From NCBI GenBank assembly GCA_016936815.1, contig JAFGXD010000036.1, positions 1 through 37,071 of the forward strand: a stretch of 37,071 bases of DNA, in the 5' to 3' direction. The stretch comes from Bacteroidales bacterium (GTDB lineage: Bacteria > Bacteroidota > Bacteroidia > Bacteroidales > GWF2-38-335). The position numbers and the translations under genes were made by a program. The notes beneath the pieces are model-generated. The model was not told the origin of the DNA, ran no database searches, and saw only the letters and a list, made by a program, of their open reading frames with translations. This document shows, piece after piece, positions 1 through 37,071 of the stretch. Numbering within the stretch: position 1 is the first letter of the stretch; every line of letters starts with the position of its first letter.

Positions 1-1
1 T

Positions 2-103
2 CCTGCAAAAAGTTATGATATAATAATAAATCCGGATCCCGTAAAACACCCTGTTCAACTTACATATAATCTTACTATGCGCTTTGTTTTGAAGAAGTTG
101 TAA
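2..103 (+). CDS. C-terminal end of an unidentified protein (partial)
   Basis: An open frame enters from the left edge and stops with TAA at 101-103, giving 33 residues that end in RFVLKKL. The last stretch alternates hydrophobic and polar residues (VQLTYNLTMRFVLK), as in the final strand of a TonB-type C-terminal domain or another beta-rich domain. That is too little to name a family. A 13-bp inverted repeat follows 11 bases after the stop, which supports a real gene end here. Confidence 0.45.
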   Translation, partial: PAKSYDIIINPDPVKHPVQLTYNLTMRFVLKKL

Positions 104-114
104 AACAACTATTT

Positions 115-157
115 TGAAAAATTCCATTCTTGTAACAATTAGTTATGGAATTTTTCA
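115..157 (+). terminator. Hairpin after the left-edge gene
   Basis: A perfect 13-bp inverted repeat (arms 115-127 and 145-157, core GAAAAATTCCAT / ATGGAATTTTTC) encloses a 17-nt loop. The 3' arm itself supplies a run of five T. It sits between a stop codon at 103 and the next ATG at 206, the expected place for an intrinsic terminator. The AT-rich stem is weak, so activity is an inference. Confidence 0.55.
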
Positions 158-205
158 TTGAATTGTATCATTACTTCAGAAACAAAAAATTAAAAACAAA
201 CAAAC

Positions 206-1828
206 ATGAAAACACTATTTATTATTCTATTTTCGATGGGAATTATAATGAATTCTCAGGCTCAAACCAAACCGGTTCCAGTAAAATCCGACATTAAAAA
301 AGTTACTGTTTTTTTAAACGGAGCTCAGGTTACCAGAACAGGAAAGGTTTCGGTACCAAAAGGTAACGGACAAATAATTATTGAGGGTTTGCCTCAGAAT
401 ATTAACCCGAATTCTATTCAGGTAACAGGAAAAGGCAGCTTTACTATTCTTGCAGTTCAACATCAGATTAACTATTTAAATTCTCAGAAAAAAACCAAGG
501 AAATTATTATGCTCGAAGATTCTTTGAAACTATTAAGAAAGAATTACGATAAAGAAAATACCATGCTTGGGGTTTATGCCGAGGAAGAATCTATGTTAAT
601 TTCAAACAAGAAAATTGGTGGAAACGATGCCGGCCTGAGAACAGAGGAATTACGACAGGCAACAGAATACTACCGAACACGACTTACCGACATTAAATTA
701 AAGCAATTAGCTATTAAAGAGAAGCTTAACGATTTAAATGTTGATATTACCAGAATTGGCAATCAGCTTAATCTTTTACAAGTTGCCAAAAACTTACCTA
801 CATCAGAAATTGTTTTAGATTTTAGTTGCCCTGCTCTAACAAGTGCCAGTTTAGAAATATCGTATTTGGTTGGTAATGCTTACTGGGTACCGGCATACGA
901 TTTACGAGCTACCGATGTTGATAAACCGGTTTCTCTTACTTACAAAGCCAATGTTTTTCAGAATACCGGCGAATCGTGGGAAAATGTTGAGCTTACAATG
1001 TCAACCGGAAATCCAATGCAAGACCAAACAAAACCAAATTTATATCCATGGTATCTGAATTTTTATTATGCTTATGCCGATAAAAACAAAGGTATGGGTG
1101 GTATGGCAAAATCACGATCTCAAGCTCCTGCAAGTTTTGATAACAGTGCAGTTGCAGACGAAATGTATGCTAAAGAAGAAATATCTACCGGAGCAGATTT
1201 TACTGAAGTAAATATTGGCCAGACTAATGTCGAGTTTAAGATTGATATTCCTTACACCATTCTTTCAGATGCAAAATTTCATGCTGTTGAAATGCAGAAA
1301 TACGATTTAAAAGCAGATTACAGATATTTTTCAGCACCAAAAATTTCTGCCGATGCCTTCCTTACTGCACAGGTTACAGGTTGGGAAGAATACAATCTAA
1401 TGTACGGAGAAATGAATATTTTCTTTGAAGGAAAATATCTTGGAAAGTCTTATCTAAACCCAAAAAACACTAACGACACTTTAGATATTTCTCTGGGAAG
1501 AGACAAAAGCATAATGGTAACCAGAACCAGAATTAAAGATTTTTACAGCAAAAAAATGATTGGCACAAATCAAAAAGACTCCAGAGGTTGGGAAATTGCA
1601 GTAAGAAACACCAAGAAAAAAGCTGTTAAGATTCTTATTGAAGATCAGGTTCCTATTTCAACTAACAAAGAAATTGAAATTGAAACTATTGAAGTTTCGG
1701 GAGCTAAACATGATCAAACAACAGGCAAACTTTCGTGGGAATTTGAAATAAAGCCGGCAGAAACCAAGAAAATGATTACAAAATACTCGGTTAAATATCC
1801 TAAAGGACAATCGGTTATTTTAGAATAG
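206..1828 (+). CDS. MuiA-like DUF4140/DUF4139 secreted protein
   Basis: This 540-residue protein begins with a signal peptide (hydrophobic residues 4-17, ending SQAQ). An N-terminal DUF4140-type segment follows (about 25-125: KKVTVFLNGAQVTRTGKVSV and EGLPQNINPNSI). Next is a charged helical region (about 105-195), then a beta-rich DUF4139 region (about 215-540) with the typical YWVPAYDLRA and NTGESWENVELTMSTGNP motifs. Proteins of this build are annotated as mucoidy inhibitor MuiA family and lie in the periplasm or envelope. Their biochemical role is not established. It stands alone, with hairpins on both sides. The ATG at 206 is chosen because the signal peptide begins there. Family assignment is firm; function is not. 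Confidence 0.85.
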   Translation: MKTLFIILFSMGIIMNSQAQTKPVPVKSDIKKVTVFLNGAQVTRTGKVSVPKGNGQIIIEGLPQNINPNSIQVTGKGSFTILAVQHQINYLNSQKKTKEIIMLEDSLKLLRKNYDKENTMLGVYAEEESMLISNKKIGGNDAGLRTEELRQATEYYRTRLTDIKLKQLAIKEKLNDLNVDITRIGNQLNLLQVAKNLPTSEIVLDFSCPALTSASLEISYLVGNAYWVPAYDLRATDVDKPVSLTYKANVFQNTGESWENVELTMSTGNPMQDQTKPNLYPWYLNFYYAYADKNKGMGGMAKSRSQAPASFDNSAVADEMYAKEEISTGADFTEVNIGQTNVEFKIDIPYTILSDAKFHAVEMQKYDLKADYRYFSAPKISADAFLTAQVTGWEEYNLMYGEMNIFFEGKYLGKSYLNPKNTNDTLDISLGRDKSIMVTRTRIKDFYSKKMIGTNQKDSRGWEIAVRNTKKKAVKILIEDQVPISTNKEIEIETIEVSGAKHDQTTGKLSWEFEIKPAETKKMITKYSVKYPKGQSVILE

Positions 1829-1841
1829 CAAAATAGTAAAT

Positions 1842-1881
1842 GTAGGGAAAGGTTTGATGAAATTTACAATCTTTTCCCTAC
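1842..1881 (+). terminator. Hairpin after the MuiA-like gene
   Basis: Arms GTAGGGAAA (1842-1850) and TTTCCCTAC (1873-1881) pair perfectly over 9 bp, followed by CTTTTGCTTT. It begins 14 bases after the stop codon at 1828. The 3' part overlaps the predicted promoter of the next gene. Confidence 0.5.
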
Positions 1882-1886
1882 TTTTG
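1854..1886 (+). promoter_or_regulatory. Promoter for the outer-membrane-like gene at 1891
   Basis: TTG (1854-1856), a 22-nt spacer and TACTTTTG (1879-1886) match the Bacteroidota -33/-7 consensus TTG / TAnnTTTG. The -7 box ends only four bases before the ATG at 1891. The transcript would therefore have almost no 5' leader. Confidence 0.5.
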
Positions 1887-1890
1887 CTTT

Positions 1891-3009
1891 ATGAAAAGTT
1901 TATTATCAGCAGTTTTTTTCATTATTGTCTTATCCGGATTTTCCCAGGATTACAATTCATTTCTTTATTCAAATAAAAACTTTGAAGCAGCCGATTCGGG
2001 CAGTTTAAAGTTTAGAATAAACACCACAAGTTTCTTTAAAAACAACGAATATTTTAACTATATAACCGAAGGCTATACAAATATTGGATATTTTGTGCAG
2101 CCTTCCTTGGTTTACACAGCATTCCCCAATTTGCAATTTGAGGCCGGAGGGCATTTTTTAAGTTTTTCGGGTTTGAATAAGTTTCATCAGACTTTGCCGG
2201 TTTTTAGAGCCCATTACACAAACCATAAAGGTTTTCATTTTGTTATGGGAACAATTTACGGAACGCTTAACCACAAGCTTATTGAGCCTATTTATAGATT
2301 CGAAAACTATATCGAGAAAAATACGGAAAACGGTATTCAACTTATTTTCGATAAGAAATTCTTTAATTTAGATATTTGGGTAGATTGGGAGCAATTTATT
2401 TTTCAAAACGATATAAATCAGGAGCATATTTCCGGAGGTTACAGCGGCTCAATTAATCTATTAAAATTGAAGGACATTGAGTTTTCAATACCTTTTCAAT
2501 CAACTATTTATCACGAAGGCGGACAGGTTGATTTAGCAAATAAAAGCGATTTACTTTTGGTTAATACAGCTTCGGGGCTTACTATTGAAAAGAAAAACAA
2601 CAATGGATTTATTAAAAGCATTTCGCTAAGCGGATTCTACTTAACATACGGAGACTTTTCAGATGAACAGTATAAAAGGTATAAAAACGGAAATGCAGTT
2701 TTTTCAAATGTTTTCATAAAAACACTAGCTCTAAATTTTTTTGCGGGATATTGGTCGGGGCACAAATACATTTCCACAAAAGGCGAGCCTTTGTTTAATG
2801 CAGTTTCGCAGATGTACACCACTTATTTTGAGCCTGATAAGGATTTGCTCCTTCTGAAATTTATTTACGAAAGAAACCTATATAAAGGTGTTTTATTGGG
2901 AGTTAGATTAGAAACATATTACGGTTTAATATATAATAAAACCGATTTTTCTTATGGAGTTCATTTAGTTTTTGATAGAGATTTCTTTATTGGAAAAGAA
3001 AAAAGATGA
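1891..3009 (+). CDS. Putative outer-membrane beta-barrel protein, unknown family
   Basis: This 372-residue protein has a clear signal peptide (residues 1-18, ending SGFSQ). The mature part consists of many short amphipathic stretches rich in aromatic residues and glycine (for example YTNIGYFVQPSLVYTAF and VLLGVRLETYYGLIYN), as in outer-membrane beta-barrels. It has no hydrophobic helix apart from the signal, no cysteine-based lipobox and no motif I recognise. It ends FDRDFFIGKEKR rather than in an aromatic residue. It follows the MuiA-like gene after a hairpin and lies tail-to-tail with the membrane protein at 3024. The call is structural only. Confidence 0.6.
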   Translation: MKSLLSAVFFIIVLSGFSQDYNSFLYSNKNFEAADSGSLKFRINTTSFFKNNEYFNYITEGYTNIGYFVQPSLVYTAFPNLQFEAGGHFLSFSGLNKFHQTLPVFRAHYTNHKGFHFVMGTIYGTLNHKLIEPIYRFENYIEKNTENGIQLIFDKKFFNLDIWVDWEQFIFQNDINQEHISGGYSGSINLLKLKDIEFSIPFQSTIYHEGGQVDLANKSDLLLVNTASGLTIEKKNNNGFIKSISLSGFYLTYGDFSDEQYKRYKNGNAVFSNVFIKTLALNFFAGYWSGHKYISTKGEPLFNAVSQMYTTYFEPDKDLLLLKFIYERNLYKGVLLGVRLETYYGLIYNKTDFSYGVHLVFDRDFFIGKEKR

Positions 3010-3023
3010 GAAATTGAAAACCA

Positions 3024-3848
3024 CTAAAACCCACCAATAAAACCGGTAACCACCTTATTTGCTTCATAATTATACTCGGAACCTAAAAGACTATGAGGAA
3101 TAGAGAAAATAACAATTGTTACAATTGATGCAACCAAAACCCAAACAGGTCTTTGCTTCTTAATATTTAGTGCAAAAGCTAAAATCCAAAAAACAAAAGC
3201 AATAAGAGTCTTGTTATCTGTTAAATCCATTCCGTTTGGGAAACCTGTCCAGTATTCACCAAAAGCTGCTTTTTGCATTAGAGGGCCAAAAATCATACCA
3301 CCTACAAGCATTACGAAAAAGGCAATATTTCCCCATAATTTGTATGTCTTTTTACGAGCAATTACAAATAAACCGGCCAAATTTGAAAAAAACATTGCCA
3401 AAAAAATAAGAGCAATATGAGCAATCATTATTCCTGCAGGTACATCACCTCTAAACCTAATAACTATGGGTTCTTCTTTGGCAACAAAATAGCTTTTTTT
3501 ATCTGATTTCAATTCCAAATAATATGCAAGTTTGCCGGCCTGAGGTTGAAGTGGAAGGTAAGCAATCAAATTTTCGTCTTCTTTAGTCATTGTAAGAGAA
3601 GCGAATTCATCGTTTGAAGGATATCTTTTAAACCAAACTTTTGCCTCTGTAAGACCTTTAATATCATTAATTTCGAGTTTAAAATCTTTTTCGCCTGCCC
3701 ATGAACGAGGAAATTTTATTTTTTCCGTTTTTCCGTTTATTTCCACATTTATTTTTCGTGGATATGTAGGCCCTGTTGTTCTTTGATAATATGCTGCCAA
3801 CAAAGTTATTAGTGCAGCCAAAGTCCAAAGAATCCATGGTTTTTTCAT
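3024..3848 (-). CDS. Uncharacterised inner-membrane protein with an extracytoplasmic domain
   Basis: This 274-residue protein starts with a signal anchor (about 5-22), followed by a soluble beta-rich domain (about 30-130). Four predicted membrane helices fill the C-terminal half (about 138-160, 172-190, 210-230 and 238-258). The soluble part reads like an Ig-like or carbohydrate-binding-like fold facing the periplasm, and the helical part has short loops. I recognise no catalytic motif and cannot name a family. It is divergent from the small secreted protein at 3920, with 71 bp between the starts, and its stop is 14 bp from the end of the convergent gene before it. Confidence 0.6.
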   Translation of the reverse strand: MKKPWILWTLAALITLLAAYYQRTTGPTYPRKINVEINGKTEKIKFPRSWAGEKDFKLEINDIKGLTEAKVWFKRYPSNDEFASLTMTKEDENLIAYLPLQPQAGKLAYYLELKSDKKSYFVAKEEPIVIRFRGDVPAGIMIAHIALIFLAMFFSNLAGLFVIARKKTYKLWGNIAFFVMLVGGMIFGPLMQKAAFGEYWTGFPNGMDLTDNKTLIAFVFWILAFALNIKKQRPVWVLVASIVTIVIFSIPHSLLGSEYNYEANKVVTGFIGGF

Positions 3849-3853
3849 TTTTT

Positions 3854-3884
3854 TTGCTTTTAAAATAATTTCGCAGTAAATTTA
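3854..3884 (+). promoter_or_regulatory. Possible promoter for the gene at 3920
   Basis: TTG (3854-3856), a 20-nt spacer and TAAATTTA (3877-3884) match TTG-N20-TAnnTTTG except for the final base. It lies in the divergent intergenic region and would give a leader of about 30 nt. Confidence 0.35.
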
Positions 3885-3919
3885 TACAATTATTGAGGCA
3901 AATAAAACCCAATATTAAA

Positions 3920-4360
3920 ATGAGTAGAAAAAATATACTTATTATCGGCCTTTTGTTTTTTGGTTTTTTGTCGTTTTCTCAACGAAGTGATTCTTTGGAA
4001 ATTAATTTCAATATAATTGATGAACAGAGAATTAGTGTGGTTGCAATTGAACAATTTGTTATAGAATCCGATAGTGTTTATCTCGCAATTGCAACAAATC
4101 CGGATACAATATTTATGAGAGAAACTGATTTTAATAATAATGCTGTTCTAATTAGAAATGTTTTTACAGACAACAGAGCAGAAATAGATTACAAATTGGT
4201 GTATGTTGCTTCTGAGAGAAAAATTATTTGTTTTGAAACAATTACCGATGGAGGCAGCAGAGGAATGAAATTCTCCTCTTTCTGGTTACTTTTTGATAAG
4301 CCAAGCGATGAATTTGTAATTGAGACAATTACAATTAATAAGCCAATGAGAAATTATTAA
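3920..4360 (+). CDS. Small secreted protein, unknown function
   Basis: I start this gene at the ATG at 3920, giving 146 residues that open with a good signal peptide (MSRKNILIIGLLFFGFLSFS). A TTG nine codons earlier keeps the frame open but would put charged residues in front of the signal. The mature part (about 125 residues) is beta-rich with no recognised motif. The segment EISFETITDGGSRGMKF-like around residues 107-122 contains a GGSRGMK turn that might be family-specific. Its last codon overlaps the stop of the convergent GSCFA gene by four bases. It is probably periplasmic or surface-associated; no function can be assigned. Confidence 0.55.
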   Translation: MSRKNILIIGLLFFGFLSFSQRSDSLEINFNIIDEQRISVVAIEQFVIESDSVYLAIATNPDTIFMRETDFNNNAVLIRNVFTDNRAEIDYKLVYVASERKIICFETITDGGSRGMKFSSFWLLFDKPSDEFVIETITINKPMRNY

Positions 4361-5349
4361 AGAGAATTTTTTAAATTTTCCTCGGCTTCATGAATTTCTT
4401 CGGAAAAATTTATTTCATTTTCTGCTTCTAAAACCTTTGCCTTTTCAATTAGTTTATTGAGGAACATTGTTTTAGCTTCCTTGTCATCGGTAAGAATTCT
4501 GTGAGAAAAGCCTTGTTTTACCTTTCTAATTTCATTAAGCAGATTAATGGTTTTTGAATTGAAAAAGTGTTGCGAGAATTTTTCGTAAAGATATTTTATT
4601 CCCACATTCCCGGGATGAATCATATCTTCGGCATAATATCTGTAATCTCTCAAATCGTCCATAAATATCTCGTATGCAGGAAAGTAGTGGCAATTATTAA
4701 AACTAGCAACAAGTTCATGAATTGCAAGAAGCAGAATTGCTTTTGAATGACTGTTTTCAGAGAAGCCGTCTTTTAAATGTCTTACCGGAGAAACTGTGAA
4801 AATTATTTGAATTTCAGGGTTTTGCGAACGTAATTTTTCAATTATTAAAGAGTATTCATTAACAATTTCTTCCTTTGAAAGAAGTTCAACAGCAAATTCT
4901 TTTGCATTAAACTTATGGCAATTAGAAACAATTTTATTAGTTTTTATATAACGGTAAACCCGGGCTGTTCCAAAGGTTAGAAAAATGAATTTTGTATTAT
5001 TCAAATGTTCATGACCTATTTTGACACTGCTATTAATTTTTTCCAGAGCAAATTCTGGGTTAACCGATGAGAAAGAGCTGTGATGTGAAAAGCTGCACCA
5101 AAGATTTCCGTTTTGCAGCAAATCGGTTTTAGAATATTTTTTGCAATCAATTAAATCGACTAACCCGGTAAGTACAGATATTGGATTATATAAAACGCCA
5201 AAAGGATTAACAATTGCAGAAAATTTATCTTCAGTAATTTGTTTACCAATATTTTCGGCAAAACAAGAGCCTAAAAACAGCAATTTATCTTTATGAGAAA
5301 TTTGATTTTCTGATTTTGCTAATTCTATTTCGGTTCGGTTGATAAACAT
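4357..5349 (-). CDS. GSCFA-domain protein
   Basis: This 330-residue protein carries the motif that names the GSCFA family at residues 27-31 (LFLGSCFAENIG). The region after it (KFSAIVNPFGVLYNPISV, SFSHHSSF, IFLTFGTARVYR, FTVSPVRH, DMIHPGN) matches the conserved blocks of that family. GSCFA proteins belong to the SGNH-like hydrolase group, so an esterase or lipase activity is plausible but unproven. Ser28 is the candidate nucleophile, and the late D-x-x-H (DMIHPGN) is the candidate Asp/His pair. No signal peptide is visible. It is the last gene of ybbR-coaE-GSCFA, 12 bp after coaE. Confidence 0.85.
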   Translation of the reverse strand: MFINRTEIELAKSENQISHKDKLLFLGSCFAENIGKQITEDKFSAIVNPFGVLYNPISVLTGLVDLIDCKKYSKTDLLQNGNLWCSFSHHSSFSSVNPEFALEKINSSVKIGHEHLNNTKFIFLTFGTARVYRYIKTNKIVSNCHKFNAKEFAVELLSKEEIVNEYSLIIEKLRSQNPEIQIIFTVSPVRHLKDGFSENSHSKAILLLAIHELVASFNNCHYFPAYEIFMDDLRDYRYYAEDMIHPGNVGIKYLYEKFSQHFFNSKTINLLNEIRKVKQGFSHRILTDDKEAKTMFLNKLIEKAKVLEAENEINFSEEIHEAEENLKNSL

Positions 5350-5361
5350 TAGTCAGCATTA

Positions 5362-5949
5362 TTACTTTTTGCAAAGGTTAAGTAATTTATTATGAATTAA
5401 AAGCAGTTGAGGAATTACAAGTTTTTTTCCTGAATTGTCTACAATAAAATCGGCTTTTTTGCGCAAAACCGAGGATGGCAATTGGTTTTTCATTCGGTTT
5501 ACCACATCGTTTTTTGTTACGCCATCTCTATTAATTACACGATTTATTCTGGTTTCTTCGGGAGCATCTACAAAAATTACCATATCAAGAAAGGTATCGG
5601 CGCCCGATTCGTAAATTATTGCAGCTTCCATAATAGTATATGGAGAAGAATTTTCTTTAATCCAATCAAGGTATTTTTGAAAAACATAGGGATGAACCAG
5701 TTTGTTCAGGGTTTGCAATTTTGAAGTATCGGAAAAAACTATCTCAGCAAGTTTTTTCTTGTCTATAATGTTGTTAGACAAGATATTATTTCCAAAATGC
5801 TCTATAATTGATTTCTGCAATTCGGAGGAGTTTTCCATAAGGTATTTAGCCTGCAAGTCGGAATTAAAAACCGGAACAAGCAAAGTTTCGAACACCTTAG
5901 CTACTGTGCTTTTTCCTGAGCCAATTCCACCTGTAAGACCAATTTTCAT
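5362..5949 (-). CDS. coaE: Dephospho-CoA kinase
   Basis: CoaE phosphorylates dephospho-CoA at the ribose 3'-OH, the last step of coenzyme A synthesis in the cytoplasm. The 195-residue length is normal for the family. The P-loop is at the N-terminus (GLTGGIGSGKS, residues 4-14). The DxxAKxL motif (SDLQAKYLM, about 30-38), the VHPYVFQKY segment and the lid-region RVINRDG arginines are present. Its ATG overlaps the TAA of ybbR by one base (TAATG), so the two are probably translationally coupled. It supplies the cofactor used by enzymes such as the IcmF protein in this window, though it is a housekeeping gene. Confidence 0.95.
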   Translation of the reverse strand: MKIGLTGGIGSGKSTVAKVFETLLVPVFNSDLQAKYLMENSSELQKSIIEHFGNNILSNNIIDKKKLAEIVFSDTSKLQTLNKLVHPYVFQKYLDWIKENSSPYTIMEAAIIYESGADTFLDMVIFVDAPEETRINRVINRDGVTKNDVVNRMKNQLPSSVLRKKADFIVDNSGKKLVIPQLLLIHNKLLNLCKK

Positions 5950-6947
5950 TATTTTTTTTCAATAATAAAATCAACTTTTCTGGGCGAAAAGCTAATAGTG
6001 TGAATTTCATGAGGGTATTTTGCGAGTTTTACTTTAAGATTTTTTGTCGACTCATCAATATATTTATAATCGACCTCGGCTGCAAAATCGGTTGGTAAAA
6101 TTTTCTCGAACATAGAAAACGGCAAAGTAAATTTCACTTTAACTAAAGATGGAGAAGTTTTTAGTCTTAGGGAATCGGGTACATTTTTAGTAGAGATAGG
6201 AATTTCTAAACTTTTCTCTGCAAACTCTTCAACCGGCACAGTAACTTTAACCTTTTGTTGTGATAAATGAAATCCATCTTTTTGGGCAAGATTAATGCTT
6301 TTGGTTTTTGTTTCGCTTAAATTTCTGAAGGTATAATTTTCAGTTGGGTAAGATTCCAACTTTTCCAGTAAAATATCAGGACCCTTAACCACAACAGAAT
6401 CGGGTTTGCAAATAATATCTCCAAAAAGCATAAACTGAGGCTTTAATTCCAGATTTAAATCGGCATAAACAGGAACTTTTTTACTGGAAAGTGATGAGAG
6501 TTGAAAAAAGAGAGTGTCGGGTTTAATATCAACAATAGTAATATCGTTGCTAAGCTGCCTTTGAATTTTTTCGAGAGCTGTAGAAGTAAGAATGTAGAAT
6601 CTTCCCGAATTATCGTCTTCAAGTTTATTAAGAACATAAGACCCAACATCGAAAACAACCGGCACATTAGGGGGATTTAGTCTGTAATTCAGCAATTTAA
6701 AACCTTTGGCTTTTATTTTAATATCCAGAATTTTAGGTAATTCGCCAATTAATACCTGATTTTTAGGCAAATTGGTATATTCAACAGGAAAAGAAATTGT
6801 ATCGGAGTAGTTTTCAGTCATTTTATTTAAAAACCAAAACACAGTAGAAGCCACAAGAAAAAAGGTAAAAACAATAAGTTTCTTATTGAATTTTAATTTT
6901 TCGCGGTTTATCCAACCTCTAAATTGTTGTAGCAGACTTGAGTCCAA
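5949..6947 (-). CDS. YbbR-like domain protein
   Basis: This 332-residue protein has one N-terminal membrane helix (about 23-40, KKLIVFTFFLVASTVFWFLN) after a short basic cytoplasmic tail. Beta-rich YbbR-type repeats then follow in the periplasm (TISFPVEYTNLPKNQVL, LDIKIKAKGFKLLNYRL, DSVVVKGPDILLEKL, ISTKNVPDS). YbbR proteins have been linked to CdaA diadenylate cyclase control in Firmicutes. In Bacteroidota the usual partner is coaE, as here. The start is a TTG at 6947: an in-frame stop lies just upstream, and the first internal ATG falls behind the membrane helix. It has its own likely promoter at 6969-6997. Confidence 0.85.
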   Translation of the reverse strand: MDSSLLQQFRGWINREKLKFNKKLIVFTFFLVASTVFWFLNKMTENYSDTISFPVEYTNLPKNQVLIGELPKILDIKIKAKGFKLLNYRLNPPNVPVVFDVGSYVLNKLEDDNSGRFYILTSTALEKIQRQLSNDITIVDIKPDTLFFQLSSLSSKKVPVYADLNLELKPQFMLFGDIICKPDSVVVKGPDILLEKLESYPTENYTFRNLSETKTKSINLAQKDGFHLSQQKVKVTVPVEEFAEKSLEIPISTKNVPDSLRLKTSPSLVKVKFTLPFSMFEKILPTDFAAEVDYKYIDESTKNLKVKLAKYPHEIHTISFSPRKVDFIIEKK

Positions 6948-6968
6948 TGTAAGTTATTTAATAAATAC

Positions 6969-6997
6969 CAAAAGTAAAAGTAAGGCATTAATATCAA
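6969..6997 (-). promoter_or_regulatory. Promoter for ybbR-coaE-GSCFA
   Basis: Read on the minus strand, TTG (6995-6997), an 18-nt spacer and TACTTTTG (6969-6976) match the Bacteroidota consensus. The predicted leader to the TTG start at 6947 is about 18 nt. Confidence 0.55.
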
Positions 6998-7027
6998 ATA
7001 GCAAAATTTACTTAGGCAACAAAAAAA

Positions 7028-7348
7028 TTATCTGGTTTCCTGAATATCAGTAGGGTCTCTAAGAACAGCATTTTTATCTATTCGAAGTCTCATTTTGTCT
7101 TCAACTTCAATAATAATAATATTGTCTTTTATTTCTGATATTTTTCCATATATACCACCTGTAGTAACAATACGGTCGCCTTTTTTAAGAGCTTCACGGT
7201 ATTTTCTCAATTCTTTTTGCTTTTTCATTTGTGGTCTAATCATAAAGAAATAGAAAACAACAACAATAAGCAGTAGAAAAATAAGACTACTTGAACCACC
7301 ATCTTCACTTCCTTGTGGCGACATTAATAAAACAAATTGATTAATCAT
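7028..7348 (-). CDS. yajC: Preprotein translocase subunit YajC
   Basis: YajC is a small inner-membrane accessory of the SecYEG-SecDF translocon. This 106-residue protein has the classical plan: a short N-terminus, one membrane helix (about 22-40, SLIFLLLIVVVFYFFMI), the signature RPQMKKQKE right after it, and the soluble GDRIVTTGGIYGKI and DKMRLRIDKNAV segments. It starts 11 bp after the DUF1573 gene and is probably cotranscribed with it and nusB. About 80 bp with a new promoter separate it from ybbR. Confidence 0.95.
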   Translation of the reverse strand: MINQFVLLMSPQGSEDGGSSSLIFLLLIVVVFYFFMIRPQMKKQKELRKYREALKKGDRIVTTGGIYGKISEIKDNIIIIEVEDKMRLRIDKNAVLRDPTDIQETR

Positions 7349-7359
7349 ATAAAAAAAAA

Positions 7360-7827
7360 TTAAGGTTTAATTACTTCTCCTGTAATGCGCAAGGTATGAG
7401 TGTTGGGTTGGGTATTTGCCATAACAGTTATGGTTTTATTAACCTTACCTTCGCGTCCGGCGCTATTAAAAATTACTTCAACTTCTCCGCTACCTCCGGG
7501 AGCAATTGGTTCTTTGCTGAATTTAGGAACTGTGCATCCGCAACTTGCTTTGGCGTCGGTAATTACCAAATCTGCTGTTCCAATATTTTTATATCTAAAG
7601 GTGTAGGCAACAGATTCTCCTTCCAAAATAGTTCCAAATTCGTGATCCTGATACTTAAATTGAATTATTGGTTCTTTAGTTCCCGATTGCTTTTCAGCCG
7701 ACAGATTATTATTAATAGTTTGGGTTGTTAATTCCTTTTTTTCTTCTTTGCTTTCGTTACAAGCAACAGTAAGTAGAAAAAATGCCGGTAAAACCGCTGC
7801 GATTTTGAAAAAAATATTTCTTTTCAT
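7360..7827 (-). CDS. DUF1573 lipoprotein
   Basis: This 155-residue protein has a lipoprotein signal peptide with the lipid-acceptor cysteine at position 23 (LLTVACNES). A charged linker follows, then a single DUF1573 domain (about 55-150). The hallmark motifs are visible: FGTILEGESVAYTFRYKN, the DAKASCGCTVP cysteine pair and PGGSGEVEVIFNSAGREGKVNKTI. The domain has an Ig-like, MSP/ASH-related fold and is very common in Bacteroidota, usually as an envelope protein of unknown role. Its fixed position between nusB and yajC is typical of the phylum. Confidence 0.9.
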   Translation of the reverse strand: MKRNIFFKIAAVLPAFFLLTVACNESKEEKKELTTQTINNNLSAEKQSGTKEPIIQFKYQDHEFGTILEGESVAYTFRYKNIGTADLVITDAKASCGCTVPKFSKEPIAPGGSGEVEVIFNSAGREGKVNKTITVMANTQPNTHTLRITGEVIKP

Positions 7828-7869
7828 TTTATTTTTGTTTTGAAAATTAAAATCAAATTAAGTACAAAA

Positions 7870-8820
7870 TTACTGTTCTCCGATTAAACCTCTTCCTCTT
7901 TTAACAATTTTTTTATCTTTTTTCATGGTATTAATAATTTTATCGAGAATACCATTAATAAAAGTGCTGCTTTTGGGGGTGCTATAGAATTTTGCCAGTT
8001 CTATATATTCGTTCATTGTAACTCTGGTTGGAATCGAGGGCATATCAACAACTTCGGTAAGAGCCATTTTCATTAGGAGAATATCCATAAAAGCTATTCT
8101 TTCTAAATCCCAATTGCTGGTAAAATCCTTAATCATTTTTTCGTGTTCTTCGGAGTTTAGAATTGTTCTCCTGAAAAGAGTCTTCACAAAATCAATATCA
8201 TCTTGGTTTTTATATTTATCCATCAGTTTAATAGAAGCTTCCTGTTCAGGTTTAATACCCTTTAGAGTTTTAAGCATCATACTAATAATGAATTCTAAAT
8301 CATCGTTCCAATAAATGCTTTGTTCCTCCAATATTTGGTGAAGCAATTCGTTAGTTGCGATGTGGTTTTCGTAAATTAACATTATAAGTTCTTTGTCGTG
8401 AGCAAAACCTGTTTCGGATCTGGTAAGGTATAGGTTGTACTCATTGGATTCCTTAATAGAGTTATACAAGCTCTTAATTAACTCAGGATTGTTTACCCAC
8501 GACATTTTGTTTTCCCTAAGGTAAGTTTGTAATAATCTACTGGATTCAATCTGCTTTATTACAGCATTTTCTACAAATCTAGTATTGGGATTAAGGTCGT
8601 CATGAGAAGGAATGTGCTTTTGTCGTGACAGTTCCATTCTTGATTCAAAATAGTCTCTAACGTCTATTAGCAACAAAAACAAATAATGGTATAAATCGAA
8701 GGCTTTGTCTATGCTAAAAAACAATTCCTTTTCGGATTTATCCATTGTGTTATTTCCGGTTTTCAAATAGGCATAAAGAACCTGCATTATTTTAATGCGT
8801 AATAATCGTCGGCTTAACAT
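7870..8820 (-). CDS. nusB: Transcription antitermination factor NusB
   Basis: NusB pairs with NusE (S10) on boxA RNA and supports antitermination on rRNA operons. This product is 316 residues, about twice the length of the classical factor. The long form with an N-terminal extension is usual in Bacteroidota. The start is the ATG at 8820, giving MLSRRLLRIKIMQVLYAYL, the standard beginning. The frame stays open 19 codons further upstream but would run into the promoter. The C-terminal core (about 195-305) has the NusB signatures DWDLERIAFMDILLMKMALTE, PTRVTMNEYIELAKFYSTPKSS and FINGILDKI. It heads the nusB-DUF1573-yajC group. Confidence 0.93.
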   Translation of the reverse strand: MLSRRLLRIKIMQVLYAYLKTGNNTMDKSEKELFFSIDKAFDLYHYLFLLLIDVRDYFESRMELSRQKHIPSHDDLNPNTRFVENAVIKQIESSRLLQTYLRENKMSWVNNPELIKSLYNSIKESNEYNLYLTRSETGFAHDKELIMLIYENHIATNELLHQILEEQSIYWNDDLEFIISMMLKTLKGIKPEQEASIKLMDKYKNQDDIDFVKTLFRRTILNSEEHEKMIKDFTSNWDLERIAFMDILLMKMALTEVVDMPSIPTRVTMNEYIELAKFYSTPKSSTFINGILDKIINTMKKDKKIVKRGRGLIGEQ

Positions 8821-8850
8821 ACAAAAAAAGAGCGTTAATAAAATATTGGA

Positions 8851-8877
8851 CAAAAGTAGGAGTTTTTTTCTGGGCAA
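8851..8877 (-). promoter_or_regulatory. Promoter for nusB
   Basis: On the minus strand, TTG (8875-8877), a 16-nt spacer and TACTTTTG (8851-8858) resemble the TTG / TAnnTTTG consensus; the spacer is one base short of the usual range. The leader to the ATG at 8820 would be about 27 nt. It lies back-to-back with the promoter of the PUR gene. Confidence 0.5.
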
Positions 8878-8901
8878 TTGAAAAAAAAATAAAAAAAATA
8901 C

Positions 8902-8929
8902 TTGTTAATAGAATTATTGTTTATTTTTG
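8902..8929 (+). promoter_or_regulatory. Promoter for the PUR-family gene
   Basis: TTG (8902-8904), a 17-nt spacer and TATTTTTG (8922-8929) match the Bacteroidota -33/-7 pattern. The predicted leader before the ATG at 8960 is about 27 nt. Confidence 0.6.
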
Positions 8930-8959
8930 TTGTTAGTGTAATTAAAATGATATTGATAC

Positions 8960-9391
8960 ATGGAAGGACAAGAAGAAAAAAAGGTCAGAGAAAGAGATGA
9001 AATCTTTACAAAATCTATTAGAGCCGGAAAAAGAACTTATTTTTTCGATGTTAAAGCAACAAAAGGAAGTGAGTTTTACTTAACCATTACAGAAAGTAAA
9101 AAGCGTTTTAACCGCGATGGAAACTTTTTTTTCGAAAAGCACAAACTGTTTCTATACAGAGAGGATTTCGAGAAGTTTCTTGAAGGTCTAAATGAGGTTG
9201 TAGAGTATATTAAGGAAAACGATAAAAACTATGTTCCTCGTCAGCCTCGTGAAAACGATTATTATTCAGAAAACCAATCTGATAATAATGATATTGTTGA
9301 AAAAGATAATGGTTTTCAAAACAGTAGTTCTGAACCTGAGCAGGTTGATGAGTTTACAAATGTTGAGTTCGAGGATTTAGAGGATAAATAA
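8960..9391 (+). CDS. PUR-family nucleic-acid-binding protein (DUF3276)
   Basis: This 143-residue protein has one PUR-type repeat in its first 95 residues (EIFTKSIRAGKRTYFFDVKATKGSEFYLTITESKKR, then FFFEKHKLFLYREDFEKFLEGL). This is the pattern of the DUF3276 group, the bacterial relatives of Pur-alpha that bind single-stranded DNA or RNA. The rest is an acidic, Asn/Asp/Glu-rich tail that is probably disordered. It is small and cytoplasmic, with its own promoter. The gene converges on the next one with only 5 bp between stops. The physiological role is unknown, and regulation of gene expression is an inference from binding. Confidence 0.88.
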   Translation: MEGQEEKKVRERDEIFTKSIRAGKRTYFFDVKATKGSEFYLTITESKKRFNRDGNFFFEKHKLFLYREDFEKFLEGLNEVVEYIKENDKNYVPRQPRENDYYSENQSDNNDIVEKDNGFQNSSSEPEQVDEFTNVEFEDLEDK

Positions 9392-9396
9392 TAGTA

Positions 9397-10170
9397 TTAG
9401 AATTCATTTTCTTCATCAAAGAAATCTTTACTTTCAGACTTTCCGTTCTTTTTTAGAAAGTCTGATATTTCGTTGGCATTTAGTTTCTTAACATTAGTTA
9501 CAATAAAGTCTTTTTGAATAAAATTCCCGTAGTTATTACATTCATTTAGTATTTCCAGAAAAAAATCTCTTACCGCAACTTTTATGGGTAGAAGACACAT
9601 TATTGTTGCGTTCATTTCTTCGAACTCAATGCTTTCCATAAGCCCATTTACCTGATTAAGATGTATGGAAAATTCGTTTGTAATAACTTTTTGTTGTGTT
9701 TGAGTATAGCCCGATTTTTTTCTCGAAATAATTACAACACAATATCTTAAATTTGTTCCTTTTCCACCTAATCCGGTGCTAATAAAAACTTGATGTTCTC
9801 CAAGTAAGCTGCTGTTTAGCAACATTCTGCTTTCATGAAGTGCCAGTTTAGACCATTCTTTAATCTCTCCTTCAGAATTTGCTGAGAATTTTTCAATTGC
9901 TCTAAAAGCCTCAGGATTATCGAGGGTTGCAAGAAGTACTAGAGATTTTTTCTTATCGTGAATACTTGTTTCTTCAAGAAATAGTTCGGGTATTGTTTTT
10001 AGTATTTCACTTGATTTTATTTTGATGGTTTCTTTCAAATTCCCTGCAAATTCAAAATACTCCATTTGCAAATCAATATCGATTTGTTCTTCATTTATGC
10101 TAAAATTTTCAGCTCCTGCTTCACCGAACAAGCGCATAATTTCATCCTGTATGTTGTCGTTGTCTTCCAA
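9397..10170 (-). CDS. Hypothetical protein following yicC
   Basis: This soluble protein of up to 257 residues has no signal peptide or membrane helix, and I do not recognise a family. The first 115 residues look helical. The middle reads like an alpha/beta fold (EHQVFISTGLGGKGTNLRYCVVIISRKKSGY). The C-terminus is helical with an acidic tail. The frame opens with TTG at 10170, four bases after the yicC stop. An ATG at 10137 (MRLFGEAGAEN) is a possible alternative that would shorten it by 11 residues. Its coupling to yicC suggests cotranscription but gives no function. Confidence 0.6.
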   Translation of the reverse strand: MEDNDNIQDEIMRLFGEAGAENFSINEEQIDIDLQMEYFEFAGNLKETIKIKSSEILKTIPELFLEETSIHDKKKSLVLLATLDNPEAFRAIEKFSANSEGEIKEWSKLALHESRMLLNSSLLGEHQVFISTGLGGKGTNLRYCVVIISRKKSGYTQTQQKVITNEFSIHLNQVNGLMESIEFEEMNATIMCLLPIKVAVRDFFLEILNECNNYGNFIQKDFIVTNVKKLNANEISDFLKKNGKSESKDFFDEENEF

Positions 10171-10174
10171 AGTT

Positions 10175-11050
10175 TTACAATGCGTTTAATAGTTGTTCTT
10201 TAATTTTTTCTAATTCATCTTTCATCTGAATTACAATTATTTGTAAATCGGAATCGTTGGCTTTTGATCCCAAAGTATTTATTTCTCTTCCAATTTCCTG
10301 AGAAATAAAACCTAGTTTTTTTCCGGCAAAATCTTCTTCATTTATTACTTTTTCAAAATATTTGCAATGATTTGAAAGTCTGACTTTTTCTTCGTTAATA
10401 TCGAATTTTTCTAAATAATAGATAATTTCTTGTTCAAAACGGTTTTGGTCAATATTTTCGGAAGTAATAAACTCGTTTAGGTTGTTACGTAATCTTGTTC
10501 TTATTTTTTCGGTTCTTAGTTTGTCGAAATTATCAACATTTTTTAATAATTGCATTATTTGATTAATATGCCCAATTATATCTTTTTCAAGAGCTTTACC
10601 TTCCTGATTCCTGAATTTATCTAATTCGTTAATAGCCAAATTAATAGTTTCTTTTACGCTTTGCCATTCGTTTTCCGATAGCTCTTCTTTTTCAGATTTA
10701 AAAGAATCGGGAAATTTAAATGCCGAAGAAATAAGTGCCTCCGATAATTCAACATTATAATTTTCTGCAATTTCCTTTAATTGTTTTATGTAGCTTTCAA
10801 CAACGGGTTTGTTTATTGTTGAAGTTTTTTCTAAATCGGTTTGCTCAATGTTTATTGCGAAATCAACTTTCCCCCTACTTAGTCTATTAGAAATTTCGGT
10901 TCTTATTTCATACTCTTTTTCTCTGTAGAGTTGTGGAATTTTAGTGTTTAAATCGAGTTGCTTGCTGTTTAAAGATTTTATTTCCACACTTATTTTTTTG
11001 GAAGGCAGTTCGCAAACTGCTTTACCAAAACCTGTCATTGATTTAAGCAT
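10175..11050 (-). CDS. yicC: YicC/YloC family endoribonuclease
   Basis: This 291-residue protein begins with the family hallmark MLKSMTGFGKA. It continues with VEIKSLNSKQLDLNTKIP (about 20-40), a central helical region, and a C-terminal domain ending KLGFISQEIGREINTLGSKANDSDLQ, another family hallmark. YicC in E. coli and YloC in Bacillus are cytoplasmic ribonucleases implicated in RNA turnover. Length matches the family. It starts four bases after the small lipoprotein gene and ends four bases before the unknown protein, so the three probably form one transcript. Confidence 0.92.
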   Translation of the reverse strand: MLKSMTGFGKAVCELPSKKISVEIKSLNSKQLDLNTKIPQLYREKEYEIRTEISNRLSRGKVDFAINIEQTDLEKTSTINKPVVESYIKQLKEIAENYNVELSEALISSAFKFPDSFKSEKEELSENEWQSVKETINLAINELDKFRNQEGKALEKDIIGHINQIMQLLKNVDNFDKLRTEKIRTRLRNNLNEFITSENIDQNRFEQEIIYYLEKFDINEEKVRLSNHCKYFEKVINEEDFAGKKLGFISQEIGREINTLGSKANDSDLQIIVIQMKDELEKIKEQLLNAL

Positions 11051-11054
11051 ATTG

Positions 11055-11495
11055 TTATTCGTATATTACTTTTTCCATTACTACATCATGTACCCTATCA
11101 AGACCTTGGTTTACCTGCACAGCAATTACTCCTTCATAATCGTAGGAGTTAATTTTATTAAATGCCAAAATATAATAGGTTCCGGGATTCAGATACCCAA
11201 AATTTATTGAGTTGTTTGTTCCATAAGTCCATGTCTTAAACATGGCAATTCCTCTATCCAAATCTTCAGAAGAAGCAAATAGTTGAACATCGGTCTGACT
11301 TGGAGCACTAACCAATGTGTGATTGTAGGCATAATAAGCATAAACGGTTAGTTTGCCTAAAGTGCCGGTTGTATCTTCACTAATAATATTAAGGGTAGGA
11401 GGAATAGGTTCAACAACATCCTTTTTTTTGCAATAAATGGTTGTAAAAGAAATAATTACAAGCACTACCAATGAGTAAAAGAATTGTTTGCTCAT
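11055..11495 (-). CDS. Small envelope (lipo)protein, unknown function
   Basis: This 146-residue protein starts with a hydrophobic signal (about 7-21) followed by Cys22 in TTIYCKKKD. That is an imperfect lipobox but acceptable for Bacteroidota. The mature domain is beta-rich (LGKLTVYAYYAYNHTLVSAPSQ, SINFGYLNPGTYYILAFNKI), resembling a small carboxypeptidase-regulatory-like or transthyretin-like sandwich. The LNPGTYYILA strand-turn is typical of such folds. It is first in the transcript with yicC and has its own promoter. Function is unknown. Confidence 0.6.
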   Translation of the reverse strand: MSKQFFYSLVVLVIISFTTIYCKKKDVVEPIPPTLNIISEDTTGTLGKLTVYAYYAYNHTLVSAPSQTDVQLFASSEDLDRGIAMFKTWTYGTNNSINFGYLNPGTYYILAFNKINSYDYEGVIAVQVNQGLDRVHDVVMEKVIYE

Positions 11496-11523
11496 GCTGT
11501 TTGTTTTTTAAAAATATTTGAAG

Positions 11524-11556
11524 TAAAAGTACAAAAAATAATAATGCTAATTACAA
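11524..11556 (-). promoter_or_regulatory. Promoter for the small lipoprotein-yicC transcript
   Basis: On the minus strand, TTG (11554-11556), a 22-nt spacer and TACTTTTA (11524-11531) match the consensus except for the last base of the -7 box. The -7 box is embedded in TTTGTACTTTTA. The leader would be about 26 nt. Confidence 0.45.
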
Positions 11557-11613
11557 AATGTTAAATTGAAGAAAAACTATTTGATGCAAAAATTACGGAC
11601 TGATTAATTTTTG

Positions 11614-12582
11614 TTAAATTTTATTTAGGATAAGTCTTTCAATTGAATTTTTAAAATAGTTAAATCTCTCAATTTCAAGAGTTTTTGTCTCAATATTTAT
11701 TACTCTAATTTCCTTTAAGGTCTTGTTTATTTCCGGAAGTCGCATTTGAATAATATCTTCTGTAAGGTTAAACTTCCAAATATACGAATGTTGCTTGCCG
11801 GACTCTTTTTCCAATAATGTGTCTGCTGAAAAGTAAAGCTCTAAAGAATCTGACTTCCATGTACCCATAATTTTTTGAAATCTACCTCTTGATTCTATTG
11901 TAAATCCGGAGAAATCTAGGTTAGTACTAGTATTGTCTTGAATTGTTCCAATAAATTTATTGTCTTGAATATTTTCAATGTGAACAAGTTTTGAAGGACT
12001 AAGTATTAGAAATAGTTCTCCTTCAAAAATATCGGTAGCATAGATTGTTTTCTCTCTTGAAAAGAAATTAGTAAAAGAATCCAGATAAATATATTCGCTT
12101 TTATCAAGAAATTCAATGACTTTGTTTTCCGGATTTCTTTCTTCAATTAACTCAAATAAGTTAGATGCCAATAGTTTATTAAGTTTATCTTTGTTTTCTG
12201 CATTTGAATACTTAGGTAAAGGCACAAGGGTAATTTTCGCTCCTGTAGAAGGAGCAGAAAGAATAAGGCTATCTGATGTGTTTTTAACTATTTTCAGTGT
12301 GTCGGAGCGGGTTTTTGTAAATTTTAGAATTAAGAGGTCTTCCTTAAGTTCGTAAGTTCCTTTTTGGGAATAAGCCTTTTTTTCCACATACTCCTTAAAG
12401 GCACGCATTTCGAATTTTTCTTCATCGAATTTAAGAAGAAGAGGCATTGGTTGGGTGCTGTTATTTACAGTAATTGAAATGGAAGTCCATGTTCCGGAAA
12501 GTGCATTTTTTTCTATTTGTTTGCATGAAAACATTAGAAAAATTAACGAAAAAATCGTTGCTGCGAAAAAAACTCTTTTCAT
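11614..12582 (-). CDS. Two-domain lipocalin-like lipoprotein
   Basis: I start at the ATG at 12582, giving 322 residues and a lipoprotein signal with Cys20 (LIFLMFSCKQ). The frame is open 23 codons further upstream, but that would bury the signal and overlap icmF. The mature protein contains two similar beta-rich units, each opening with a GTW motif (LSGTWTSISI near residue 28; IMGTWKSDSLELYF in the last third) and followed by strands ending in phrases such as DLLILKFTKTRSDTLKIV. This is the look of lipocalin-like (DUF4923/5004-type) lipoproteins of Bacteroidota. It starts 10 bp after the icmF stop and may be cotranscribed. Ligand unknown. Confidence 0.6.
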   Translation of the reverse strand: MKRVFFAATIFSLIFLMFSCKQIEKNALSGTWTSISITVNNSTQPMPLLLKFDEEKFEMRAFKEYVEKKAYSQKGTYELKEDLLILKFTKTRSDTLKIVKNTSDSLILSAPSTGAKITLVPLPKYSNAENKDKLNKLLASNLFELIEERNPENKVIEFLDKSEYIYLDSFTNFFSREKTIYATDIFEGELFLILSPSKLVHIENIQDNKFIGTIQDNTSTNLDFSGFTIESRGRFQKIMGTWKSDSLELYFSADTLLEKESGKQHSYIWKFNLTEDIIQMRLPEINKTLKEIRVINIETKTLEIERFNYFKNSIERLILNKI

Positions 12583-12592
12583 TATAATAAAG

Positions 12593-15500
12593 CTACATAT
12601 TTCTTCTATACTGACCGCCAACATCGAATAAGGAGTTGGTAATCTGACCAATTGAGCAGTATTTTGCTACATCCATAAGTGTTTCGAAAACATTGCCGTT
12701 TTTTAGAGCTGTTATTTTTAATTCAGCCAAAGCGGTGTTGCTTTCTTTTTCCCAGGTTTTATGGAGGTTGTTTAGTGTGTTAATCTGATTTTTCTTTTCT
12801 TCTTCGGTTGCTCTAATAACCTCTCCGGGAGTAACAGTTGGCGATCCTTTGGATGAAAGGAATGTGTTTACGCCCATTATTGGCAGTTCGCCGGTGTGTT
12901 TCAGGGTTTCGTAATAAAGTGATTCTTCCTGAATTTTGCTTCTTTGATACATTGTTTCCATTGCGCCAAGAACACCGCCTCTTTCAGTAATTCTGTCGAA
13001 TTCCATCATAACAGCTTCTTCAACCAAATCGGTAAGTTCTTCAATAATAAAGGAACCTTGAAGAGGATTTTGGTTTTTTGCCAGGCCGTATTCGTGATTA
13101 ATAATCATTTGAATTGCCATTGCTCTTCTAACAGATTCTTCTGTGGGGGTTGTTATTGCTTCGTCATAAGCATTGGTATGCAGTGAGTTGCAGTTGTCAT
13201 AAATTGCATAAATTGCCTGAAGGGTGGTTCTAATATCGTTAAAGTCAATTTCTTGTGCATGTAACGAGCGACCTGATGTTTGAATATGATATTTTAGTTT
13301 TTGCGATCTGTCGTCGCCTCCGTATTTCAGTTTCATTGCTTTTGCCCAAATTCTTCTTGCAACCCTTCCCAGTACAGAGTATTCGGGATCTATGCCGTTT
13401 GAAAAGAAGAAACTTAAATTAGGAGCAAATTTGTTAATATCCATTCCTCGAGAAAGGTAGTATTCTACGTAAGTAAAACCGTTGGCAATTGTAAATGCCA
13501 GTTGAGAGATAGGATTTGCGCCTGCCTCGGCAATATGGTAGCCTGAAATGGAAACAGAGTAAAAATTTCTTACATTATTATTAATAAAATATTCCTGAAT
13601 ATCGCCCATTAGTTTTAGGGAGAAATCGGTTGAGAAAATGCAGGTGTTTTGAGCTTGGTCTTCTTTTAAGATATCTGCCTGAACGGTTCCTCTAACTCTG
13701 CAAATGGTGTTGATTTTTATGTTTTCGTAAACGTCTTTTGGAAGCACTTTATCTCCTGTAATACCAAGTAGCATAAGTCCGAGACCGTCGTTGCCTTCCG
13801 GTAAATTCCCGTAATAATGAGGTCTTTGTGTTCCTCTTTCTTTGTAAAAGGCATCAATTTTGGCATTAACTTCTTTTTCAAGACCGTTTTGTTTGATGTA
13901 AATCTCGCATTGCTGGTCAATTGCGGCATTCATAAAATAGCCGACCATCATGGGAGCGGGTCCGTTAATTGTCATTGAAACTGAAGTTTTTTCGTCGGCT
14001 AAATCAATTCCGGAGTAAAGTTTTTTTGCATCGTCTAAGCAGCAGATTGAGACACCTGAGTTACCAATTTTTCCGTAAATATCGGGTCTGGTGCCGGGAT
14101 CTTGACCATATAAAGTAACAGAATCGTAAGCTGTTGAGAGTCTTTTAGCCGGCATTCCTTTGGAAACGTAATGAAAACGTTTGTTAGTTCTTTCAGGTCC
14201 GCCTTCGCCTGCAAACATTCTGGTTGGGTCTTCGCCTTCTCTTTTAAAAGGAAAAACTCCGGCAGCAAAAGGAAATTCGCCCGGAACATTTTCTTGAAGG
14301 TTCCATTTAAGAATATCTCCCCATCCGGAATAGCGAGGGGTAGTAACTTTTGGAATTTGAAGATGAGAAAGAGATTCGGTATGTGTAGCAATTTTCAGTT
14401 CTTTGTCTCTAACCTTAAAAACATAGAACTCGTTTTTGTACATATTTCTTTTTTCTTCCCAGTTGTCTATAATAAGTTTATTTCTTGGATCTAAATCGAG
14501 CATTACTTTATCGTAAATTGCTTGAAGTTTTTCAATCAATTCATTAGAGGCGTTATTTTCTTTTAATTCTTCAATTGAAATTTTCAGGCTATATATTTTT
14601 TGTGCTATATCGCCCTGTTTTTCAGTCCAGTTATTATAATTTCTAATTGTTTCAGTTATTTCTGAAAGGTAGCGAGTTCTTCCGGGAGGAATAATAAATA
14701 TTTTTTCGGATAGCTCATTGGTTTTTTCCATTGAGGATTTAAAATCGACTCCTGTTTTTTCCTTTATTTTATCAATAATACAAGTGTAGAGTTGGTTAAC
14801 ACCGGGGTCGTTAAACTGGGAAGCAATAGTTCCAAAAACCGGCATATCTTCTGTTTTTGCTTCCCAAAGCTGATGATTTCGTTGATATTGTTTCTTAACA
14901 TCTCTAAGAGCATCCATAGCACCTCTTTTGTCGAATTTGTTAAGAGCAATAAGGTCGGCAAAGTCTAGCATGTCAATTTTTTCCAATTGAGTAGCAGCTC
15001 CGTATTCCGGAGTCATTACGTACATTGAAATGTCGCTATGGTCAACAATTTCGGTATCGGACTGACCAATTCCCGAGGTTTCAAGAATAACCAAGTCGTA
15101 AGCTGCGGCTTTAACAACATTAACGGCATCTTGAACATATTTAGACATTGCCAAATTCGATTGTCTTGTAGCCAGAGAGCGCATATAAACGGCGGGATGA
15201 TTTATTGAATTCATTCTAATTCTGTCGCCAAGTAAAGCACCACCGGTTTTTCTTTTAGAAGGATCTACAGAAATAATTGCAATGGTTTTGTCGCTAAAAT
15301 CGGAAACAAATCTTCTAACAAGTTCATCGACCATTGAAGATTTTCCGGAGCCTCCTGTTCCAGTAATTCCCAGTACCGGGATTTTTTTAGTTTCGGCATG
15401 CTTTTTTAGTTTTTCGCTAAATCCGTTAAGAGAATCGGGAAAGTTTTCGAAAGCCGAAATAGTTCTTGCTATTGTGTTAATATCCCTTTTAGAAATTTTT

Positions 15501-15967
15501 TCCAAATCGGGGTTTACATTTTTTCCTGTTGGAAAGTCAGATTTTTCCAAAACATCATTAATCATTCCTTGAAGACCCATTTCGCGGCCATCGTCGGGGG
15601 AGTAAATTCTTGTTATTCCGTAGTTGTGAAGATCCTCAATTTCTTCAGGAAGAATAACGCCACCGCCACCTCCAAAAATCTTTATATGACTGCAATCTTT
15701 TTCTTTTAGCAAATCGAACATATACTTAAAAAACTCTGTATGCCCACCCTGATATGAAGTTATAGCAATAGATTGTACATCTTCCTGCACAGCACAGTCT
15801 ACAATTTCCTGAACAGAGCGGTTATGTCCTAAGTGAATTACCTCAGCTCCGGTAGATTGAATAATTCTACGCATTACATTTATTGCAGCATCGTGTCCGT
15901 CGAATAATGATGCAGCAGTTACCACTCTAATATGGTTTTTGGGTTTGTAAGCTTCAATTTTCTTCAT
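12593..15967 (-). CDS. icmF: Fused isobutyryl-CoA mutase (IcmF)
   Basis: IcmF interconverts isobutyryl-CoA and n-butyryl-CoA with adenosylcobalamin and carries its own GTPase chaperone. This 1124-residue protein shows the full IcmF order. A B12-binding domain comes first (about 10-145; DGH at 23-25, TSYQGGH, FGGGGG). Then comes a MeaB-like G domain (about 195-410; P-loop at 203-211, [13 protein letters not shown] at 343-346), a helical linker, and the mutase barrel (about 540-1124; SISGYH with His811). Substrate-facing Phe585 (RMFAG) and Gln773 (EDQAQNT) replace the Tyr and Arg of methylmalonyl-CoA mutase (RQYAG, MVRNT), so a carboxyl-free substrate is expected. It may serve valine or branched-chain acyl metabolism. 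Alignment was done by eye. Confidence 0.92.
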
Positions 15968-16018
15968 AATAATAATAGAAGTATATGTAATTGTTTTTTA
16001 TTTTTAATAAATGGAAGG

Positions 16019-16026
16019 CAAATATA
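16019..16026 (-). promoter_or_regulatory. Possible -7 box for icmF
   Basis: TATATTTG on the minus strand matches TAnnTTTG and would give a leader of about 48 nt to the ATG at 15967. No TTG is found at the right distance, because that position falls inside the tandem repeat at 16036-16170. The assignment is tentative. Confidence 0.3.
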
Positions 16027-16035
16027 AATAAAAAT

Positions 16036-16170
16036 ATTCGTTTGTCGTTGATTCGTTGATTCGTTTGTTGTTAATTCGTTTGTAGTTTGTTGTTGATTCG
16101 TTTGTAGTTAATTCGTTTGTCGTTTGTCGTTTGTCGTTGATTCGTTTGTCGTTAATTCGTTTGTTTGTTG
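16036..16170. repeat. Compound tandem repeat with a variable number of heptamers
   Basis: Eight consecutive units each begin with the anchor ATTCGTT, carry zero to three heptamers TGTnGTT, and end in G or A. The units start at 16036, 16051, 16059, 16074, 16096, 16111, 16140 and 16155. Their heptamer counts are 1, 0, 1, 2, 1, 3, 1 and an imperfect last unit. The third base of the heptamer varies (C, T or A). The array lies entirely in the gap between the C45-like hydrolase gene and icmF, just upstream of a possible icmF -7 box. No gene reads through it. Confidence 0.9.
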
Positions 16171-16207
16171 ATAAAAATTACGATAGGGGAGGATTTATTC
16201 GAGTTTT

Positions 16208-17725
16208 TTACTTTACAATTATTTTTTCACCGGCAATTAGGTCTCCTTTATGAATAAGACTAATAGTATAAATGCCGGGTTTTAAGTTGTTTATATCAGT
16301 TTTTGGACTTGTAACAGGTATTTCATTAAATTTTTCTCCTTTAATGGAATGAATAGTAATTCTGCTTGAGTTAATGTATTGATTGCTAATATAAACAAAT
16401 ACTTTTCCGGTTGCAGGGTTTGGATGAATGTAAAGGGCTTTTTCGTTTTGTTTTTCAGAAACATTTGTAGATAGAGTAAATAAATCGTTGGTATTAAAAA
16501 CCAGAGAATCGTTTTCGCAAGCCTGAGTTCCTTCCGAATTATGAAGAGCAAGGCGAAGGATTTTATCTTCGGGAACGTATTGCATAAACTGAATGTTACC
16601 GGTTCCTCCAAAGCCGCAAGAGCTGCTGTATTCCTTCATAATTCTCCAATTTTCAACAGCGCCAATTCCGGTGCCATCGCCCATATTGTTACGAACGGCA
16701 TCGTATCTCATACAGAAGTGCATAGCGTTGTTTCTGGAAATAGCCCAATTTGCTGCATAAAGATTGTCGCCGGGAATGCTATCGGGGTATTTGTTGTTTC
16801 TAAGGCTGAAATAAGGGGCATCGGGAGTAAGTTCGGCAACGGCGGCAATTAGAGTATCGTGTCCGGATGTAGCAGGGGCAAGAGCAGTTACAATATAAGA
16901 ATCGGCATAACCATTTAAATTTGAAAGAACAGCATCTTTAACATCCTGAACATCATTTACATCGTCGTTATTGAAATCCTTTTTTTCAATAGCTTTTCTA
17001 AGAGTAAACCAAATTGGTTCGTAGCCTTTTAATAATTGACCTGAAGCATAATTATCGGCAAGCATGTGTTGCATAATGGTAAGTCCGGAGTTATTTAATC
17101 CTGAGAGAACTGAAATTTGACCTGCAAAACCAATAAGCAGCCAAGGTTGTTCGTCGGCTTCGGTAGGGAAATGCACTACAATTACCTGATTTCTAATAAT
17201 TGCGGCATCGTCGGACCAATCCATGTGTCTGGAAATAATGGTTTTTCCTTCTTCGGGTGTTCCTAAAGTAGCATCGCCCCAGGTCATTAAACTAGAACAG
17301 CCGTTTGACAATCCTAGTTTTTTTGCGGAGAGGTTTTCTAAATCCAAAAAGCAGTTAGCAACAAGTAAGTCTACATAATCTACTCCAGTCATAGAAACCC
17401 CTGCGTCGGTTATTCCCTGCATCATAGACATGGCTTCGTAAATATAGGCTGAATCTATTGCAATATGATTATTGGTGGAAAGAATTAATTTGGCAGTACT
17501 TAAGTAGCTTCCAAAAGCCGGCATAAGGTAGTTTTCGTACATATCCTTAATTTTCTCGGCAAGTAAATAGCCAACAGCATAGCCTCGTTCCTGATGAGTT
17601 CCGTGGACTTTTACCACAGTTAAATCGGAATTTTCGAAATAAATGGAGCCGTTAACCTCCTGAGCATTAATTGTAGAGAAGTTGGTAGTTGAAATAAATG
17701 CTAAAAGAATAAGGAGCTTTTTCAT
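16208..17725 (-). CDS. Secreted C45-like (AAT-type) hydrolase with T9SS sorting domain
   Basis: This 505-residue protein has a signal peptide (1-21, ending INAQ). Its Ntn-hydrolase-like domain (about 30-415) has motifs of the acyl-CoA:6-aminopenicillanate acyltransferase / phospholipase B-like group: HGTHQERGYAVGYLLAEKI, then NGCSS with candidate nucleophile Cys143, then ISRHMDW (about 165-170). In that family, self-cleavage before the cysteine activates the enzyme, which hydrolyses or transfers amide-linked acyl groups. The last 75 residues (from LYIHPNPATGKVFVYI to GEKIIVK) form a type A T9SS C-terminal domain, so export to the surface or medium is expected. Substrate unknown. It lies between the CDGSH gene (38 bp away) and the tandem repeat. 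Confidence 0.82.
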   Translation of the reverse strand: MKKLLILLAFISTTNFSTINAQEVNGSIYFENSDLTVVKVHGTHQERGYAVGYLLAEKIKDMYENYLMPAFGSYLSTAKLILSTNNHIAIDSAYIYEAMSMMQGITDAGVSMTGVDYVDLLVANCFLDLENLSAKKLGLSNGCSSLMTWGDATLGTPEEGKTIISRHMDWSDDAAIIRNQVIVVHFPTEADEQPWLLIGFAGQISVLSGLNNSGLTIMQHMLADNYASGQLLKGYEPIWFTLRKAIEKKDFNNDDVNDVQDVKDAVLSNLNGYADSYIVTALAPATSGHDTLIAAVAELTPDAPYFSLRNNKYPDSIPGDNLYAANWAISRNNAMHFCMRYDAVRNNMGDGTGIGAVENWRIMKEYSSSCGFGGTGNIQFMQYVPEDKILRLALHNSEGTQACENDSLVFNTNDLFTLSTNVSEKQNEKALYIHPNPATGKVFVYISNQYINSSRITIHSIKGEKFNEIPVTSPKTDINNLKPGIYTISLIHKGDLIAGEKIIVK

Positions 17726-17763
17726 GGTAATAAAATTTTAGGCCGTTTTTTATTATTATAAAT

Positions 17764-18000
17764 TTACAAATCCCTGTGAGTACCATCGCAGAAGGGCTTG
17801 TTTTTACTGTGCTTACAGGCGCACCAATAAACCTCTTTTTCATCGGTAATATCTACTTTTAAAGGTGAGAAAGATCCGCCTCTGTGAGAACCATCGCAAA
17901 AAGGTTGATTTGCTGATTTTCCGCATGCACACCAGTAGTAAGTTCCGGGTTTCATGTTCATTTTTATAGATGATTTTTTAGGAGAAATTGGTTGTTCCAT
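17764..18000 (-). CDS. Double CDGSH iron-sulfur protein
   Basis: This 78-residue protein (start at the ATG at 18000) contains two CDGSH zinc-finger-like motifs: CACGKSANQPFCDGSH and CACKHSKNKPFCDGTH. Each supplies the three cysteines and one histidine that bind a 2Fe-2S cluster. Small two-motif proteins of this kind are common in bacteria and probably take part in redox or iron-sulfur handling in the cytoplasm. An 18-codon upstream extension would add a hydrophobic stretch and overlap the promoter, so it is not used. Its own likely promoter overlaps the end of the SpoIIE gene. Confidence 0.92.
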   Translation of the reverse strand: MEQPISPKKSSIKMNMKPGTYYWCACGKSANQPFCDGSHRGGSFSPLKVDITDEKEVYWCACKHSKNKPFCDGTHRDL

Positions 18001-18043
18001 AGTTAAATAATTAATAATTAGAGAAATGAAAATCAATTTTGCA

Positions 18044-18073
18044 TAAAAGTACAAAAAAAGCCAAAGATTTCAA
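18044..18073 (-). promoter_or_regulatory. Promoter for the CDGSH gene
   Basis: On the minus strand, TTG (18071-18073), a 19-nt spacer and TACTTTTA (18044-18051) match the consensus but for the final base. The context TTTGTACTTTTA is the same as at 11524. The predicted leader is about 40 nt. Confidence 0.5.
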
Positions 18074-18075
18074 AA

Positions 18076-20463
18076 TTAAACTTTTAATCCAAGTATCAGA
18101 ATATCATCAATTTGTTCGTAACTTACTGTTCCGGGGTTCATCCAGTTGTCTAAATTTTGTTTTAATAGTTCTTGTTGATTTACTAGAGGTTGGGCAGAAA
18201 TATCCAGAAGTAATTGTTTGAAGTTTTTATAGAGGAATTTTTTTCCTCCGGTTGAATTATCATTTCCGCCAAATTGGTCGGGGAAGCCATCGGAAAACAT
18301 GTAAATTATGTCGTTTGTGTTAACCTGCAATTCTTTTTCGGAATAATTGGAATTTGATTTTAGGTGTAAGCCGACCGGCATTTTGTCGGGTTTAAGTTCA
18401 ATTAATTCACTGTAATTTCTAACAATATAGAGAGGATTATTTGCTCCCGAGTAGATTAATTTTTTGGTTTCTTTATTGAAAGTGCAAACAGAAACATCCA
18501 TTCCATCGCGCACTTGTGAGAGGTTAGATTGGTTATTTACAAATTCAGAATCGTGTTGTTTTAGTGCTGAAATAATATCTTCGCGCAGTTTATTTAGAAT
18601 TAGCGAAGGGTTGAAGCATTTATTTTTATTTACAATTTCATCGAGCAGAGTAATACCAAGCATGCTCATAAAAGCGCCGGGAACGCCGTGGCCTGTGCAA
18701 TCGGCAGCCACACAAACGATTTGATTGTTGTTTTTAGCGAACCAGTAAAAATCTCCTGAGACAATATCTCTGGGTTTAAAGAATACGAACTGTTCGGAAA
18801 AATACTCTTCAACTATTGCATTATCCGGAAGAACTGCAGTTTGTATTCTTTTGGCATAATGAATACTGTCGGTAATTTCCTTTTTTTGTATAATAATTTG
18901 GTCTCTTTGGGAAGTTGCAAGGTCTCTTTGTATTTCAATTTCATCTCTTTGCGATTGAATTTCCTCTTTTTGTTGTTGAAGTTCTTCATTCTTAGCAAGA
19001 ATTTCTTCTTTTTGTTCGGAAAGAATAGAGTTTAGTCGTTTTTTCTGTCTGAAACTTCTGTAAATAAAAAAAGCAAAGCTGCCCATAATAATGAAAAGAA
19101 CCACAAAGAAAATAGTCAACATTCTTTGGTTCTCTATTTTTGCATTTTTTGAATCTATTTCGGCCTCATGTTTAATTTTAACCTGTTCTTTTTCTAATTC
19201 AGCAACCTTTCTTTCCTTGTCGAATTCGTATTTCATTTGAAGTCGGGTAATATTTTCTACAGCCTGTTCTTTAGTAAGAGTATCGGAGTAGTTTTTATAA
19301 TGAACATGAAATTCGTAGGCCTTTTTATAATTGCCCGTTTTTTCGTAAGCAATGCTTAATTCATGAGCAGCCTTTGCAATAACGGTAGGATAATATATTT
19401 CCATAGCCAAATTAAAAGCTTCTTCCAAGTATGGTATTGCTTTATTGTATTGTTTGTTAAGGCTGTAAATAATTCCCAGATTATTGTAATTATCGGTAAG
19501 GCCTTCCTTGTATTTTATCTGAGTATTAATAAGGATGGCTTTCTTGTTGTAATAAATAGCCGAGTCAATAATTCCTCTGTCGTGAAAGATTCCGGCAATG
19601 TTACCATAAACAAGTGCATTTCCGGAAACAAAATTCAATTGATCGTTTAGTTTCAAGCTTTTTGTAAAATAAAAAAGTGCCGAATCCAAATCTCCTTTTT
19701 CCTGATAAACGCAGGCAATATTATTATATGTATTGGACATATTGCTTAAACTTCTATCGTCGTTATAGTTTTCGAGGGCTAGAAAGTAATATTTAAGAGC
19801 TTCATCTTCGTTACTTTGGTTATCGTAGAATACACCAAGATTCATGTAAATGCTGCCAATAAAATAAGTATTATCTGAGTCTTCGTTCATTTTAAGAGCT
19901 GTTAGAAAGCAATTAAGAGCTTCATCGTAAATTCCCTGAATATCGTAAATTATACCAATATTGAGCCAACCGATTGATTCCTCCATTTTAAGGCCGAGTT
20001 TGTGGTAAATGTCTTTTCCAATATTAAAGTATTCAATAGCTTTAGAATAATCACCGAGGTTTTTATGGATTGAGCCAATGTTAATATAAGAAGAAGCTTG
20101 TCCGGCTTTATTATCTAATTTTTTTTCATACTCCACACTTTGCAGATAATAATCAAGAGCTTTTTCGTATTCGCTCCAGGTTTCGTAAATTACTCCACAA
20201 TTGTTTAGAATGGAAGCAAGTCCCTCGAAATAGTTAAGTTTTTTACAAATTTCAATGCCTGCATCTTTAAACTCCATTGCTTTTTCGGGGTTTGAATACA
20301 TTAAATCTCGAAAAATATCGACGTAAAGTTTTGCTTTTTGAAGATTTTCTTCCAGGTTTTTAAGTTTGGATATTTTTGTTTCAACAGAAATAGTATCATT
20401 AGCGGAAGCGTTAGAAATAAATGCTCCAATAAAGAAAACTATAATGATATAGAGGTATTTCAT
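18076..20463 (-). CDS. TPR sensor with SpoIIE-type PP2C phosphatase
   Basis: This 795-residue protein has a signal peptide (1-21), then about nine tetratricopeptide repeats (about 45-400) outside the cytoplasm. One membrane helix follows (448-470), then a coiled coil (471-535) with repeated QRDEIEIQRD / SQRDQIIIQKKE-like heptads. The cytoplasmic SpoIIE/PP2C phosphatase spans about 545-795. The phosphatase shows FKPRDIVSGDFYW, DCTGHGVPGAFMS (588-600), RDGMDVSVC and FSDGFPDQFGG, with the acidic metal ligands in place. Such proteins dephosphorylate anti-sigma-factor antagonists or similar Ser/Thr-phosphorylated partners. No kinase or antagonist gene lies nearby, so its target is unknown. Confidence 0.9.
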   Translation of the reverse strand: MKYLYIIIVFFIGAFISNASANDTISVETKISKLKNLEENLQKAKLYVDIFRDLMYSNPEKAMEFKDAGIEICKKLNYFEGLASILNNCGVIYETWSEYEKALDYYLQSVEYEKKLDNKAGQASSYINIGSIHKNLGDYSKAIEYFNIGKDIYHKLGLKMEESIGWLNIGIIYDIQGIYDEALNCFLTALKMNEDSDNTYFIGSIYMNLGVFYDNQSNEDEALKYYFLALENYNDDRSLSNMSNTYNNIACVYQEKGDLDSALFYFTKSLKLNDQLNFVSGNALVYGNIAGIFHDRGIIDSAIYYNKKAILINTQIKYKEGLTDNYNNLGIIYSLNKQYNKAIPYLEEAFNLAMEIYYPTVIAKAAHELSIAYEKTGNYKKAYEFHVHYKNYSDTLTKEQAVENITRLQMKYEFDKERKVAELEKEQVKIKHEAEIDSKNAKIENQRMLTIFFVVLFIIMGSFAFFIYRSFRQKKRLNSILSEQKEEILAKNEELQQQKEEIQSQRDEIEIQRDLATSQRDQIIIQKKEITDSIHYAKRIQTAVLPDNAIVEEYFSEQFVFFKPRDIVSGDFYWFAKNNNQIVCVAADCTGHGVPGAFMSMLGITLLDEIVNKNKCFNPSLILNKLREDIISALKQHDSEFVNNQSNLSQVRDGMDVSVCTFNKETKKLIYSGANNPLYIVRNYSELIELKPDKMPVGLHLKSNSNYSEKELQVNTNDIIYMFSDGFPDQFGGNDNSTGGKKFLYKNFKQLLLDISAQPLVNQQELLKQNLDNWMNPGTVSYEQIDDILILGLKV

Positions 20464-20562
20464 GTCTTAAAGTAATATTTCAAAACTTTTTTTTTATAAA
20501 GAAAAGAAAAAAAATGGAAATTCAAGAATATTGTTTAGTAGTTTTAATTTTTTGGCTAAATC

Positions 20563-22653
20563 TTAAAAAATCAACCATTTTAGACTAACAAAATTATTTT
20601 TTGAGGAGATTTGTACAAAATACAGACCTTTTTCAGGATTAATAAGTGAATTAAGTTCTATTTCGAGGCTATTATTACTTATGTCAAAAGACTGTGAATA
20701 AATTTTCTTGCCAGCTAGGTTAACAATTTCCAGATTTAAGTTATTGTCTTGTATTTCAGAAATAACTAATTTGGAATTTTCTTTGGAAGGGTTTGGAAAA
20801 ATACTGGCATAATACCCTGATTGATTAATCGAACTAACCGGACTTAAGTCGCTTACTTGAATATCATCAATATATAAATAATTTCCGTTACTGCTTTCGC
20901 AAATAAACTTGAGTCTAATGCTTTCATAACCAATGTAATTGTCCATATCGGCTGTAAATTCTTTCCACTCAAATTCGTTTGGAACAAATGAGCTTGAAAT
21001 GTAAGAACCGTCGTTGGAAACTAATGATGTTGAGGTTCTTACAAGTTCTATGCTCCAAGTGTCGCCACAGTTTTTACTTGAATAAACCAATAGTAAATCT
21101 CTAGATTCGGTGCTTGTTTTGGCATAGGCTACTTTAAAGAACAATCTTACATTTTCGGTAAGTGAGCTAATGTTGATGCTTGGAGAAATAATGGTATTTT
21201 TAGTTCCTTTAATATTATTGCGGTTGTCTATTCTTATTGAAGCATTTCCGGTTACTGAAGCAAGACTGGTTCTTTCCCAATTGTCTTCTCCTCTTGTAAT
21301 TACCGACCAATCTTTATTGTAATCTATTGAATTATATGGCCACTCAACATTTTCAAAAGATTCCAAATATGGAGCAAATTCTCCTGTACTATCCGATAAA
21401 ACTCTAATTTTCCTTTCTTTTGCAATTGCTCCACTTCCGGCAGAATTGGTTACCGAAAGACTTACATCGTACCAACCTGCCTCATTATAAGTAACTTCAG
21501 GGTTTTGTTCGGTAGAGCTTTCAGGTACTCCTCCCGGAAACGACCAATTCCACTGCCATGTTGAGTCTATGTCGGAATTGTAGGTGCGATCGGTAAATTG
21601 AACGGTTAATCCTGCACAACCTTCAATTTTGTCTGAAATAAAATCGACTGTAGGTATGCAAATTGCTAATTCATCGGGATTTAATACTCCGGTGGCAATT
21701 AAATTGGAAACTTGCCAGAGATTAATTCGATTAGATATTGAAGAGTTTAAGCAAGCTCTCATACGGTCTTTCTGACCAATAGTGTACATTTTACCGCAAT
21801 AAGAATAATCCATATAATTTTGAACATTATCCAAAGAGCCACAAGTTTCTGCATATAAACTGCAAGAAGTATGTCCAATAGTTAATGGTGTATCTTCCAC
21901 ATCATCGTCGATTTCGCAATTTTCCGGAAGTTCGGGATCGTTTGAGTTTCCCCATGGATGCATAAGATTAAGGTAGTGACCGGCTTCGTGGGTTAGCGTT
22001 CGGCCGTGACTAGCAGATGATTCTTCAATTCCTCCAACATAATCGTATCGAATTACTATTCCATCGCGACCAACACCCCAACTACCGTCAACCGATGAAG
22101 GATAATATGAATAACCGGCTGCACCTGAGGCAATTTTATAAACAACCCAAATATTCAGATACTTTTCTCTTGGCCATGCTGTTACCAAATCTTTAATATC
22201 TTCATTTGCAGAGTAGGTAAGTTCGCTTTGTGTTCTGGTAATTCCATCGGTGCAATTACCATAAGGATCGAGGCGAGCAAGTCTAAATTCAATTCTGCAA
22301 TCGGCTGCAATGGGTTTAAAAGCTTCAATTATATAACCTGTATCAGAACTGGTTTTCCTAAAATCGTTATTCATCCATTCAATGCCGTTTTCAATTTGTT
22401 GTTTTGAAATGTTTTCTACACCATAATTATGAATTACATGAAATACAACAGGAATTACATATACTTCATCATCTTTCTGATTGTTCGATATCCATTGACG
22501 TGTAAAAGTATCGAGGTTTTGTTTGCTTATTGAAATTTCGGGATGTTTTTTTTCCAATTCAAGATTCTTTTCGTAAGTATCGCAAAGCCTTGTAATCTGA
22601 GCATAAGAATGAAATCCAAAAAGAATAATGGCTATAATAAAGAAGTATTTCAT
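20563..22653 (-). CDS. Secreted M43-like zinc metalloprotease with PKD and T9SS domains
   Basis: This 696-residue protein has a signal peptide (1-18), a propeptide and a metalloprotease domain. The domain opens with IPVVFHVIHNYG and contains HEAGHYLNLMH (222-232, zinc ligands and catalytic Glu223) and a Met-turn NYMDYS (279-284). This is the arrangement of the pappalysin/M43 cytophagalysin-type proteases. A PKD domain follows (about 330-420; WNWSFPGGVPESSTEQNPEVTY), then a jelly-roll domain (about 425-610) and a T9SS type A sorting domain (about 625-696, IFPNPSKENSKLVI). It is expected on the surface or in the medium. It starts 9 bp after the C10 protease gene, so the two are probably cotranscribed. 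Confidence 0.9.
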   Translation of the reverse strand: MKYFFIIAIILFGFHSYAQITRLCDTYEKNLELEKKHPEISISKQNLDTFTRQWISNNQKDDEVYVIPVVFHVIHNYGVENISKQQIENGIEWMNNDFRKTSSDTGYIIEAFKPIAADCRIEFRLARLDPYGNCTDGITRTQSELTYSANEDIKDLVTAWPREKYLNIWVVYKIASGAAGYSYYPSSVDGSWGVGRDGIVIRYDYVGGIEESSASHGRTLTHEAGHYLNLMHPWGNSNDPELPENCEIDDDVEDTPLTIGHTSCSLYAETCGSLDNVQNYMDYSYCGKMYTIGQKDRMRACLNSSISNRINLWQVSNLIATGVLNPDELAICIPTVDFISDKIEGCAGLTVQFTDRTYNSDIDSTWQWNWSFPGGVPESSTEQNPEVTYNEAGWYDVSLSVTNSAGSGAIAKERKIRVLSDSTGEFAPYLESFENVEWPYNSIDYNKDWSVITRGEDNWERTSLASVTGNASIRIDNRNNIKGTKNTIISPSINISSLTENVRLFFKVAYAKTSTESRDLLLVYSSKNCGDTWSIELVRTSTSLVSNDGSYISSSFVPNEFEWKEFTADMDNYIGYESIRLKFICESSNGNYLYIDDIQVSDLSPVSSINQSGYYASIFPNPSKENSKLVISEIQDNNLNLEIVNLAGKKIYSQSFDISNNSLEIELNSLINPEKGLYFVQISSKNNFVSLKWLIF

Positions 22654-22662
22654 TGTTGATTC

Positions 22663-24786
22663 TTATTGGTATGATATTACTTTTTTAACCAATTTTTTAT
22701 CATTTACCTGAAGGGAAACAAAATAAAGGCCGGATTCAATATTTTTCATTAAATCGGAAAGCATTAGATTGTAGTTTCCGGAAGTTTGGGAAGTAGTGAA
22801 GTAACCGACAACATTACCTAAAATATTTGTTACTGAAATAATTACATTCGAATTTTCTTCCAGAGTATATGTAATTTCGGCATCGTTAACAAAAGGATTA
22901 GGAGAAACTACGAAAGAATTTTCAAGACTGGTATTTTCTTCAACTTCGCTAATAAGAGAGTTATAATTGAATGACCAGCCGGATCCAACAGAGCTATTAT
23001 CGGTAAAGAATCTAACAATAGCAATCCCGGAATTAATTGTAATTGGGTCGGTTGGAATATTTTCGGCATCGTATTTCACAATAAGATTACCAAGGTCGGT
23101 ATCGTAAATTTTTACGTTATCTAAATCATCAAAAAGATTAAAACTGGTAAAATCTATTGTTATTGAAGTAGCAAAAGGAGGTTGAATAGTCCATTTGCAA
23201 TAAGTTGATGGAAGATATTCGCAAGAGCCGCTTCCGTCGACAATTGTACCTGATTCGTTTTCTGTAACAAAATTAGAAGGGCAATATTCTGTAGAATAAC
23301 TAAGTGCCCAACCTGTTGCAGTTCCTGAGCCATTGGTTACAAACTGAAGCAACATTCCATTTCCCGAAGAAGTTATGTCTGATGGTATATCGTCGCCGAA
23401 AAATGTTGCCAAAAGAGGTGCTGTGGTTGAAGTTCCGTCGTAAACGTAAACGGCATCATTTACTTCCAAATCGAAAATGTCGAAAGAAATTGTTGTGTAA
23501 GAACCACATGTAGGATCTAATAAATAGCTGCAAGATTGGTTGTTCTGGTAATTCTGGTTTCCGCTGCCGTCTTCAAAAGTTCCTTGAAATCCATCAATTG
23601 TGCGTGTTCCTGAACAGTATGTTGGATAACCCGATGAGGGAAAAATATTAATAATTGCAGATTGGTAATAAGTAAGATCTAAAGGCTCACCACCCGATGT
23701 AACATTCATAACCAAATTATCCAGATAAAAATATCCGTCCATTGCGCCTCCCCAGCCCCAATTCATGTGAAAATAATCAGTTCCCTGATATCCATCCATA
23801 ACCCAGGCATGACCGGCTCCATCTTGTGGACTTCCTGAATAAACCACAGGTCTAAGCAAATCCAACTGACCAATCATTAGATTATTCCAATTTGTTGCGG
23901 TGTAGTCACTTTTATCTCTTAAGGAAATTGTATTTGAATATCTGAAATTTTCCACCATTTTATCGGCTGCTGTACCCATGTCGGCTCCCGAACCATCTGC
24001 TGCATAGTACATTTCAACTGCTACACCACAATGGTAAAGAAATTGCGCTACCGGGTCGTTTTGCCCCGATAAGCTATTTGGCATTTCATCCCAATGATAT
24101 GTTGTTGTTCCAAAATTAGCTGAAAGAGTGCCATAATCCCAACCCCACCAATAAGAATATGAGTTAGAACCAAGTCCCGTTGTAGGAAAATTGTAGTATT
24201 TCATTGCCTGACCCATTGCCACAGCAACACAACCCACGGGAACTCTTCCATCGGATGCGGCTGCATCTTCGGGACAAAATTCGTTATACCAACCGGTTTG
24301 ATTCCATGTTGTAAGTAATAAAGGACTTACTGTCATTATGTCCTTAATTCCTTTTGTTGGTGAATATGAAATAAGTTCATCCCATTCGTCGGCTGATTTA
24401 GATTGTGATAACGAGTTGTCTTTTAGATATTTAATTTGCGTTGAAAAACTTTCCAGAACCATTTCAACTGCAGGAGCTAAATTATCTGCTGTAAATTCTC
24501 CGGTAAAGGAATACCCCAGAATTGGTTTTGCTTGATCGTCGCCCGAAACAATAATAAAACCTTCATTATTACCAATATTAAAAGCAAAGAAAATGCTCTC
24601 ATTGTTCGCATCTTTTTTAATAAAAACAGGTGTTAGTTTAATAGCAGAATAGTTTTTATCTTTTATTTGGTTAACGTGAATATAATAAAAGTTCTTGCCA
24701 ACTTCTGCTGCTGTGTTTAAGTCAACTTGCTTTGCAAAGCTACTTAGAATTAGAAAAGAGAGGAAAATAAACAGTAAATTTTTCAT
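22663..24786 (-). CDS. Secreted C10 (streptopain-like) cysteine protease with CUB and T9SS domains
   Basis: This 707-residue protein has a signal peptide (1-18) and a Spi-type inhibitory propeptide (about 25-130; AAEVGKNFY, GFIIVSGDDQAKPILGYS). The C10 peptidase domain (about 150-385) has Cys186 in RVPVGCVAVAMGQAMKYY, His326 in GAGHAWVMDGY and the MNWGWGG loop. Two CUB-like domains (about 391-500 and 505-615) and a T9SS type A sorting domain (about 630-707, VVSPNPFVNDAEITY) follow. The protease family includes streptopain and interpain/prevotellin-type enzymes that degrade host or dietary proteins. It heads a two-protease transcript with a clear promoter. Confidence 0.92.
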   Translation of the reverse strand: MKNLLFIFLSFLILSSFAKQVDLNTAAEVGKNFYYIHVNQIKDKNYSAIKLTPVFIKKDANNESIFFAFNIGNNEGFIIVSGDDQAKPILGYSFTGEFTADNLAPAVEMVLESFSTQIKYLKDNSLSQSKSADEWDELISYSPTKGIKDIMTVSPLLLTTWNQTGWYNEFCPEDAAASDGRVPVGCVAVAMGQAMKYYNFPTTGLGSNSYSYWWGWDYGTLSANFGTTTYHWDEMPNSLSGQNDPVAQFLYHCGVAVEMYYAADGSGADMGTAADKMVENFRYSNTISLRDKSDYTATNWNNLMIGQLDLLRPVVYSGSPQDGAGHAWVMDGYQGTDYFHMNWGWGGAMDGYFYLDNLVMNVTSGGEPLDLTYYQSAIINIFPSSGYPTYCSGTRTIDGFQGTFEDGSGNQNYQNNQSCSYLLDPTCGSYTTISFDIFDLEVNDAVYVYDGTSTTAPLLATFFGDDIPSDITSSGNGMLLQFVTNGSGTATGWALSYSTEYCPSNFVTENESGTIVDGSGSCEYLPSTYCKWTIQPPFATSITIDFTSFNLFDDLDNVKIYDTDLGNLIVKYDAENIPTDPITINSGIAIVRFFTDNSSVGSGWSFNYNSLISEVEENTSLENSFVVSPNPFVNDAEITYTLEENSNVIISVTNILGNVVGYFTTSQTSGNYNLMLSDLMKNIESGLYFVSLQVNDKKLVKKVISYQ

Positions 24787-24853
24787 TATGCAATGGGTTA
24801 AGTTAGTGTAAGAATTTTATGTTTTTATCAATAATTGCTTCAAGTTTGTGTAT

Positions 24854-24884
24854 CAAAAGTACAAAAACAAATGCTCCTAAACAA
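24854..24884 (-). promoter_or_regulatory. Promoter for the C10-M43 protease pair
   Basis: On the minus strand, TTG (24882-24884), a 20-nt spacer and TACTTTTG (24854-24861) are an exact match to the Bacteroidota consensus. The leader to the ATG at 24786 is about 65 nt. The -7 box context TTTGTACTTTTG recurs at 11524 and 18044. Confidence 0.65.
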
Positions 24885-24962
24885 GGTTTTTCATATTGCC
24901 GGAGGCAGTTTTATACGTAAGACATGTTTTCTTAGAGAAAAGTTGCAGGGGGGTTCTCATTA

Positions 24963-26744
24963 TTATTCTTCAATATTCCAATCTTCTTCTATTTCCCAGT
25001 TGTTTTTTATTATAACTGTCTTCGAAAAATAAATAACATTTTCGGCTTGTCTTTTGAAAATAAAACGTCCTGTATCGTACCTTTTGTTCTTATTTTCGTC
25101 AATTATTGCTCTAAAATTCAACTCTTGTGCCTGCATTTGCACAAATTTCATTTTTTTGTTTTTTTCAAGATAAAATTCTCTAATAACATTTTTCTTTGTT
25201 TTGTCGAGCATCTGAATAATTACCGATTCTTTTATTCCTCTTACATTAAGAATTAATGTACCGTAATCCTCTGTTGTTTTTGTGTTAAATGTAAATTCTG
25301 AGGAATCACAAGGAATTGAGTAATAATCTATAAAAGCCAGTGAATCGAAATAAATAAAATATCTGGCATTTTCTTCCCATTTGTAGTTAATTGAGAACTT
25401 TCTTGGATTTTCGGGGTCTTTTTCGAGACTAAAAACACAGGCTTTTTTTGTAGTATCCTCTTCAACCAAAAGCCTGATTTTGTCTAAATTAACACTCATA
25501 ACCGGAGAGGATGCTTCAATAATTAATGGTTTGCCAAAGTGTTGAACTCCTTGTTGCAGCTTAATTTCAACCTTAATTACAGGCTTGGCTTCTATTTCGT
25601 CTTTTTTCTTTTTGTCGGCAGGCTTTTTGTAAACAAGAAATGTGGTATCTTTTTCTATTGAAATATTTTCCAAAGAATCTTTTTGTTCATATTCGAAAAT
25701 AAGACCCAAAGAATCTTTTTTAATTAATAAAAAATCTGTAAACCAAAATGTTAAGCTATCCGAAAGTTTTGATTTTTCCACAAGATATTGATTGGAATCT
25801 AGTTTAAAATTCAAGCCGTAAAAAACTAAATGTCCATAATTTGGTTTAGAAAAAATGACTTCGGCATAATGTTTTAATGTCCTTGTTTTCTTTGAAATAC
25901 TCTGTTTCTTATGGTCTTCGGTAAACAATTTTAGGTAAAGATTGTCGGGAAGAAATTTGTTATACTCACGATTAATTATTGTGTCTATTATTTTTTCCTT
26001 TATGGTAGTATCAGGATTTGATTGGTATAGAGTGTCTAATTTGGTTTCCGAAGAAATATGAGGAATAATTAGTGAATCAAGAAAAGCAATTCCCTCGGTT
26101 GGTTGGTCGAATTTGTAGTTGTTATTAGCATCTTGCAGGGCAAAAATTTTGTAATTTCCTGAGGAGAGGTTGTTAAGAGTAAAAACTCCGTCTTTTCTGG
26201 TTTTGGTTATGTAGTCGGGTAATGAACGCATTGGTGCTGTATCGCTGTGGTTTCTGTAAAGCATTACAAAAACGTCGGCTGCAGGTTCCAAAGTAAAAGC
26301 ATCCTTAATCTGACCCTTTATTCTAAGAGAATCTATCTCATTTCCGGTTGAAAAAACATAGTTGAAGCCCGAAATTGGGTTTGCTTCGGTAATATCAACA
26401 ATTGCATCGCCAAAGAACATCGAGTATGTTGTGTTTGGCTTTAAGCTGTCTTTAAATTGAATAATTATGTTTTTTCCTCTTAATTTAAATTCGGGTTTTT
26501 CTTCCAGAGGAGGAGAAATTAACAATTGCTGATTAATGTTGTTAAGCTTAACAAATTCATTGAAAGTTAATTGAATAGACTTTTCAGCAAAATTTGTTGA
26601 ATTGTTTTTCGGAAAACTTTCAACAATAACAGGAGCATCATTATCTTTCTCGCCACCACTCAATTCTCCCTGATTTGCGCAACTAACAATTAATCCCGCA
26701 AGGAAAAACAAACAAAACAAACGGTATTTTTGCCAAAATTTCAT
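24963..26744 (-). CDS. Ig-like domain lipoprotein
   Basis: This 593-residue protein starts at the ATG at 26744; a GTG two codons upstream lies inside the -7 promoter box. The lipoprotein signal ends at Cys22 (LAGLIVSCANQ). An N-terminal bacterial Ig-like (SbsA-type, Big_5) domain follows (about 35-130; APVIVESFPKNNSTNFAEKSIQLTFNEFV, LKPNTTYSMFFGDAIVD). Next is a carboxypeptidase-regulatory-like domain (about 140-220; LRIKGQIKDAFTLEPAADVFV, DGVFTLNNLSSGNYKIFALQDANNNYKFD). The C-terminal part has two further beta-rich segments. Such lipoproteins are widespread in Bacteroidota envelopes with no assigned role. It follows the TPR gene but has a separate promoter. Confidence 0.85.
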   Translation of the reverse strand: MKFWQKYRLFCLFFLAGLIVSCANQGELSGGEKDNDAPVIVESFPKNNSTNFAEKSIQLTFNEFVKLNNINQQLLISPPLEEKPEFKLRGKNIIIQFKDSLKPNTTYSMFFGDAIVDITEANPISGFNYVFSTGNEIDSLRIKGQIKDAFTLEPAADVFVMLYRNHSDTAPMRSLPDYITKTRKDGVFTLNNLSSGNYKIFALQDANNNYKFDQPTEGIAFLDSLIIPHISSETKLDTLYQSNPDTTIKEKIIDTIINREYNKFLPDNLYLKLFTEDHKKQSISKKTRTLKHYAEVIFSKPNYGHLVFYGLNFKLDSNQYLVEKSKLSDSLTFWFTDFLLIKKDSLGLIFEYEQKDSLENISIEKDTTFLVYKKPADKKKKDEIEAKPVIKVEIKLQQGVQHFGKPLIIEASSPVMSVNLDKIRLLVEEDTTKKACVFSLEKDPENPRKFSINYKWEENARYFIYFDSLAFIDYYSIPCDSSEFTFNTKTTEDYGTLILNVRGIKESVIIQMLDKTKKNVIREFYLEKNKKMKFVQMQAQELNFRAIIDENKNKRYDTGRFIFKRQAENVIYFSKTVIIKNNWEIEEDWNIEE

Positions 26745-26749
26745 TGGCA

Positions 26750-26780
26750 CAAAAGTACTATTTTATTTCAACAAGCCCAA
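26750..26780 (-). promoter_or_regulatory. Promoter for the Ig-like lipoprotein
   Basis: On the minus strand, TTG (26778-26780), a 20-nt spacer and TACTTTTG (26750-26757) fit the consensus exactly. The -33 part lies inside the end of the TPR gene. The -7 box ends five bases before the ATG at 26744, so the mRNA would be nearly leaderless. Confidence 0.55.
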
Positions 26781-27389
26781 TCCTTCCTTGGCCGAACTAT
26801 CATCGGGTGATAAAAGCAGCACTTTATTAAAAAGTACCTTGGCTTCTCTATGGTTGCCTAACTGAAAGTTGCACCAGGCATACATTAGAAGCCCGTCGTA
26901 GTCGAAAGGATACAGATTAACTACTTTTTCTAAATAGCTGTTGGCTTTTGTGTAATCTTTTCTTTCGTAGTAAATTACACCTAATCTGTAGTTTGCAACT
27001 GAATTCTGAGGGTCAACTTCCAGTATTTTTTTGTACTGAGTAATTACTTCGTCCCAGTTTCCCATGGCAGAAGCCGGATAAACTATTCCAAAACGTGCTT
27101 CAATTCCATAAGGCATTAGATTTATGGCTTTTGTGTAGTAAGATTTTGAGGTTGTAAACTGACCGGCAGAGTAGCTTAACCAGCCCAAACGAAGATTTAT
27201 TTCGTAAGAATCTTCTTTGTAAACTTTTTTTATTTCATCAATTGCTTTGTTGTACTCGCCTTTTGTCTCCAATTCGTATGAAGTTTTGAAGGCCGATTGA
27301 ATTTCAGCATTGGTTTGTGCATTAATTTTTGAAAATGCAAGTGCCAGAATAATAATTCCGGTAATCGAGAATTGTTTTAAAACTGCCAT
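26763..27389 (-). CDS. TPR-repeat secreted protein, last gene of the PqqD/ATP-grasp operon
   Basis: This 208-residue protein has a signal peptide (1-24, ending KINAQ) and about four to five tetratricopeptide repeats (FKTSYELETKGEYNKAIDEIKKVY, NLRLGWLSYSAGQFTTSKSYYTKAI, YRLGVIYYERKDYTKANSYLEKVV, YAWCNFQLGNHREAKVLFNKVLLL). It is probably a periplasmic scaffold that binds a partner protein. Its start overlaps the TPR/beta-barrel gene by 13 bp. An AGGAGG sequence lies 6 nt upstream of its ATG, a strong Shine-Dalgarno of a kind Bacteroidota rarely use. The coupling suggests the two TPR proteins work together. Confidence 0.8.
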   Translation of the reverse strand: MAVLKQFSITGIIILALAFSKINAQTNAEIQSAFKTSYELETKGEYNKAIDEIKKVYKEDSYEINLRLGWLSYSAGQFTTSKSYYTKAINLMPYGIEARFGIVYPASAMGNWDEVITQYKKILEVDPQNSVANYRLGVIYYERKDYTKANSYLEKVVNLYPFDYDGLLMYAWCNFQLGNHREAKVLFNKVLLLSPDDSSAKEGLGLLK

Positions 27390-28726
27390 TTTATACCTCC
27401 TGTGAATGTGTTTGTGTTAAAAATTTCTGGTTCGGGGGTTTGAAATTCTATTGGAGCATCCTCTTCGAATTTCTCGTAAAACCCATCGCCGCGGTTTTTG
27501 TTTAATGAATATCTTAAATAATATTGAATCTTGTTTTTTGGTCTGTACAAATATAATGTAATTTCGGTTTTCGATAATATGGTGCTTGTGTTATTATAAA
27601 CCAGAAGTCCGTCCGACTCTAAATAATTCATTATTTCGCCTATGGTTAATGAGCCTTCCAACCAAAGGTTTCTATAAATTTTTGAGCCTGCTTTAATTCT
27701 AATAATTTGTCGCTGAATGCTATCGTTTTCCGTAACACTAGAAAATTCACCAAAAAGGTATTGATTGAGATTTCCGAATGGTAGTATTGTAAGTCCGGCT
27801 CCAAACTGTGTTTGATGCTCTAAATTTAGATTTGACTTAGCCAGAAAACCGTTGATTTGAAAAATGGAAAAACCCTGAGTAAAACTTAAGAACTTTACGA
27901 AATTTCTTTCCCTTGTATTACTGCTTTCCATTCTAGCTCCTCGGCCTCTAAAACTCTCGGTGCTGCTTCCAATAGAATGAATTCCAAAACCAAAATTGCT
28001 TCTTTTAGCAAGTTGCAGCGAAAACTTTCCGTAGTATTGCGTTTGTTTAACCTTTTGTTCGTCAGATAAGTAGCCTTCTAGTGGGGGAGGAGTAGGCATA
28101 ATAGGAGGCATAGACAAAACTTGTCCGCTTAAGCTTAAAAATGTAATTGCATGTGAATAAGAAAGTCTTTTTCCCATTAAATGATTAAGATAAATGTATG
28201 TGTTTGTGAAATTGTTAGTAATAGTTTTTTTAGAATTTGGAAAAAGTGTTTCGGGGCTAACTTCAAGTTGCGAATTGAATGAAGGATTTGAGAAAATATT
28301 CATTTCGGCAGCAAAACCACTTACAAAAGGCTTGTTTTTTGGGATTTGTAAATAATCTAACTGACTATCACTAAGTTTCTTTTCATAAAACAAGGCTGTT
28401 TTATAATTACCTGTATTCCTGTATATTGAGTATAAATAATAGTTTATTGTTGTGTCGCCCGAATTAAAACTTCTAGCTTTATCGAAATGCTTTTTTGCCC
28501 ATAAATAATTTCCTTTTTCATAAAGAGCAATGCCTAATCTCATGCGAAGGTAGTAATAGTCTATGTCGTTTTTAATTGCCTTTTTCCCCAGCTTTATAAT
28601 CTCATCCCAGTTTCCCTGAAGATAGTATTCGTATGTTTTATTATTCACAAAAGCGTAATCTATACTATCCTGAGCGCTTGTTCTCAAAACAAAAGAGAGT
28701 AATATAATTAAAACTATTCTGAACAT
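27377..28726 (-). CDS. TPR plus beta-barrel outer-membrane protein
   Basis: I use the ATG at 28726 (449 residues), which puts the signal peptide first (MFRIVLIILLSFVLRTSAQ). TPR-like repeats (about 30-115; TYEYYLQGNWDEIIKLGKKAI, RMRLGIALYEKGNYLWAKKHFDKA) lead into a long beta-rich C-terminal part (about 135-449). That part has alternating strands (YGKFSLQLAKRSNFGFGIHSIG, GIKWQF) and ends in a terminal Phe, as in an outer-membrane barrel. The plan resembles YaiO-type proteins, but I cannot confirm that family. It overlaps the upstream UT-M23 gene by 13 bp and the downstream TPR gene by 13 bp. Confidence 0.72.
   Translation of the reverse strand: MFRIVLIILLSFVLRTSAQDSIDYAFVNNKTYEYYLQGNWDEIIKLGKKAIKNDIDYYYLRMRLGIALYEKGNYLWAKKHFDKARSFNSGDTTINYYLYSIYRNTGNYKTALFYEKKLSDSQLDYLQIPKNKPFVSGFAAEMNIFSNPSFNSQLEVSPETLFPNSKKTITNNFTNTYIYLNHLMGKRLSYSHAITFLSLSGQVLSMPPIMPTPPPLEGYLSDEQKVKQTQYYGKFSLQLAKRSNFGFGIHSIGSSTESFRGRGARMESSNTRERNFVKFLSFTQGFSIFQINGFLAKSNLNLEHQTQFGAGLTILPFGNLNQYLFGEFSSVTENDSIQRQIIRIKAGSKIYRNLWLEGSLTIGEIMNYLESDGLLVYNNTSTILSKTEITLYLYRPKNKIQYYLRYSLNKNRGDGFYEKFEEDAPIEFQTPEPEIFNTNTFTGGIKWQF
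27396..27401 (-). promoter_or_regulatory. Strong Shine-Dalgarno sequence for the TPR gene
   Basis: AGGAGG on the minus strand lies six bases before the ATG at 27389, ideal spacing. It also encodes part of the TGGI segment near the end of the overlapping barrel gene, so it may be partly fortuitous. Most starts in this window lack such a site. Confidence 0.5.
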
Positions 28727-30894
28727 ACGGCTTTGAATGATTTCTTTTTGTTTTCGCAAGAAATTTCTTTAACTCCTTTGCTATCAATTATTAATGTGTA
28801 GTCGTTTTTCTTCAAAATAAAACTAAAAACTTGCGATTTTACTTGCGATTTAAGTTCAATAATACTTGGCCAGTTTTCGTCATCGGTTTTGTGGTATTGT
28901 ATTTTGAATGTTGTTTTCATTGCAACAAATACCGGAGCAATAAAATCCTGCAATAACAAAAGTGGCTTATTTGCAAATGTTTGCACAGGCAATTGGTCTA
29001 TTAATTCCAAATCTTTATAAAAACCTTTTTGTAATTTATAGGCTGATAGATAAAAATGATAAAGCAGAGATTTTTTCTTTCCCTTGAAATTATAGAAGTA
29101 AAAAAGGTCGTTGTCGCTATAAAACCAAGCAGTAGAGTTCGTTTTTTTACAGTAGAAATACGAATTGTTGTAAATATCTGCAAAAACTTCCCATTCCTCG
29201 GTTTTATTGTTTTGCGTAAACTTAATAACCTGACCCGGAATAAAATGAAATGCTTTTTTAAGCAGCGGATTTGTTTTAATATTCGAAACGGTTTGGTTTT
29301 CTTTTGGAATTGAAAAGCTTTGCATTTCGAAGCCCATTTTGGTTTTTGCAACAAAATGACTTATTGGATAAGAAATAGTTTTTGAACCGATAAAAGGAGT
29401 TGCCTGAAGCTGAAAGTGTAAATGCGGCTGTGGCGACCTTCCTGAATTTCCGCAGGCTGCCAGAACCACTCCCTGACTTACATAATCGCCTTTTTTTACT
29501 TTAAAAGAACCCGATTTTAAATGCGAAAGTTTTGAATATAGAAATTCGGCATGCTTAATAATAATGGTGTTTCCCCAGTTATTTTCGAGATTTACATCTC
29601 CAATTTCATTATCGGGAATTCCGTCTTGAATTTCTTCAACAACTCCATGACCGGGAGCTAAAACAGGCTTATTATAGCAGAAAAAATCATCTGGTTTAAT
29701 TCCGTTGTTTTTAAATAATTTGCCGTTTTCATCCTCAATTTCAAAATCCCAAGCATGTTGCCATTCATCTTTGTGTGTTATTTCTCCATTATGTCCCTGA
29801 CTTACTTTCCATTCTCCCAAAAATGGCAGTTTAATTGGCAGTTTGTTAAAAGTTCCAAACCTAGTTTTATTGTTTTTGTAGGTGTAAAGGTTTTTTTCGG
29901 GCGAATAATTCTGAACGGGAACTTCCACTAATCCCTGAGTTGGTTTAACCCTTAATTTCAAAACATAAAGAAAAAGAATTACAACCACATTAAAAGGTAA
30001 AGAATAAATGGGAAGTTTGTAAACCCAAAAAATTGTTGAAGTACTAATAGTTATCATTGCCACAACAGGAACTAGAATCACAGTCCATAAATAAGTTCTT
30101 GAGTTTGGAACCAAAAAAAAGCTTCCTATAGCAATTGAAGTAAGAATATAGTTAAAACCTATGTATGAATAGGAGATTTCAGCAATTTCCACACCCATTT
30201 TTTGGTAGAAAATAAAAGCAGCATAAAAGCCAATAATTGAAATTGTGAAGGCAATTCTTGAATAAATAAGCAAACCTATGGCAATAATAATTCCTGCAAT
30301 TACTTTAGATTGAAACAAGATAGAGCCCAGCGACATTAAATAAACTTCAATCCATTGAGGCAGCGAAACATCTTTCCACCACAAATATAAATCTACCAAT
30401 TGTTGTCCGCCCGTTTTATATAATTCGTTGAATACCAGAATATTTCTTTCACTAATTATTAATTCCTCGAATTCTCGGGTGGCAAGTGTAACAGTCCAAA
30501 TTCCAATAAGAAAGGGAATGCTGAGGAATGGAAGGCCGTATTTTCCAATTACCCCTTCAGCCATTACAGTTACCAAAAAGGTAAAAATGGAAATAAGAAT
30601 AAGTATGAAGAGTGAAAGATCACCGGGTTCGAAGTAAATCCCAAGTCCAAGTCCAACCAAAAGCGCATTAAAACCATAAATGCCTGTCGAAATTTTTGCC
30701 AAATCGAAGCCCATGGCAAGTCCTGTTGTATTTGCTGTAATAATAGCAATTAGTCCATAAATTCCTGAATATAAGTCGAAAAAAGAAACAAAAAGCAGCA
30801 AAATGGCAAATACCAAACTTTTACTGAAAAATACCTGAGTGTAAGAATTCAGTACACCAAGTGAATAGAGTTTTGCTTGCTTTAAGTATTGCAT
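28714..30894 (-). CDS. Urea-transporter-like channel fused to an M23 peptidase domain
   Basis: This 726-residue protein has an N-terminal membrane part (about 25-312, roughly ten helices). It shows the paired urea-transporter signatures GFNALLVGLGLG (74-85) and GFNYILTSIAIG (246-257), the two homologous halves of a UT channel. After a linker comes an M23/LytM-like domain (about 355-500; PVLAPGHGVVEEI, GNTIIIKHAEFLYSKLSHL, KKGDYVSQGVVLAACGNSG, HLHFQL at 491-496). A C-terminal segment of about 225 residues is unassigned. The usual first zinc motif HxxxD reads QHAWD (379-383), so the His sits one residue off and activity is uncertain. It lies 12 bp after the decarboxylase gene. Confidence 0.85.
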   Translation of the reverse strand: MQYLKQAKLYSLGVLNSYTQVFFSKSLVFAILLLFVSFFDLYSGIYGLIAIITANTTGLAMGFDLAKISTGIYGFNALLVGLGLGIYFEPGDLSLFILILISIFTFLVTVMAEGVIGKYGLPFLSIPFLIGIWTVTLATREFEELIISERNILVFNELYKTGGQQLVDLYLWWKDVSLPQWIEVYLMSLGSILFQSKVIAGIIIAIGLLIYSRIAFTISIIGFYAAFIFYQKMGVEIAEISYSYIGFNYILTSIAIGSFFLVPNSRTYLWTVILVPVVAMITISTSTIFWVYKLPIYSLPFNVVVILFLYVLKLRVKPTQGLVEVPVQNYSPEKNLYTYKNNKTRFGTFNKLPIKLPFLGEWKVSQGHNGEITHKDEWQHAWDFEIEDENGKLFKNNGIKPDDFFCYNKPVLAPGHGVVEEIQDGIPDNEIGDVNLENNWGNTIIIKHAEFLYSKLSHLKSGSFKVKKGDYVSQGVVLAACGNSGRSPQPHLHFQLQATPFIGSKTISYPISHFVAKTKMGFEMQSFSIPKENQTVSNIKTNPLLKKAFHFIPGQVIKFTQNNKTEEWEVFADIYNNSYFYCKKTNSTAWFYSDNDLFYFYNFKGKKKSLLYHFYLSAYKLQKGFYKDLELIDQLPVQTFANKPLLLLQDFIAPVFVAMKTTFKIQYHKTDDENWPSIIELKSQVKSQVFSFILKKNDYTLIIDSKGVKEISCENKKKSFKAVCSE

Positions 30895-30906
30895 TTTATA
30901 ACAATA

Positions 30907-32262
30907 TTATTTCTTTTGAATAAGGTGAGCAGGAACTTGTTCGAAAGCATTCATAGATTCGTTGGTTTCGTTGTTTCTTATGACATGAGTTTTGCCATCA
31001 GTGTCAATAAGAACAATATTTGGCCTAAGAGTAATAAACTGAAGCCATTGAGTCATGTTATAAGCTCCAATTCTGGAAATAACCACATGGTCGCCTTTTT
31101 TAAGTAAGGGGAAGCTGATATTATCGCGAATTACGTCAATATTCATACAAAGAGGCCCGTAAATTGTTGTGTCTTCGGTATGTTGGGTAAAAGTTTGAGC
31201 AGGAGTAATTTTATGTTCGTACCAAAAAGAAGTAAATAGCAGATTTACTCCTATGTCAATTATCATGCTTCTTCTTCCATCGGCAAGTCGTTTGTTAGCG
31301 AGGGTTGTGCCTAGCAAATATCCGGCATCGTCTATTAGTGCTCTTCCGGTTTCCAGGATTAGCATTGGAAGGTTTTCGGGTTTAATTTCCGAACGAAGAA
31401 TTGCAGAGCTAATAGCCTCGGCGTAATCGTCGAAAGAGGGACAAGTGTCTGTTCCGGGTAAATATGCGCCTTTTAGAGTGTTTTTAGAAGCAAAGCCACC
31501 GCCCATATCAATATATTTAATGGCATGGGAGAATTTTTTTTCAATTCTTGCAGCAAGGTCTGAAAGTTTGGAAGCGGCTACACCATAAGCTGAGGCAGTC
31601 ATAATGTAAGTGCCAATGTGAGTATGTAAGCCTACAAGCTCCAGATTGTCGTTAAGTAAAATTCTGTTTAGAGCATCCCAAGCTTCTCCGTTTTCGTAGT
31701 TAAAACCAAATCTGTCCCATTGCGGATAAATACCGGCATCCATATTAACTCTAATAGCAACTTTTGCAATTTTTCCAATTCTTGAGCTAACTTCAATAAG
31801 AGAGTAAAGTTCGTCGAAATGGTCTAAATGAATTAGCGATTCGTTTTTTACTGCAAGTTCCAAATCCTGAGACGATTTTTCGGGGCCGTTAAAAATAATG
31901 TGTTTACCCGGAATTCCGTTATTAAGGGCTTTATTATATTCAAAACCCGAAACCACCTCTGCCCATGAGCCTTCGGAATGAAAAACATTACAAATAGCAT
32001 TAAGGTAATTGGTTTTGTACGACCAAGCAAACTGCACTTTGGGGTAGCGAGTATCGAAAGCTCTTTTGGCTTCGCGGAAAGTTTTTCTAATAGTTCTTTC
32101 GGAAACAACATAAAGAGGAGAGCTATATTTTGCTATAAGTTGATTTACAGGAACTTCATCAATATGCGAAATAGGATTATATTCGGTTTTTAGTCCGAAT
32201 TTATTTGGCATTCCTGTGTTTAGTTTTTTTATTATTGGTCTTTCGAAAGGGAGCTTTTCCAT
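30907..32262 (-). CDS. Fold-III PLP-dependent decarboxylase (DapDC/ODC-like)
   Basis: This 451-residue cytoplasmic enzyme belongs to the alanine-racemase-fold decarboxylases. The PLP lysine is Lys83 (FAWSYKTNYL). HTHIG (213-217), GGGF (254-257), ETGRAL (304-309) and the catalytic-loop cysteine GPLCMNIDVI (Cys372) are all present. Family members decarboxylate meso-diaminopimelate, ornithine, arginine or carboxy-polyamines. The end of the active site (GAYNMTQWLQF instead of the GAYxxSMASNYN of lysA) and the linkage to ATP-grasp and PqqD-like genes argue against housekeeping lysA. The substrate is probably a diamino acid or related compound. It is third in the operon, 30 bp after the ATP-grasp gene. 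Confidence 0.85.
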   Translation of the reverse strand: MEKLPFERPIIKKLNTGMPNKFGLKTEYNPISHIDEVPVNQLIAKYSSPLYVVSERTIRKTFREAKRAFDTRYPKVQFAWSYKTNYLNAICNVFHSEGSWAEVVSGFEYNKALNNGIPGKHIIFNGPEKSSQDLELAVKNESLIHLDHFDELYSLIEVSSRIGKIAKVAIRVNMDAGIYPQWDRFGFNYENGEAWDALNRILLNDNLELVGLHTHIGTYIMTASAYGVAASKLSDLAARIEKKFSHAIKYIDMGGGFASKNTLKGAYLPGTDTCPSFDDYAEAISSAILRSEIKPENLPMLILETGRALIDDAGYLLGTTLANKRLADGRRSMIIDIGVNLLFTSFWYEHKITPAQTFTQHTEDTTIYGPLCMNIDVIRDNISFPLLKKGDHVVISRIGAYNMTQWLQFITLRPNIVLIDTDGKTHVIRNNETNESMNAFEQVPAHLIQKK

Positions 32263-32292
32263 GGTATTATTTTTTTTGAAAATTGTTTATTA

Positions 32293-33339
32293 CTATAATT
32301 CGCCTGTTGTTGAAATTTTTTCGAAGGCTTTTAAGTCGCAAATCATGTCGTATGAATAACGCACAAACATGGTTCCGGTTTTGTAGGTGGTATAAGGTTT
32401 TACATCCATCCCCAAAGCCAGTTTAACAAGAGCTTCGGGAAGATTTTGACCGGCACCCACGGCAAGATAGACCCACGCGGGAATTCTGGGGTTTATTTCG
32501 ATAAGGAGATAATCGTTATCTACAGTTTTAATTAGTTCCAGTTCCATTCCGCCCCGCCATTTTGTTTGTTTAATAATTGAATTAGTTAAAGCGAGCATTT
32601 TCTTATCGTCAATGGTTATTCCTCCCCAAGCTTTTCCTTTGTTGGTAATATATTGTTTTCTCATTGGTACAGCGCCAATAGTGTTTCCGTTTCCGTCGCC
32701 CAGAGCAATAACATTAACTTCTGTTCCTTTAACAAATTCCTGAATAATAACGGGAGTTCCCCATTTGGAAGTAATTTTATTAAAATGGTTTATAACCTGT
32801 TCGGGATTGTATGCCAGATAAGCATCGTAGTATTTTCCTTTAACAAGAACCGGATAATCGAAATCTCGGGTTAAAGTATAAACTTCTGAAACACTGAATA
32901 TTGTTTTGCTTTTTGGTACGCTTACGCCATATTTTTTACCGAATTCCGATAGCACTGCTTTATGACGTTCCTCGAATTGTTCTAGAGTAGGAAGAAAAGT
33001 TTTTATTCCCATTTCCTCGAGTTTTGTTGCCGATTTCATAAATGAGTACAATTCGGCATCGAAATTTGGAATAAGAACATCAATATTTTCAATGGAATTA
33101 ATATAATCGAGTCTTTGCAAAAGAAGATCGGTTCCGGTTGAAGGGTATGGCATTTGATAGACTTTCTGCACATGGTCGCGCATGTAGATTCCGGGTTCCA
33201 GATTTTCGTAGGCCAGACCAATAATTCTAACCTCGAACAAATCAGATTCCATAAGTGAACGAATTACCGGAATACCCGGGCCGGGATTATCGGTATTATT
33301 AAGACCTGTAACCGCTATGGTAACTTTAGTTTTAGTCAT
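32293..33339 (-). CDS. ATP-grasp ligase
   Basis: This 348-residue protein (ATG at 33339) has a preATP-grasp Rossmann-like region (about 1-100; TIAVTGLNNTDNPGPGIPVIRSL, VLIPNFDAELYSF). An ATP-grasp domain follows (about 110-310) with DYPVLVKGKYYDAYLAY, PVIIQEFVKGTEVNVIAL and the metal-binding ELELIKTVDNDYLLIEINPRIPAW. It resembles short carbamoyl-phosphate-synthase-like ATP-grasp enzymes. Such enzymes join a carboxylate, through an acyl phosphate, to an amine or thiol. The gene starts inside the end of the PqqD-like gene (8-bp overlap, ATGACTAA). An earlier in-frame ATG at 33363 would enlarge the overlap to 32 bp and is less likely. Substrates unknown. Confidence 0.88.
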   Translation of the reverse strand: MTKTKVTIAVTGLNNTDNPGPGIPVIRSLMESDLFEVRIIGLAYENLEPGIYMRDHVQKVYQMPYPSTGTDLLLQRLDYINSIENIDVLIPNFDAELYSFMKSATKLEEMGIKTFLPTLEQFEERHKAVLSEFGKKYGVSVPKSKTIFSVSEVYTLTRDFDYPVLVKGKYYDAYLAYNPEQVINHFNKITSKWGTPVIIQEFVKGTEVNVIALGDGNGNTIGAVPMRKQYITNKGKAWGGITIDDKKMLALTNSIIKQTKWRGGMELELIKTVDNDYLLIEINPRIPAWVYLAVGAGQNLPEALVKLALGMDVKPYTTYKTGTMFVRYSYDMICDLKAFEKISTTGEL

Positions 33340-33580
33340 TTTTTTCAAGTAATTGGTATGCATATAGCATGTTAATAAAGTCGTTGAAGCTGCTTTCGAA
33401 GGTCATTTCATCTACATCGTATTTTTCCAGAATTTCTTTTTTTATTTCATCTTTTTCAACACCTTCTTTTAGACGATTAAGATATTCAATTCCAATTTCG
33501 TTAAGAGAAAAAGATTCTCCGGTTGTTGGGTCGAAAACAAATCCGGTTTCCGATACTGCAATACTTTTCTTTATTTTCAT
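33332..33580 (-). CDS. PqqD-like small protein
   Basis: This 82-residue protein (ATG at 33580) is similar to PqqD-family peptide chaperones: a beta-hairpin start (SIAVSETGFVFDPTTGESFSLNEIGIEYL) and a helical end with a DEIKKEILEKYDVDEMTFESSFNDFI pattern. PqqD-type domains bind the leader of a precursor peptide and hand it to the modifying enzyme. Here the partner would be the ATP-grasp ligase, whose gene overlaps it. No precursor peptide is visible nearby. A TTG start six codons earlier is possible, but it lies in a predicted -7 box. It is the first structural gene of the operon. Confidence 0.8.
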   Translation of the reverse strand: MKIKKSIAVSETGFVFDPTTGESFSLNEIGIEYLNRLKEGVEKDEIKKEILEKYDVDEMTFESSFNDFINMLYAYQLLEKND

Positions 33581-33595
33581 GTTTGTAATTTTTAG

Positions 33596-33603
33596 CAAAT
33601 TTA
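33596..33603 (-). promoter_or_regulatory. Possible -7 box for the PqqD/ATP-grasp operon
   Basis: TAAATTTG on the minus strand matches TAnnTTTG and lies 15 bases before the ATG at 33580. A TTG at the right distance is not seen, as might be expected of an activator-dependent promoter. The AraC-type regulator gene ends just upstream. Confidence 0.35.
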
Positions 33604-33646
33604 TGGCTTTAAAAAGTCTTGTGTGTTATAAAATTTTATTCAAAGA

Positions 33647-34252
33647 TTACAATTTTTCGTTTATCAAATCTTCCAGAGGAATTTTTTTAAACTCTCCTGC
33701 TTTTTTATAGTCTGTAACAGAAATTCCGGTAACAGTTTTAAACTGGGTAGATAAATACTGAACGGAATTATAGTCCATCATATAAGCTATTTCGCTTAAA
33801 GTGTACTCGTCGGTAAGAATCATTTCCTTAATTTTTTCGATTTTATTAAGAATAACGAATTTTTCTAAAGTAAGGCTTTCGTGCTTGCTAAAGAGTTTAG
33901 AAATTTGCTGGTAGCTCATATTCAGTTTTTCCACCAGATAATCGGAACGGCGTACAATAGAATCCATATTATTCATGTGGTGCACAAGTTCCACAACGGC
34001 CTGTTTTATTTGTTCCACAATAATTTTTTCCCTTTCCACAACAATTCCAAAGCCATTTTCAACCAGAATTCCCTCAATTTTTTTGTAGTTTATTTTTGAA
34101 GAATCGTAAGAAACAGAAGCAAAACCAAGTCTGATGTTATGTATTTGAACCCCGCATTTTTCTAATTCCATGCGGACAATACGTATGCAGCTTTTGCACA
34201 TCATATTGCGAATGAAGAATTCTGAGGTTTGTATGTTTTGTTTGTTGCCCAA
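33647..34252 (-). CDS. AraC-type regulator with an N-terminal HMA-like CxxC domain
   Basis: This 201-residue protein starts with a small ferredoxin-like domain (about 8-75) with MMCKSC (Cys19, Cys22) in the place of the metal-binding loop of heavy-metal-associated domains. It ends with an AraC/XylS DNA-binding domain (about 100-200). There, SYQQISKLFSKHESLTLEKFVILNKIEKIKEMIL is the first helix-turn-helix, and LSEIAYMMDYNSVQYLSTQFKTVTGIS the second with the usual signature. It probably senses a metal or a thiol/redox state and activates nearby genes. It is followed after 66 bp by the PqqD-like gene on the same strand. The sensing role is inferred from the CxxC. Confidence 0.82.
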   Translation of the reverse strand: MGNKQNIQTSEFFIRNMMCKSCIRIVRMELEKCGVQIHNIRLGFASVSYDSSKINYKKIEGILVENGFGIVVEREKIIVEQIKQAVVELVHHMNNMDSIVRRSDYLVEKLNMSYQQISKLFSKHESLTLEKFVILNKIEKIKEMILTDEYTLSEIAYMMDYNSVQYLSTQFKTVTGISVTDYKKAGEFKKIPLEDLINEKL

Positions 34253-34575
34253 AAAAAAATCTTAATAAAATAGTTAAAGCAAAGTAAATAAAATATTAGA
34301 GATTATTTAGATAAAGAAGATTTTTTTTGGTAGGGCAAACGCATTTGGGCTGAAATGAGTAAGGCTATCGGGCTTTGGGTTAGGTTAATAGGAATGGTTA
34401 TTAGGATAAAATGTGCATTAATGCAATAAGGCATTTAAATAAATGGTTAAAATAATAATTCGAAAAAATAAAAAAAATATAGGATTCAGGAAAAGAGAGT
34501 TAAAAAGGAGTAAAAGTTTAATTATTATAATTCAATGGAAAATAAATGAATTAATTTTGCTAAAATTTTTCAAAA
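34253..34575. other. Intergenic region between divergent regulator and antiporter genes
   Basis: This 323-bp stretch is strongly AT-rich. Reading frames in it are short, basic and Ile/Lys-rich, as expected of noncoding AT-rich DNA. A TAATTTTG (34552-34559) fits a -7 box for the antiporter. No clear promoter is seen for the regulator, and no RNA gene or repeat stands out. Confidence 0.6.
34552..34559 (+). promoter_or_regulatory. Possible -7 box for the antiporter
   Basis: TAATTTTG matches TAnnTTTG and lies 16 bases before the ATG at 34576. No TTG is found 17-23 bases upstream, so the call is weak. Confidence 0.3.
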
Positions 34576-35535
34576 ATGATAATTCAATTCTTTTTGGTTT
34601 TTATTGGGTTTGTTTGTTTGATTTTTGGTGCGAATTGGTTGGTAGATGGGGCATCTTCATTGGCAAAAAAATACAAGGTATCGGATTTGGTAATAGGTCT
34701 TACAATTGTTGCTTTCGGAACCTCGGCTCCGGAGTTAGTTGTTAATATTGTTGGAGCCATAGAAGGGTATTCGGACATTGTGCTCGGAAATATTATAGGC
34801 AGCAATAATTTTAATTTGTTTTTAATACTTGGAATCTCGGGATTAGTTTTACCAATAACAGTTCAGTCATCAACAGCATGGAAAGAAATTCCTATTTCAT
34901 TATTTGTAGCCGTTGTTTTATTGTTTTTTGCAAATGATTTTGGTTTTTCCGGAGATGGTTATATAAGTAGAATTGATGGTTTTATAATGTTATTTCTATT
35001 TCTTATGTTTTTGTATTATGTTTTTAGACAAATGAAAAACGACAAAACCACTAACGATAACACAGAGACAGTAGAAAAGTCAAACTATAAAATCTGGGGA
35101 TTAATTATTTTTGGATTGACGGGATTAATTATTGGCGGACAGCTTGTTGTAATAAATAGTGTTGAAGTGGCAGAAAGTTTGGGCGTAAGCGAAAAAATAA
35201 TTGGTCTCACAATTGTTGCAGCAGGAACATCTTTGCCCGAATTGGTTACTTCGGTAGTTGCTGCTACAAAAAAGAACAGCGATATTGCAATTGGTAATGT
35301 AATTGGTTCTAATATTTTTAATATACTACTGATTTTATCAGTAAGTAGTTTAATAAACCCGATTGAGTACAATCTAAAATTTAATACAGATTTATTTATT
35401 TTAATTGGAGGAACTTTATTTCTTCTAGTTTTTATGATATCCGGCAAAAGAAAAAAGTTAGACCGTTGGGAAGCCGGTTTACTACTAGGTTTTTATATTT
35501 GTTACACCGTATTTTTAATAATGAAAGAATTGTAG
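34576..35535 (+). CDS. Calcium/sodium antiporter, CaCA family (YrbG-like)
   Basis: This 319-residue inner-membrane protein has about ten helices in two homologous halves separated by a charged loop (about 151-172). Each half carries the alpha-repeat signature: GTSAPE (48-53) with GNIIGSNNFN (71-80), and GTSLPE (217-222) with GNVIGSNIFN (240-249). These motifs carry the ion-binding Glu and Asn residues of the Na+/Ca2+ exchanger superfamily. It exports Ca2+ against Na+ or H+, or a related cation. It is a single gene, divergent from the AraC-type regulator. Confidence 0.93.
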   Translation: MIIQFFLVFIGFVCLIFGANWLVDGASSLAKKYKVSDLVIGLTIVAFGTSAPELVVNIVGAIEGYSDIVLGNIIGSNNFNLFLILGISGLVLPITVQSSTAWKEIPISLFVAVVLLFFANDFGFSGDGYISRIDGFIMLFLFLMFLYYVFRQMKNDKTTNDNTETVEKSNYKIWGLIIFGLTGLIIGGQLVVINSVEVAESLGVSEKIIGLTIVAAGTSLPELVTSVVAATKKNSDIAIGNVIGSNIFNILLILSVSSLINPIEYNLKFNTDLFILIGGTLFLLVFMISGKRKKLDRWEAGLLLGFYICYTVFLIMKEL

Positions 35536-35815
35536 AAAATAGCAAATAATGAGACATCCACCCAAGAGCAAGTTTTTTCGCAAATATCGGAAAGACTTTT
35601 CTGTATCACCTCTGGGTCTGAAAATATAGTTGACAATAGTAATAATTTACCGGCTCCGCTCTTAAAGAATCAATTTACCGGGTTTTTGGCCATTCTGATG
35701 GCGATTGAACAAATTAGAAAATCTGAGTTTTCTATGTATACAGAATTATAGAGAGCTTCAAATAGTTGAAAAATGGGCTAATACAATTTCAAGTTTAATA
35801 AAAACAAAGAAATAG
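35536..35815 (+). pseudogene. Possible decayed gene remnant
   Basis: After the antiporter stop, the same frame stays open from 35536 to a TAG at 35749-35751. It has coding-like content (TSTQEQVFSQISERL, LLKNQFTGFLAILMAIEQIR) but no ATG near its beginning. A neighbouring frame then carries RELQIVEKWANTISSLIKTK to a stop at 35813-35815. Together they could be the end of one gene broken by a frameshift and lacking its start. A strong terminator follows at 35823. I cannot identify a family, and chance open frames in AT-rich DNA remain possible. Confidence 0.3.
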
Positions 35816-35822
35816 TGTTAAG

Positions 35823-35854
35823 AAGCCCTGTGTATTATGCGCAGGGCTTTTTTT
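35823..35854 (+). terminator. Strong intrinsic terminator
   Basis: Arms AAGCCCTG (35823-35830) and CAGGGCTT (35842-35849) form a GC-rich 8-bp stem with an 11-nt loop, followed by a T run to 35854. It is the best-formed terminator in the window. It ends plus-strand transcription from the antiporter region and its possible remnant. Confidence 0.85.
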
Positions 35855-35909
35855 GATTCTGACAAAAGATAGTGATAAAATAGGACTTTGTCCAAAAAAT
35901 TACCCCCCC

Positions 35910-35940
35910 TTGCAATTACCTTCAAAAAGAGATAGTTTTG
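35910..35940 (+). promoter_or_regulatory. Promoter for the DUF2461 gene
   Basis: TTG (35910-35912), a 20-nt spacer and TAGTTTTG (35933-35940) are an exact consensus match. The leader is about 40 nt to the ATG at 35985, which supports that start. Confidence 0.65.
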
Positions 35941-35984
35941 TGAAAAAGAACAAGAAGAATTTTACAAACAATAAAATTGCAAAC

Positions 35985-36644
35985 ATGAAACTTGAAAACG
36001 CATTAATCTTTTTAGATAGCCTTCAGAATAATAATAACCGCAACTGGTTTAACGAAAATAAAGAGAAATACAATTCTGCAAAGAGCGAATTTGAGACTTT
36101 TGTTTCAGAAGTAATAATAAACCTAAGGGCAATAGATTCATCGGTTGGTGATATGGCTGCAAAAGATTGTATGTTTAGAATTAACCGGGATGTACGTTTT
36201 TCTAATAATAAGGAGCCTTATAAGAATAATTTTGGAGCATTTATGGCCAAAGAAGGCCGCAAAAGTATTTATGCAGGTTATTATATTCATTTAGAGCCGC
36301 ATAATTCTTTTATTGGTGGAGGAATTTATATGCCTGAAGCCAAAAATCTTAATGCAATTCGACAGCATATTTATGATAATTACATAGAATTTAAGAAGAT
36401 ATTGGAAAACAAAACCTTTAAATCCTATTTTCCTGAAATTTACGGTGAAAAATTAAAAACGGCACCAAAGGGTTTTCCAAAAGACTTTGAAGGAATTGAT
36501 TTGTTGAAACATAAGCATTATGCAGTTACTTTTCCGGTGGATAATAAATTTTGGAGCAAGCCTGACTTAGTAAAAAATGTAATGAAAGTTTTCGAACAAC
36601 TTAGCGTTTATAATAAGTTTATTAATTTGGCTTTTGAAAGCTAG
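35985..36644 (+). CDS. DUF2461 family protein
   Basis: I start at the ATG at 35985 (219 residues, MKLENALIFLDSLQNN). The open frame continues upstream through the promoter to a TTG in the terminator, which is not credible. The sequence shows the DUF2461 blocks: NNRNWFNENKEKYNSAK near the start, MFRINRDVRFSNNKEPYKNNFGAFM (about 62-86), GGGIYMPEAKNLNAIRQHI, and PKGFPKDFEGIDLLKHKHYAV with a tryptophan-containing FWSKPDLV. The family is cytoplasmic and of unknown function. It is a single gene with its own promoter and a following hairpin. Confidence 0.92.
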   Translation: MKLENALIFLDSLQNNNNRNWFNENKEKYNSAKSEFETFVSEVIINLRAIDSSVGDMAAKDCMFRINRDVRFSNNKEPYKNNFGAFMAKEGRKSIYAGYYIHLEPHNSFIGGGIYMPEAKNLNAIRQHIYDNYIEFKKILENKTFKSYFPEIYGEKLKTAPKGFPKDFEGIDLLKHKHYAVTFPVDNKFWSKPDLVKNVMKVFEQLSVYNKFINLAFES

Positions 36645-36696
36645 TAGCATCTAATTCATTCATAAATTGAAGAGTTTGATTTGCAGATATAATAAA

Positions 36697-36722
36697 AAAT
36701 TGCCAAGTTGAGTTGGCAATTT
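36697..36722 (+). terminator. Hairpin after the DUF2461 gene
   Basis: Arms AAATTGCCAA (36697-36706) and TTGGCAATTT (36713-36722) pair over 10 bp with a 6-nt loop, followed by GCATTTTATT. It lies 52 bases after the stop codon. The symmetry and flanking A and T runs would let it act in both directions, also ending the minus-strand gene from the right edge. Confidence 0.6.
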
Positions 36723-36861
36723 GCATTTTATTATTAATACGACAATTGATCTGAATAAAACCGCTACCTTCACCAAAGGCAAAACCCCAAACAAGAAACC
36801 CGAAAGGCTAAAAGCTAGTAGCCCCTAATCAAACAAGTCCATCTTCTGCATTAAAAACGAA

Positions 36862-36883
36862 GCGTTAAGTTTTTTGCTAACGC
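36862..36883 (-). terminator. Possible terminator of the right-edge gene
   Basis: On the minus strand, GCGTTA (36878-36883) and TAACGC (36862-36867) form a 6-bp stem with a 10-nt loop, followed by TTCGTTTTT. It begins a few bases beyond the stop codon at 36890. If the overlapping frame discussed under the right-edge gene is the real one, this would be coding instead. Confidence 0.3.
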
Positions 36884-36889
36884 CGGGTT

Positions 36890-37071
36890 TTAGTTTGTTA
36901 AACGTACTCCCGGAATATTTTTGAGTGAATCGATATAGAACAACTCATAATTTCTGCCATAAGTTTTACCATTTTTTATATCTATTGAAGAATATTTATA
37001 CCATTCAACTTTTATAAAGATGAAAATAAGAAATGTAATCCTTAAATATAAGATAATTATGTTTTTTATAA
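36890..37071 (-). CDS. C-terminal part of an unidentified membrane protein (partial)
   Basis: A minus-strand frame is open from the right edge to a TAA at 36890-36892, about 60 codons. It begins with a hydrophobic segment (IILYLRITFLIFIFI), followed by WYKYSSIDIKNGKTYGRNYE and ending LKNIPGVRLTN. No start codon is inside the window. It looks like a membrane anchor and a short soluble tail of an unknown protein. A second minus-strand frame (36825-36944) overlaps its end with equally coding-like content and stops at 36825, so the true C-terminus could differ by a frameshift. Confidence 0.45.
   Translation of the reverse strand, partial: IKNIIILYLRITFLIFIFIKVEWYKYSSIDIKNGKTYGRNYELFYIDSLKNIPGVRLTN

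Follow-up and report, generated by a model that had tools for sequence, protein, structure and literature searches.

The analyzed stretch of DNA (the window) comprises 37,071 nucleotides of contig JAFGXD010000036.1 from a Bacteroidales bacterium. All six open reading frames of the initial annotation were found on the minus strand at positions 26763-33580, and its junctions were reproduced from the start positions. In order from the PqqD-like gene, these are an overlap of 8 bp (the end of the PqqD-like gene at 33332 against the ATG of the ATP-grasp gene at 33339), gaps of 30 and 12 bp, and two overlaps of 13 bp, the first with its upstream end at the ATG of the TPR-barrel gene (28726) and the second between the TPR-barrel and small TPR genes (Table 1). 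The transcript may extend beyond the six cassette genes, since an HMA-AraC gene is found 66 bp upstream in the same orientation and a gene for a Big_5 lipoprotein starts 12 bp downstream; the Big_5 gene is not a conserved downstream neighbor of the cassette. No site fitting a Bacteroidota-type promoter pattern was found upstream of the cassette, and Rfam and tRNA scans gave no matches.

Table 1. Features of the cassette and its flanks
Feature	Coordinates	Strand	Basis or remark
HMA-like domain fused to AraC-type HTH, candidate regulator	33647..34252	-	HTH_18, HMA matches
PqqD-like stand-alone RRE protein	33332..33580	-	ATG 33580; alternative TTG 33598
ATP-grasp ligase (ATPgrasp_Ter / PRK12767-like)	32293..33339	-	Pfam, conserved residues
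Fold-III (alanine-racemase-fold) PLP decarboxylase, N-citrylornithine-decarboxylase-like	30907..32262	-	Pfam, motif, tree
Urea-transporter fold + M23/LytM metallopeptidase + C-terminal beta-rich part	28714..30894	-	Pfam, fold
Four TPRs + 14-strand outer-membrane beta-barrel	27377..28726	-	AlphaFold, fold comparison
Small TPR protein, N-terminal signal-like stretch, cassette end	26763..27389	-	Pfam TPR_2, synteny
Big_5 lipoprotein gene	24963-26750		Starts 12 bp downstream of cassette

Gene neighborhoods were compared across 107 loci chosen by the ATP-grasp protein only, blind to the other cassette genes. The PqqD-like gene adjoined the ATP-grasp gene in 100 of 100 testable loci and the decarboxylase gene lay beside it in 95 of 95, with the channel-M23 fusion nearby in 80 of 82 and the small TPR gene in 66 of 70. 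In a few loci (L065, L069, and the interrupted L093), the first three genes were present but no intact UT-M23 gene was. T9SS-type proteins inserted between the ATP-grasp and decarboxylase genes (L114, L127, and L139) were set aside as not general. The UT was present in 27 of 27 cassette genomes; the eight other urea transporters found were plain and short, the long fused form occurring, within the sample, only in cassette genomes. The divergence of the four core proteins was correlated (r = 0.69 to 0.91), to which shared species history contributes. Given the synteny in the 107 loci and the phylogenetic profile of the fused channel, the six genes form a very tight unit, linked far above chance, which bears out the initial view of one functional unit. 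Species genomes encode a relative at 556 or more matched places, mostly in Bacteroidota. Strictly kept in several hundred species, and in approximately 9% of the sampled Bacteroidota (27 of 296), the unit must serve a worthwhile function, and since, within the sample, the fused channel marks cassette genomes exclusively, searching and genetics should be simple. A literature search for this gene combination found no description; the ATP-grasp amidoligase survey of Iyer and co-workers (2009), which lay outside the search, may list the neighborhood.

The decarboxylase matched Pfam Orn_Arg_deC_N (E = 2.1e-29) and Orn_DAP_Arg_deC, and its residues K83, C372, M373, Y401, and Q405 were invariant in 96 sequences. 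Its best NCBIfam match was NF041039 (FslC), at 225 bits against a cut-off of 500, and it scored 217 bits with TIGR01048 (LysA), below the cut-off of 297.9. All cassette enzymes shown carry CM[NQ]ID, the CM of which is common to N-citrylornithine decarboxylase, and no RP, whereas 13 of 13 LysA proteins from cassette genomes carry CE[ST] and RP; the distal-DAP-binding signature of LysA (an acidic residue after the catalytic Cys and the RP arginine) is absent from the cassette enzyme. In the tree, the cassette clade and LysA separated at 99/96, FslC being the branch next to the cassette clade, and a separate LysA was found in 13 of 14 other cassette genomes. On the basis of the separate LysA genes, the missing motifs, and the tree split, a role in lysine biosynthesis was rejected; judged by its sequence, the decarboxylase is not LysA and its pocket is of a non-LysA kind. 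The initial annotation had held that its reading would fail if this were the only lysA of the organism. That holds for the 95%-complete source assembly, where no other LysA exceeded the TIGR01048 cut-off, but not for the family, with its separate LysA genes and an enzyme that lacks the LysA substrate residues.

In FigC/FslC, the acidic residue responsible for distal-amine binding is replaced by M355 (PMC7857480), and the equivalent of M355 here, M373, is present in 96 of 96 cassette enzymes. The cassette enzymes therefore share the loss of this acid with the clade 2 AR-fold decarboxylases, which act on conjugated amino acids (PMC7857480). The citrate-binding residues of FigC, H357, R387, and N389 (PMC7857480), align with I375, Q405, and L407 here (I, Q, and L/M across the family) and are not kept, so that the citrylornithine analogy ends at the missing distal acid.

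The ATP-grasp protein matched Pfam ATPgrasp_Ter (E = 3.4e-10), with E276, E289, N291, and R293 invariant in 105 sequences. Its closest affinity was to the PRK12767/carbamoyl-phosphate-synthase-like group; graspetide and microviridin models were absent from its matches. A plasmid-encoded protein of Streptomyces zaomyceticus (WP_327166871) has an ATP-grasp half, matched with 28% identity at E = 9e-25, fused to a fold-III decarboxylase half with the CM motif. This fusion, a single example whose decarboxylase half is a long branch, points to the two enzymes acting in consecutive steps, and the earlier proposal that ligase and decarboxylase yield an amine-type conjugate is supported as a prediction.

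The small PqqD-like protein belongs to the RRE/PqqD family (Pfam PqqD, E = 2.9e-9, 37.5 bits against a cut-off of 23.4), its nearest solved structure being the lasso-peptide RRE protein TbiB1 (5v1u, E = 6e-5). No carrier-protein family, such as the phosphopantetheine carriers of the butirosin type, matched it. A search of 1041 small ORFs around the 107 loci returned only matches between close relatives, and no conserved ORF of 20 to 80 amino acids was found in or near these loci, in agreement with the absence of a visible precursor peptide noted initially. In L055, L058, and L199-L201, a small secreted protein is encoded upstream of PqqD; it was rejected as a precursor, as L058 lacks its Cys motif and it was not found at the other loci. 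For RRE proteins, the cassette is a second setting, one in which no precursor is visible.

The channel protein comprises a UT domain (residues 1-345; Pfam PF03253, E = 2.7e-60, 204 bits), an M23/LytM domain (approximately residues 350-530; Peptidase_M23, E = 6e-15), and a C-terminal beta-rich part. The UT fold is complete, matching human and Desulfovibrio UTs at Z of approximately 36 over approximately 310 residues. In the M23 domain, the Zn ligands and catalytic His residues (H374, D383, H458, H491, and H493) are invariant in 59 sequences, and the fold matches, at Z of approximately 14, were best to the cell-wall endopeptidases Csd1-Csd2, DipM, and ShyA. M23 peptidases usually act outside the cytoplasm, and the initial annotation had this one acting in the envelope. 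However, K/R residues number 11.2 on the terminus-bearing side of the UT and 2.6 on the opposite side, a bias seen in 59 of 59 sequences, and no hydrophobic segment lies between UT and M23. Because of this charge bias and the homology to urea transporters, the termini of which are intracellular in SLC14 (PMC5650669), the M23 domain is predicted to be cytoplasmic, contrary to that placement. The apparent split between UT and M23 in L034 was discarded as evidence on topology, as the break falls within a run of T and the M23 fragment lacks a good start. A clear urease was found in one of nine cassette genomes tested, against five of eight plain-UT genomes, which makes urea feeding unlikely and disfavors a role in urea nutrition. 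UT-M23 would be an M23 peptidase expected in the cytoplasm, with the urea-channel fold apparently put to a use other than urea transport.

Both remaining products are TPR proteins, as annotated, and one could be refined further: its AlphaFold model (pLDDT 91.5) has four TPRs and a 14-strand outer-membrane barrel, the barrel resembling FadL/CymA/OmpG-type barrels (Z of approximately 18-21) and the TPR part resembling TPR designs (Z of approximately 15). The small TPR protein matched Pfam TPR_2 (E = 8.5e-23). An export route, and with it the movement of a metabolite in the envelope first suggested, was judged plausible.

With the unit, the folds, the conserved catalytic residues, the non-LysA pocket, the Streptomyces fusion, and the barrel established by computation, we tentatively favor, at somewhat less than even confidence, a dedicated synthesis-and-export cassette, for which we infer the order of steps, the sidedness of M23, the role of the RRE protein, and the direction of export. 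The ATP-grasp enzyme would join a carboxylate partner, which the PqqD-like RRE protein would hold or present and which is probably a peptide or a protein from a gene elsewhere, to an amino acid. The decarboxylase would next strip the alpha-carboxylate from the conjugated amino acid, a ligate-then-decarboxylate scheme that would parallel rhizoferrin and butirosin side-chain synthesis. The cytoplasmic M23 domain at the mouth of the urea-type channel may then cleave the conjugate to give a small neutral product that exits through the channel and is carried over the periplasm and outer membrane by the TPR protein and the TPR-barrel. Points that count against this model are the passive nature of UT channels, which admit very small neutral solutes only, the usual extracytoplasmic action of M23 peptidases, the lack of a conserved precursor or carrier peptide near the loci, the unkept citrate-binding residues, the single long-branched Streptomyces example, and the few loci with no intact UT-M23 gene. 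A bolder and somewhat unlikely proposal is that the cassette represents a novel class of metabolite pathway assisted by an RRE protein and found chiefly in Bacteroidota and their relatives, with a channel-tethered cytoplasmic M23 domain freeing a decarboxylated amino-acid conjugate into the channel for export; if true, UT-M23 would by itself couple the release of the product to its transport.

Alternatively, the amine made by the ATP-grasp enzyme and decarboxylase could be attached to peptidoglycan or an envelope protein, with a periplasmic M23 domain opening stem peptides and the TPR proteins as a scaffold. The endopeptidase-like M23 fold, the barrel and TPR proteins, and the T9SS-sorted secreted proteins that recur next to the cassette (Por_Secre_tail in 9 of 64 upstream and 8 of 41 downstream neighbors) agree with this, but the positive-inside bias and complete UT fold would place M23 inside and the linker lacks a hydrophobic segment, making it unlikely. 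A RiPP with a remote precursor is distinctly unlikely. There, the RRE protein and ATP-grasp enzyme would modify a peptide (as a C-terminal or side-chain amide), the decarboxylase would trim the added residue, M23 would act as leader peptidase, and the barrel would export the product. Pairings of ATP-grasp and RRE proteins are known in RiPP clusters, and the TbiB1-like protein lies strictly beside the ATP-grasp gene; against this stand the missing conserved small ORF, the PRK12767-like affinity of the ATP-grasp protein without a graspetide or microviridin match, and the channel, as a UT channel is too narrow for peptides.

Another reading considered was a small molecule connected with metals, either a carboxylate-type metallophore or a metabolite for metal handling, under HMA-AraC control. 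The HMA-AraC protein (HTH_18, E = 1.3e-11; N terminus matching MerTP/CopZ-type HMA) is encoded near 30 of 89 loci, some of its paralogues adjoin copper-ATPase-like genes, a ferritin-like DUF2202 lipoprotein (MJ0754-like) occurs in 14 of 64 upstream neighbors, ZIP and ABC-3 metal transporters occur occasionally, and the decarboxylase is related to the siderophore enzyme FslC. Yet such neighbors are missing at two thirds of loci, the DUF2202, ZIP, and HMA-AraC genes that suggested a metal theme being confined to a minority; many cassette-linked HMA domains have lost CxxC (e.g., NMVSNCC), the cassette has no TonB receptor or NIS synthetase, and the citrate-binding residues of FigC are not kept, which leaves this reading improbable. 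The Pfam and NCBIfam names of the parts, and the lack of another LysA in the source assembly, would suggest ordinary metabolism, with the decarboxylase as the organism's LysA and the channel as a urea importer, but the LysA genes elsewhere, the absent CE[ST] and RP motifs, the tree split, and the urease counts already contradict this highly improbable explanation.

Among known systems, urea transporters (UT-B, dvUT, and Yut) share the complete UT fold, but the cassette UT carries M23 and an additional beta-rich part in fusion and has LPxLSxPF/LPxxSLPF in place of the urea-transporter signature LPxxTxPF. TPR-barrel exporters (PgaA, BcsC, and AlgK/AlgE) likewise combine TPRs with an outer-membrane barrel, either in one protein or as partners, and BcsC and AlgE were among the Foldseek matches of the cassette protein; unlike them, the cassette has no polymer synthase, and its barrel best matches FadL/CymA/OmpG-type small-molecule channels. 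Stand-alone RRE RiPP systems (lasso TbiB1) share the RRE family of the small protein and differ in having a precursor peptide and RiPP cyclase, whereas the RRE partners in the cassette are a PRK12767-like ATP-grasp enzyme and a decarboxylase. Rhizoferrin synthesis by FslA/FslC (FigA/FigC) uses a decarboxylase of an N-acylated diamino acid that is the closest solved relative (7kh2) with the same C-M motif; its ligase is an NIS synthetase rather than an ATP-grasp enzyme, and H357, R387, and N389 are not conserved in the cassette enzyme. The butirosin pathway, in which BtrJ is the ATP-grasp ligase, has no counterpart of UT-M23, TPR, or barrel, and its BtrI is a phosphopantetheine carrier rather than PqqD/RRE-like. 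Like the cassette, BtrI/BtrJ/BtrK combine a small (approximately 85-amino-acid) protein, an ATP-grasp ligase, and a fold-III decarboxylase that acts on a conjugated amino acid, BtrK decarboxylating glutamyl-BtrI (PMC7857480).

The six minus-strand open reading frames of the cassette and the junctions between them were reproduced on the window, and the family calls of the initial annotation agreed with Pfam and NCBIfam: a PqqD-like protein, an ATP-grasp enzyme (ATPgrasp_Ter, PRK12767-like), a fold-III PLP decarboxylase, a fusion of UT and Peptidase_M23 (UT-M23), a TPR protein with a region assigned to no family (TPR-barrel), and a small TPR protein. Using the ATP-grasp protein as a query against 296 genomes of the phylum Bacteroidota, close relatives (E of ~2e-90 or better) were found in 27, its own included; the next-best matches fell far behind, at only 1e-15. 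Scanning GTDB species genomes by pattern identified at least 556 stretches encoding a relative, the best 80 of which were retrieved and were labeled Bacteroidota, Ignavibacteriae/Chlorobi, Kapaibacterium, and Neomarinimicrobiota. Among loci with sufficient contig, the ATP-grasp gene was adjoined by the PqqD-like gene in 100/100, the decarboxylase gene in 95/95, and UT-M23 in 80/82; the small TPR gene was present in 66 of 70 and TPR-barrel, as detected by sequence, in 52 of 70. Thirteen loci, most of which lack the fused TPR-barrel, encode a separate putative beta-barrel protein after the small TPR gene. A distant Neomarinimicrobiota branch has a barrel-like protein 5' of PqqD, with UT-M23 either adjoining the trio or close by on the opposite strand. 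Across 72 loci, the four core proteins diverge in parallel (correlation of pairwise distances, r = 0.69 to 0.91), partly through shared species history. This conservation of gene neighborhood upholds the proposal of one functional unit, which the cassette almost certainly is.

The closest solved structure to the decarboxylase is N-citrylornithine decarboxylase (7kh2), ahead of every LysA. In a tree with 13 LysA from cassette genomes, LysA and the cassette enzymes split at 99/96, and FslC, of rhizoferrin synthesis, groups with the latter but on a long branch. All 13 LysA carry CE[ST] and RP, and all cassette decarboxylases shown carry CM[NQ]ID and no RP. In FigC, Met replaces the acidic residue that grips the distal amine (PMC7857480); this replacement is present in 96/96 cassette decarboxylases, and the citrate contacts of FigC are not conserved. 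Together, these changes fit a pocket suited to a substrate lacking a free distal amine, rather than to citrylornithine itself. That the enzyme might be the organism's only LysA is favored by its own assembly (95% complete), where no other LysA above the TIGR01048 cutoff was found; lysine auxotrophy, a divergent route, or an assembly gap are possible explanations. The second decarboxylase match in that genome appears to resemble a short-form arginine decarboxylase. For the family this identity does not hold, since 13 of 14 other cassette genomes carry a separate LysA.

A Streptomyces zaomyceticus plasmid gene (WP_327166871, locus L187) encodes both enzymes as a single 758-aa protein; no plasmid protein in the collection matched the ATP-grasp query better than its N-terminal half (28% identity, E = 9e-25), and its C-terminal half, which contains GRSCMENDIL, is a fold-III decarboxylase. 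This natural fusion, although one example, argues strongly for consecutive steps, and it is very likely that the ATP-grasp enzyme and decarboxylase act on one substrate. The next gene resembles by eye a transglutaminase-type Cys enzyme, with no Pfam match, and is followed by a fatty-acid desaturase gene; these genes probably represent a related, unexplored actinomycete pathway.

PF03253 exceeded the cutoff in 35/296 genomes, among them all 27 with the cassette. The remaining eight have plain channels (frames of ~280 to 308 aa), and the UTs of cassettes are long fused frames, except in G005 (split), G255 (shortened to 535 aa, M23 retained), and G124 (at a contig end). In locus L034 (11980-12080), the two halves lie in different frames at a seven-T run, reflecting a sequencing error, recent frameshift, or slippage. 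Urease was found in five of the eight plain-UT genomes versus one clear case among nine cassette genomes tested (two more had only weak partial matches, E of ~1e-5), so the fused UT is unlikely to serve urea nutrition. In the AlphaFold model (pLDDT 92), residues 1 to 345 align with UT-B and dvUT across ~310 positions (Z of 36), and residues ~350 to 530, which precede a C-terminal part of 190 residues, match LytM/M23 domains (Z of ~14). The five metal and catalytic residues of M23 are invariant (n = 59). SLC14 transporters are built of 10 TM segments; their termini lie inside the cell, and the TM5/6 loop is extracellular (PMC5650669). With loop boundaries set by hand from predicted helices, the terminus-bearing side has 11.2 K/R per protein versus 2.6 opposite, the direction being the same in 59/59 sequences. 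Charge bias and homology thus predict that the M23 domain probably lies in the cytoplasm, unusual for its family. The chief correction to the initial annotation is that M23 does not appear to act in the envelope.

The PqqD-like protein belongs to the PqqD/RRE family and is closest to TbiB1, a lasso-peptide protein. As noted initially, no precursor peptide is visible: no conserved small ORF was found near the cassette, and the protein would bind a remotely encoded peptide or else present a ligation partner some other way. In distant members, a ~140-aa secreted protein encoded 5' of it mostly has CxxxxxCxWC near the C terminus (missing in L058). The fifth product is predicted to fold as four TPRs and a barrel (AlphaFold pLDDT 91.5), of 14 strands by our reading of predicted secondary structure, closest to FadL, CymA, and OmpG (Z of ~18 to 21).

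HMA-AraC genes lie near the cassette in 30/89 loci, DUF2202 lipoproteins (MJ0754-related) account for 14/64 upstream genes, and T9SS-sorted secreted proteins recur. These neighbors, which are not universal, hint at metal or envelope-stress regulation. A CC pair (KNMxxxCC) is common among cassette-linked HMA-AraC copies; paralogues beside copper-ATPase-like genes retain CPRC, and others lack the first Cys. FG-GAP or T9SS-tailed secreted proteins are encoded directly 5' of the PqqD-like gene in ~13 loci (e.g., L040:6622-7698). The Big_5 lipoprotein gene, not a conserved neighbor, may be cotranscribed in this organism.

Features in and around cassette and related loci
Feature	Coordinates	Remark
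HMA-AraC fusion regulator gene	33647-34252	minus strand, directly 5' of cassette
Big_5 lipoprotein gene	24963-26750	starts 12 bp past last cassette gene
Fusion gene, transglutaminase-like gene, fatty-acid desaturase	L187:11998-16431	
Small secreted protein	L199:10534-10959, L200:2126-2569, L201:7027-7458, L055:8106-8564, L058:10772-11266	

The best-supported model, tentative as a whole, is that the product would be ligated, decarboxylated, cleaved, and then exported; family chemistry, motif, and fusion suggest the first two steps, and fold, predicted topology, and gene order the last two. No description of this combination with its exclusive UT-M23 fusion was found in the literature searched. 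Every part falls in a known family, and ligation followed by decarboxylation has precedent.
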